Shown: piece by piece, positions 1-35,779 of the stretch
Layout: the number at the start of each line of letters is the position of its first letter
Numbering within the stretch: the stretch's first letter is position 1
Assembly (NCBI GenBank): GCA_024228495.1
Contig: JAAETJ010000633.1
Coordinates: forward strand, 1-35,779
Length of the DNA stretch: 35,779 nt
Reading direction: 5' to 3'
DNA from: a bacterium
GTDB taxonomy: Bacteria > Pseudomonadota > Alphaproteobacteria > Rhizobiales > JAKIUO01
Notes under the pieces: model-generated
What the model was told of the DNA's origin: nothing
The model's input: the letters and a program-made list of their open reading frames with translations, nothing else
The model's database searches: none
Translations under genes and position numbers: made by a program

Positions 1-1
1 A

Positions 2-130
2 AAACGCTACTGGGGTCGCAGATTTTGGGGCAGGGGGTATTTCAGTACCACAAGCGGCAAAATTACAGAAGAAACCATACTTCAGTATATTGAGAAGCAC
101 TCAGAAAAACCTACCGACAACAGTCGGTAG
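2..130 (+). mobile_element. tnpA: IS200/IS605-family TnpA transposase, C-terminal end (cut by window edge)
   Basis: Reading from base 2, an open frame of 42 codons ends in TAG at 128-130. It contains [14 protein letters not shown] followed by [12 protein letters not shown], which is the characteristic C-terminal end of Y1-HUH transposases of the IS200/IS605 family (the aromatic WGRRFWxRGYF block and the following helix with Q-Y-I). These enzymes move single-stranded DNA using a catalytic tyrosine and recognise hairpins at the element ends. The N-terminal two thirds, with the HUH motif, would lie left of the window, so intactness cannot be judged. The stop codon lies inside a perfect hairpin (111-130), as expected at the right end of such an element. 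Family assignment is from the visible motif; the exact element is not identified. Confidence 0.85.
111..130. repeat. Right-end hairpin of the IS200/IS605-type element
   Basis: CTACCGAC (111-118) and GTCGGTAG (123-130) form a perfect 8-bp stem with an AACA loop, overlapping the tnpA stop codon. IS200/IS605 transposases bind and cleave near imperfect palindromes at both ends, so this is the expected recognition structure. The cleavage site should lie in the next few bases (about 131-141), just before recognisable dehydrogenase sequence begins. Confidence 0.75.
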
Positions 131-137
131 TGGTTTA

Positions 138-352
138 GTTGGGCCGCTGGAATTGACTGATTTTATTGGACTGGATACTTGCTTGGCGATCATGAAGGTG
201 CTTCACGACGATTTGAGAGATCCGAAATATCGAGCCTGCTCGCTCCTGGTAAAATATGTGGAAGCTGGATGGTGGGATGGTAGGGACGCAAACGTGGTCG
301 TGGATTCTACGATTATAGCGACAAAAACGATGTACTGACGCCAACACGCTGA
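138..352 (+). pseudogene. 3-hydroxybutyryl-CoA dehydrogenase, C-terminal fragment with frameshift
   Basis: From about 141 the frame reads [18 protein letters not shown] and later [10 protein letters not shown], the C-terminal domain of NAD-dependent 3-hydroxybutyryl-CoA dehydrogenases (PaaH/Hbd type, acetoacetyl-CoA reduction in butanoate and polyhydroxybutyrate metabolism). After the GW the frame changes; in the new frame the expected ending [18 protein letters not shown] is read, ending in TGA at 350-352. The shift coincides with an 8-bp tandem duplication (GGATGGTG at 267-274, GGATGGTA at 275-282). The N-terminal NAD-binding domain is missing and the sequence directly upstream belongs to an IS200/IS605 element, so the gene is both truncated here and frameshifted. 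The remaining N-terminal half may lie beyond the element, outside the window. Confidence 0.85.
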
Positions 353-397
353 GGCAGAGCTTTACCTTTGCGGCGTGTGCTCCAAGGATGACTTGTT

Positions 398-1279
398 TTG
401 CCAATTACCTATGACCAGCCACTGTATCGTCCGCCCAGCGAGGGGCGTAACCTTATTGTTCAGGCTACGCTAGGGTGCTCTTTCAATCATTGTACTTTTT
501 GCTCGATGTATAAATGCAAGGCCTATCAGGTGCGGCCAGTAGATAAGGTCTGCGCTGAAATTGATGTACTGGCCAACAGTTTTCCGCACGCTCATCGTGT
601 CTTTCTTGCCGATGGTGATGCGTTGGGACTGCCTACAGACCATTGTGTTATGTTACTAGAACATCTGACGTCAAAGTTTCGTAATCTGACCCGTGTGTCA
701 GCCTATGCTACACCAAAAAACTTACTGGATAAGACCCCCAAAGAGCTGTCTGTGTTGCAGAAAAAGGGCCTTAAGCTGGTTTATCTTGGTATTGAATCTG
801 GTGCTAATCTCATTCTAAAACGGATAATAAAGGGTGCAAGCCAAAAGACGCATGCGAAAGCCATTGAGCGAGCAAGAAATGCTGACATAAAGGTTTCCGC
901 AACCGTGATTCTCGGCCTTGGCGGGCGCGAGGACTGGCGAATACATATTGAGGACACAGCTGAATTGATCAATCAAGCACCGCCCAACTACCTGTCCACA
1001 TTACAATTAACGTTGGAAGAAGATGCCTACGAGCCGTTTTTGGAAAGTCAGCCGGAAGGATTTTCCTTCCAGGATGATATGGGCATATTGGCGGAGCAGG
1101 AGAGGTTTATATCTCTACTGGCTCCCTCACGTCCTATAATTTTCAGATCTAATCATGCGTCCAACTGCCTTGCCCTGGCAGGAAATCTGCCCCGAGACAA
1201 AGAGCGATTGCTCGATGAGATCGGTGCGGTGCGTTCCGGTGCGAATACTGTCCGACCAGAATATTTAAGGGGACTTTGA
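398..1279 (+). CDS. Radical SAM protein (COG1032-like, unknown substrate)
   Basis: A 293-residue protein with the [4Fe-4S]/SAM-binding cysteines at C27, C32 and C35 (GCSFNHCTFC, a CX4CX2C spacing seen in one subgroup of uncharacterised radical SAM proteins whose N-terminus reads YRPPSEGxxLIxQxTxGCS). It continues with VFLADGDAL and YLGIESG, matching strand elements of the partial TIM barrel, and VILGLGG. Family members are cytosolic; no substrate is established. The start is a TTG at 398: an in-frame TGA at 389-391 leaves almost no room upstream, no ATG precedes the cysteine motif, and AAGGA at 384-388 gives a reasonable ribosome site. The next gene, dapF, starts 101 bases downstream on the same strand, so co-transcription is possible. 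The position right after a transposon/dehydrogenase scar suggests the locus was rearranged upstream. Confidence 0.8.
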   Translation: MPITYDQPLYRPPSEGRNLIVQATLGCSFNHCTFCSMYKCKAYQVRPVDKVCAEIDVLANSFPHAHRVFLADGDALGLPTDHCVMLLEHLTSKFRNLTRVSAYATPKNLLDKTPKELSVLQKKGLKLVYLGIESGANLILKRIIKGASQKTHAKAIERARNADIKVSATVILGLGGREDWRIHIEDTAELINQAPPNYLSTLQLTLEEDAYEPFLESQPEGFSFQDDMGILAEQERFISLLAPSRPIIFRSNHASNCLALAGNLPRDKERLLDEIGAVRSGANTVRPEYLRGL

Positions 1280-1380
1280 TGGCAGGGCTGTTCAATGCTG
1301 ATTACCTGAAGCGGTATAGTAGTGGAGCATCGGCCTGATGATGATTGCATCAATTCATTTGAGGGTTTATCAGTAGCCCC

Positions 1381-2241
1381 ATGACCCAAAACAGCACCAT
1401 ACCCTTTTTGAAAATGAACGGCCTTGGCAATGATTTCATCATTATTGACAACCGTGCGCTCAAACTCTCATTCACAAACAAACAGGTGCGCGACCTCTCT
1501 AATCGTGACACCGGGATAGGTTGTGATCAGCTGATCGTGCTGGAGGCCTCGGAGCCAGCCGACATTTTCATGCGCATTTATAACAGCGAAGGCGGCGAGG
1601 TTGACGCGTGCGGCAACGCCACCCGCTGTGTTGGCTGGTTGTTACAAGCTGAACTGGGGCGACTGACCTCGCTGATCGAAACCAATGTCGGGCTGCTTCG
1701 CGCAGTTGTTCAAGAGAGCGGGGACGTCACTGTCGATATGGGTTTGCCGCGTATGGGATGGGAACAAATTCCTCTGTCCGAAGAGTTTTATGATACCAGC
1801 CGCATCGAGCTGCAATTAGGTCCCATTGATAATCCTGTCCTGCATAGCCCTTGTGTTGTCAATGTAGGCAACCCTCATTGTATCTTCTGGGTGGATGATC
1901 TTGATGCTCACGATCTCTTGAAAGTGGGTCCTTTTCTTGAAAACCATTTCTTGTTTCCAGAGCAGGCCAATATCACCCTAGCCAAGGTGGAGAGCGAAAA
2001 TGAAGTCACTATTCGTGTCTGGGAGCGCGGCGCGGGGCTGACCAAAGCTTGTGGGACTGCGGCTTGCGCAACGGTTGTTTGTGCTGTGCGCCGCGGGTTC
2101 ACGGATCGTATCATTACCATCAATCTGCCTGGTGGTGCTTTGGCGATGGAGTGGCGTCAGAGCGATGATCATATTATGATGACCGGCTCTATTGAACTCG
2201 AATATGCAGGCGAGTTCGAGCGAACGGACTTCGCATTATGA
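1381..2241 (+). CDS. dapF: Diaminopimelate epimerase
   Basis: A 286-residue cytosolic enzyme that interconverts LL- and meso-diaminopimelate, the last-but-one step to lysine and the source of the meso-DAP cross-link residue of peptidoglycan. Both active-site cysteines are visible: C77 in DACGNATRC and C224 in TKACGTAA, each in its signature motif. The N-terminal MNGLGNDFIIID and the central NVGNPHCIFW are also typical. The length is normal for the family. The gene begins with ATG at 1381; the upstream ribosome site is weak (GAGGG about a dozen bases before). In related bacteria a methylthiotransferase gene commonly follows dapF; here a membrane protein of unknown function does. Confidence 0.97.
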   Translation: MTQNSTIPFLKMNGLGNDFIIIDNRALKLSFTNKQVRDLSNRDTGIGCDQLIVLEASEPADIFMRIYNSEGGEVDACGNATRCVGWLLQAELGRLTSLIETNVGLLRAVVQESGDVTVDMGLPRMGWEQIPLSEEFYDTSRIELQLGPIDNPVLHSPCVVNVGNPHCIFWVDDLDAHDLLKVGPFLENHFLFPEQANITLAKVESENEVTIRVWERGAGLTKACGTAACATVVCAVRRGFTDRIITINLPGGALAMEWRQSDDHIMMTGSIELEYAGEFERTDFAL

Positions 2242-2314
2242 ACTGGTCTGTTATGCGGATTGGTATTATTCATGTTGATTAATTCTCATTTAAGTGGCGG
2301 GACGGGGGATTGAA

Positions 2315-2956
2315 TTGTCAGATAAATTAACAATATTTAGCCTTGCCGGACTTTTGGTGGGACTTCTTGGGCTGGCTATGGTTTTGGCGTTTTGTGTCAG
2401 TATTGATGTGAGCAAGACGGTGATCAAGGAAGGTGGAGCAATCGAAACGATATCGGCCGTTCTCTATATGGTTGCGCTTGTTTTGTTTGTTCTTACATTT
2501 GGTTTGAAAGCCGCTCGGCGCTATTGGTACATACTGGCCGCGTTGGCAGGCTTGTCGCTTCGAGAGATGGATGCTCACAAGGCTTTGACCACAATGAGTG
2601 TTTTCAAGTCCCGTTTTTATAGCAGCGGTGATGTGCCAATGATTGAAAAACTTGTTGGGTTGGGAATTATTATCCTTCTGTTATATATTTTTTATTTAGT
2701 GGTTTCCCGGCATCTCAAAGGCTTTGTTGAGGGGCTGCGCCGTTTTGACCCTTTATCCATAGCGGTGTTTTTGGCCCTTGCCAGCATGGGGATTGCCAAA
2801 ACCTTTGATGGCATCGGTCGCAAGCTGGCTGATTTTGGAATTATTCTGCCGCCAGAAGATGTCTATGTTTTTTATGTTCTGGAAGAGGTGCTCGAGCTTG
2901 GTATAGGCCTTTACTTCATCTGCGCCATTATTATTTACGTGTCACGTCCCGTGTGA
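2315..2956 (+). CDS. Multi-pass membrane protein of unknown function
   Basis: About 213 residues with roughly five or six hydrophobic segments: residues near 5-27, 42-60, 67-80, 112-133, 148-165 and 185-207. Between the third and fourth lies a polar stretch containing LREMDAHKALTT and FKSRFYSSGDVP, which looks like the conserved functional part of a small uncharacterised inner-membrane family that I cannot name. I prefer a TTG start at 2315, preceded by GGGG at the right distance; a GTG at 2294 would add seven residues (MAGRGIE) with no obvious ribosome site. It follows dapF by 73 bases on the same strand. No catalytic motif is evident, so no function is proposed. Confidence 0.75.
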   Translation: MSDKLTIFSLAGLLVGLLGLAMVLAFCVSIDVSKTVIKEGGAIETISAVLYMVALVLFVLTFGLKAARRYWYILAALAGLSLREMDAHKALTTMSVFKSRFYSSGDVPMIEKLVGLGIIILLLYIFYLVVSRHLKGFVEGLRRFDPLSIAVFLALASMGIAKTFDGIGRKLADFGIILPPEDVYVFYVLEEVLELGIGLYFICAIIIYVSRPV

Positions 2957-3040
2957 TTATGTTCCTATTAAGAGTTACCCGTTATTTCGAGCAAGAGAAG
3001 TTCTGCGTGATATCGTCACTGAGATTGAGGAGCGCCGGAC

Positions 3041-3324
3041 ATGAATATAATGTTGCACAAAAATACGACCACGACACCGCGCATTCGCGAAGAAATACGC
3101 AATTCCTCAGATCCCGCCCCTGTGCTTGTCAAGCAATATAACACCACCGTGGCCACGGCCAGAAAGTGGCAAGGGCGCGAGTATGCTCAGGACCGCTCGC
3201 ACCGCCACACAATCTGCAAACCACTTTGAACAAGGGCCAGGAAGCCATTATTGTGGAGCTGCGTCGGACCCTGCTTTTACCGCTCGACGATCTGCTGGCG
3301 GTGACAGGCTGCGCATTCCGGTGA
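3041..3324 (+). pseudogene. IS481-family transposase, N-terminal remnant with frameshift
   Basis: The frame from ATG 3041 reads MNIMLHKNTTTTPRIREEI and then a helix-turn-helix region (QYNTTVATARKWQGRE), the N-terminus of IS481-type DDE transposases. The frame breaks near 3200; the neighbouring frame then gives LQTTLNKGQEAIIVELRR and TLLLPLDDLLAVTG, which is the next part of the same family, before a TGA at 3322-3324. The catalytic DDE domain is absent. The remnant is therefore truncated and frameshifted. No terminal inverted repeats were identified around it. Confidence 0.8.
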
Positions 3325-3628
3325 ACAAGACCAGTGTTCCGGGCCGATCCGACCACCCTGGAGATAGTGCCGCCGGAGAGGTTGGTTTACCACCTATACG
3401 AAACCCGGTCTCATCGAGATGGCGGGTATGGGCCAACGAAGATGATGTTCGAAAATATATTTAGAACCAGGAGAAAGAAGACAAGAGGCTCGATAATCTG
3501 AACCTGTTTGACAGATAAAAAGTAACACTAACCGCTTCGAGCGGTTCCCAAATTCATACCTCCACTTTTAGTGGAGGTAATTGAGTTGGGGTTATAAGAA
3601 TAAAATTGAATAAGGGATAGGGAGGGAT
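3325..3628. other. Intergenic stretch, no supported gene
   Basis: Between the IS481 remnant and the end of hemH I see no convincing coding sequence; short open frames here lack recognisable motifs. The part near 3360-3465 is open in one frame and could be eroded transposon DNA. The only clear structures are two hairpins at 3530-3579, listed separately. Confidence 0.6.
3530..3579. repeat. Two tandem hairpins downstream of hemH
   Basis: AACCGCT (3530-3536) pairs with AGCGGTT (3540-3546) around a TCG loop, and TACCTCCAC (3557-3565) pairs with GTGGAGGTA (3571-3579) around TTTTA. Such paired palindromes resemble ends of IS200/IS605-type elements or REP-like repeats. They lie beyond the hemH stop (minus strand), so they may also help end that transcript, but no T-run follows the stem in that direction. 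The origin is inferred, not shown. Confidence 0.5.
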
Positions 3629-4636
3629 CTAGATCCAGCCCTGCAATTCTCGTTTGATAAGAGTGCTCATCATCTCTATAGCATCCTTGCTATCGTTAAG
3701 ACAGGGGATGGCGGTAAAATTTTTACCACCAGCTGCAATAAAGATATCGGCATTTTCGATACTGATTTCTTCCAGCGTCTCAAGGCAATCTGCGGCAAAA
3801 CCAGGGGTCAGCACCACGACATTTTCGACGCCGTCGCTGGCCAGTTTTTCAAGTGTTTTATCGGTATAGGGTTGCAACCAGTTGGCCGGCCCTACGCGCG
3901 ACTGATAGGTCATGTGCAATTTGTAGCCATCCGCGCCCAGCTTTTTTTTTAGCAATTTGAAGGTTTGTTCACAATGCAGCGGATAAGGATCCCCGCGGTC
4001 GGCAAATAATTGTGGCAGACCATGAAAAGAGGTGATGATCACATCTGGTATAAAGTCGAGTTGCTTGAGTTCAAAAACCAGCGAAGCTGAAAGCGCCTCG
4101 ATATAAGAGGGTTCGCCATAGTAGGGGGGCACAGATCGCAAAGCTGGTTGATGACGGATTTTTTTAAGGGCGTCAGCAGCTGCATCAATAACGGTTGCCG
4201 TGGTGCTGGCGGAATATTGCGGATAGAGCGGAAACAGTAAAATGCGCTCACAACCTCGCTCCATCAGATATTCAATCTTTGATGCGATACTCGGCTTGCC
4301 ATAGCGCATGGCCCAATCGACGATTAGCAGCTCGTCGCCGCTTAAATGCGCGGCCAGTTTTTCGCTGGTGTCCATGGTGATGGAGATCAGCGGTGCGAGA
4401 CCATTTTTTTTGTCCCACACCTCTTCATATTTCTTGCCACTTTTTTGTGGGCGGGTATTGAGGATAATGCCATTGAGGATCAGCCACCAGATCGGTCGCG
4501 GGATTTCCACGACCCGGCGGTCGCCCAAAAACTCTTTCAAATAGCGGCGCACCGACCAGAAATCGGTTCCCTCGGGGGAACCCAGATTGATTAACAGGAC
4601 ACCAATTTTTCCGCTCTCAACCATTCGGGGCCTCAT
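3629..4636 (-). CDS. hemH: Ferrochelatase
   Basis: A 335-residue protein that inserts Fe2+ into protoporphyrin IX, the last step of haem synthesis, at the inner face of the cytoplasmic membrane. The family is clear from IGVLLINLGSPEGT near the N-terminus, RRYLKEFLGDRRVVEIPR, the metal-binding histidine in SFHGLP (H205) and the acidic motif DCLETLEEI (284-291). The length is typical. The start overlaps the end of the upstream psiE-like gene by 20 bases if the ATG at 4636 is used; an internal ATG at 4624 (MVESGKIGV) is an equally good start. The overlap implies co-transcription and possibly coupled translation with that gene. Confidence 0.96.
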   Translation of the reverse strand: MRPRMVESGKIGVLLINLGSPEGTDFWSVRRYLKEFLGDRRVVEIPRPIWWLILNGIILNTRPQKSGKKYEEVWDKKNGLAPLISITMDTSEKLAAHLSGDELLIVDWAMRYGKPSIASKIEYLMERGCERILLFPLYPQYSASTTATVIDAAADALKKIRHQPALRSVPPYYGEPSYIEALSASLVFELKQLDFIPDVIITSFHGLPQLFADRGDPYPLHCEQTFKLLKKKLGADGYKLHMTYQSRVGPANWLQPYTDKTLEKLASDGVENVVVLTPGFAADCLETLEEISIENADIFIAAGGKNFTAIPCLNDSKDAIEMMSTLIKRELQGWI

Positions 4637-5093
4637 TAGTGTGCTGCACGGGTTCGTGATCCTTTAATTCTTCCAGCCCGGTATCGAGTGGCATTTTGTA
4701 GGAGCCATAGCGAACGATCAGCGTCGACAGGGTTAATATGAAAATGGCTGCTGACGCGATGACAATATCCATATCGGCTTTGTGGTTGATATTGAGCATG
4801 CCGATCATGGCGCGGGTAATGGCGGTGATGGCTACATAGATCAAGAAGCGTACAGGCAGTTTAGCGGTTTTGAAATAGATGCCCACCATTGCGCCAAGCT
4901 CAAGATAGATGAATAACAGCAAAATGTCTTCGACCGAGAAATGGCCGGTTTTGGTCATGCCGAAATAGGTGTCGGTTGCCGCCCAGACAATGGCCGCACC
5001 AATAGCAAATAGTGCAATCGTATGAAATATTTTGACCAGCGCATTGCCGACGAAATCACCTAGCATTACCAGCCCATCCAAAAATCTATTCAT
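4617..5093 (-). CDS. psiE: PsiE-family inner-membrane protein
   Basis: A 158-residue protein with four hydrophobic segments (about 20-42, 55-74, 81-100 and 107-127). The second and third contain EDILLLFIYLELGAMVGIYF and KLPVRFLIYVAITAITR, the signature of the phosphate-starvation-inducible PsiE family. The molecular role of that family is not settled. GGGAG seven bases before the ATG at 5093 is a good ribosome site. It is the first gene of a two-gene unit with hemH, overlapping it by 20 bases. No pho-box could be identified with confidence upstream, so phosphate control should not be assumed. Confidence 0.88.
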   Translation of the reverse strand: MNRFLDGLVMLGDFVGNALVKIFHTIALFAIGAAIVWAATDTYFGMTKTGHFSVEDILLLFIYLELGAMVGIYFKTAKLPVRFLIYVAITAITRAMIGMLNINHKADMDIVIASAAIFILTLSTLIVRYGSYKMPLDTGLEELKDHEPVQHTNEAPNG

Positions 5094-5208
5094 ATTGTTT
5101 CTCCCTCACCTCCAACGCCTATAGCACGAAGTTCCTTGAAGCAATAAAAGGACAGGAAATAGTATCTATTGCATGGGCCTGTTTTGTAATCAAAGCTCAG
5201 CCTGTCCA

Positions 5209-5438
5209 TCAGTTTGATGCAGCCTGATTGCGAATAATATTGCTGATATTTTTCACGGATATGGGCGTGTATTTCACCGGTTTCGCGATGTAGTTTTTAT
5301 CGAGATAATCCGTCAGCTCGGCTTGCGCGTGATCTGCTCCAGCTCTTCACACTGTTCCTGCTCTGGAAAGTTCTCGCGAACCATGTAGCCAGAAGAATCA
5401 ATCCAGTAGCCTGCGTCGATCGATTTGTCGGGGGCTCA
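5209..5438 (-). pseudogene. Decayed gene fragment, family not recognised
   Basis: Two adjacent minus-strand reading frames give protein-like sequence. One reads DAGYWIDSSGYMVRENFPEQ and ends at a stop; the other, overlapping its end, reads AELTDYLDKNYIAKPVKYTP and ends with RNQAASN at a TGA (5209-5211). Joining them needs one frameshift near 5330. Codon use and the continuity of the frames suggest a short coding sequence that was broken, but I do not recognise the family and there is no good start codon or ribosome site. It lies between psiE and the terminator of the next gene. Confidence 0.35.
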
Positions 5439-5473
5439 TGGAAGCGGCGTATATTTTTATAACGAAGGCAATA

Positions 5474-5509
5474 AAAAGCCGGTGAGACATCAAGGTTTCA
5501 CCGGCTTTT
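5474..5509 (-). terminator. Rho-independent terminator of the basic-protein gene
   Basis: AAAAGCCGGTGA (5474-5485) and TCACCGGCTTTT (5498-5509) form a perfect 12-bp stem. Read on the minus strand, the second arm runs into TTTTTATT, the expected U-tract, 27 bases after the stop codon of the gene at 5536-6234. Confidence 0.85.
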
Positions 5510-5535
5510 ATGATGATTTGTTTTAACAGTTCTTG

Positions 5536-6234
5536 CTATTTGGATAGTCGACCTTGTGGACCAACGAATGAAAATCCAAATTTCTTGCGACGAGGTTTGT
5601 GGGAAACGTTTTTCTTCCTGATCGACTTTTTCTTGCTCTTGCGAGCTATCCGATAACTCCCTTTGCTTCGACGTTTAAGGCGTGCCAGACGCTTCCTTTT
5701 GCGGGCTTTCCTGGCAGCTCTGCGGGCCTTCAGTTCCTGACGTTTGAGTTTCGCTCGTTTGTATTTGCCATTTTTTGAAGCCAGCATGCGGGGATTATAG
5801 CCGCGAGCTTGCTTTGGCTCATCGACAATTCCCGGCGCATCAATCTCATCTTGCTGATCTTGCGAGCGAGTGCGAACCGGCACTGTCAGAGCAGTGTTTT
5901 TGCGTTTATTGCCAAACACGTTCCAGTCTAGTGGCTTTCTGGCCGGATCTTTGAAACGCTTTGCCTTGCCTGTTGCAAATGATTTGTTTTCAGGTGTCGA
6001 TACTGCAGCTGGTGTAATGACGCGAGCTGGCGTTTGCGCGATTGCCACAGCACCTGGCTGCATCTCCGCGGGTTTATCAACGCTCGCGGAAGTGTTAACC
6101 TGACGACCATACTTAAGCTGGACTACCTTGCCTTGACTACCCGATTTGGAGGTTTCCTCCGAAAAAGGGTTCCCGGTAAGGTAGAAAAATCCACTCATCA
6201 AAAGAAAAATATAAATTGGATAGCGCATAAGCAT
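5536..6234 (-). CDS. Exported(?) protein with a strongly basic C-terminal tail, unknown family
   Basis: A 232-residue protein. Residues 1-20 (MLMRYPIYIFLLMSGFFYLT) look like a signal peptide or membrane anchor; there is no lipobox cysteine. Residues 25-150 are polar and low in complexity, rich in Ala, Pro, Thr and Ser. Residues 154-219 contain 36 Lys or Arg in 66 positions (for example LKRQELKARRAARKARKRKR), similar in character to histone-like or nucleic-acid-binding tails, followed by a short FGFSFVGPQGRLSK end. It is a single-gene unit with its own terminator. I do not recognise a family. An exported polycation could bind anionic envelope polymers, but this is inference; a cytoplasmic DNA- or RNA-binding role is excluded only if the N-terminus really is a signal. 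Confidence 0.7.
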   Translation of the reverse strand: MLMRYPIYIFLLMSGFFYLTGNPFSEETSKSGSQGKVVQLKYGRQVNTSASVDKPAEMQPGAVAIAQTPARVITPAAVSTPENKSFATGKAKRFKDPARKPLDWNVFGNKRKNTALTVPVRTRSQDQQDEIDAPGIVDEPKQARGYNPRMLASKNGKYKRAKLKRQELKARRAARKARKRKRLARLKRRSKGSYRIARKSKKKSIRKKNVSHKPRRKKFGFSFVGPQGRLSK

Positions 6235-6541
6235 TTACCTACCTGTAACAACACTTGAAAGCATCGATTTATAGTTTAAAATCACGATTTAGAAGAGCGA
6301 TGAGTCTGAAACTCAGTATAAGTTCTTTCTAACTCATCCAACGCTTCTCTGACACATATAAGCCATTTTTAGACAAGCGAAAAGTGTAATTAGCATATAT
6401 TTAATGTTTGCGCACTGCGACATTTGATGCAAATGGGTGGGATATCATCCCTTGTTGATCGCGCCAAAATAGAAAAAATATTGATAGATCAGAGAGTTGA
6501 GGTCCGCATTAGGAGACCTTTGGTCCCTAAATCGCTGGTAG
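6235..6541. other. Intergenic stretch, no supported gene
   Basis: AT-rich spacer between the start of the basic-protein gene and the end of the ymdB-like gene. It should hold the promoter of the former (minus strand), but I could not pick -35/-10 boxes with confidence. Small palindromes such as GGGATATCATCCC (6439-6451) are present without T-runs. Confidence 0.6.
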
Positions 6542-7357
6542 TTAAAAATCAGGTTCCATTTGACGAATGTCGGGTCCAAGGCGCAAAGGACAGATATTTT
6601 TTGCCAAACCCGTTCCATCATCAATGTGAATAACCACGCCGCTGATCGCCGCCTTACCGATCACTGGTGCAAACCTGCCACCATTAACGCGCGTCACAAA
6701 GCGATTCACCGGCTCATCTTTTTCCATGCCCAAAACGCTGTCATAGACGCCGCACATTCCGGCATCCGACATATAGGCCGTTCCCTGCGGCAAGATACGG
6801 TCATCAGCCGTTGGCACATGAGTATGAGTACCGATCACCGCGCTGACCTTGCCATCAAGAAAATATCCCATCGCCTGCTTTTCCGATGATGCCTCGGCAT
6901 GCATATCGACAAACGCAATATCGGCACCGGCTCCCATAGGACATGCCTCTAATTCGCGTGAGATCCTTTGAAACGGGCAATCCAGTTCTTGCATGAAGAC
7001 CCGCCCCATCAAATTGACCACAAGCACCTGCGCGCCGTTTTGCGCGGTGAACAACCCGGTTCCCTTTCCCGGCGTCCCCTCTGGATAATTGGCTGGGCGC
7101 AACAAGCGATCTTCTCGCCCAATATGTGAAAGCGTCTCGCGCTGGTCAAATGCGTGATTACCGGTGGTGATGACATCGGCGCCCGCATCGAAAAATTCGT
7201 TCGCGATCTTTTCATTTATGCCAAAGCCACCGGCTGCATTTTCTCCATTGACGATCACGAAATCGAGCTTGTAGCGCTCGAGCAAAATCGGTAATTGGGA
7301 AACAACCGCCACCCGGCCCGAACGACCGACCACATCTCCAAGAAATAAAAGGCGCAA
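6542..7357 (-). CDS. YmdB/TIGR00282-type metallophosphoesterase
   Basis: A 271-residue cytosolic protein of the calcineurin-like phosphoesterase family related to Bacillus YmdB, whose members hydrolyse 2',3'- or 3',5'-cyclic nucleotides. Metal ligands are all visible: D8 (GDVVGRSGR), E39/N40 (NGENAAGG), N67/H68 (TGNHAFDQ), H153 (MHAEASSEK), H178 and H180 (GTHTHVPTADD). The length is normal. The physiological substrate in alphaproteobacteria is unknown. It lies 15 bases downstream of the cyclo-ligase gene on the same strand, so the two are almost certainly one transcript; this pairing is common in Hyphomicrobiales. Confidence 0.92.
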   Translation of the reverse strand: MRLLFLGDVVGRSGRVAVVSQLPILLERYKLDFVIVNGENAAGGFGINEKIANEFFDAGADVITTGNHAFDQRETLSHIGREDRLLRPANYPEGTPGKGTGLFTAQNGAQVLVVNLMGRVFMQELDCPFQRISRELEACPMGAGADIAFVDMHAEASSEKQAMGYFLDGKVSAVIGTHTHVPTADDRILPQGTAYMSDAGMCGVYDSVLGMEKDEPVNRFVTRVNGGRFAPVIGKAAISGVVIHIDDGTGLAKNICPLRLGPDIRQMEPDF

Positions 7358-7372
7358 CTGAAAAACTCTTTC

Positions 7373-7945
7373 CTAAAATTTACAAATGCCTGAAGGTGTC
7401 AGGACAATATCAAGCGGCTGATCATGGGGTTCAACGGCCAAATCATCTACGTGTTGAAAATCATAAGCCAAACCAATGGCGCAAATCGAATGCTCCGCCC
7501 GCAGGCTTGCTAATGTCCGATCATAAAAACCACCACCATAGCCAAGGCGTGCACCCGTATCATCAAACGCCAGCAGCGGGATAATAAGCAGTTCAGGCAC
7601 GACGCTCAAGCCCTTATCTGGCGGCACCAATATATCATATGCCCCGACTTCCAGCTGATCATCTTTGTTCCAGGGACGAAATGCCAGCGATGCCCCGTTT
7701 TCAATAACCACAGGAAGTGCCAATTGGTGAGATTGACTCCGCAGATGTTGGACCAACGGACCTGTATCAAATTCATTGCCAACCGGATGATACAGCGCAA
7801 CGGGCGCATGGTATCGCCTCCCCATTCCTATAATATGAGCAACCACAGCTTTTGCTGCCTGGCGACGCTCCTCGCTGCTTAGCGATGCCCGTTTCGCTTT
7901 CATGGCGCGGCGCAATTCATATTTGGGGGCAAAGGACATCGTCAT
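7373..7945 (-). CDS. ygfA: 5-formyltetrahydrofolate cyclo-ligase
   Basis: A 190-residue cytosolic enzyme (MTHFS) that converts 5-formyl-THF to 5,10-methenyl-THF using ATP, returning the storage folate to one-carbon metabolism. The C-terminal signature LLAFDDTGARLGYGGGFYDR (125-143) carries the ATP- and substrate-binding residues, and the N-terminal KYELRRAMKAKRASLSS is also typical. Starts at 7945 or two codons later (MSFAPK) are possible. Only eight bases separate it from the GNAT-like gene upstream. In proteobacteria this gene is classically linked to the 6S RNA gene, and a 6S-like sequence is found about 0.5 kb upstream here. Confidence 0.95.
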   Translation of the reverse strand: MTMSFAPKYELRRAMKAKRASLSSEERRQAAKAVVAHIIGMGRRYHAPVALYHPVGNEFDTGPLVQHLRSQSHQLALPVVIENGASLAFRPWNKDDQLEVGAYDILVPPDKGLSVVPELLIIPLLAFDDTGARLGYGGGFYDRTLASLRAEHSICAIGLAYDFQHVDDLAVEPHDQPLDIVLTPSGICKF

Positions 7946-7953
7946 ATATCGCC

Positions 7954-8439
7954 TTATCGGTCATATCTTAAAAATTCGCAACTGTAAGAAGCGATTTGCG
8001 GATTACGTATTTGCCGGTAGCCAAATGAGTTAAATACTGCCAGTGACGCTGCATTGTCTTTCTCAATCCATGCGAACAGGAGATCATCGCAAACAGTTGC
8101 GACAATAGTGTGCGCCTCGACAAGCGCTTTCCTGCCATGCTCTTTGAGGCGATTAATATGCCGATTTCCCAGGATTTTTCGGGGAGATGATTTGACCATT
8201 TGCCCCACTGCCGCTTTTGCATGAATCAAAGAGATGAGGCCAACCAGTCTGCTGATTCGATCAACGATGAGATAAACACGCCCGATATCATCAGGACAAT
8301 GGATGCCAAGCCGCATTTCGCATTGATTATTCATGGGATTTCTCCACCAGCGACGCATATCAGGTCGCACCAACCAGCTATTGATCAGTGGTAAATCGTG
8401 CCGACTGGCTTGCATCAATATCGAGGGTTTGATCGGCAT
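7954..8439 (-). CDS. GNAT-like acetyltransferase
   Basis: A 161-residue protein. The N-terminal ASRHDLPLINSWLVRPDMRR and WW resemble the start of AAC(6')-like GNAT acetyltransferases, and the C-terminal DNAASLAVFNSFGYRQI is the usual fourth motif of the fold (Asn-x3-SxxxFxxxGF). The central acetyl-CoA loop (normally Q/RxxGxG/A) is not obvious: the region reads PRKILGNRHINRLKEHGRKA, so activity may be altered. The acceptor substrate cannot be predicted. It is the first protein gene of the minus-strand unit that continues with the cyclo-ligase and the ymdB-like gene. Confidence 0.65.
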   Translation of the reverse strand: MPIKPSILMQASRHDLPLINSWLVRPDMRRWWRNPMNNQCEMRLGIHCPDDIGRVYLIVDRISRLVGLISLIHAKAAVGQMVKSSPRKILGNRHINRLKEHGRKALVEAHTIVATVCDDLLFAWIEKDNAASLAVFNSFGYRQIRNPQIASYSCEFLRYDR

Positions 8440-8465
8440 GGCTTGGATCCAGATAAAGAGAATAT

Positions 8466-8612
8466 CCCGTGCAAACGGCAGTCAAGGAACCAGTCCCTTC
8501 ACAATCCCACTTTAATCAGGGGGTTACAAGGGGATCGCCCTTTGTCGCAGGCCGCGCAGAACGCCTGTCCGGCGAGGACATTCCAAACATCAAAAACCGT
8601 CAACAAAGCCAA
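8466..8612 (-). ncRNA. ssrS: Candidate 6S RNA
   Basis: The 173-base gap between purH and the GNAT-like gene is more GC-rich than its flanks and can fold into a long irregular rod, the shape of 6S RNA, which binds the sigma70 RNA polymerase holoenzyme as a promoter mimic. On the minus strand GGAA-T-GTCC (8584-8576) pairs with GGAC-TGG-TTCC (8496-8486), an outer ACGG/CCGT helix lies beyond it, and inner helices include CAGGC/GCCTG and ACAA-GGG/CCC-TTGT. Genes for 6S RNA in alphaproteobacteria typically precede the 5-formyl-THF cyclo-ligase gene on the same strand, which fits. The strand is chosen from this context because the fold is nearly symmetric. Ends are approximate and the call needs a covariance-model match. 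Confidence 0.45.
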
Positions 8613-10193
8613 TTAATGGCGAAAATGCCTCATGCCGGTGAACACCATAGCGATGCCTGCTTCATTGGCTGCTTCGATCACTTCCTTGTCGCGCATGGAG
8701 CCGCCGGGCTGAATGACAGCACTTGCGCCCGCACCGGCAACCGCCATCAAGCCATCGGCAAACGGGAAGAAGGCATCAGAGGCGACAACAGAACCGGCGA
8801 TTTCCAGCTTGGCATGTTCCGCCTTGATGGCGGCGATGCGGGCCGAGTTGACGCGCGACATCTGTCCGGCACCAACCCCGATGGTCATGCCATTCTTGCA
8901 ATAGATGATGGCGTTTGATTTGACAAATTTGCAGACTTTCCAGGAGAAAAGCAAATCTTCCATCTGCTCGTCGGTTGGTTTAACTTTCGTCACCACTTCT
9001 AGTTTTTCATACAATGCGAGATCAGCGTCCTGCACCAGCAATCCACCATTGACCTTCTTGAACTCAAGACGCGCAGCTGGCTCCAGCGGCCATTCTCCAC
9101 ATTCCAGCAGGCGCACATTTTTCTTTTTAGCGACTGCATCAATAGCTTCTTGTGAGACTTTGGGCGCAATGATGACTTCGACGAACTGGCGCTCAACAAT
9201 TTCTGTAGCAGTTTTCTTATCCAGTTCTTTGTTAAAGGCGATGATGCCACCAAAGGCAGATTCCGGGTCGGTGGAAAAGGCTCGCTCATAAGCGTCGAAC
9301 AAATTATCGCCGGTGGCAACACCGCATGGATTGGCATGTTTGACTATGACGCAGGTCGGCGCATCATTGAACTGTTTGACACATTCCAGCGCCGCATCCG
9401 TATCGCCGATATTATTGTAAGATAAAGCCTTGCCCTGCAACTGCTCAGCAGTCGAAACACTGGCCTCCGTGCCGCCACCCGCATAAAAGGCTGCGTCCTG
9501 ATGCGGGTTTTCGCCATAACGCATGGTTTGCGTCTTGGTATATTGTACCGAAAAAGTGCGCGGAAAGCCTATGGCCTTGCCTTCTTTATGCTCGAGAACA
9601 GCGCCCATCCAGTTGGAGATGGCGCCATCATATTCTGCGGTACGGGCATAGGCCTTCTGTGCCATCGAGCGGCGGAACCGGTCACAAGTCGCGCCGCCAT
9701 GCGAGTCCATATCGCCAAGCAGCTTGGCGTAATCTGATGGTACAACAATGACCGCAACAGAGCGATGGTTTTTAGCCGCCGCGCGGATCATCGCGGGACC
9801 ACCAATGTCGATATTCTCGATACAGGTCTCAAAGTCGGCACCTTTCGCCACGTTTTCTTCAAATGGATAAAGATTGACGACGAGCAGGTCAATATTGCCA
9901 ATGCCATGCTCGTCTTGCGAAGCTTCATGTTCGGCATTGCCGCGCACGGCCAGCAGACCGCCATGCACAACCGGGTGCAGCGTTTTAAGGCGTCCATCCA
10001 TCATTTCAGGAAAGCCAGTGACATCAGCTACATCCTTGACCGCAAAGCCTTCGCCTTTCAACAAAGCGGCGGTGCCCCCCGTGGAGATGATCTCGATACC
10101 CCGGTCAGTGAGTTCCTGGGCGAATGCTGCCACGCCGGTTTTGTCGGAAACGGAAATCAGCGCACGTTTTATTTTTGGACCACTGCTACTCAT
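8613..10193 (-). CDS. purH: Bifunctional AICAR transformylase / IMP cyclohydrolase
   Basis: A 526-residue cytosolic enzyme for the last two steps of IMP synthesis. Residues about 1-150 form the MGS-like cyclohydrolase domain ([38 protein letters not shown]); residues about 200-526 form the 10-formyl-THF-dependent transformylase, with [13 protein letters not shown] (225-237) and the catalytic lysine-histidine pair K285/H286 in [17 protein letters not shown] six bases before the ATG is a good ribosome site. In relatives a heparinase-family gene lies directly upstream; here an IS630 remnant and tandem repeats separate the two, so purH must use a promoter in or right of 10194-10600. Confidence 0.97.
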
Positions 10194-10549
10194 GACGAAC
10201 CTCTAATCTGTTTTGAAGAAATATGTTGATCGCCAGCTAGCACATATCTTTGAGGGAGGAAACCAAAAGCCCTTAATTCATCAACAAAGCGCATCGCTGC
10301 GAATGAACAATATTGATGCTTCACGCGCAAAATTAGCTCAATTCACTGCACATGAGAATTGCGGGAAACGAAAATACGTCGGATATGGGAACGCCGATCT
10401 GCTTGATCGGCAAAAAACCACTGGCCCTTTAAAATGGCTCTGCACCAAATGCAGCATAGCAATTCATGCGCTCATATTAATCCGGCCATCAAATAGATGG
10501 CTCTACTATACCGTTCAATGTACTGATATTGAATGACCAAAACAGATGC
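10194..10549. other. purH upstream region, no supported gene
   Basis: About 350 bases without a convincing gene; the open frames on either strand have no recognisable motif. A perfect inverted repeat, GCCGATC (10393-10399) and GATCGGC (10405-10411), lies about 200 bases before purH. It is preceded by a T-run on the minus strand rather than followed by one, so it is not an ordinary terminator for either direction. Confidence 0.5.
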
Positions 10550-10613
10550 AAGATCCACGGAACCCGAAATCCACGGAACCTGAAATCCATGAAACCCGAA
10601 ATCCATGGAATCA
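10550..10613 (+). repeat. Four-copy 16-bp direct tandem repeat
   Basis: Four near-identical units with consensus GAAATCCACGGAACCC run from about 10550 to 10613: agatccacggaaccc, gaaatccacggaacct, gaaatccatgaaaccc and gaaatccatggaatca. The period is 16, so it would shift frame if copy number changed. The last unit carries the ATG (10605) of the IS630 remnant, so the array abuts or forms its left border. Confidence 0.8.
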
Positions 10614-11044
10614 GAAACTCAGGAGCAGCTTCGCAAGCAAACGATAAGGCTGTGGCGCAAGGGTAAAAAATACTTAAAGATCGCCGATATTGTCGGCGCT
10701 AGCGAAAACGCTGTTGGCAAACTGGTTCGCAAATACAAAAAATATGGCGCTAAATCGCTCCAGGCAAAAAAAACGCGGTCGCCGCTCTGACGAGGACCGG
10801 CTGCTCACACCAGAGACGGATTGCCTATGAGCAGAACCCAAAAAAGGTCAAGAAGTGGCTCGACGAGGAGTATCCGAGAATCAAGCATAAGTGTCGGTTA
10901 GAAAATGGAGAAATACATTGGGGAGATGAAACCGGAGTGCGTTCGGACTGTCAGCATAGGCGCTCATATGCTCCAAAAGGCAAGACACCGGCAATCAGAA
11001 TAAGTGCCCGTCGCTGCTCTCTCAACATGATCTCGACGGTGACT
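10605..11044 (+). pseudogene. IS630-family transposase, internally deleted and frameshifted
   Basis: From ATG 10605 a 57-residue stretch with a helix-turn-helix (ADIVGASENAVGKLVRKYKK) matches the N-terminus of IS630-type transposases. The frame shifts near 10775, continuing as RGRRSDEDRLLTPE; a central segment of some tens of residues is then missing, and the sequence resumes with NPKKVKKWLDEEYPRIKHK and EIHWGDETGVRSDCQH, which carries the first catalytic Asp of the DDE triad, followed by YAPKGKTPAIRISARR and LNMISTV. Similarity ends at about 11044, exactly where the stop codon of the heparinase gene begins on the other strand. The C-terminal DE part is absent, so this copy cannot be active. 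Confidence 0.85.
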
Positions 11045-12754
11045 TTATTCAACTTCAGGACGGGGGCGGTATTGTTCGAACAACCAGTCGATCCTCATAC
11101 CGGCACGCGCCTTGGCGCTCAGCACGATTTGATGGGCTGGTTGCGGTCCACGCTGATAGGCCAGATAGACACTGTCTTCCATCTTGATTTGTGCGCCTTT
11201 GGCGTGAAAGCGCCAGATTTCACCATCCGGCAGGGTCATCAGCAGATTGTCCTCATCGCTGCCCGCTATTTCGATGCTGGGATGCAAATGAAAGCGTACA
11301 CTTAACGGCGTTTCGCTGATCTCACCAATCGCTTCGAGTTGATCAACCCCCCCCAGCTTCAAGCCGTCATAAGACAGGGTCATCTGGCGGCGATGCAACA
11401 ATCCAAACTGTCGCTCATAGCCGTGATGTACAACATCAAGGCCAGACAAATCTGCGCGCTCTATGTGAATTTCTTTGGGGCCAAGCAATCGCCCCTTTTT
11501 ATCAAAACCACCAGACGAATAATCATCCAACACAAGCGTCGAATGCGCCATGGTGGAACGTGCGAAATCCTGCCAGTGCTTGTCGGTCCCCTGGTAGGCA
11601 CCCGAATTGACCACCAATGGCACATGGCGCACCGTCATTTCGAACGACAGACAACCGGCATGCGCTTTTCTCGCCCCAATGATTGATGGCGGCGATCCGA
11701 CATCGCACAAAATGGTCACGGGGCCATCTTGTATCCTTGTATAGCCGGATTGTTTGGCGTGCGCATCAAACGGACGGTTGCGCTCATCATAAGCAAGCAA
11801 GGTCGCAAGCGCGTCGGTTGGTGTGGTACTAGCACCATTGAAACGGGCCAGCGAGCTATCGCCAAGACGAAAGAACCGGATCATCGGCAACATGCGCCTG
11901 ATGGCCTTGTTTAGCTCTTCAGGCACGTCTTGGCCACGAGAGATAAAACACTGCTTCAGGGGCAGTATCTCAAATAATATATACAAAATGGCAGCAGGGT
12001 TTCGCGAGCAGTGACCACCATCCGCAAAGATCTGTTGTTCGAGTTCGTTCAACAACAAGGGGGTGGTTTTTGCCAGTCGCTCATTTTGCCGCGACAAGCA
12101 CAGACCGGCCATTACTAACGCACTTAACACATGTATCCGCGCCACCCCTAATGGGGTCGCGTCAAGTTTTAAATGGAGCTCAAGCACCTGCTGCGACAGG
12201 GTGCGCATATAGCATTTTGCGCGCTCTTTGCGCACGCCGCGAAGCACAAAGGAACTGTTGCTTAAAAAAGAGGTGATGCGGCGGGCTAGCACTTCTGGTT
12301 CATAGGCAATGCCTCTTGGCTGCCAAACCAGATCCATCCATTTAAATACAAGGCGTTGCGCCTCTTTTTGCGCGTCAAAATCATCGCGTGCCCGCAGATC
12401 GCGTAGCCAGCCAAAACCGTGCAAAACGCGATTATAACTGTCGTCGGTCTCTGAATGCTCGAAAATGGAAGGCCCCCCTTCCTCCAATTCAATAAACATA
12501 CCGTCGAGACCAAAATGCCCCGAAGCGATCTCGTTCAACAGGCTGGGATCGCTGGTTTGCAGATCATTGGGCACAAACAAAAGCTCGGGCGTATCGACGC
12601 CGGTGCCGCTAAACCGATCAATAGCGTGATTTATTTTATGTTGTAAAAGGTCAATTTTCCCCGGCTCTGGCGCACTCTTTTCTTGCGGTGCGTCAGCAGG
12701 TTTTTTTTGCGTCTCGCCCACAGGATCTTCCGAAGTTTTTTGATACTTGTCCAT
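11045..12754 (-). CDS. Heparinase II/III-family protein
   Basis: About 569 residues. The C-terminal half contains the heparinase II/III-like beta domain: GCLSFEMTVRHVPLVVNSGA, a stretch with ARSTMAHSTLVLDD and RRQMTLSYDGLKLGGVDQLE, and RFHLHPSIEI. The N-terminal half is an alpha-helical toroid-like region. Such proteins are polysaccharide lyases or cell-surface glycan-handling proteins; in Hyphomicrobiales one member is conserved next to purH but its substrate is unknown. No clear signal peptide is seen. I prefer the ATG at 12754 (MDKYQKTSED) to the upstream TTG at 12766, whose ribosome site would be too close. The stop codon at 11045-11047 is directly abutted by an IS630 remnant, so any original downstream signals were displaced. 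Confidence 0.85.
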   Translation of the reverse strand: MDKYQKTSEDPVGETQKKPADAPQEKSAPEPGKIDLLQHKINHAIDRFSGTGVDTPELLFVPNDLQTSDPSLLNEIASGHFGLDGMFIELEEGGPSIFEHSETDDSYNRVLHGFGWLRDLRARDDFDAQKEAQRLVFKWMDLVWQPRGIAYEPEVLARRITSFLSNSSFVLRGVRKERAKCYMRTLSQQVLELHLKLDATPLGVARIHVLSALVMAGLCLSRQNERLAKTTPLLLNELEQQIFADGGHCSRNPAAILYILFEILPLKQCFISRGQDVPEELNKAIRRMLPMIRFFRLGDSSLARFNGASTTPTDALATLLAYDERNRPFDAHAKQSGYTRIQDGPVTILCDVGSPPSIIGARKAHAGCLSFEMTVRHVPLVVNSGAYQGTDKHWQDFARSTMAHSTLVLDDYSSGGFDKKGRLLGPKEIHIERADLSGLDVVHHGYERQFGLLHRRQMTLSYDGLKLGGVDQLEAIGEISETPLSVRFHLHPSIEIAGSDEDNLLMTLPDGEIWRFHAKGAQIKMEDSVYLAYQRGPQPAHQIVLSAKARAGMRIDWLFEQYRPRPEVE

Positions 12755-12766
12755 AATTTTGCGCAA

Positions 12767-13204
12767 CTCCCCCCGCAGTTTTTGAACGTCCCAGGACTAT
12801 AGCGCGTGTTTATTGGCGGAAATAGGACTATTTTCGCTACAAAATATTTCAAAAAGCCCATGTCAGATAATTGTATGGGCGTTTGCTTACACTGCTTTGC
12901 AAGGATTAATGGTACGGACGGGTTTTTGAGCGGCACCATGAAAGATCTTTAAGAGTGCATCCTCGATAAATATGCGGAATGAACTCAATGCCCCAAAAAA
13001 ATTGTGTAGCTGCATATTTCCAAGGATAATGACTGGTGAGCACCACGGCCCCTCGTTATCCCGGTAAATTTATGGCCATGCTGCTTATGTGAATGAACGG
13101 CCATAAGCCACAAATCTATCCGGGATCCATCTTCAGCAATTGATCGCCTTGCTGTTCAAAATCTGACAAAGCAGGTGTTCAAGTCTATTGCTCTTTCGAC
13201 CTCG
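12767..13204. other. Intergenic stretch with one long imperfect inverted repeat
   Basis: No supported gene. The notable structure is at 13058-13126: ATCCCGG (13058-13064) pairs with CCGGGAT (13120-13126), and inside it TTATGGCC (13070-13077) pairs with GGCCATAA (13099-13106), leaving a 21-base loop. This looks like a small palindromic repeat; no T-run follows, so it is not a clear terminator for the TPR gene that ends at 13205 on the minus strand. Confidence 0.55.
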
Positions 13205-13673
13205 TCATTGCCGGAACAATTTTTCGCTCATTGTCTTAAGTTCTGCGTCAGAGTCGTCCAATTTCTCATAACAGGAAATCGCTGCCCAAGGGTCTTGATG
13301 ATCAAAATATACATTGCCCAGATTATATAGCAGATCTTTATTGTCAGGATTAAATTCAACAGTTTTTTGTAAAAAAAGCAATTGATTGCTCCGGTTCATT
13401 CAATTCAGAGCATGTATTTGCAAGCGCCGCGAAACATTGCCAGTCCCCGGGCCAGTCAGCCAACGATCTTTCAAAAGCAGTTTGCGCGCGCTGGTAGTTT
13501 GCTAATTGATACCAGCGCTCTCCCACAATGTACCGCGCGTGATTCAAATCCTCTGAGATAGGTTTTGTTATCGCGTCATCGTCCGGCACGAGATTCAGTA
13601 CGGATTGGAAGCTCGCTTCTCCGCACCTCGCTTTACACATCAGTTCATGTGCTGGATCAAAAACTCCCGCCAT
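13205..13673 (-). pseudogene. TPR-repeat protein gene with one-base frameshift in a T7 run
   Basis: The minus-strand frame from 13673 encodes a tetratricopeptide-type protein (YIVGERWYQLANYQRAQTAF and FAALANTCSELNEPEQSIAF) that stops at 13356. A second frame, open to 13205, continues the same repeats (VEFNPDNKDLLYNLGNVYFD and PWAAISCYEKL). Removing one T from the seven-T run (plus-strand A7 at 13371-13377) joins them as SIAFLQKTVEFNPDNK with perfect TPR spacing, giving about 156 residues. It may be a real mutation, a sequencing error in a homopolymer, or a phase-variable or slippery site. The gene precedes no obvious partner but lies 27 bases beyond the aas-type gene on the same strand, so it is probably its downstream operon neighbour. 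Confidence 0.8.
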
Positions 13674-13700
13674 ATTTTTCTCCTAGCGTTCCCCGCTTTT

Positions 13701-16700
13701 TCATTTCTTGCGGACTAGTTTCTTGCGCACAAAATCGGCGATGCCCACATAATCAACCTTGCCCGTGCCCATCAATGGCAGTTCCTTGATTTTGAGGATC
13801 ATGCGCGGAATCATGATTTCAGCGATACCGGCTTTCTTGCCAGAGACGAGCAATTCGCTGCGATCTGGTTCTTCATGTTCGGTCACCAGCACCAGACGCT
13901 CACCCTTTTTTTCGTCCGGCACAGCAACAACAGCGTGCGAAAGGTCCGGCCAGGTGGTGTTGACATGAGCCTCCACCGCGGTTAGCGAAATCATTTCCCC
14001 GGCGATTTTGGCAAAGCGCTTGACGCGCCCGATGATCTCCACAAATCCATCATCATCAATCGAGACAATATCGCCAGTGTCATACCAGCCATCCTCAACG
14101 GGCTGCAATATGCCGGGTTGATCAGCCATGATATATCCAAGCATCACATTTGGTCCTTTGACGACCAGGCGCCCGCCCTCCTTGATACCCGGCACCGGCT
14201 CCAATTTATGCTCAATGGAGGGCATCAAACGTCCAACGGATCCGGCCTTGCAATGCATAGCCGTGTTGACAGCCAGCACTGGAGCGGTCTCGGTGGCCCC
14301 ATAACCTTCAAAGATGCGAATGCCGAATTTATCAGACCAGATGCGGCGTGTTTCTTTCTTGACTTTTTCAGCTCCGGCAATGACATATCGGATCGAATAA
14401 AAATCATATGGATGCGCCATACGGGCATAGCCGCTTAAAAACGTATCGGTGCCAAACAGGATCGTCGCATCGGTCTCATAGACCATCACGGGTACGATCT
14501 TGTAATGCAGGGGCGAGGGATAAAGAAACACTTTGACGCCGCCAAGCAAGGGCAGTAAAAACGCCCCGGACAGGCCAAAACTATGAAACAGGGGCAAGGC
14601 ATTAAAGACCGTATCTTCTGCATTGAGATCAATACGGGCGCTAACTTGCAAGCGGTTAGCCTGCAAATTGGTATGGCTGAGAACAACCCCTTTTGGCACG
14701 CCTTCAGAGCCAGATGTAAACAAAACAACCGCCGCGTCATCTGGCGCGGGCTCACCACTCTGCCTTCGATACGCTAACCGTGGCATCAGCTTTTTAACGA
14801 CACCCGACAGCTTGGCAAACATGTCGATTTCCGCTTTGATATCTTCAAGATAAACAATATCGACAATATCCTTGATGCCCTCAATAATGGGCTCCAGTTC
14901 CCCGACCTCGATGAAGCGCCGGGACGTCAAAATCGTATTGAGCTTTGCCGTGCAACAGGCCGAGCGCAGGTTTTTGAGGCCCGTGGAATAGTTGAGATGG
15001 GCAGGTACGCGTCCGTAGGCCTGTAAGGCAAAAAACGTCACGCCCATGCCATTGGTGTTAGGCAAGAACACCCCGACCCGCTCGCCCCGTTCGGTGCGTT
15101 TGGCAATCCGTCCGCCAAGTACAAAAGATGCCAGCACAATACGATCAAAACTCAAAGGAGCGCGCTCCACATCTTCAAGAATAAGGGTCTTGCGGCCGTG
15201 CTGGGAGCGTGCATCAAGCAGGGCATCAAACAAGGTGCGCTTGTAAGGGCCCGTTTCAAACACCATTGAGGTCATGACATCATATAGCTTGTTGCCAACC
15301 ACTTCGCGGCGCCGCGAAGTGGTGAGGCCCTTTGGTGCCTCCAGCTTTTGCGGTGGCATGATGGTAATGGTGATCTTGGGAAACCATTTGGTTTTGACCC
15401 GCGATCCAAGTTTTGAAAATTTTGAATATTGCGCCCCATCAATGCGTACCGGCAAAATGGGCGCATCAGCATGCAGGGCAATACTGCCCGGTCCCTCATA
15501 GACCTTCATCAAGGCCCCGGTCACAGTAATCCGCCCTTCGGGAAAAATGACGATATGCTGGCCGCTTTCGACGGTGCGCACCAGTGTTTTGATGGCAATG
15601 GGGTTGCTTGGGTCAAGGGGCAGGAAATCAAAGAACGGAAAGGCGATGCGCGCCCACCATTTTTCGGCGATCTGAGTGTTGATGGCAAAGCTTGGATTGC
15701 CCGGCCAAAACGAAGCGAGGATCGGTCCATCCAGGAAAGACACATGATTGGCAACAATCACCGCCTTGCCCCCTGCCTTGCTAATATTTTTCGCCCCCTT
15801 TATTTCCACGCGATACAGCAATCTGAAAATCTGACGACCAAGACCTTTAACGACCTCTTCAGGTAACAGCTTGCAAATATAGGCGGCCACAAATCCGTTC
15901 AACACACCAATCGTCAAAAATAGTTGAGGGACGGTATACCCAGCGCTTAGCATAAATCCTGCAAGCACCGTAGAGACCACCATGAACATAGCGTTGACTA
16001 TATTGTTGGCAGCGATGTTGCGTGACACATGGTTTGGGTCGGAACTTTCTTGAATAAGCGCGTAAAGCGGCACCGCATAAAGCCCGCCACTAGAAGCGAT
16101 CATGAACAGATCAAACAGGACACGCCAATTCAATGGTGTGCTCAAAAAAACTCCGATATCAACGAGGCTTCCAGCTCCAGCTCCAGGTACTGGAACGGCA
16201 TTGCGGCTGGCAAAATATAAATCCACGGAAAAAATCGTGATGGCTAGCGCAGCCAGCGGCACATATTTGGCCGAAACCACCCCTTTTAGCAATTTATTAC
16301 AAGCAAGTGACCCAAGAGCGATGCCAATGGTGAAAATGGCGATAAACAAGGTGGCCACCATCTCATCGGCATGCAGGGCATTTTTGGAAAACGTGGGAAA
16401 TTGCGCCAGATACAGCGCCCCCACCAGCCAAAACCACGAGATACCAAGGATTGACAAAAACACGGTGCTATTACTACCAGCATGTTTGATGATGCGAACA
16501 GTTTCCGAAAACAGATTATAGTTGACGCGCAGCTCGGGATTTTGAGCTGGTATCGCCGGGATTTTACCGGCCGCAACGTATCCAAACACCGCCAGAACTA
16601 TCAACGACACAGTGACGATCATCGGCCCCATCTGCTGGGTGATCAGCAAGCCCCCATACATGGTGCCGAGCAAAATCGCCAGAAAGGTGCCGGTTTCAAT

Positions 16701-17147
16701 CAGTGCATTGCCACCAATCAGTTCGTCTTTTTCCAGCAGTTGCGGCAATATCCCGTATTTTAACGGCCCGAAAAAACTCGACTGCGTTCCCATCAGGAAC
16801 AAAACAAAAAGCAAAAACTCGATATCTTGCAAATAGAAACCAACCGCCGCCAGACCCATCAAAATGATCTCGACAAACTTGATACGCCTGATCAGCATAG
16901 CCTTGTCATATTTATCAGCCAGCTGCCCGGCTGTTGCCGAGAACAAAAAAAACGGCAGGATAAAAATCCCTGCCGCTATGGTGATAATCAGGCGGGCATC
17001 ATAGCCAGCATTGTTTGCAAGGCCGTAAGTAACAAGAATTACCAGCCCTTGTTTGAAGCCATTATCATTAAACGCCCCCAGTGCCTGCGTAATAAAGAGC
17101 GGGAAAAAACGCTTCAAACGAAGCAGATGAAACTGGGAGTGGGCCAT
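13701..17147 (-). CDS. aas: LplT / acyltransferase / acyl-ACP synthetase fusion (Aas type)
   Basis: A 1148-residue, three-part inner-membrane protein. Residues about 1-425 form an MFS transporter like LplT (ITQALGAFNDNGFKQGLVIL, then about 12 hydrophobic segments). Residues about 435-640 form a PlsC/LPLAT acyltransferase with the HX4D motif NHVSFLD (H468, D473) and FPEGR (535-539). Residues about 645-1148 form an AMP-binding acyl-ACP/CoA synthetase, with LFTSGSEGVPKGVVLSH around 809-825. Together these flip lysophospholipid inward, activate a fatty acid and re-acylate it, a phospholipid repair cycle split between LplT and Aas in E. coli. The open frame extends upstream to a TTG at 17198, but MAHSQFHLLRLKRFFPLF starting at 17147 (ATG) looks like the real N-terminus. 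Confidence 0.92.
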   Translation of the reverse strand: MAHSQFHLLRLKRFFPLFITQALGAFNDNGFKQGLVILVTYGLANNAGYDARLIITIAAGIFILPFFLFSATAGQLADKYDKAMLIRRIKFVEIILMGLAAVGFYLQDIEFLLFVLFLMGTQSSFFGPLKYGILPQLLEKDELIGGNALIETGTFLAILLGTMYGGLLITQQMGPMIVTVSLIVLAVFGYVAAGKIPAIPAQNPELRVNYNLFSETVRIIKHAGSNSTVFLSILGISWFWLVGALYLAQFPTFSKNALHADEMVATLFIAIFTIGIALGSLACNKLLKGVVSAKYVPLAALAITIFSVDLYFASRNAVPVPGAGAGSLVDIGVFLSTPLNWRVLFDLFMIASSGGLYAVPLYALIQESSDPNHVSRNIAANNIVNAMFMVVSTVLAGFMLSAGYTVPQLFLTIGVLNGFVAAYICKLLPEEVVKGLGRQIFRLLYRVEIKGAKNISKAGGKAVIVANHVSFLDGPILASFWPGNPSFAINTQIAEKWWARIAFPFFDFLPLDPSNPIAIKTLVRTVESGQHIVIFPEGRITVTGALMKVYEGPGSIALHADAPILPVRIDGAQYSKFSKLGSRVKTKWFPKITITIMPPQKLEAPKGLTTSRRREVVGNKLYDVMTSMVFETGPYKRTLFDALLDARSQHGRKTLILEDVERAPLSFDRIVLASFVLGGRIAKRTERGERVGVFLPNTNGMGVTFFALQAYGRVPAHLNYSTGLKNLRSACCTAKLNTILTSRRFIEVGELEPIIEGIKDIVDIVYLEDIKAEIDMFAKLSGVVKKLMPRLAYRRQSGEPAPDDAAVVLFTSGSEGVPKGVVLSHTNLQANRLQVSARIDLNAEDTVFNALPLFHSFGLSGAFLLPLLGGVKVFLYPSPLHYKIVPVMVYETDATILFGTDTFLSGYARMAHPYDFYSIRYVIAGAEKVKKETRRIWSDKFGIRIFEGYGATETAPVLAVNTAMHCKAGSVGRLMPSIEHKLEPVPGIKEGGRLVVKGPNVMLGYIMADQPGILQPVEDGWYDTGDIVSIDDDGFVEIIGRVKRFAKIAGEMISLTAVEAHVNTTWPDLSHAVVAVPDEKKGERLVLVTEHEEPDRSELLVSGKKAGIAEIMIPRMILKIKELPLMGTGKVDYVGIADFVRKKLVRKK

Positions 17148-17301
17148 AACTGCTGTCGATTTTCTTTCAAAAAGGGGGCTGAAACCGATTATTTTCAAGC
17201 AGATTATCGATTTATCACTGTCAAAGCAAAAGCTATCTTTACGCGCCTTGTCTTCGCGATTCCTTTAGAGTCTGACTCAATACTAAATCCATAAAAATCA
17301 A

Positions 17302-17598
17302 TTACCTGCCATAGCGTCTTGTCAACATTTTGATCTGTCCGATCACGCACCATGCGACTACAGACTGAATGGAATTCTCAACATCCTTGGCCAATCGTCG
17401 ATTGCCACCAAGCCATGCGAAAGTGCGTTCAACAACCCATCGGCGTGGCAGCACTTCAAAACCTTCCGCTTTGTCGGATCGCTTGATTATTTCTGGTGTC
17501 CAGTTGCCGATTTTAGCCAGTGCTTTTTCCAGTTTTGGCCCGGCATATCCCCCATCGGCAAAAAAAATGCGTGATCTGGGGATGGGATATTGCGCCCC
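17302..17598 (-). pseudogene. IS5-family transposase, C-terminal remnant
   Basis: A 98-codon minus-strand frame reads GAQYPIPRSRIFFADGGYAG, then VLPRRWVVERTFAWLGGNRR and ends RRYGR at TAA (17302-17304). These are the second-Asp region (FADGGYAG) and the catalytic Glu region (RWVVERTFAWL) of IS5-group DDE transposases. Everything upstream is missing: within a few bases the sequence becomes the end of an IS30-family transposase. It lies 155 bases upstream of the aas start codon, so it may have altered the promoter of that gene. Confidence 0.88.
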
Positions 17599-17599
17599 T

Positions 17600-17841
17600 T
17601 CAACTCCGAAACGCTACATCCGGACACGTTTTTGAAAATACCTCATATGGGGTTTTGTAGTCGAGACATTTTCTGGGTCGTCTGTTCAGTCTGTCTTCAA
17701 TCGTCTGAATTTCGACCTGGGTCAGCTTAGCAAAATCAGTTCCTTTTGGAAAATATTGTCGAACGAGCCCATTGGTATGCTCATTGAGGCCACGCTCCCA
17801 AGAGTGATAGGGAGTTACACAAATTCTATGAACATTTCAAC
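17600..17841 (-). pseudogene. IS30-family transposase, C-terminal remnant
   Basis: The minus-strand frame reads CVTPYHSWERGLNEHTNGLV, then RQYFPKGTDFAKLTQVEIQT, then RLNRRPRKCLDYKTPYEVF and stops at TGA (17600-17602). This is the highly conserved C-terminal catalytic part of IS30-family transposases, including the Glu of the DDE triad in WERGLNEHTNG. About three quarters of the protein, including the helix-turn-helix, is absent. Its 3' end runs directly into the IS5 remnant. Confidence 0.9.
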
Positions 17842-17846
17842 GATTT

Positions 17847-17869
17847 TGCCAATGCCAATGCCAATGCCA
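17847..17869. repeat. Short 6-bp tandem repeat (TGCCAA, nearly four copies)
   Basis: TGCCAATGCCAATGCCAA continues for nearly four units just upstream of the recognisable IS30 remnant. The unit length keeps frame (it would read Gly-Ile repeats on the minus strand). It marks the end of recognisable transposase similarity. Confidence 0.65.
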
Positions 17870-18089
17870 TTCTTGAATTTTTCGTCAAAACCCTACCCGA
17901 AAAATGGCACAACTTTCGCGATCGCGTTACTGATAATTTCCACGTAATCCTGCACGATGATTTTCGAGTTTTGGAGTAGGATGGGTATTTGCACAGGATA
18001 CCCTCAGTATGTTCATATAATGTTCTTGTGTTGTTGGGGCCTGTGCGCTATGGTGGCGTCAACGGAACTTGTCAATTGGGGGCATGGAA

Positions 18090-19631
18090 ATGTTTGCACA
18101 AGTCGCTACAGTGGCATTTGCCGGAATTGAAGCAAAGCGCGTCGATGTCCAGGTGCAAATCTCCCCTGGATTACCAGCCTTTGTCGTTGTTGGATTACCT
18201 GACAAAGCGGTTGGCGAAAGCCGAGAGCGCGTGCGCGCTGCCTTGTATGCCGTTGGATTAGCCCTTCCTGCCAAACATATTACAGTTAATCTGGCCCCTG
18301 CCGATATGCCCAAAGAGGGCAGCCATTATGATCTGCCGATTGTGCTGGCCATGATGGCCTGTATGGGGGCCATGCCCTTTGATCAGCTCAAAGGATATTG
18401 CGTGATTGGCGAACTGGCGCTGGATGGGGCGATTTCTATGGTGCCGGGGGGATTGCCCGCAGCGATTGGTGCCAATGAACAAGGTCTTGGGCTGATTTGC
18501 CCACGGGATTGCGGGGCTGAAGCGGCCTGGGCTTCACAGGATATGGACATTCTGGCTCCGGGGCATTTGCTGGAGCTGATCAATCACTTCAAAGGCCTGC
18601 AAGTGCTCTCACCGCCACAAGCTGTGCTTGAAGAAACCTCTTCTGATTTGCTTGATCTTCGTGATGTGCGAGGGCAGGAAAGCGCTCGCCGGGCGCTTGA
18701 GGTGGCAGCGGCTGGCGGTCATAATTTGCTTATGACCGGTCCACCGGGGTCTGGCAAAAGCATGCTAGCGGCAAGATTGCCATCTATTTTGCCTGCGCTT
18801 CAACCTGCCGAGATGCTGGAAGTCAGCATGATACGATCAATGGCCGGAGAGCTGGCCGGGGGACAAATCGGCCGCGAGCGACCCTTTCGCGCGCCGCATC
18901 ATTCCGCGTCCATGGCAGCCTTGGTGGGAGGCGGGGTGCGGCCTAAACCGGGCGAAGTAGCGCTGGCTCACATGGGAGTTTTATTTCTCGATGAATTACC
19001 CGAGTTTTCGGTGCAGGTGCTTGATAGTTTGCGCCAGCCCATCGAAACCGGAGAAGTGGTGATCGCTCGTGCCAATCACCGCATTGCCTATCCCTCTCGT
19101 ATTCAACTGGTGGCGGCCATGAACCCGTGCAAGTGCGGGCGCGCCTTTGAGCAAGGATTTGCCTGTGCCAAAGGTGCTCATTGCGCCGAGCGTTATCAAT
19201 CGCGCATATCAGGCCCGTTACTGGATCGGCTTGATATGCAAGTTGAGGTACCAGCTGTGTCGACTGCCGATTTGATGATACCCGATAAAACCGCGACCTG
19301 CGAGAGCAGCCAACCTGTGCGGGAGCGGGTCAGTGCTGCGCGTAACCGACAGGCCGAGCGCTTTCAAAGCTTGGGTCTTGAAAAAGTACGCACCAATAGT
19401 GAGCTTTATGGCGAGGCGCTGGATGAATGTACACGGCCCGATAAAGAGGGCTTGCGTTTGTTGCGTGATGCTTGTGAAAAATTGCGTCTCACTGCCAGAG
19501 GATTTCATCGCACTTTGAAAGTAGCGCGCACGCTGGCCGATCTTGATGGATGCGATGAAGTCGCGCGTATCCATATCGCCGAAGCGCTGTCCTATCGCGG
19601 CGAAACCCTGCGTCCGAAGGCTTTAGCGTAA
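18090..19631 (+). CDS. comM: YifB/ComM-family Mg-chelatase-like AAA+ ATPase
   Basis: About 513 residues. Residues 1-180 form the N-terminal ChlI-like domain (AQVATVAFAGIEAKRVDVQV, GLPDKAVGESRERVRAAL). The AAA+ core follows, with Walker A GPPGSGKS (217-224), Walker B LFLDE (298-302), APHHSASMAALVGGG between them, and a four-cysteine insertion (NPCKCGRAFEQGFACAKGAH) before GPLLDRLDMQVEV. ComM is a hexameric helicase that promotes branch migration during natural transformation; YifB relatives are present in most bacteria, including ones not known to be competent. I choose the ATG at 18090 because GGGGG lies seven bases before it; ATG 18084 and TTG 18069 are in frame. Confidence 0.92.
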   Translation: MFAQVATVAFAGIEAKRVDVQVQISPGLPAFVVVGLPDKAVGESRERVRAALYAVGLALPAKHITVNLAPADMPKEGSHYDLPIVLAMMACMGAMPFDQLKGYCVIGELALDGAISMVPGGLPAAIGANEQGLGLICPRDCGAEAAWASQDMDILAPGHLLELINHFKGLQVLSPPQAVLEETSSDLLDLRDVRGQESARRALEVAAAGGHNLLMTGPPGSGKSMLAARLPSILPALQPAEMLEVSMIRSMAGELAGGQIGRERPFRAPHHSASMAALVGGGVRPKPGEVALAHMGVLFLDELPEFSVQVLDSLRQPIETGEVVIARANHRIAYPSRIQLVAAMNPCKCGRAFEQGFACAKGAHCAERYQSRISGPLLDRLDMQVEVPAVSTADLMIPDKTATCESSQPVRERVSAARNRQAERFQSLGLEKVRTNSELYGEALDECTRPDKEGLRLLRDACEKLRLTARGFHRTLKVARTLADLDGCDEVARIHIAEALSYRGETLRPKALA

Positions 19632-19711
19632 GAATTGATTGTCAGATCGCATGCGGGTGATTTCTCGCTGGATTATCCCCATTGGATTCTCCCTAAAGGA
19701 GTGATCTTGAT

Positions 19712-20731
19712 CTATGGTATTCGATTTTGCTTGCGCCAAAGGTCCGCTTTGGTTTGCGCCAGCTGTCTTTCCACTTTTGTGAGGCGGGCGACTTTGATAT
19801 CGAGGGGCAGATCTGAAACACCGCGCTGGCGGGCCAGCAGGTGCCATTTCGCGGCTTCCACAAGGTCTTTTTTGAACACTAATCCATGTGCATAAAGTTT
19901 GGCAACGCGGTTCTGGGCGATGGGGTTGCCCTTTTGCGCTGCGCGCAATAGCAAGTTGGCCCCTTGCTTTTGGTTTTTTGTGACTCCCTTGCCCTGATAA
20001 AGCATCAAGCCATATTCGAGTTCGGCAACGCTCAATCCAGCATTGGCGGCACGTCCCATCCAGTGAGAGGCCTTGGCGAGGTCAAGCTTGACGCCGGACC
20101 CGGCCTGATACAGGCTCGCCAGATCATACTGGGCGCGGGCTTCTTCTTGATTGGCGGCTTTTTGTAACCAGAAGAAAGCCTTTGTCATGTTGACGGGGCG
20201 ACCGGTTCCTGCCACATGAACGAGCCCCAGATTATATTGCGCCAGTGCATGACCCTGCATAGCGGCAGCCTCAAACAAACCAGCCGCTTGTTTGATATCG
20301 CGTTTGATGCCATAGCCCCCAGCCAGTTGCAAGGCGAGTGCGAACTGGGAATCTTTGTCCCCATGCTCCGCGCCTCCCGCATACCATTGTGCGGCTGCTG
20401 TTAGATCTTTTTTTACGCCCAGACCTCCGGCATATATGCGCCCGATCAGGGTAAAGGCTTGCGGCTCGCCCTTTTTGGACTGTGCTGTTGCCAATTTGAG
20501 GGCTTTTAGATATTCGCCTTTTTGGAAAGCTGCATAGGCCGGGTCGGCACTTGTCGTTTCAACGCTTTGGGTTTGGGGAGCGATTACCGCTGGTGAGCTG
20601 CTGGAGCCGAGCCGCTCTTGTTGTTTTGAGGATGTTTTGGCATTTGTCGGCAATGCGCCAAAAACCAGTAACACCAATAAAAATGGTGACAAAACTCGCG
20701 CTGATCGATTGCATGTGTTTTGATTGATCAC
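19712..20731 (-). CDS. Exported Sel1-like repeat protein
   Basis: A 339-residue protein with an N-terminal signal peptide (RVLSPFLLVLLVFGALPTNA, cleavage likely after the Ala) and about six Sel1-type TPR repeats, for example FTLIGRIYAGGLGVKKDLTA, AQYNLGLVHVAGTGRPVNMT and AQYDLASLYQAGSGVKLDLA. Sel1 repeats form alpha-solenoids used for protein-protein contacts, here presumably in the periplasm. A charged C-terminal end (LTKVERQLAQTKADLWRKQ) follows. The gene begins 15 bases after the thiE-like gene on the same strand, an arrangement known in Hyphomicrobiales, so the pair is probably co-transcribed although a functional link to thiamine is not evident. Confidence 0.9.
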   Translation of the reverse strand: MINQNTCNRSARVLSPFLLVLLVFGALPTNAKTSSKQQERLGSSSSPAVIAPQTQSVETTSADPAYAAFQKGEYLKALKLATAQSKKGEPQAFTLIGRIYAGGLGVKKDLTAAAQWYAGGAEHGDKDSQFALALQLAGGYGIKRDIKQAAGLFEAAAMQGHALAQYNLGLVHVAGTGRPVNMTKAFFWLQKAANQEEARAQYDLASLYQAGSGVKLDLAKASHWMGRAANAGLSVAELEYGLMLYQGKGVTKNQKQGANLLLRAAQKGNPIAQNRVAKLYAHGLVFKKDLVEAAKWHLLARQRGVSDLPLDIKVARLTKVERQLAQTKADLWRKQNRIP

Positions 20732-20746
20732 CGCTCGTTCACCTCA

Positions 20747-21526
20747 TTACGATCCTGCTTTGATGACCGGGCAGGTTTTGGCCAGCCAGGTCACCAATTC
20801 ATCATTGCTTGCCAATTCTTCATTGTTTGCAAGTGCCGGCCACAGGCCTGGGCCAATGGCGACGAAGTCAGCACCGATTTTCACGAGTTCTTCGATCTGC
20901 GTGCGATCGGCAACATCAAGCGCCACACAGGGCACCTCAAAAAGCTGCTGCCACCAGTCCACAAATTCAATCAAGGTCTCAGGCACAAAGAGTTCGTCAC
21001 CAGTCTCAATGCTTCCTTTGTTCAAATCATGATCTTGATCATCAAGCGCGGAAACCGTCTCAACCAGACCGAACCCCACATAGTCGGCACCAGCTTCTCC
21101 CATCTGCATGGCGGCATGACGAGACGTGCCGCAATCCACGCCCATAATCGCATCGGTACCCAGCACATCGCGTGCTCGCGCAAAAAGTGCTGCATCTGCA
21201 CTCATATGAAGACCATCGCATCTTAACTTATGGGCATTTTCCAATGCTTTTTCGAAGCTTTTGCGGTCCACCCCATATTGGGGAGAGGTGAGATCGGCAA
21301 GCACGGCGATATTTTTTTGCTGCAAAGCGGCCATCAGCGTTTTGAGCTGTTGTTGTTCATTGGTCGAACTTTGAGGGCCGCCCATTTCCTTGAGCTCAAG
21401 ATTGACGCAGGCAATATCGAGCCTTGAGATCAGGCGGTCAAGCAATTGTGTCAGGAGCTCGATCTCATCGAGCTCCTTTACAGGGACGTTCAGATAAAGG
21501 CGTGTCTGGTGGTTGGCGACGCTCAT
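20747..21526 (-). CDS. thiE: Thiamine-phosphate synthase family protein
   Basis: About 259 residues forming a TIM barrel of the TenI/ThiE family. ThiE joins the pyrimidine and thiazole halves of thiamine. Visible barrel elements are TRLYLNVPVKE, ADYVGFGLVE, CVALDVADRTQIEEL and GADFVAIGPGLW, the last being the phosphate-binding loop region. The canonical signatures of verified ThiE enzymes (for example QLRxK near the N-terminus) are not obvious, so this may be the divergent paralogue commonly annotated as thiamine-phosphate synthase in Hyphomicrobiales. I choose the ATG at 21526 because AGGA precedes it at a good distance; an upstream extension to 21589 is less likely. I see no TPP riboswitch upstream. 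Confidence 0.75.
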   Translation of the reverse strand: MSVANHQTRLYLNVPVKELDEIELLTQLLDRLISRLDIACVNLELKEMGGPQSSTNEQQQLKTLMAALQQKNIAVLADLTSPQYGVDRKSFEKALENAHKLRCDGLHMSADAALFARARDVLGTDAIMGVDCGTSRHAAMQMGEAGADYVGFGLVETVSALDDQDHDLNKGSIETGDELFVPETLIEFVDWWQQLFEVPCVALDVADRTQIEELVKIGADFVAIGPGLWPALANNEELASNDELVTWLAKTCPVIKAGS

Positions 21527-21716
21527 GGGATGTCCTGTATTCTTGCCTTGGTTAAAGGGGAGGCGTTGCCGGAATGGCATTGCAATCACCCCCTTGTTAC
21601 TATGTCAGGTGCTCGAAACATATTCATATGTGAAAGTCAATTGCGGTGTTATCTATCGCCCCTTCAATATTTGGCGCGTCGAGCTGTTTAAGTTATATAG
21701 CTTGCATAGCAGTAAA

Positions 21717-22103
21717 ATGTTATTGGATTTAATTGGGATTTTCACTTTCTCTTTGCATGCTGGTATGGCCATTGGCGAGGAGCGAGGTGAAAAAGTGGGT
21801 CCGATAGCAGAGATTTTGTCGAGCGACTTATTGAAGATGACTATAGACCAATTCTAAGATAATAAACGGAGAGGATTGGCTCTCATAAACGAAGCAGCCA
21901 GTTTAGGAGATTTAGAGGCGCAATTCGTTTATGGAAATTATGGCGGACCGCAGAATGAAACCGGCTTGGACCGGTCAAATAATGATACGATCGATGCTTA
22001 CAAGTTTTTGTCAATTGTAGTAAATAAGGGGCACAGGCTTGCCTTAGCAACACTAGATGACGAAATTGGAGCTCTTACCGGCAACGTTCTGGGGACTCCT
22101 TAA
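21717..22103 (+). pseudogene. Sel1-like repeat gene with in-frame stop
   Basis: From ATG 21717 a frame encodes a short hydrophobic leader (MLLDLIGIFTFSLHAGMA) and continues to TAA at 21855-21857. The same frame resumes at once as DNKRRGLALINEAASLGDLE and AQFVYGNYG, then DAYKFLSIVVNKGHRLA, ending at 22103. The second part resembles Sel1 repeats (A-x-L-x-E-A-A-x-L-G-D-x-E-A-Q). The simplest reading is one small exported Sel1-like protein broken by an ochre codon. Alternatively the second part could start at a TTG (21876) behind GGAGAGG, though that spacing is short. A 3' extension in another frame (EWDKKKTYRSALLKAI) hints at further decay. Confidence 0.55.
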
Positions 22104-22573
22104 CGTGAGTGGGATAAGAAAAAAACCTATAGGTCCGCGCTGCTGAAGGCAATTTCATGTGCACTTGGAAATGATTATAAAAAAACGTTGTTGTACCATC
22201 GAGAGTTGCCAGGATGTGGCGACTGAAAAATATGATTTGAGAAGAGTTTAAAGAACAGAGGTGAAGTGTGTTATTAAAGTAGGAGCGGAACATAAAATCA
22301 ATGATGACATGGACATACAATTAAGACATATTCTAAACTAGACAATTGATCATCATATATTTGTAAGTCATTCGCGATAGGACTACAAATCGACGAAACA
22401 ACTGGCAGTGTCCTTGCATATGGGTCATGTTGAACATAAATTCAGGCAATGCAGACAATTTCCGATTGATCGGTTATGAATTGTCAGAGATGAGAAAATT
22501 TGCTGGCAAATAAGCTTCTTTTGGTGCAAACCCGGGCAAAGAGAACCGACACGAATATAGATAGGGACGTTTC
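22104..22573. other. ftsH upstream region, no supported gene
   Basis: About 470 AT-rich bases with no convincing gene beyond a short open stretch that may continue the broken Sel1-like gene (to about 22225). It should contain the ftsH promoter; a possible TTGCAT at about 22413 is followed by CATAAA at short spacing, which I do not consider reliable. Confidence 0.5.
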
Positions 22574-24499
22574 ATGAATTCGAACTTCCGCAATTTTGCA
22601 ATCTGGGTCATTATTGGCCTCTTGCTGATCGCCTTGTTTAATCTGTTTCAGGGGCCAGTTCCACGGGGCAACTCTGACGAGATCAACTATTCCGAGTTTC
22701 TCACCAAGGTCAATGAAGGCGGCATACGTGATGTGACGATTTCGGGCCGCAAGATCACGGGTCATTTGTCCAATGATCGCGTCTTTGCTACCTATGCGCC
22801 TGATGATCCCAAACTCGTGGAACGTTTGGCCGAGAAAAATGTAAGCATAAAGGCGCAGCCATTGGCCGAAGAGGGCCACAGCCTGTTCTCCATTTTGATT
22901 TCATGGTTCCCTATGTTGCTTCTGATTGCTGTATGGATTTTCTTCATGCGTCAGATGCAATCTGGTTCGGGCCGCGCCATGGGTTTTGGAAAATCAAAGG
23001 CCAAGCTTTTGACCGAGCAGCATGGCCGTGTCACCTTTGAAGATGTGGCAGGCGTCGATGAAGCCAAGGAAGAGCTGGAAGAGATCGTTGATTTTTTGCG
23101 CGATCCCGGCCGCTATCAGCGATTGGGCGGTAAAATCCCGCGCGGTGCTTTGCTGGTTGGACCTCCAGGTACTGGTAAGACACTGATCGCCCGCGCCGTG
23201 GCTGGTGAGGCTAATGTGCCATTCTATACAATTTCTGGTTCTGATTTTGTGGAAATGTTCGTGGGCGTTGGTGCGTCTCGTGTGCGCGATATGTTCGAAC
23301 AGGCAAAGAAAAATGCGCCTTGCATCATCTTTATCGATGAAATCGATGCTGTTGGTCGGCACAGGGGTGCTGGCCTTGGCGGTGGTAACGATGAGCGCGA
23401 ACAGGCCCTCATCTGGTTGTTGGTGGAGATGGATGGCTTTGAAGGTAATGAGAGCATCATCCTGATCGCTGCCACCAATCGTCCTGACGTGCTGGACCCC
23501 GCTTTGCTGCGTCCGGGCCGTTTCGACCGTCAAGTTGTGGTGCCGCGTCCAGATATTATCGGCCGTGAGAAAATCCTTAAAATTCACGTACGTAAAGTAC
23601 CGATCGCTCCCGATGTTGATTTGCGGGTCATTGCCCGTGGTACGCCTGGTTTTTCCGGTGCGGATCTGGCCAATCTGGTCAATGAAGCAGCATTGCTGGC
23701 GGCTCGTCGCTCCCGGCGCATAGTTACACATGCTGAGTTTGAGGACGCCAAGGACAAGGTCATGATGGGCACAGAACGCCGTTCCATGGTGATGTCCGAA
23801 GAAGAGAAAAAACTCACCGCCTATCATGAAGGCGGGCATGCGCTGGTCGCCATGAAATTGCCGGCTTCTGATCCGGTGCACAAGGCAACGATCATTCCGC
23901 GCGGACGTGCGCTTGGCATGGTTATGCGCCTGCCAGAACGCGATCAGCTGTCCATGACGAGAGCCAAGATGCAAGCTGATATGGCGGTCGCTATGGGTGG
24001 ACGTGTGGCAGAAGAAATTATCTTTGGTCACGACATGGTCACCTCTGGCGCCTCCAGTGATATCAAGATGGCGACGAACCTTGCCAGAGCTATGGCCACA
24101 CAATTTGGCATGTCCGACAAGCTGGGGCCTTTGGCTTACGGTGAAAACGAAGAAGAAGTGTTCCTTGGACATTCGGTTGCCCGCTCGCAGCATATCTCTG
24201 ACGATACACAACAGCTAGTGGATGCAGAGGTGCACCGTTTCGTCGATGAAGGTTATGACAAGGCTCGCGAAATTCTCGAAAAGTACATGGATGAGTTGCA
24301 TGTTATCGGCAAGGGTCTGCTGGAATATGAAACCCTGTCCGGCAAAGAAATCAAGGATTTGCTGGATGGCAAAGACCCGATCCGCGATTATGGCGATGAT
24401 GGTGGCAATAATGAAAGCGCCGTGCCAACTGCTGGTGTTCCCAAGAAAAAAGGCGGCGATGAACCAGAGCCAGGCGATATGGAACCCCAGCCGAGCTAA
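22574..24499 (+). CDS. ftsH: ATP-dependent zinc metalloprotease FtsH
   Basis: A 641-residue inner-membrane AAA+ protease that degrades misfolded membrane proteins and short-lived cytosolic regulators. Two membrane segments (about 9-25 and 104-125) flank the periplasmic domain. Then come Walker A GPPGTGKT (196-203), Walker B IIFIDE (251-256), the second region of homology [20 protein letters not shown] and the zinc site HEGGH (418-422). AGGGA six bases before the ATG is a good ribosome site. One segment is odd: residues 276-283 read EQALIWLL, whereas FtsH proteins nearly always have EQTLNQLL or EQTLNQML at this place. The usual neighbour tilS is not present upstream. A strong terminator follows. 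Confidence 0.97.
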
Positions 24500-24520
24500 G
24501 GCTCGCCGAGTAGAGTAAGA

Positions 24521-24553
24521 AAAAAACCACTGGTCATGAACCAGTGGTTTTTT
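24521..24553 (+). terminator. Rho-independent terminator of ftsH
   Basis: AAAAAACCACTGG (24521-24533) and CCAGTGGTTTTTT (24541-24553) form a 13-bp stem with the loop TCATGAA, running into a further T-run, 22 bases after the ftsH stop codon. The A-tract on the left arm also gives it a weaker reverse-direction form. Confidence 0.93.
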
Positions 24554-24581
24554 TTATTGCCAGAGTATGAAGGAGAAACAA

Positions 24582-25016
24582 ATGTCAATGACGGCCCGAG
24601 TATATCTGATCACTCAGTCTTCATATAACGCAGCGATGTGCGGAGACGTAGAAAACTATCATACGCTGGAGCATATTGATCTCGACAAGGCATGGCATGC
24701 GATACACTATTTGATAACCAATGACAGTTCGCTTGAGTTTCTTTTTTCGGGAGTTCAGATTGATGAGGTTTCAGAACATTGCGAGGTTCATTCGCCCCAA
24801 AACGTAGCCAGCTTGCATGAAACTCTCAAGGCGAAGAAAGTCAGTGAGCTCATGGCGAAGTTCGATCCTGAACGTTTTGATGAACTCAAAATCTATGATG
24901 GTCCGGGCTGGGGGAATCGGGATGCTGAATATATCCAGTCCAATCTTTTGACCTTTTTGGATGTGCTAGAAACAGCATCTTCCAAAGGTTATGGCTTTTG
25001 CGTCGTCATTTGCTAG
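24582..25016 (+). CDS. YfbM/DUF1877-family protein
   Basis: A 144-residue cytosolic protein. MTARVYLITQSSYNAA at the start and DLDKAWHAIHYLIT in the middle are characteristic of the YfbM (DUF1877) family, whose function is unknown. The C-terminal part (LTFLDVLETASSKGYGFCVV) has the expected helix and strand. I choose ATG 24582 because AAGGAG lies six bases before it; an ATG at 24567 would place that site inside the coding sequence. It stands alone behind the ftsH terminator, so it has its own promoter or relies on read-through. Confidence 0.87.
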   Translation: MSMTARVYLITQSSYNAAMCGDVENYHTLEHIDLDKAWHAIHYLITNDSSLEFLFSGVQIDEVSEHCEVHSPQNVASLHETLKAKKVSELMAKFDPERFDELKIYDGPGWGNRDAEYIQSNLLTFLDVLETASSKGYGFCVVIC

Positions 25017-25261
25017 TCGCTTGGTTTTCCGCCTTCGCCGGAATAACGAGCGCAGTGATTTCATCACTCACTTTTCTTATAAAATGGGGATGAAAGGGGC
25101 TCGCGCTCAAATAGCGTAGCGGTAGCACAACTCAAGACGCCCTTTTCTACCGTCTGCGCAAGACATTTTTCTTGCTTCAACAATTCGCTCCCTAGATTTT
25201 ATGATCGACACCCTCTATATGTCTGGCAACAGATTTTTTCCCCATATGAGAGGCACGATAT

Positions 25262-26215
25262 ATGGCTGACGTGAAACATGCGAAATTGATGATTTTGGGT
25301 TCTGGACCGGCTGGATATACGGCGGCGATTTATGCAGCGCGCGCCATGGTAGAGCCGGTGCTTATTCAGGGCATGCAGCCCGGCGGACAGCTGACCATTA
25401 CCACTGAAGTTGAAAATTATCCCGGCTTTACCGAAGAAATACAGGGCCCGTGGCTGATGGAACAGATGCAGGGTCAGGCCGAGCGCATGGGCACGGAAAT
25501 GGTGCAGGACCATATTGTTGAAGTGGATTTCACCAGCAAGCCCATTACCATGAAGGGGGATGGCGATAATCGTTATAGCTGCGATGCGCTGATTATCTGC
25601 ACGGGCGCTCAGGCGCGCTGGCTTGGCCTGCCATCTGAAACCAGGTTTCAGGGCTATGGCGTCTCAGCCTGTGCGACCTGTGACGGATTTTTCTATCGTG
25701 GTAAAGACGTCATTGTCGTAGGCGGTGGCAATACGGCGCTGGAAGAAGCTATCTTCTTGACCAATTTTGCCAAAAAAGTCTATCTCGTGCATCGCAGAGA
25801 TGAGCTGCGCGGTGAAAAAATATTGCAGCATCGTTTGCTCGACAATGACAAGATCGAAGTGATCTGGGATACGGTTCTGGACGAGGTTGTCGGCGAAGAA
25901 GCCCCCCTTGCGGTCACGGCAGCCAAGCTGAAAAATGTCAAAACCAATGAAGTGAGTGAACTTCCCATCGACGGTATTTTCATCGCCATCGGGCACGCTC
26001 CCTCGACCGAGCTGTTTGTCGACAAGCTGGATATGAAGCCCAATAAATACCTCATCACGAAACCTGACAGCACCAAAACGAATATCCCCGGCGTCTTTGC
26101 AGCTGGTGATGTCACCGATGATCTGTATCGCCAGGCGGTCACAGCTGCTGGCTTTGGCTGCATGGCAGCGCTGGAAGCTGAAAAGTATCTCAATGAGGTT
26201 GAGGCGAAGGGATAA
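25262..26215 (+). CDS. trxB: Thioredoxin reductase
   Basis: A 317-residue cytosolic flavoenzyme that passes electrons from NADPH to thioredoxin. The FAD-binding GSGPAG (13-18), the redox-active CATCDG (C137 and C140), the NADPH-binding GGGNTALEEA (154-163) with the downstream VHRRDELRG, and the C-terminal FAAGDVTDDLYRQAVTAAGF are all in place. The length is typical of the low-molecular-weight bacterial type. AGAGG precedes the ATG at 25262. The 245 bases upstream contain no gene. Confidence 0.97.
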   Translation: MADVKHAKLMILGSGPAGYTAAIYAARAMVEPVLIQGMQPGGQLTITTEVENYPGFTEEIQGPWLMEQMQGQAERMGTEMVQDHIVEVDFTSKPITMKGDGDNRYSCDALIICTGAQARWLGLPSETRFQGYGVSACATCDGFFYRGKDVIVVGGGNTALEEAIFLTNFAKKVYLVHRRDELRGEKILQHRLLDNDKIEVIWDTVLDEVVGEEAPLAVTAAKLKNVKTNEVSELPIDGIFIAIGHAPSTELFVDKLDMKPNKYLITKPDSTKTNIPGVFAAGDVTDDLYRQAVTAAGFGCMAALEAEKYLNEVEAKG

Positions 26216-26862
26216 GACAGCGGAGACGACAATACCCTGTGCGAGCGCTGTTGGGGACTTGTCCCCAAGCCCCCGTTTTGATCATGGCTGGGATATCAGG
26301 CGATAAGTGTCTGACAGACATAGAGGTATTAGATAGGAGTTTTAAGTCATGTGGACTTGCACAGAGTAGCGACAGACAAGAATAATCAAAAGTGATAATG
26401 CTCATCCTGAATTATTATATTTTATTATAGATATGTTTGGTCGGTGGGGATTTTTGGTTCTGAGAATGGGAGGCGGGATGCTCCGTGAACTGAACTGGTA
26501 AAATAGAGAACAATGCGGCTAGTGAAAAAACAGGCAGTAGTGCAGGAATAATTTCCCATGCAAATCGAGGGTTTGGCTCGTAATGAGTATATCGCGGAGG
26601 TCATAGAAAAAGCTGATGGTCTCAGGTGGGCAAATTGATTACGCATGAAAGGCACCACATGGATCGCCGCAGCAGACAGGCAGGCGGCAATTTGTTTTTG
26701 AGGGAATTTGGTGTGTTCTACTGACGTGCCCTTTTAGCCGCACTTGTAAATTTCTGTGTGCGTAAAAATTTTGAGCCTATTTCTCGACACAATGTAGACG
26801 CATGTAAGAGTTGCTGGGGAGCGTCACCGCGTATTGTATTACGAGCAGGGGAGTTCCAGCAC
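26216..26862. other. Long intergenic stretch, no supported gene
   Basis: About 650 bases between trxB and the bactofilin gene. Near the trxB end TTGGGGAC (26251-26258) and GTCCCCAA (26261-26268) form a tight palindrome without a following T-run. Around 26558-26640 a short frame (MQIEGLARNEYIAEVIEKAD) looks protein-like but is only 27 codons and is not followed by anything recognisable; it may be a gene relic. A 77-codon minus-strand frame at 26425-26658 lacks motifs and a ribosome site and is not called. Confidence 0.5.
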
Positions 26863-27471
26863 ATGTTCAGCAAACAACCAAATGCCAGTCATCAAGATGA
26901 TCACGACAATCAATCATTGGCCACTATTGATCGTATCCATCCTGTTGGCCGTGAGCCACTTCAAACTTATGAACCACCAACCATTGTCAATGGTTCTGTG
27001 ATAGGATCCGATCTGACAATCCTTGGTGAAAATATCAATATTGTATCCAAGGAATCTCTGCAGATCGATGGCGAAGTTCATGGTGATGTCAGCGGCAAAA
27101 GAGTGAATATTGGTGTGAACGGCATGGTCGTTGGTACGATTAGTGCCGACAGTGTAGAGATTGATGGCGGTGTTCAAGGCACTGTGCGGGCGCAAGAAGT
27201 TCGTCTCAATGCAGAGGCAAAAGTCTTGGGCGAGTTGATCCATCAAACGCTTGTGGTATCGCAGGGCGCCGAATTTGAGGGCAGTGTGCATCGGCCAAAA
27301 AATAACTCTGAGCTGATACCAGACCTTGAGGGTAAACGCTCAGACCATGTGGCCAAGCCTCCCACAAAAATCAGCTCTCTTAAGCCGGCTTCGGAGCTGC
27401 CACCAGATTTCTATACCGATCCGCTTGAGGCCAAGCCCCTCGAAAAACCTGCGCTGCACGCGCAGCCATAA
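26863..27471 (+). CDS. Bactofilin-family polymer-forming protein
   Basis: A 202-residue protein. The central domain (about 45-150) shows the regular short beta-strand pattern of bactofilins: VNGSVIGSDLTILGENINIV, then LQIDGEVHGDVSGKRVNIGV, then GTISADSVEIDGGVQGTVRA, building a right-handed beta-helix that polymerises without nucleotide. Flexible, proline-rich tails flank it as usual. Bactofilins act as cytoskeletal scaffolds that localise peptidoglycan enzymes or stalk and chromosome partners. The ATG at 26863 is chosen because AGGGGAG lies about nine bases before it; the frame stays open upstream to 26758 but without family similarity. Confidence 0.9.
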   Translation: MFSKQPNASHQDDHDNQSLATIDRIHPVGREPLQTYEPPTIVNGSVIGSDLTILGENINIVSKESLQIDGEVHGDVSGKRVNIGVNGMVVGTISADSVEIDGGVQGTVRAQEVRLNAEAKVLGELIHQTLVVSQGAEFEGSVHRPKNNSELIPDLEGKRSDHVAKPPTKISSLKPASELPPDFYTDPLEAKPLEKPALHAQP

Positions 27472-27572
27472 CCAATTAGCAGCAGGGCCTATAGACTGTC
27501 ACCGTTTGACATGAGTGTCTTTTGTTCAGCTTCCACTTGTTCGCGTAATTAGGTTTTAAAGGCCAAGCTGTG

Positions 27573-27605
27573 ACCCCGCTCTCCTCGGATTGAGGAGAGC
27601 GGGGT
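27573..27605 (+). terminator. Terminator hairpin between bactofilin gene and serA
   Basis: ACCCCGCTCTCCTC (27573-27586) and GAGGAGAGCGGGGT (27592-27605) form a perfect 14-bp stem with a GGATT loop. It stands between two converging genes. On the plus strand ATTAGTTTT follows, a modest T-tract. On the minus strand no T-tract follows, so it mainly serves the bactofilin transcript but can act as a barrier in both directions. Confidence 0.8.
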
Positions 27606-27612
27606 ATTAGTT

Positions 27613-29208
27613 TTAAAAGCTTAGACGCGTTGCGTATTTCACCTGTGCAAGGTTACTGACTTGTTGGGTGATTTCTTCAGGAACGCTGCTGTCCAGCTTG
27701 ATCAGGGCGATGGCTTCGCCTATTTCCTTGTTGCGACCAAGATGGAAGGTCGCGATATTGAGACCGGCCCCGCCCAGAATGTCACCAACCGCACCGATAT
27801 AGCCCGGCTTGTCATGATTGACCGTGTAAAGCATGTGCGGCCCCAGCTTGGCCTCCATATCGATACCCTTGATCTGGATGATCCGCGGTTGGCCATCAGC
27901 GAAAACGGTGCCAGCGACGGTACGCTTGCTGCCTTTGTCTGTTTCGACCTCAATACGCATATAGGTTTCAAACGCGCCTTCCTGACCGCGGGTTGTGATC
28001 TCGACATCGATGCCTCTGTCCTTGGCAAGCACGGGTGCACTGATCATATTGATGTCATTGAGCATGGGGCGCAAGACCCCCGCTAAAGCCGCAGAGGTCA
28101 AAGCTTTAGTGTTGAGATCACTTATTTCACCTGCATATTCGATACGAACACGTTTCAAGCCGCTCTGCACTAGTTGTCCGACAAACAGGCCGAGCTGATC
28201 GGCAAGTGTCACATAAGGCTTGAGCTTGGGGGCCTCTTCCGCAGAGATTGAGGGAAAATTGATGGCGTTGGTAATGGCACCAGTTAGCAAATAATCTGAC
28301 AATTGTTCGGCAACCTGCAGCGCCACATTTTCCTGGGCTTCCAGAGTTGAAGCCCCTAGATGCGGCGTACACAAGACATTTTCCATACCAAATAGTGCAA
28401 TGTCCTTGGCTGGTTCATTTTCAAACACATCAAGACCAGCGCCCGCGACCTTGCCGCTTTCAAGAGCTGCTTTGAGATCAGCTTCGACGATCAATCCGCC
28501 TCTGGCACAATTGATGACGTAAACGCCGTCTTTCATTTTCGCGAAGGCGTCTGCGTTGATCATGCCGTCGGTCTTTTCGGTCTTTGGCGTATGCAGGGAG
28601 ATAAAATCAGCGCGAGCGTAAAGCTCGTCCAATTCGACTTTTTCGATACCAAGATTGTCGGCCCGCTCTTGTGACAAGAACGGATCAGCGGCCACGACTT
28701 TCATTTGCAGTCCCTTGGCGCGCACAGCAGCATTGCCGCCAATATTTCCGCAACCAATTACGCCAAATGTTTTGCCGGTGACCTCGACGCCCATAAAACG
28801 TGATTTTTCCCATTTGCCGTCGTGTGTGCTTTTGTCAGCTGCGGGGATTTGGCGTGCGAGAGCCAGCATCATGGTGATGGCGTGCTCGGCAGTGGTGATC
28901 GAATTGCCAAACGGGGTGTTCATAACGATCACGCCAGCGCCAGAAGCGGCGGTCAGGTCAACATTGTCAACGCCAATACCGGCGCGGCCAATGACCTTGA
29001 GTTTTTTGGCCGCTGCCATGACTTCGGCATCGGGACGGGTGGCGGACCGAATGGCTAAGCCATTATAATCGCCAATGCAGGCGATCAGTTCTTCTTTGCT
29101 CATGCCAGGCTTGTAATCAACGTCAATGCCGCGTTCTTTAAATTTGGCTTCGGCAAGCGGACTCATCTTGTCCGAGATCAGAACGCGAGGTGTTTTATTG
29201 TCGCTCAT
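27613..29208 (-). CDS. serA: D-3-phosphoglycerate dehydrogenase
   Basis: A 531-residue cytosolic enzyme, the first committed step of serine synthesis. It has the 2-hydroxyacid dehydrogenase core: NAD-binding FGVIGCGNIGGNAA, INCARGGLIVE with the catalytic Arg region, and the catalytic His in CTPHLGAST. After it come the intervening domain and a C-terminal ACT domain (HDKPGYIGAVGDILGGAGLN) of the long-form type, usually the site of serine feedback. AAGGAG about nine bases before the ATG is a good ribosome site. It lies 84 bases downstream of serC in the same transcript. Confidence 0.97.
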   Translation of the reverse strand: MSDNKTPRVLISDKMSPLAEAKFKERGIDVDYKPGMSKEELIACIGDYNGLAIRSATRPDAEVMAAAKKLKVIGRAGIGVDNVDLTAASGAGVIVMNTPFGNSITTAEHAITMMLALARQIPAADKSTHDGKWEKSRFMGVEVTGKTFGVIGCGNIGGNAAVRAKGLQMKVVAADPFLSQERADNLGIEKVELDELYARADFISLHTPKTEKTDGMINADAFAKMKDGVYVINCARGGLIVEADLKAALESGKVAGAGLDVFENEPAKDIALFGMENVLCTPHLGASTLEAQENVALQVAEQLSDYLLTGAITNAINFPSISAEEAPKLKPYVTLADQLGLFVGQLVQSGLKRVRIEYAGEISDLNTKALTSAALAGVLRPMLNDINMISAPVLAKDRGIDVEITTRGQEGAFETYMRIEVETDKGSKRTVAGTVFADGQPRIIQIKGIDMEAKLGPHMLYTVNHDKPGYIGAVGDILGGAGLNIATFHLGRNKEIGEAIALIKLDSSVPEEITQQVSNLAQVKYATRLSF

Positions 29209-29292
29209 GGGTGGTTCTCCTTTGGAGAGGATTGTTTGGTAAAATACTGTATAGGCGTCATCTTTGCCTTTGCAGAGATGATAATTATCAAG

Positions 29293-30471
29293 CTAAGCCT
29301 GCTCGCTTGAAGCATGTTCGAAGGCCCAGTCGAGCCATGGAAACAAAGCTTCAAGGTTTGAACGCTCGACCGTTGATCCGGCCCAGATGCGCAATCCGGG
29401 AGGAGCATCTTTATAAGCGCCAAGGTCAAATGCTGCGCCTTCTTGTTCTAGCAAGGCCACCATTTTCTTGACGAACAACCATTGATCAGCGCTTTCCATA
29501 GCAGCGATTTTGGCGTCGGTGATTTTGAGGCAAACCGACGTGTTGGAGCGCAGATTTTCATCGACGCACAAAAAATCGATCCAGTCAGTGCGAGCGACCC
29601 AATCGGCAATAGCTGATGTGTTGTCGTCGGCACGTTTGATCATGTTTTGCAGACCGCCAATATCAGCGGCCCATTTAAGGGCATCCAGATAGTCTTCGAG
29701 CGCCAGCATGCCAGGTGTGTTGATGGTAGCACCTTCAAAAATGCCTTTGATCAACTCATTACCGTTTTTGCCAGCTTTGGTGAGGCGGAAGATTTTCGGC
29801 ATTGGCCATGGAGGCGTATAGCTTAAAAGGCGGGCCACAGCACGAGGGCTCAATATGAGCATGCCGTGCGCAGCTTCTCCGCCCAATACTTTTTGCCACG
29901 AGTACGTTGTTACATCGAGCTTGTCCCATGCAAGGTCCTGCGCAAATACGGCAGATGTTGCATCGCAAATCGTCAGGCCCGTGCGGTCCGCGTCGATCCA
30001 TTCACCGTTTGGCACGCGCACACCAGAGGTGGTCCCGTTCCAGGTGAAGATCACATCTCTGGAAAAATCAATCGCATCCAGATCTGGCAGCTCGCCATAG
30101 CCAGCATCTAACGTCCGTGTATCGCTCAGTTTGAGCTGACCTTTTATGTCGCTGGCCCAGCCTTTGCCAAAGCTTTCCCAAAACACGATATCGACGCCGC
30201 GTTCGCCTAAAAGCGACCACATCGCCATTTCAACCGCACCGGTGTCAGAGGCTGGGACAATACCGATGAGATAATCATCGGGAATACCAAGCAGCGAGCG
30301 TGTTTCGTCAATCGCTTGTTTGAGACGGGCTTTGCCCGGCTTGGAGCGATGGGAGCGACCCAGCAGATCTGTATTGAGATTGTTGAGAGACCAATTTGGT
30401 CGTTTTGTGCAAGGACCAGAAGAAAAACGCGGATTATCCGGCCGCGCTGCCGGTTTCGTGACCTCAGTCAT
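29293..30471 (-). CDS. serC: Phosphoserine aminotransferase
   Basis: A 392-residue PLP-dependent cytosolic enzyme (fold type I) for the second step of serine synthesis, also used in pyridoxal phosphate synthesis. [15 protein letters not shown] near the start, [14 protein letters not shown] and [10 protein letters not shown] in the middle, and the PLP lysine in [15 protein letters not shown] identify the alphaproteobacterial long-form SerC. It is the first gene of the serC-serA operon, with a structured leader upstream (30498-30538). Confidence 0.95.
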
Positions 30472-30497
30472 AGATGTCTATCCTTCCAGATAGTTAG

Positions 30498-30538
30498 CCT
30501 CTCGTTGGGGAGAGGTAGCCCACCTCGGGAGGTAGGCT
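30498..30538 (-). promoter_or_regulatory. serC-type leader RNA (two tandem hairpins)
   Basis: On the minus strand, 27-67 bases before the serC start codon, AGCCTACCT pairs with AGGTGGGCT around CCCG (30538-30517; one T-G pair), and CCTCTC pairs with GAGAGG around CCCAAC (30515-30498). This arrangement fits the serC RNA motif known from alphaproteobacterial serC-serA operons, a conserved two-hairpin element of unproven mechanism and ligand. There is no U-tract after the second hairpin, so control at translation start or RNA stability is as likely as attenuation. Confidence 0.65.
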
Positions 30539-30628
30539 CATCAAACGACAGAGTCAAATGAAAAATCTGCGACATTTGTTTGTTGGGTTTATGTTTTACC
30601 CTTTTTTATCCTGCACAAGGGGTAGTAG

Positions 30629-30711
30629 TTTAGTAAATGTGAACAACCACCGGCTAAAGCCGGTGGCTTCGAGTTATGGTTGAAAGGCGGAATTACGGAC
30701 AGTTTACTAAA
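30629..30711. repeat. IS200/IS605-like palindrome flanked by a 9-bp inverted repeat
   Basis: CCACCGGCT (30647-30655) and AGCCGGTGG (30658-30666) form a strong palindrome (CCACCGGC/GCCGGTGG around TAAA) of the kind found at IS200/IS605-type ends. It is flanked by TTTAGTAAA (30629-30637) and its exact inverse TTTACTAAA (30703-30711). No transposase lies nearby, so this may be a solo end or a small non-autonomous element between ssrA and the serC leader. Confidence 0.55.
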
Positions 30712-30837
30712 TGCACCAAACATCTGCCCTACACACACCATGTCAATCGCACTACTTTTCCATATCAATCTTGTTAGCGAACCTCCCAACTATCAGTAAC
30801 TTCGGCGTTTTTTTGTGGATGAGTGGAGAGCTTCTGT

Positions 30838-31110
30838 TGCCCGGTGCTCCCCAAACCGCGCCTAGGCGTGCGACCGCGTAGGACTTAAATGAGATACTAG
30901 TACCGCTTACGCAGCAATAGCAGTCTCCGCATAGTTGTCATTTGCAACTACAAAATAGCCCGATAACGGCGGTACAATGCCGAGCAAAAGATAACCCTTT
31001 ACACCCTCGTCGATCCTATTTCGCCCCCATCAGATGCACTCGGGCAAGCAGCCCAACTGCACTTGGTGGAGGCGCCGGGTACTGCCCCCGGGTCCGAATG
31101 GTTTATTACG
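30838..31110 (-). ncRNA. ssrA: tmRNA, permuted two-piece alphaproteobacterial form
   Basis: Minus strand. The acceptor piece comes first: a T-arm with stem 31087-31091/31075-31079 and a 7-base loop, then CGCCTCC-ACCA ending at 31064. A 35-base spacer (31063-31029) follows, removed in the mature RNA. The coding piece then begins with GGGGGCG (31028-31022), which pairs with CGCCTCC over 7 bp including a G-U at the third pair, the alanine identity element. GGATCGACGAGGG and the tag frame follow. GGTTT (30857-30853) can pair with AAACC (31104-31100), joining the two pieces. tmRNA with SmpB rescues stalled ribosomes and tags the product for proteolysis. Outer ends are approximate. Confidence 0.93.
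30907..30945 (-). other. tmRNA proteolysis-tag reading frame
   Basis: The frame GCA...TAA encodes ANDNYAETAIAA and stops at 30907-30909. ANDNYA is the usual start of alphaproteobacterial tags, and the AA end is the degron recognised by ClpXP and related proteases. GCA is the resume codon. Confidence 0.95.
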
Positions 31111-31244
31111 ATCACAGTTTATCGCCATATCCGAAACAAGTCCGGCAACTACAATATATGCAATCAAAAAGGTAAATTAAAGACTTATATTGGTTTAACG
31201 TTGAGAGGGGTGTGGGCAAAGAGGGGACTGGCTAGCAGCTTTCC

Positions 31245-31502
31245 CTAAACATCTTCTGGCTGGAAGAACTCTGTATCAAGGTCTTCCAGCTTGTCGGCCA
31301 TGAACTTTCGGGCGTCCTGGATGGCTTGATTATATTGCGAGGGGCCGATCTGCTGTAGCATGAAATCAACGAGCTCGCGGGCGCGAAATTGGCTGATGTC
31401 CTCATCGAACTGACTGGAGAAATAACCCATAAGGGAGCGCACGATCTCATTTTTGTGGTCTTCATTGAGTTTTATGCGCATATCTGCTTGTTCGCCCATC
31501 AA
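31245..31502 (-). CDS. DUF2164-family protein
   Basis: An 85-residue protein, start at 31502 or at an internal ATG (MRIKLNEDHKN). IKLNEDHKNEIVRSLMGYF, then ARELVDFMLQQIGPSQYNQA and DLDTEFFQPEDV fit the DUF2164 family of small, acidic, helical proteins with no known function. Its ATG overlaps the stop codon of the upstream small gene by four bases (ATGA), so the two are translationally coupled. It is the last gene of the minus-strand group before ssrA. Confidence 0.82.
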   Translation of the reverse strand: MMGEQADMRIKLNEDHKNEIVRSLMGYFSSQFDEDISQFRARELVDFMLQQIGPSQYNQAIQDARKFMADKLEDLDTEFFQPEDV

Positions 31503-31717
31503 TCATCATCCACATGGTAGACGCCGGTTTTGGGATCCTTTTTGAGTTCCTGGGCGTCTTGGCGAGAAAAATTATCGGGTTTTTGTTTGGCGCAGGCCTT
31601 GGCGGTTTTTGTCGCTTTTTCCATATTGGCGGTAAATTTACGTATCTTTTTACTGATCCATTTGCCACCAAAATAGGCGCTAGCACCAATTGCTGCCAAT
31701 ATGAGTAGCTGGGGCAT
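31499..31717 (-). CDS. Small single-span membrane protein
   Basis: A 72-residue protein: MPQLLILAAIGASAYFGGKW is an N-terminal membrane anchor, followed by a basic, Lys-rich linker (ISKKIRKFTANMEKATKTAK) and an acidic end with RQDAQELKKDPKTGVYHVDD. Similar small proteins are common and uncharacterised in Hyphomicrobiales. AGAGGA about nine bases before the ATG at 31717 supports this start over the one 13 codons upstream. It overlaps the DUF2164 gene by four bases and follows the S49 peptidase gene's stop region closely on the opposite side. Confidence 0.75.
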   Translation of the reverse strand: MPQLLILAAIGASAYFGGKWISKKIRKFTANMEKATKTAKACAKQKPDNFSRQDAQELKKDPKTGVYHVDDD

Positions 31718-31765
31718 GAATGATTGTCCTCTAACACCGATAACCGATGAACACACTAACTGGCA

Positions 31766-32614
31766 CTATAGGCCAAAACGTGACCAAAGGGCACGCGCTT
31801 CCAATGTTGAGAGCACGTCATCAGTCAGACCTGCTGTGATCGTCTGGCTTGGTGGCAAAGCGTTACCGATGCCAGCGCGCTTGAACAGTCCGCGCTTGGG
31901 GGAAATGAGTTTCAGATTGACCTTGTCGCCAAATTTTCTGCGCATCACCAATCGCAAATCTCCCAACCCGTCGATCAGACCGAGTTCAACGGCCTTGGTA
32001 CCGCTCCAGAATTCGCCGGTAAATAGCATATCTCCAGCAGCAGATATCTTGTCACCGCGCCGGTTTTCAACGAGCGAGCGAAAGGCATGATGAATGTCTT
32101 TTTGCAAGGCTTTGAGGCGGATAATTTCTTCTGGCTGTTCGGGTGCGAACGGGTCAAGACTCATTTTACGCTCCCCTGCCGTGTAGACGCGGCGCTCAAC
32201 GCCAACTTTTTCGATAGCCTTGTGAAACCCGAAACCAGCCGAAATGACGCCGATGGAACCAAGGATCGAACTGTCATCCGCGTAGACTTCATCGCCTGCA
32301 AGCGCCAGCCAATAGCCACCCGAAGCGGCGACGTCTTCAACGAAACTATAAACCGGAATATCGTTTTCTTGGGCGAGTGCCCGGATGCGGTTGAAGATTA
32401 GTTTTGATTGCACCGGAGAGCCACCGGGAGAATTTATCTGCAGCGCTACGGCCTTGGCATTTTTGAGCGAAAAAGCTTTTTCGATCTGTTCGGCAAGGTT
32501 GACCAGATTAAGCCCGGGCGACAAAGGCGAGCTGATGCCAATAGCACCAGAGAGACGCAGAACAGGCACAACGGGAGAGCGGTCAAACCAGCTTTTGGGG
32601 GAAAACAGTGACAT
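31766..32614 (-). CDS. S49-family serine peptidase (SppA/SohB-like)
   Basis: A 282-residue protein of the S49 family, which uses a Ser-Lys dyad and cleaves membrane-embedded or leftover signal peptides. The nucleophile is S98 in VAASGGYWLALAGDEV and the general base K150 in YTAGERKMSLDPF. SILGSIGVISAGFGF and INSPGGSPVQS are also typical. Unlike E. coli SppA it is the short, single-domain form and has no obvious N-terminal membrane anchor. The frame is open to 32764, but that would overlap rodA; ATG at 32614 (MSLFSPKSW) is the likely start. A 67-base gap separates it from rodA. Confidence 0.88.
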   Translation of the reverse strand: MSLFSPKSWFDRSPVVPVLRLSGAIGISSPLSPGLNLVNLAEQIEKAFSLKNAKAVALQINSPGGSPVQSKLIFNRIRALAQENDIPVYSFVEDVAASGGYWLALAGDEVYADDSSILGSIGVISAGFGFHKAIEKVGVERRVYTAGERKMSLDPFAPEQPEEIIRLKALQKDIHHAFRSLVENRRGDKISAAGDMLFTGEFWSGTKAVELGLIDGLGDLRLVMRRKFGDKVNLKLISPKRGLFKRAGIGNALPPSQTITAGLTDDVLSTLEARALWSRFGL

Positions 32615-32681
32615 AGTTCTTTTACCTGTATCGGTTTGAGTGATTGAATTTATGCGAATGTTGTGCTTTTTGCACCAGAAA

Positions 32682-33800
32682 TCAAGCTTTGTTTGAGCGA
32701 TGCACATAGGTGCTGATGGCAATACCAAGGCCAAACATGATCGAGGCGATGCTGCTGCCACCATAAGACATCAAGGGCAGGGGCACGCCAACGACGGGCA
32801 ACATACCCATCACCATGCCCATATTGATGAACACATATAAAAACATGGTCAAAGCCATGCCGCTAATGACGAGGCGACCATAGAGGTTTTTCGTGCGCAA
32901 GGCCATGAGCGATAGCATGCCAAAGCAGACCATATAAAGCCCCATCAGTCCTGCGGCTCCCATGAAACCTCGTTCCTCGGTGAACATGGCGAAGATGAAA
33001 TCGGTATGTTTTTTTGGCAGGAAATTGAGCTGGCTCTGGGTGCCTTGCATCACGCCCTTGCCCCACATGTCAGCAGAACCAATGGCAATTTTTGATTGTA
33101 GTATATGATAGCCAGCGCCCAGCGGATCTTTTTCTGGATCAAGATAGGTGAAAACGCGTTCGCGCTGATAAGGCAGCAGATTGGCCCACAAGATGGGAAG
33201 AGCCGATATGAACGTGATAATGGCGGTGATGAAATAGAGGCTGTTGACGCCAGCGAGAAAGATCATGCCCGCCCCGATCATGGCAACTATCATGGTAGTA
33301 CCTAGATCTGGCTGCAGGAAGATAGGCAATAAAGGCGCAAGAATCATCACGGCAGGAGCGATTAGATAAAGCGGATGCGAAATTTTGTTTGCGGGAACAA
33401 AATGAAAATAGCGGGCCAGTGCCAGCACAAGAGTGATTTTGAGAAGTTCCGAGGGTTGCAGGCTGACACCAAAAACCATCAACCAGCGCTTGGCACCAGC
33501 TCCGGGCGGGCTGACACCGATCAGTGGCACCAGTAAAACAAGTACAATCGCCAGTGCAAAAAGTGGATAGCTCAGGCGCATCCAGATGGAAGGTGGCACC
33601 ATGACAAAGGTGATGAGCGCTGCAAGGGCGATCAAATAGCGAATGAGTTGTTGATCCGCATAGATCGCCACATTGTTTAATTGGATGGATTGCAAGGTCA
33701 AGATGCCAAGCCCGGCGATCAGCGATATGACAGCCAGAAACATCCACGGCAGGTACGCAAGTTTTCGTAAAATTGGCAGAGGTAGGGGCGCGTTGTTCAC
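32682..33800 (-). CDS. rodA: Rod shape-determining glycosyltransferase RodA
   Basis: A 372-residue SEDS-family inner-membrane protein with about ten membrane segments. RodA polymerises lipid II into glycan strands in the elongasome together with PBP2. Family motifs include YQRERVFTYLDPEKDPLGAG and GYHILQSKIAIGSADMWGKG, then FLPKKHTDFIFAMFTEERGF and the C-terminal INMGMVMGMLPVVGVPLPLM followed by SYGGSS. The catalytic Asp of SEDS proteins lies in KHTDFIFA. It starts with GTG at 33800, and GTGA overlaps the mrdA stop codon by four bases, so the two are translationally coupled. Confidence 0.96.
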   Translation of the reverse strand: MNNAPLPLPILRKLAYLPWMFLAVISLIAGLGILTLQSIQLNNVAIYADQQLIRYLIALAALITFVMVPPSIWMRLSYPLFALAIVLVLLVPLIGVSPPGAGAKRWLMVFGVSLQPSELLKITLVLALARYFHFVPANKISHPLYLIAPAVMILAPLLPIFLQPDLGTTMIVAMIGAGMIFLAGVNSLYFITAIITFISALPILWANLLPYQRERVFTYLDPEKDPLGAGYHILQSKIAIGSADMWGKGVMQGTQSQLNFLPKKHTDFIFAMFTEERGFMGAAGLMGLYMVCFGMLSLMALRTKNLYGRLVISGMALTMFLYVFINMGMVMGMLPVVGVPLPLMSYGGSSIASIMFGLGIAISTYVHRSNKA

Positions 33801-35758
33801 AGATCAACTTCCTCGTTTGATGAGGGTGAGCCATTCTTTGCTGTTCGTGCTGGATACCGCAGCGAGGCATGCGATACCCGTTGCACTGGATCGCGGATCA
33901 ATAGCATTTTCATCACGTCGCGCGCCACAGGCCCTGCAACCTTGCCTCCACTTTTGCCATGCTCAATGATCACGGAGATGGCATAACGTGGATTGTTGGC
34001 GGGAGCGAAGGCGACAAACAGGGCATGGTCCCGATATTTCCATTCGATTTTCTTGCCCGCCTTAATGCCGCGATTGCCACGCACCTGCGAGGTGCCGGTT
34101 TTGCCAGCCATTTGCAAACCTGGCCAACCAAGCGCGGCTTTTGGCCCAGTGCCATCGCGATCATTGATGACGCCGGTCATAGCTTTGCGGATCAGCTTGA
34201 GCGAGCCTTCATTGATATCGAGTTTGCGTGGTACAAGCCGGGGCGCTTTGTCTTTGGTATGGGCAAAACGTGGTTTCACTTTGCGTCCGGTTGCAAGCCG
34301 TGCCGTCATGACCGCCAGCTGCAACGGGGTCGTCAGCACGTAGCCCTGACCAATCCCGGCCAACATAGTTTCACCGCCAAACCAGATGCGTCGCTTGATC
34401 GATTGTTTCCAGTCGGGGTCGGGGATGAGCCCCGCCTTTTGTCCCGGCAGGCCGCAATCATAGACCTCGCCCAGTCCAAGCTTGTGTGCCATCGCAGCAA
34501 GGCGGTGAATGCCAACTTTGCGGGCGGTCTTATAGAAATAAACATCACAACTCTGTTTGAGAGCCTTGTGGAGATGCATATTCCCATGCCCGGAGCGGTT
34601 CCAGCAATGGAATTTATGTTTTTGCCATTCTATAGCTCCTGTGCATTTGAACTTTATTCGAGGAGTGATGACACCGGCCTCAAGTGCCGCCAGTGCCGTG
34701 ACCAATTTAAAGGTTGAACCCGGGGGATACTGGCCTCGTGTGGCCTTGTCGCTCAAGGGATTATCCTTGGCGATTTTAAGCTCACGCCAGCGCTTTTCAT
34801 CTATGGGGTGCGTGAGTATATTGGGATCGAAAGTGGGTGTAGAGCACATGGCAACCACGTCGCCGCTATTGACATCAATCGCCACCACGGCGGCGCGCCG
34901 ATAGGGGGAGAGTCGTTTCAAAATTCGCTGCTGCAATACATGATCGATCGTTAGGTAAAGATCAGCGCCATCAGCAGAGGGCTTCTCGCCCAGTGTCTTT
35001 GTGTTGCGACCACGCGAATTGACTTCAAGCTCTTGATGGCCCGACTTGCCCTGCAAAACCTCATTGAACCCTTGCTCAATGCCATTGGCTCCCACCAGCG
35101 TGCCGGGCAAGCGCAAGGCGGGTTTGGTGGCTAGTTGCAGGTCTGTTGGCGGGCGCAGATGGCCGACAATATGGGCAAACTCCTCGCCATAATGATATTG
35201 TCGCCGCCAGCTGATATCGCCGATGATGCCTGGGATGCGCTGGCCAAGCACATTGATGCGGGCAAATTGACCCCAGCCGATGTTATCGGTGATGAGGATA
35301 GGGATTTGCGGGTTTTGTTGTCGTGCGATGCGTAATATTCTTTGTTTTTGCCGCGTCGAAACCGGAATGGTGCGGGTCAGCAGATCAAGGGACGTGGCGA
35401 CATTGTTTGCCTTGTCTGGAATCAGCAGGACGCGCAGGTTTTGGGAGTTGGAGGCGATCAGTGTCTGTGTGCGATCATAGATTTTGCCGCGAATAGAGGG
35501 CAGAAATCTGGTTGCCGTGCGGTTATCCTCAGAAAGACTTTTATATTTTCTCCCCTCGATATTTTGCAGATTATAAAGTTTGCTGGCGAGCAGCCCAAAC
35601 AGTCCCAGCCCTCCAGCTCCCAGCAGAACCGTTCGTCTGGTGAACCGGTCGCTTTGGATGCTTTGCGTGTCTTTGGGGGTTGCCTTGGTCCGGTGTGACG
35701 AGTAGCGCGCAGATTGACCGCCTGACAAGGGTTTAGCTTTTTTGTGCAGCTGGCCCAT
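33797..35758 (-). CDS. mrdA: Penicillin-binding protein 2 (elongation transpeptidase)
   Basis: A 653-residue class B PBP, partner of RodA in side-wall growth. A cytoplasmic basic tail of about 40 residues precedes one membrane anchor (about 43-60). The pedestal domain follows, with RGKIYDRTQTLIA (90-102). The transpeptidase domain has the catalytic S348 and K351 (PGSTFK), SCD (403-405) and KTGTS (553-557). The ATG at 35758 is 21 bases from the window edge; in relatives mreBCD lie immediately upstream, and the edge bases probably belong to mreD but are too few to say. The stop codon overlaps the rodA start. Confidence 0.96.
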   Translation of the reverse strand: MGQLHKKAKPLSGGQSARYSSHRTKATPKDTQSIQSDRFTRRTVLLGAGGLGLFGLLASKLYNLQNIEGRKYKSLSEDNRTATRFLPSIRGKIYDRTQTLIASNSQNLRVLLIPDKANNVATSLDLLTRTIPVSTRQKQRILRIARQQNPQIPILITDNIGWGQFARINVLGQRIPGIIGDISWRRQYHYGEEFAHIVGHLRPPTDLQLATKPALRLPGTLVGANGIEQGFNEVLQGKSGHQELEVNSRGRNTKTLGEKPSADGADLYLTIDHVLQQRILKRLSPYRRAAVVAIDVNSGDVVAMCSTPTFDPNILTHPIDEKRWRELKIAKDNPLSDKATRGQYPPGSTFKLVTALAALEAGVITPRIKFKCTGAIEWQKHKFHCWNRSGHGNMHLHKALKQSCDVYFYKTARKVGIHRLAAMAHKLGLGEVYDCGLPGQKAGLIPDPDWKQSIKRRIWFGGETMLAGIGQGYVLTTPLQLAVMTARLATGRKVKPRFAHTKDKAPRLVPRKLDINEGSLKLIRKAMTGVINDRDGTGPKAALGWPGLQMAGKTGTSQVRGNRGIKAGKKIEWKYRDHALFVAFAPANNPRYAISVIIEHGKSGGKVAGPVARDVMKMLLIRDPVQRVSHASLRYPARTAKNGSPSSNEEVDL

Positions 35759-35779
35759 GCTGGCAAATTGAGCGCAGTG

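Follow-up and report, generated by a model that had tools for sequence, protein, structure and literature searches.

Bitopic periplasmic proteins with disordered arms are already known. Here, we describe a candidate variant of this design, in which the arm would end in a bare polycation and which has a domain-bearing twin. The protein, whose family we call A1, is encoded on the minus strand of the 35.8-kb contig G000:C632; all 35,779 nucleotides of this stretch are referred to as the window. A search of titles and abstract beginnings, in itself weak evidence of absence, found no protein of this kind (a bare polycation on an arm, with a domain-bearing twin). The A1 protein is uncharacterised rather than revolutionary.

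Like TolA and TonB, the A1 protein has a predicted N-in signal anchor and a long, presumably periplasmic arm. Unlike them, it has a strongly positive net charge, has been found in one genus only, and is modelled in its C-terminal part as a long helix with an unstructured rest; no TolA/TonB domain was matched in Pfam or NCBIfam at an E value of ≤0.001. With FtsN and other SPOR-type proteins, it appears to share a signal anchor, a disordered periplasmic linker, and peptidoglycan as the likely ligand, but no SPOR domain was found (Pfam; E ≤ 0.001 for the window protein and E ≤ 1 for the other four orthologues). The linker of one orthologue (G003, residues 28 to 113) matched the FtsN model PRK10927 with an E value of 0.0099 and 15.4 of 525 bits, far below the cut-off, and this match is probably compositional.

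A K/R-rich tail that looks low in complexity is also found in the histone H1-like bacterial proteins (Hc1/Hc2 and AlgP type), and an earlier note on this DNA had called the A1 tail histone-like. This label did not hold. Unlike those proteins, A1 has a putative signal anchor, no visible AKKA- or KPAA-type repeats, and a conserved, specific core and C-terminal peptide, and no histone-like or nucleoid family was matched in Pfam or NCBIfam at E ≤ 0.001. In view of the missing family match and the conserved anchor, a histone or nucleoid protein was rejected; the signal anchor predicted in all five orthologues also speaks against DNA binding in the cytoplasm. Indeed, Pfam and NCBIfam gave no match of any kind to the A1 protein (E ≤ 0.001), nor did the PHROGs (E ≤ 0.1). 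A phage or mobile origin was rejected as well, based on the PHROG result and on 20 pattern matches in viral contigs, none of which was a relative. Solved structures gave no convincing match (best E, 0.21). Furthermore, no peptidoglycan (PG)-binding domain (PG_binding_1/2) was matched in Pfam, either in the window protein at E ≤ 0.001 or in the other four orthologues at E ≤ 1.

The A1 gene has its own terminator

The minus-strand open reading frame (ORF) at positions 5536 to 6234 encodes 232 amino acids (aa) if counted from its first ATG. In the orthologue comparison, this ATG is replaced by ATA in G001, G002, and G004, and the second ATG (ATG-CGC-TAT, encoding MRY) is retained together with the ribosome-binding site AGGTGGG. 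Therefore, we prefer the second ATG as the start codon (Table 1). AGGTGGG or AGGTAGG is found at the equivalent position in four of the five orthologues and is displaced in G003. The A1 ORF is a real gene, and across five species pairs its substitutions are mainly synonymous, residues 196 to 213 excepted, for which one pair reached a ratio of 1.06.

The strong terminator that the earlier note had ascribed to this gene was borne out. The hairpin lies 26 nucleotides (nt) beyond the stop codon and is followed by TTTTTATT. The folding energy of the 71-base terminator stretch is −19.8 kcal/mol (z, −4.7), which was equaled by none of 200 shuffles. The hairpin is present 3′ of the gene in all five orthologues, and the T-run in four of them. 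A simple terminator scan, which permits loops of 3 to 8 nt, omitted the window's hairpin, whose uninterrupted stem closes a loop of 12 nt. The gap of 313 bases between the end of ymdB and the gene start at 6228 suggests that A1 has its own transcript. One promoter-like site was detected between 5000 and 6700, on the opposite strand; 2.3 are expected by chance.

Between psiE and the A1 gene, the minus strand of the window (5215 to 5408) contains an apparent degraded coding stretch, whose two frames read YWIDSSGYMVRENFPEQEQCEELEQITRK and DYLDKNYIAKPVKYTPISVKNISNIIRNQAAS. Either a pseudogene or a fault of the assembly could underlie it.

Table 1. Features of the A1 locus, with positions in the window, and the related f2 loci
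Feature	Position	Strand	Basis or remark
Coding sequence of the 230-aa A1 protein	5536..6228	-	Second ATG as start; stop codon included
Ribosome-binding-site-like AGGTAGG	6238..6244	-	9 nt ahead of the ATG at 6228
Terminator hairpin and T-run of the A1 gene	5466..5509	-	Folding energy, orthologue comparison
Putative N-terminal signal anchor, residues 1-22 (MRYPIYIFLLMSGFFYLTGNPF)	6163..6228	-	Common to the paralogue; 11-sequence alignment, model
Motif KPLDWNVFGNKRKN, residues 98-111, within the otherwise disordered linker	5896..5937	-	Alignment, pN/pS
Predicted polycationic helix, residues 153-195, core RKRLARLKRRSKGSYRIA	5644..5772	-	Orthologue alignment, structure model, column identity
C-terminal peptide FGFSFVGPQGRLSK, residues 217-230, FGFxxxGxxxxL	5539..5580	-	Motif common to the paralogue
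YmdB-like metallophosphoesterase, upstream neighbor	6542..7357	-	Same direction as the A1 gene; Pfam/NCBIfam
f2 cutA-nadK loci			L062, L063, L067, L072, L075, L077

A1 is so far confined to one genus

A single-sequence search gave matches in 5 of 61 genomes, the window genome included, all of one genus. With an A1 profile, the same five genomes were found among 397 genomes of the order (E, 6e-81 to 4e-135), and the orthologues are 40 to 70% identical to the window protein. Another 34 of the 397 genomes matched the profile in part only (E ≤ 1; best E, 0.004). Among 385 genomes of the class (the window genome and some others of the same order included), four others had weak partial matches (best E, 3.3e-4). 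The best of these, in G671, is confined to the signal peptide and its surroundings in a protein of 505 aa that looks unrelated and that we read from its sequence, rather than from a family search, as a porin. In both profile searches, at most six candidate stretches were scored in genomes with many, and the draws overlap, so that distant relatives may escape. In the genomes searched, family A1 thus appears so far confined to one genus.

A scan of named genomes retrieved four full relatives, namely three Alphaproteobacteria metagenome-assembled genomes (MAGs) labeled "Dive100" and one Hyphomicrobiales MAG, and one contig-end fragment. A sample of the name Dive100 is described in a paper on the Southwest Indian Ridge, where it was taken at a diffuse hydrothermal vent (PMC9769843). 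To judge from the name alone, the Dive100 MAGs probably come from this sample.

The gene for a YmdB-like protein adjoins A1 in four of the five genomes, in G004 across two contigs with an overlap of 481 bases (99.4%). G001, G002, and G004 have the arrangement ymdB > gene > < smc (smc was checked by Pfam in G001 and G004 and read from the translation in G002), the window genome has ymdB > gene > psiE, and in G003 the A1 gene is flanked by an SH3 protein gene and folD. We also scanned by a simple positional rule 30 ymdB loci (of 60 genomes with ymdB), up to 1,500 bases on each side. The gene was present in all three other loci of the genus, and nothing was found in 26 loci of other families or beside the separate ymdB of G003.

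A conserved polycationic tail and a motif in the linker

Residues 151 to 216 contain 20 K and 16 R, and the count of 36 K/R in 66 residues given by the earlier note is exact; only one residue is acidic. The runner-up 66-residue stretch, among the 72 window ORFs of at least 90 aa called by our own ORF finder, contains 20 K/R. The binomial chance of 36 K/R in 66 is 5e-18 for a background of 11% K/R, which was derived from the window frames of at least 250 residues, shadow frames counted in.

The family A1 structure model, based on five sequences, has a mean pLDDT of 56.6, with helices at residues 4 to 18 and 153 to 194 and low confidence in the remainder. In the long predicted helix, block pLDDT values were 88, 91, and 74 over residues 161 to 190. 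Fifteen of the 24 columns at 172 to 195 are identical in all five orthologues, and another 3 columns differ by K/R exchanges only. In the five orthologues, most of the basic core as far as YRIA is invariant, and so is the FGF close to the C terminus. Judged by this alignment, the tail is more than composition: it combines a strongly conserved core with a specific end peptide, FGFxxxGxxxxL.

Of the ten species pairs that are possible, five entered the selection analysis, all drawn from G000, G001, G002, and G004 with G003 left out; the pN/pS values are uncorrected proportions, with synonymous sites partly saturated. They were 0.09 to 0.19 for residues 1 to 25, 0.38 to 0.61 for linker residues 26 to 92, 0.13 to 0.26 for the W-motif region (93 to 112), 0.31 to 0.58 for residues 113 to 150, 0.20 to 0.49 for the basic helix (151 to 195), 0.28 to 1.06 for residues 196 to 213, and 0.28 to 0.57 for the last 17 residues. 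By these ratios, the basic tail is under constraint. In the W motif, K98, D101, W102, V104 to N107, and R109 are invariant in all five orthologues (consensus DW[TN]VFGNxR), and so is LKY at positions 38 to 40.

A paralogue shares both ends with A1

Weak cross-matches of the A1 profile revealed a paralogue, A2 (349 to 357 aa), which is present in all five genomes with six sequences; G002, whose MAG is 6% contaminated, has two copies. Conversely, the A2 profile gives weak matches to A1 from G003 (E, 4e-5), G004 (3e-4), and G002 (0.007). The N termini of A1 and A2 were aligned by hhalign over 24 columns with an E value of 2.1e-7, and none of 20,000 column permutations was as good (all 11 rows). 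The C termini were not aligned by hhalign. With the last 14 residues in register, 2 of 20,000 permutations were as good (nine rows, four from one family and five from the other; G003 was omitted because its two rows differ by one residue in length), and in a tail alignment of 11 sequences R, A, FGF, and L are invariant. We conclude from these alignments that A1 and A2 are homologous at both ends, the N-terminal anchor and the C-terminal tail.

Common to the two proteins are the anchor FFYxTGxP, a long linker, a basic C-terminal helix with R[IV]A[KR], and FGFxxxGxxxxL. In contrast to A2 and to the f2 proteins described below, A1 has no PG-binding-like domain and no cysteines and contains the W motif instead. 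Moreover, A1 is located beside ymdB in four of five genomes and not beside cutA, unlike its paralogue.

Sub-threshold matches to PG_binding_1 (E, 0.0002 to 0.09) were obtained for 9 of 12 proteins of a wider set, comprising 2 of 4 paralogue sequences and 7 of 8 sequences from other families. All PG_binding matches of the paralogue kin are below the curated cut-off, and the three proteins without a match include the paralogue of the window genome itself. A Foldseek search with the paralogue returned seven matches, all weak and none at E ≤ 0.001; the highest probabilities were those of SltB3 (0.51) and of the SleB N-terminal domain (0.44; target TM-score, 0.60), both of which are structures that we take to contain PG-binding domains. 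The paralogue profile had no sequence match in the PDB at E ≤ 1, and the paralogue model is poor (mean pLDDT, 52.9) but shows helices in the middle as well as a long one toward the C terminus, at 301 to 341. Two cysteines are invariant in all six paralogue sequences, a pair that would suit a periplasmic disulphide. The middle of A2 is probably a diverged PG-binding-like domain, and the paralogue probably binds the cell wall.

The PG-binding protein RgsD of Sinorhizobium was considered as a counterpart of the paralogue and not adopted, since its published description reports no conserved domain and a structural similarity of a different kind (PMC7327166).

A search of the five genomes with tail and anchor profiles yielded no convincing third paralogue, and the remaining matches were weak (best E, 0.048). 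Two contig-end fragments were seen. G004:C90 overlaps the main G004 contig (481 bases, 99.4%), and G002:C244 carries a second tail beside smc, with a flank 85.7% identical to G002:C142. The latter is perhaps from another strain in the 6%-contaminated MAG.

The N terminus resembles an uncleaved signal anchor

The earlier note had named homologues without the N-terminal hydrophobic segment as evidence against its reading and had suggested a search for homologues that keep signal and tail. The hydrophobic residues 4 to 18 are present in all five orthologues, that of the window included, and both ends are kept together in the five genomes of the genus. In the 11-sequence set (these five orthologues and the six paralogue sequences), the N-terminal segment is retained throughout, with M1, R2, F8, L10, F15, Y16, T18, G19, and P21 invariant; the consensus of the five orthologues is MRYPxYxFxLxxGxFYLTGxP. 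The segment is short and rich in aromatic residues (best 19-residue Kyte-Doolittle value, 0.97 to 1.51), and its helix was modelled at modest confidence (block pLDDT, 68 and 63). The hydrophobic moment of 0.04 to 0.18 is low, which favors a through-membrane helix over an in-plane helix. In all 11 sequences, the charge is +1 ahead of the segment and 0 to −3 over the next 15 residues. This pattern predicts an N-in/C-out orientation, which we consider quite probable.

Signal-peptidase cleavage was scored with a matrix, alongside control sequences, and the usual threshold is 3.5. On this scale, the best sites of the five orthologues scored 2.8 to 4.4, close to the uncleaved anchors TolA (4.1) and TonB (2.0) and far below the cleaved controls MalE, OmpA, and PhoA (11 to 17). 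The window protein just reaches 3.5, and two of the five orthologues are at or above it. At the same place, the paralogue scored 4.2 to 6.0, above 3.5 in all six sequences and above both anchor controls, and one paralogue sequence has a higher-scoring site (6.2) further downstream. In summary, these scores suggest that the N terminus has more in common with a signal anchor that stays uncleaved (N-in, C-out) than with a secretion signal that is cut off; a cleaved form is conceivable as well, most of all in the paralogue. The hydrophobic N terminus of the earlier note was thus borne out, but these scores lend little support to its label "secreted-looking".

A1 may bind an anionic envelope polymer

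We propose that A1 is a bitopic inner-membrane protein with a periplasmic polycationic helix that binds an anionic polymer of the envelope, and we give this reading as a whole an even chance of being correct. Residues 1 to 22, uncleaved, would anchor the protein in the inner membrane with the N terminus in the cytoplasm. The following approximately 130, mostly disordered residues would form a flexible periplasmic arm with one docking-like motif, [LI]DW[TN]VFGN. At the far end of the arm, a helix of about 42 residues, in which nearly all charges are positive, would be followed by the FGFxxxGxxxxL peptide. The helix would grip peptidoglycan carboxylates or lipid A/LPS phosphates electrostatically, and the end peptide would dock on a partner, so that the protein would tether or space envelope layers. 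The paralogue would act likewise, with its additional PG-binding-like domain.

The gene, its conservation, the shared ends, the charge, and the hydrophobic segment are shown by the sequence itself; the helix, the disorder, and the topology are predicted, and we infer that the two motifs dock and that the protein tethers. Since A1 itself is without a PG-binding domain, we infer the ligand from charge and kinship alone; peptidoglycan and lipid A/LPS are the most likely candidates, but nucleic acids are bound just as readily by basic helices. An alphaproteobacterium, being Gram-negative, is unlikely to offer teichoic acids. The earlier note's idea of a polycation directed to the envelope agrees with the N-terminal segment and the charge pattern, both found in 11 of 11 sequences, and with the PG-binding-like middle of the paralogue, as suggested by its sub-threshold matches. 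If our reading is right, a wall-binding domain has apparently been replaced by charge, and the paralogue that keeps the domain offers a built-in comparison.

An N-out/C-in insertion would instead place the basic tail in the cytoplasm, where it would link the inner membrane to DNA, RNA, or ribosomes in the manner of the basic tails of some YidC/Oxa1 proteins. Such a role would be in keeping with K/R-rich helices being typical nucleic-acid and ribosome binders, and the sole matches among solved structures, non-significant at E 0.21, were two chains named KLLA0D06941p. The gene is convergent beside smc in three of five genomes, but G000 and G003 have other downstream genes. The positive-inside pattern, present in 11 of 11 sequences, favors N-in/C-out, and the PG-binding-like middle of the paralogue with its two cysteines fits the periplasm. 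We regard a cytoplasmic tail as unlikely.

If the segment were a signal peptide cleaved between [LV]TG and [NK]P, A1 would be soluble, in the periplasm or exported, and its polycation would coat LPS, peptidoglycan, or extracellular DNA, which comes close to the earlier note's version. The T-G-[NK]-P sequence occurs in all 11 sequences and just meets the −3,−1 rule, but it is equally explicable as a helix stop, and the modelled helix ends at residue 18. The above-described scores speak for cleavage where they reach the threshold, in two of five orthologues and all six paralogue sequences, and against it in that the orthologues stay near TolA and TonB. In our view, a soluble polycation is rather improbable. 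A1, which lacks the PG-binding-like middle, could also be a decoy or regulator that competes with the paralogue for the same membrane and end-peptide partners and binds no polymer of its own. In favor of this, both ends are common, the middle differs, and no convincing third member was found in the five genomes, but the strongly conserved polycationic core would not be needed by a mere competitor, and we regard a decoy or regulator as very unlikely.

The proposed bitopic polymer binder could be extended to a family of two-ended envelope struts with an exchangeable middle. The shared anchor and end peptide would be two fixed docking sites, joined by a PG-binding-like domain in one protein and by the bare polycationic helix with the W motif in the other. 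This extension is a long shot. If true, A1 would be a purely electrostatic periplasmic binder of the wall or LPS, and the envelope would be held without a folded binding domain.

The cutA-nadK locus of the paralogue and wider relatives

In the window genome, the paralogue adjoins cutA and nadK. Its opposite flank holds, in divergent orientation, an ORF that Pfam left unmatched as well as genes for a caspase-domain and a CHASE2 protein. The caspase-domain protein (Peptidase_C14) divergent to the paralogue was noted at L040 (G000:C281, 4635 to 6944 and 7127 to 8000), and L042 to L045 have similar ORFs; Peptidase_C14 was checked by Pfam in L040 only and read from the translation in L042 to L045, and the CHASE2 protein belongs to L040. 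The 288-aa ORF in between in L040, for which Pfam gave no match, reads like a FecR-type protein.

With the paralogue profile, 71 of 297 genomes gave a match (E ≤ 0.01). The genus accounts for five of these, and most of the listed matches outside it cover the PG-binding-like part. In 6 of 25 wider loci, cutA and nadK are neighbors (within approximately 1,500 bases), and all six belong to family f2 of the same order (Table 1). Their proteins are PG-binding-like, each with an N-terminal hydrophobic segment. A related aromatic end peptide is present in four of the six (NLMLSLGGVY twice, NLMQSLGGIY, and NMLQAMGGIF) and is a possible docking signal. The G003 orthologue of A1 ends with MSLGGF, which by eye resembles MLSLGGVY of the f2 proteins. 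No name or function was found for the f2 cutA-nadK proteins, which adds a group of apparently membrane-anchored, PG-binding-like proteins without a described function; f2 may include cultivable species.

Two further genes on the minus strand of the window were noted. A 392-aa ORF without a Pfam match (29293 to 30471) adjoins a 3-phosphoglycerate dehydrogenase-like gene. Positions 13701 to 17198 encode a 1165-aa protein with MFS transporter, acyltransferase, and AMP-binding domains, a fusion that presumably resembles the fused LplT-Aas lysophospholipid recycling system.
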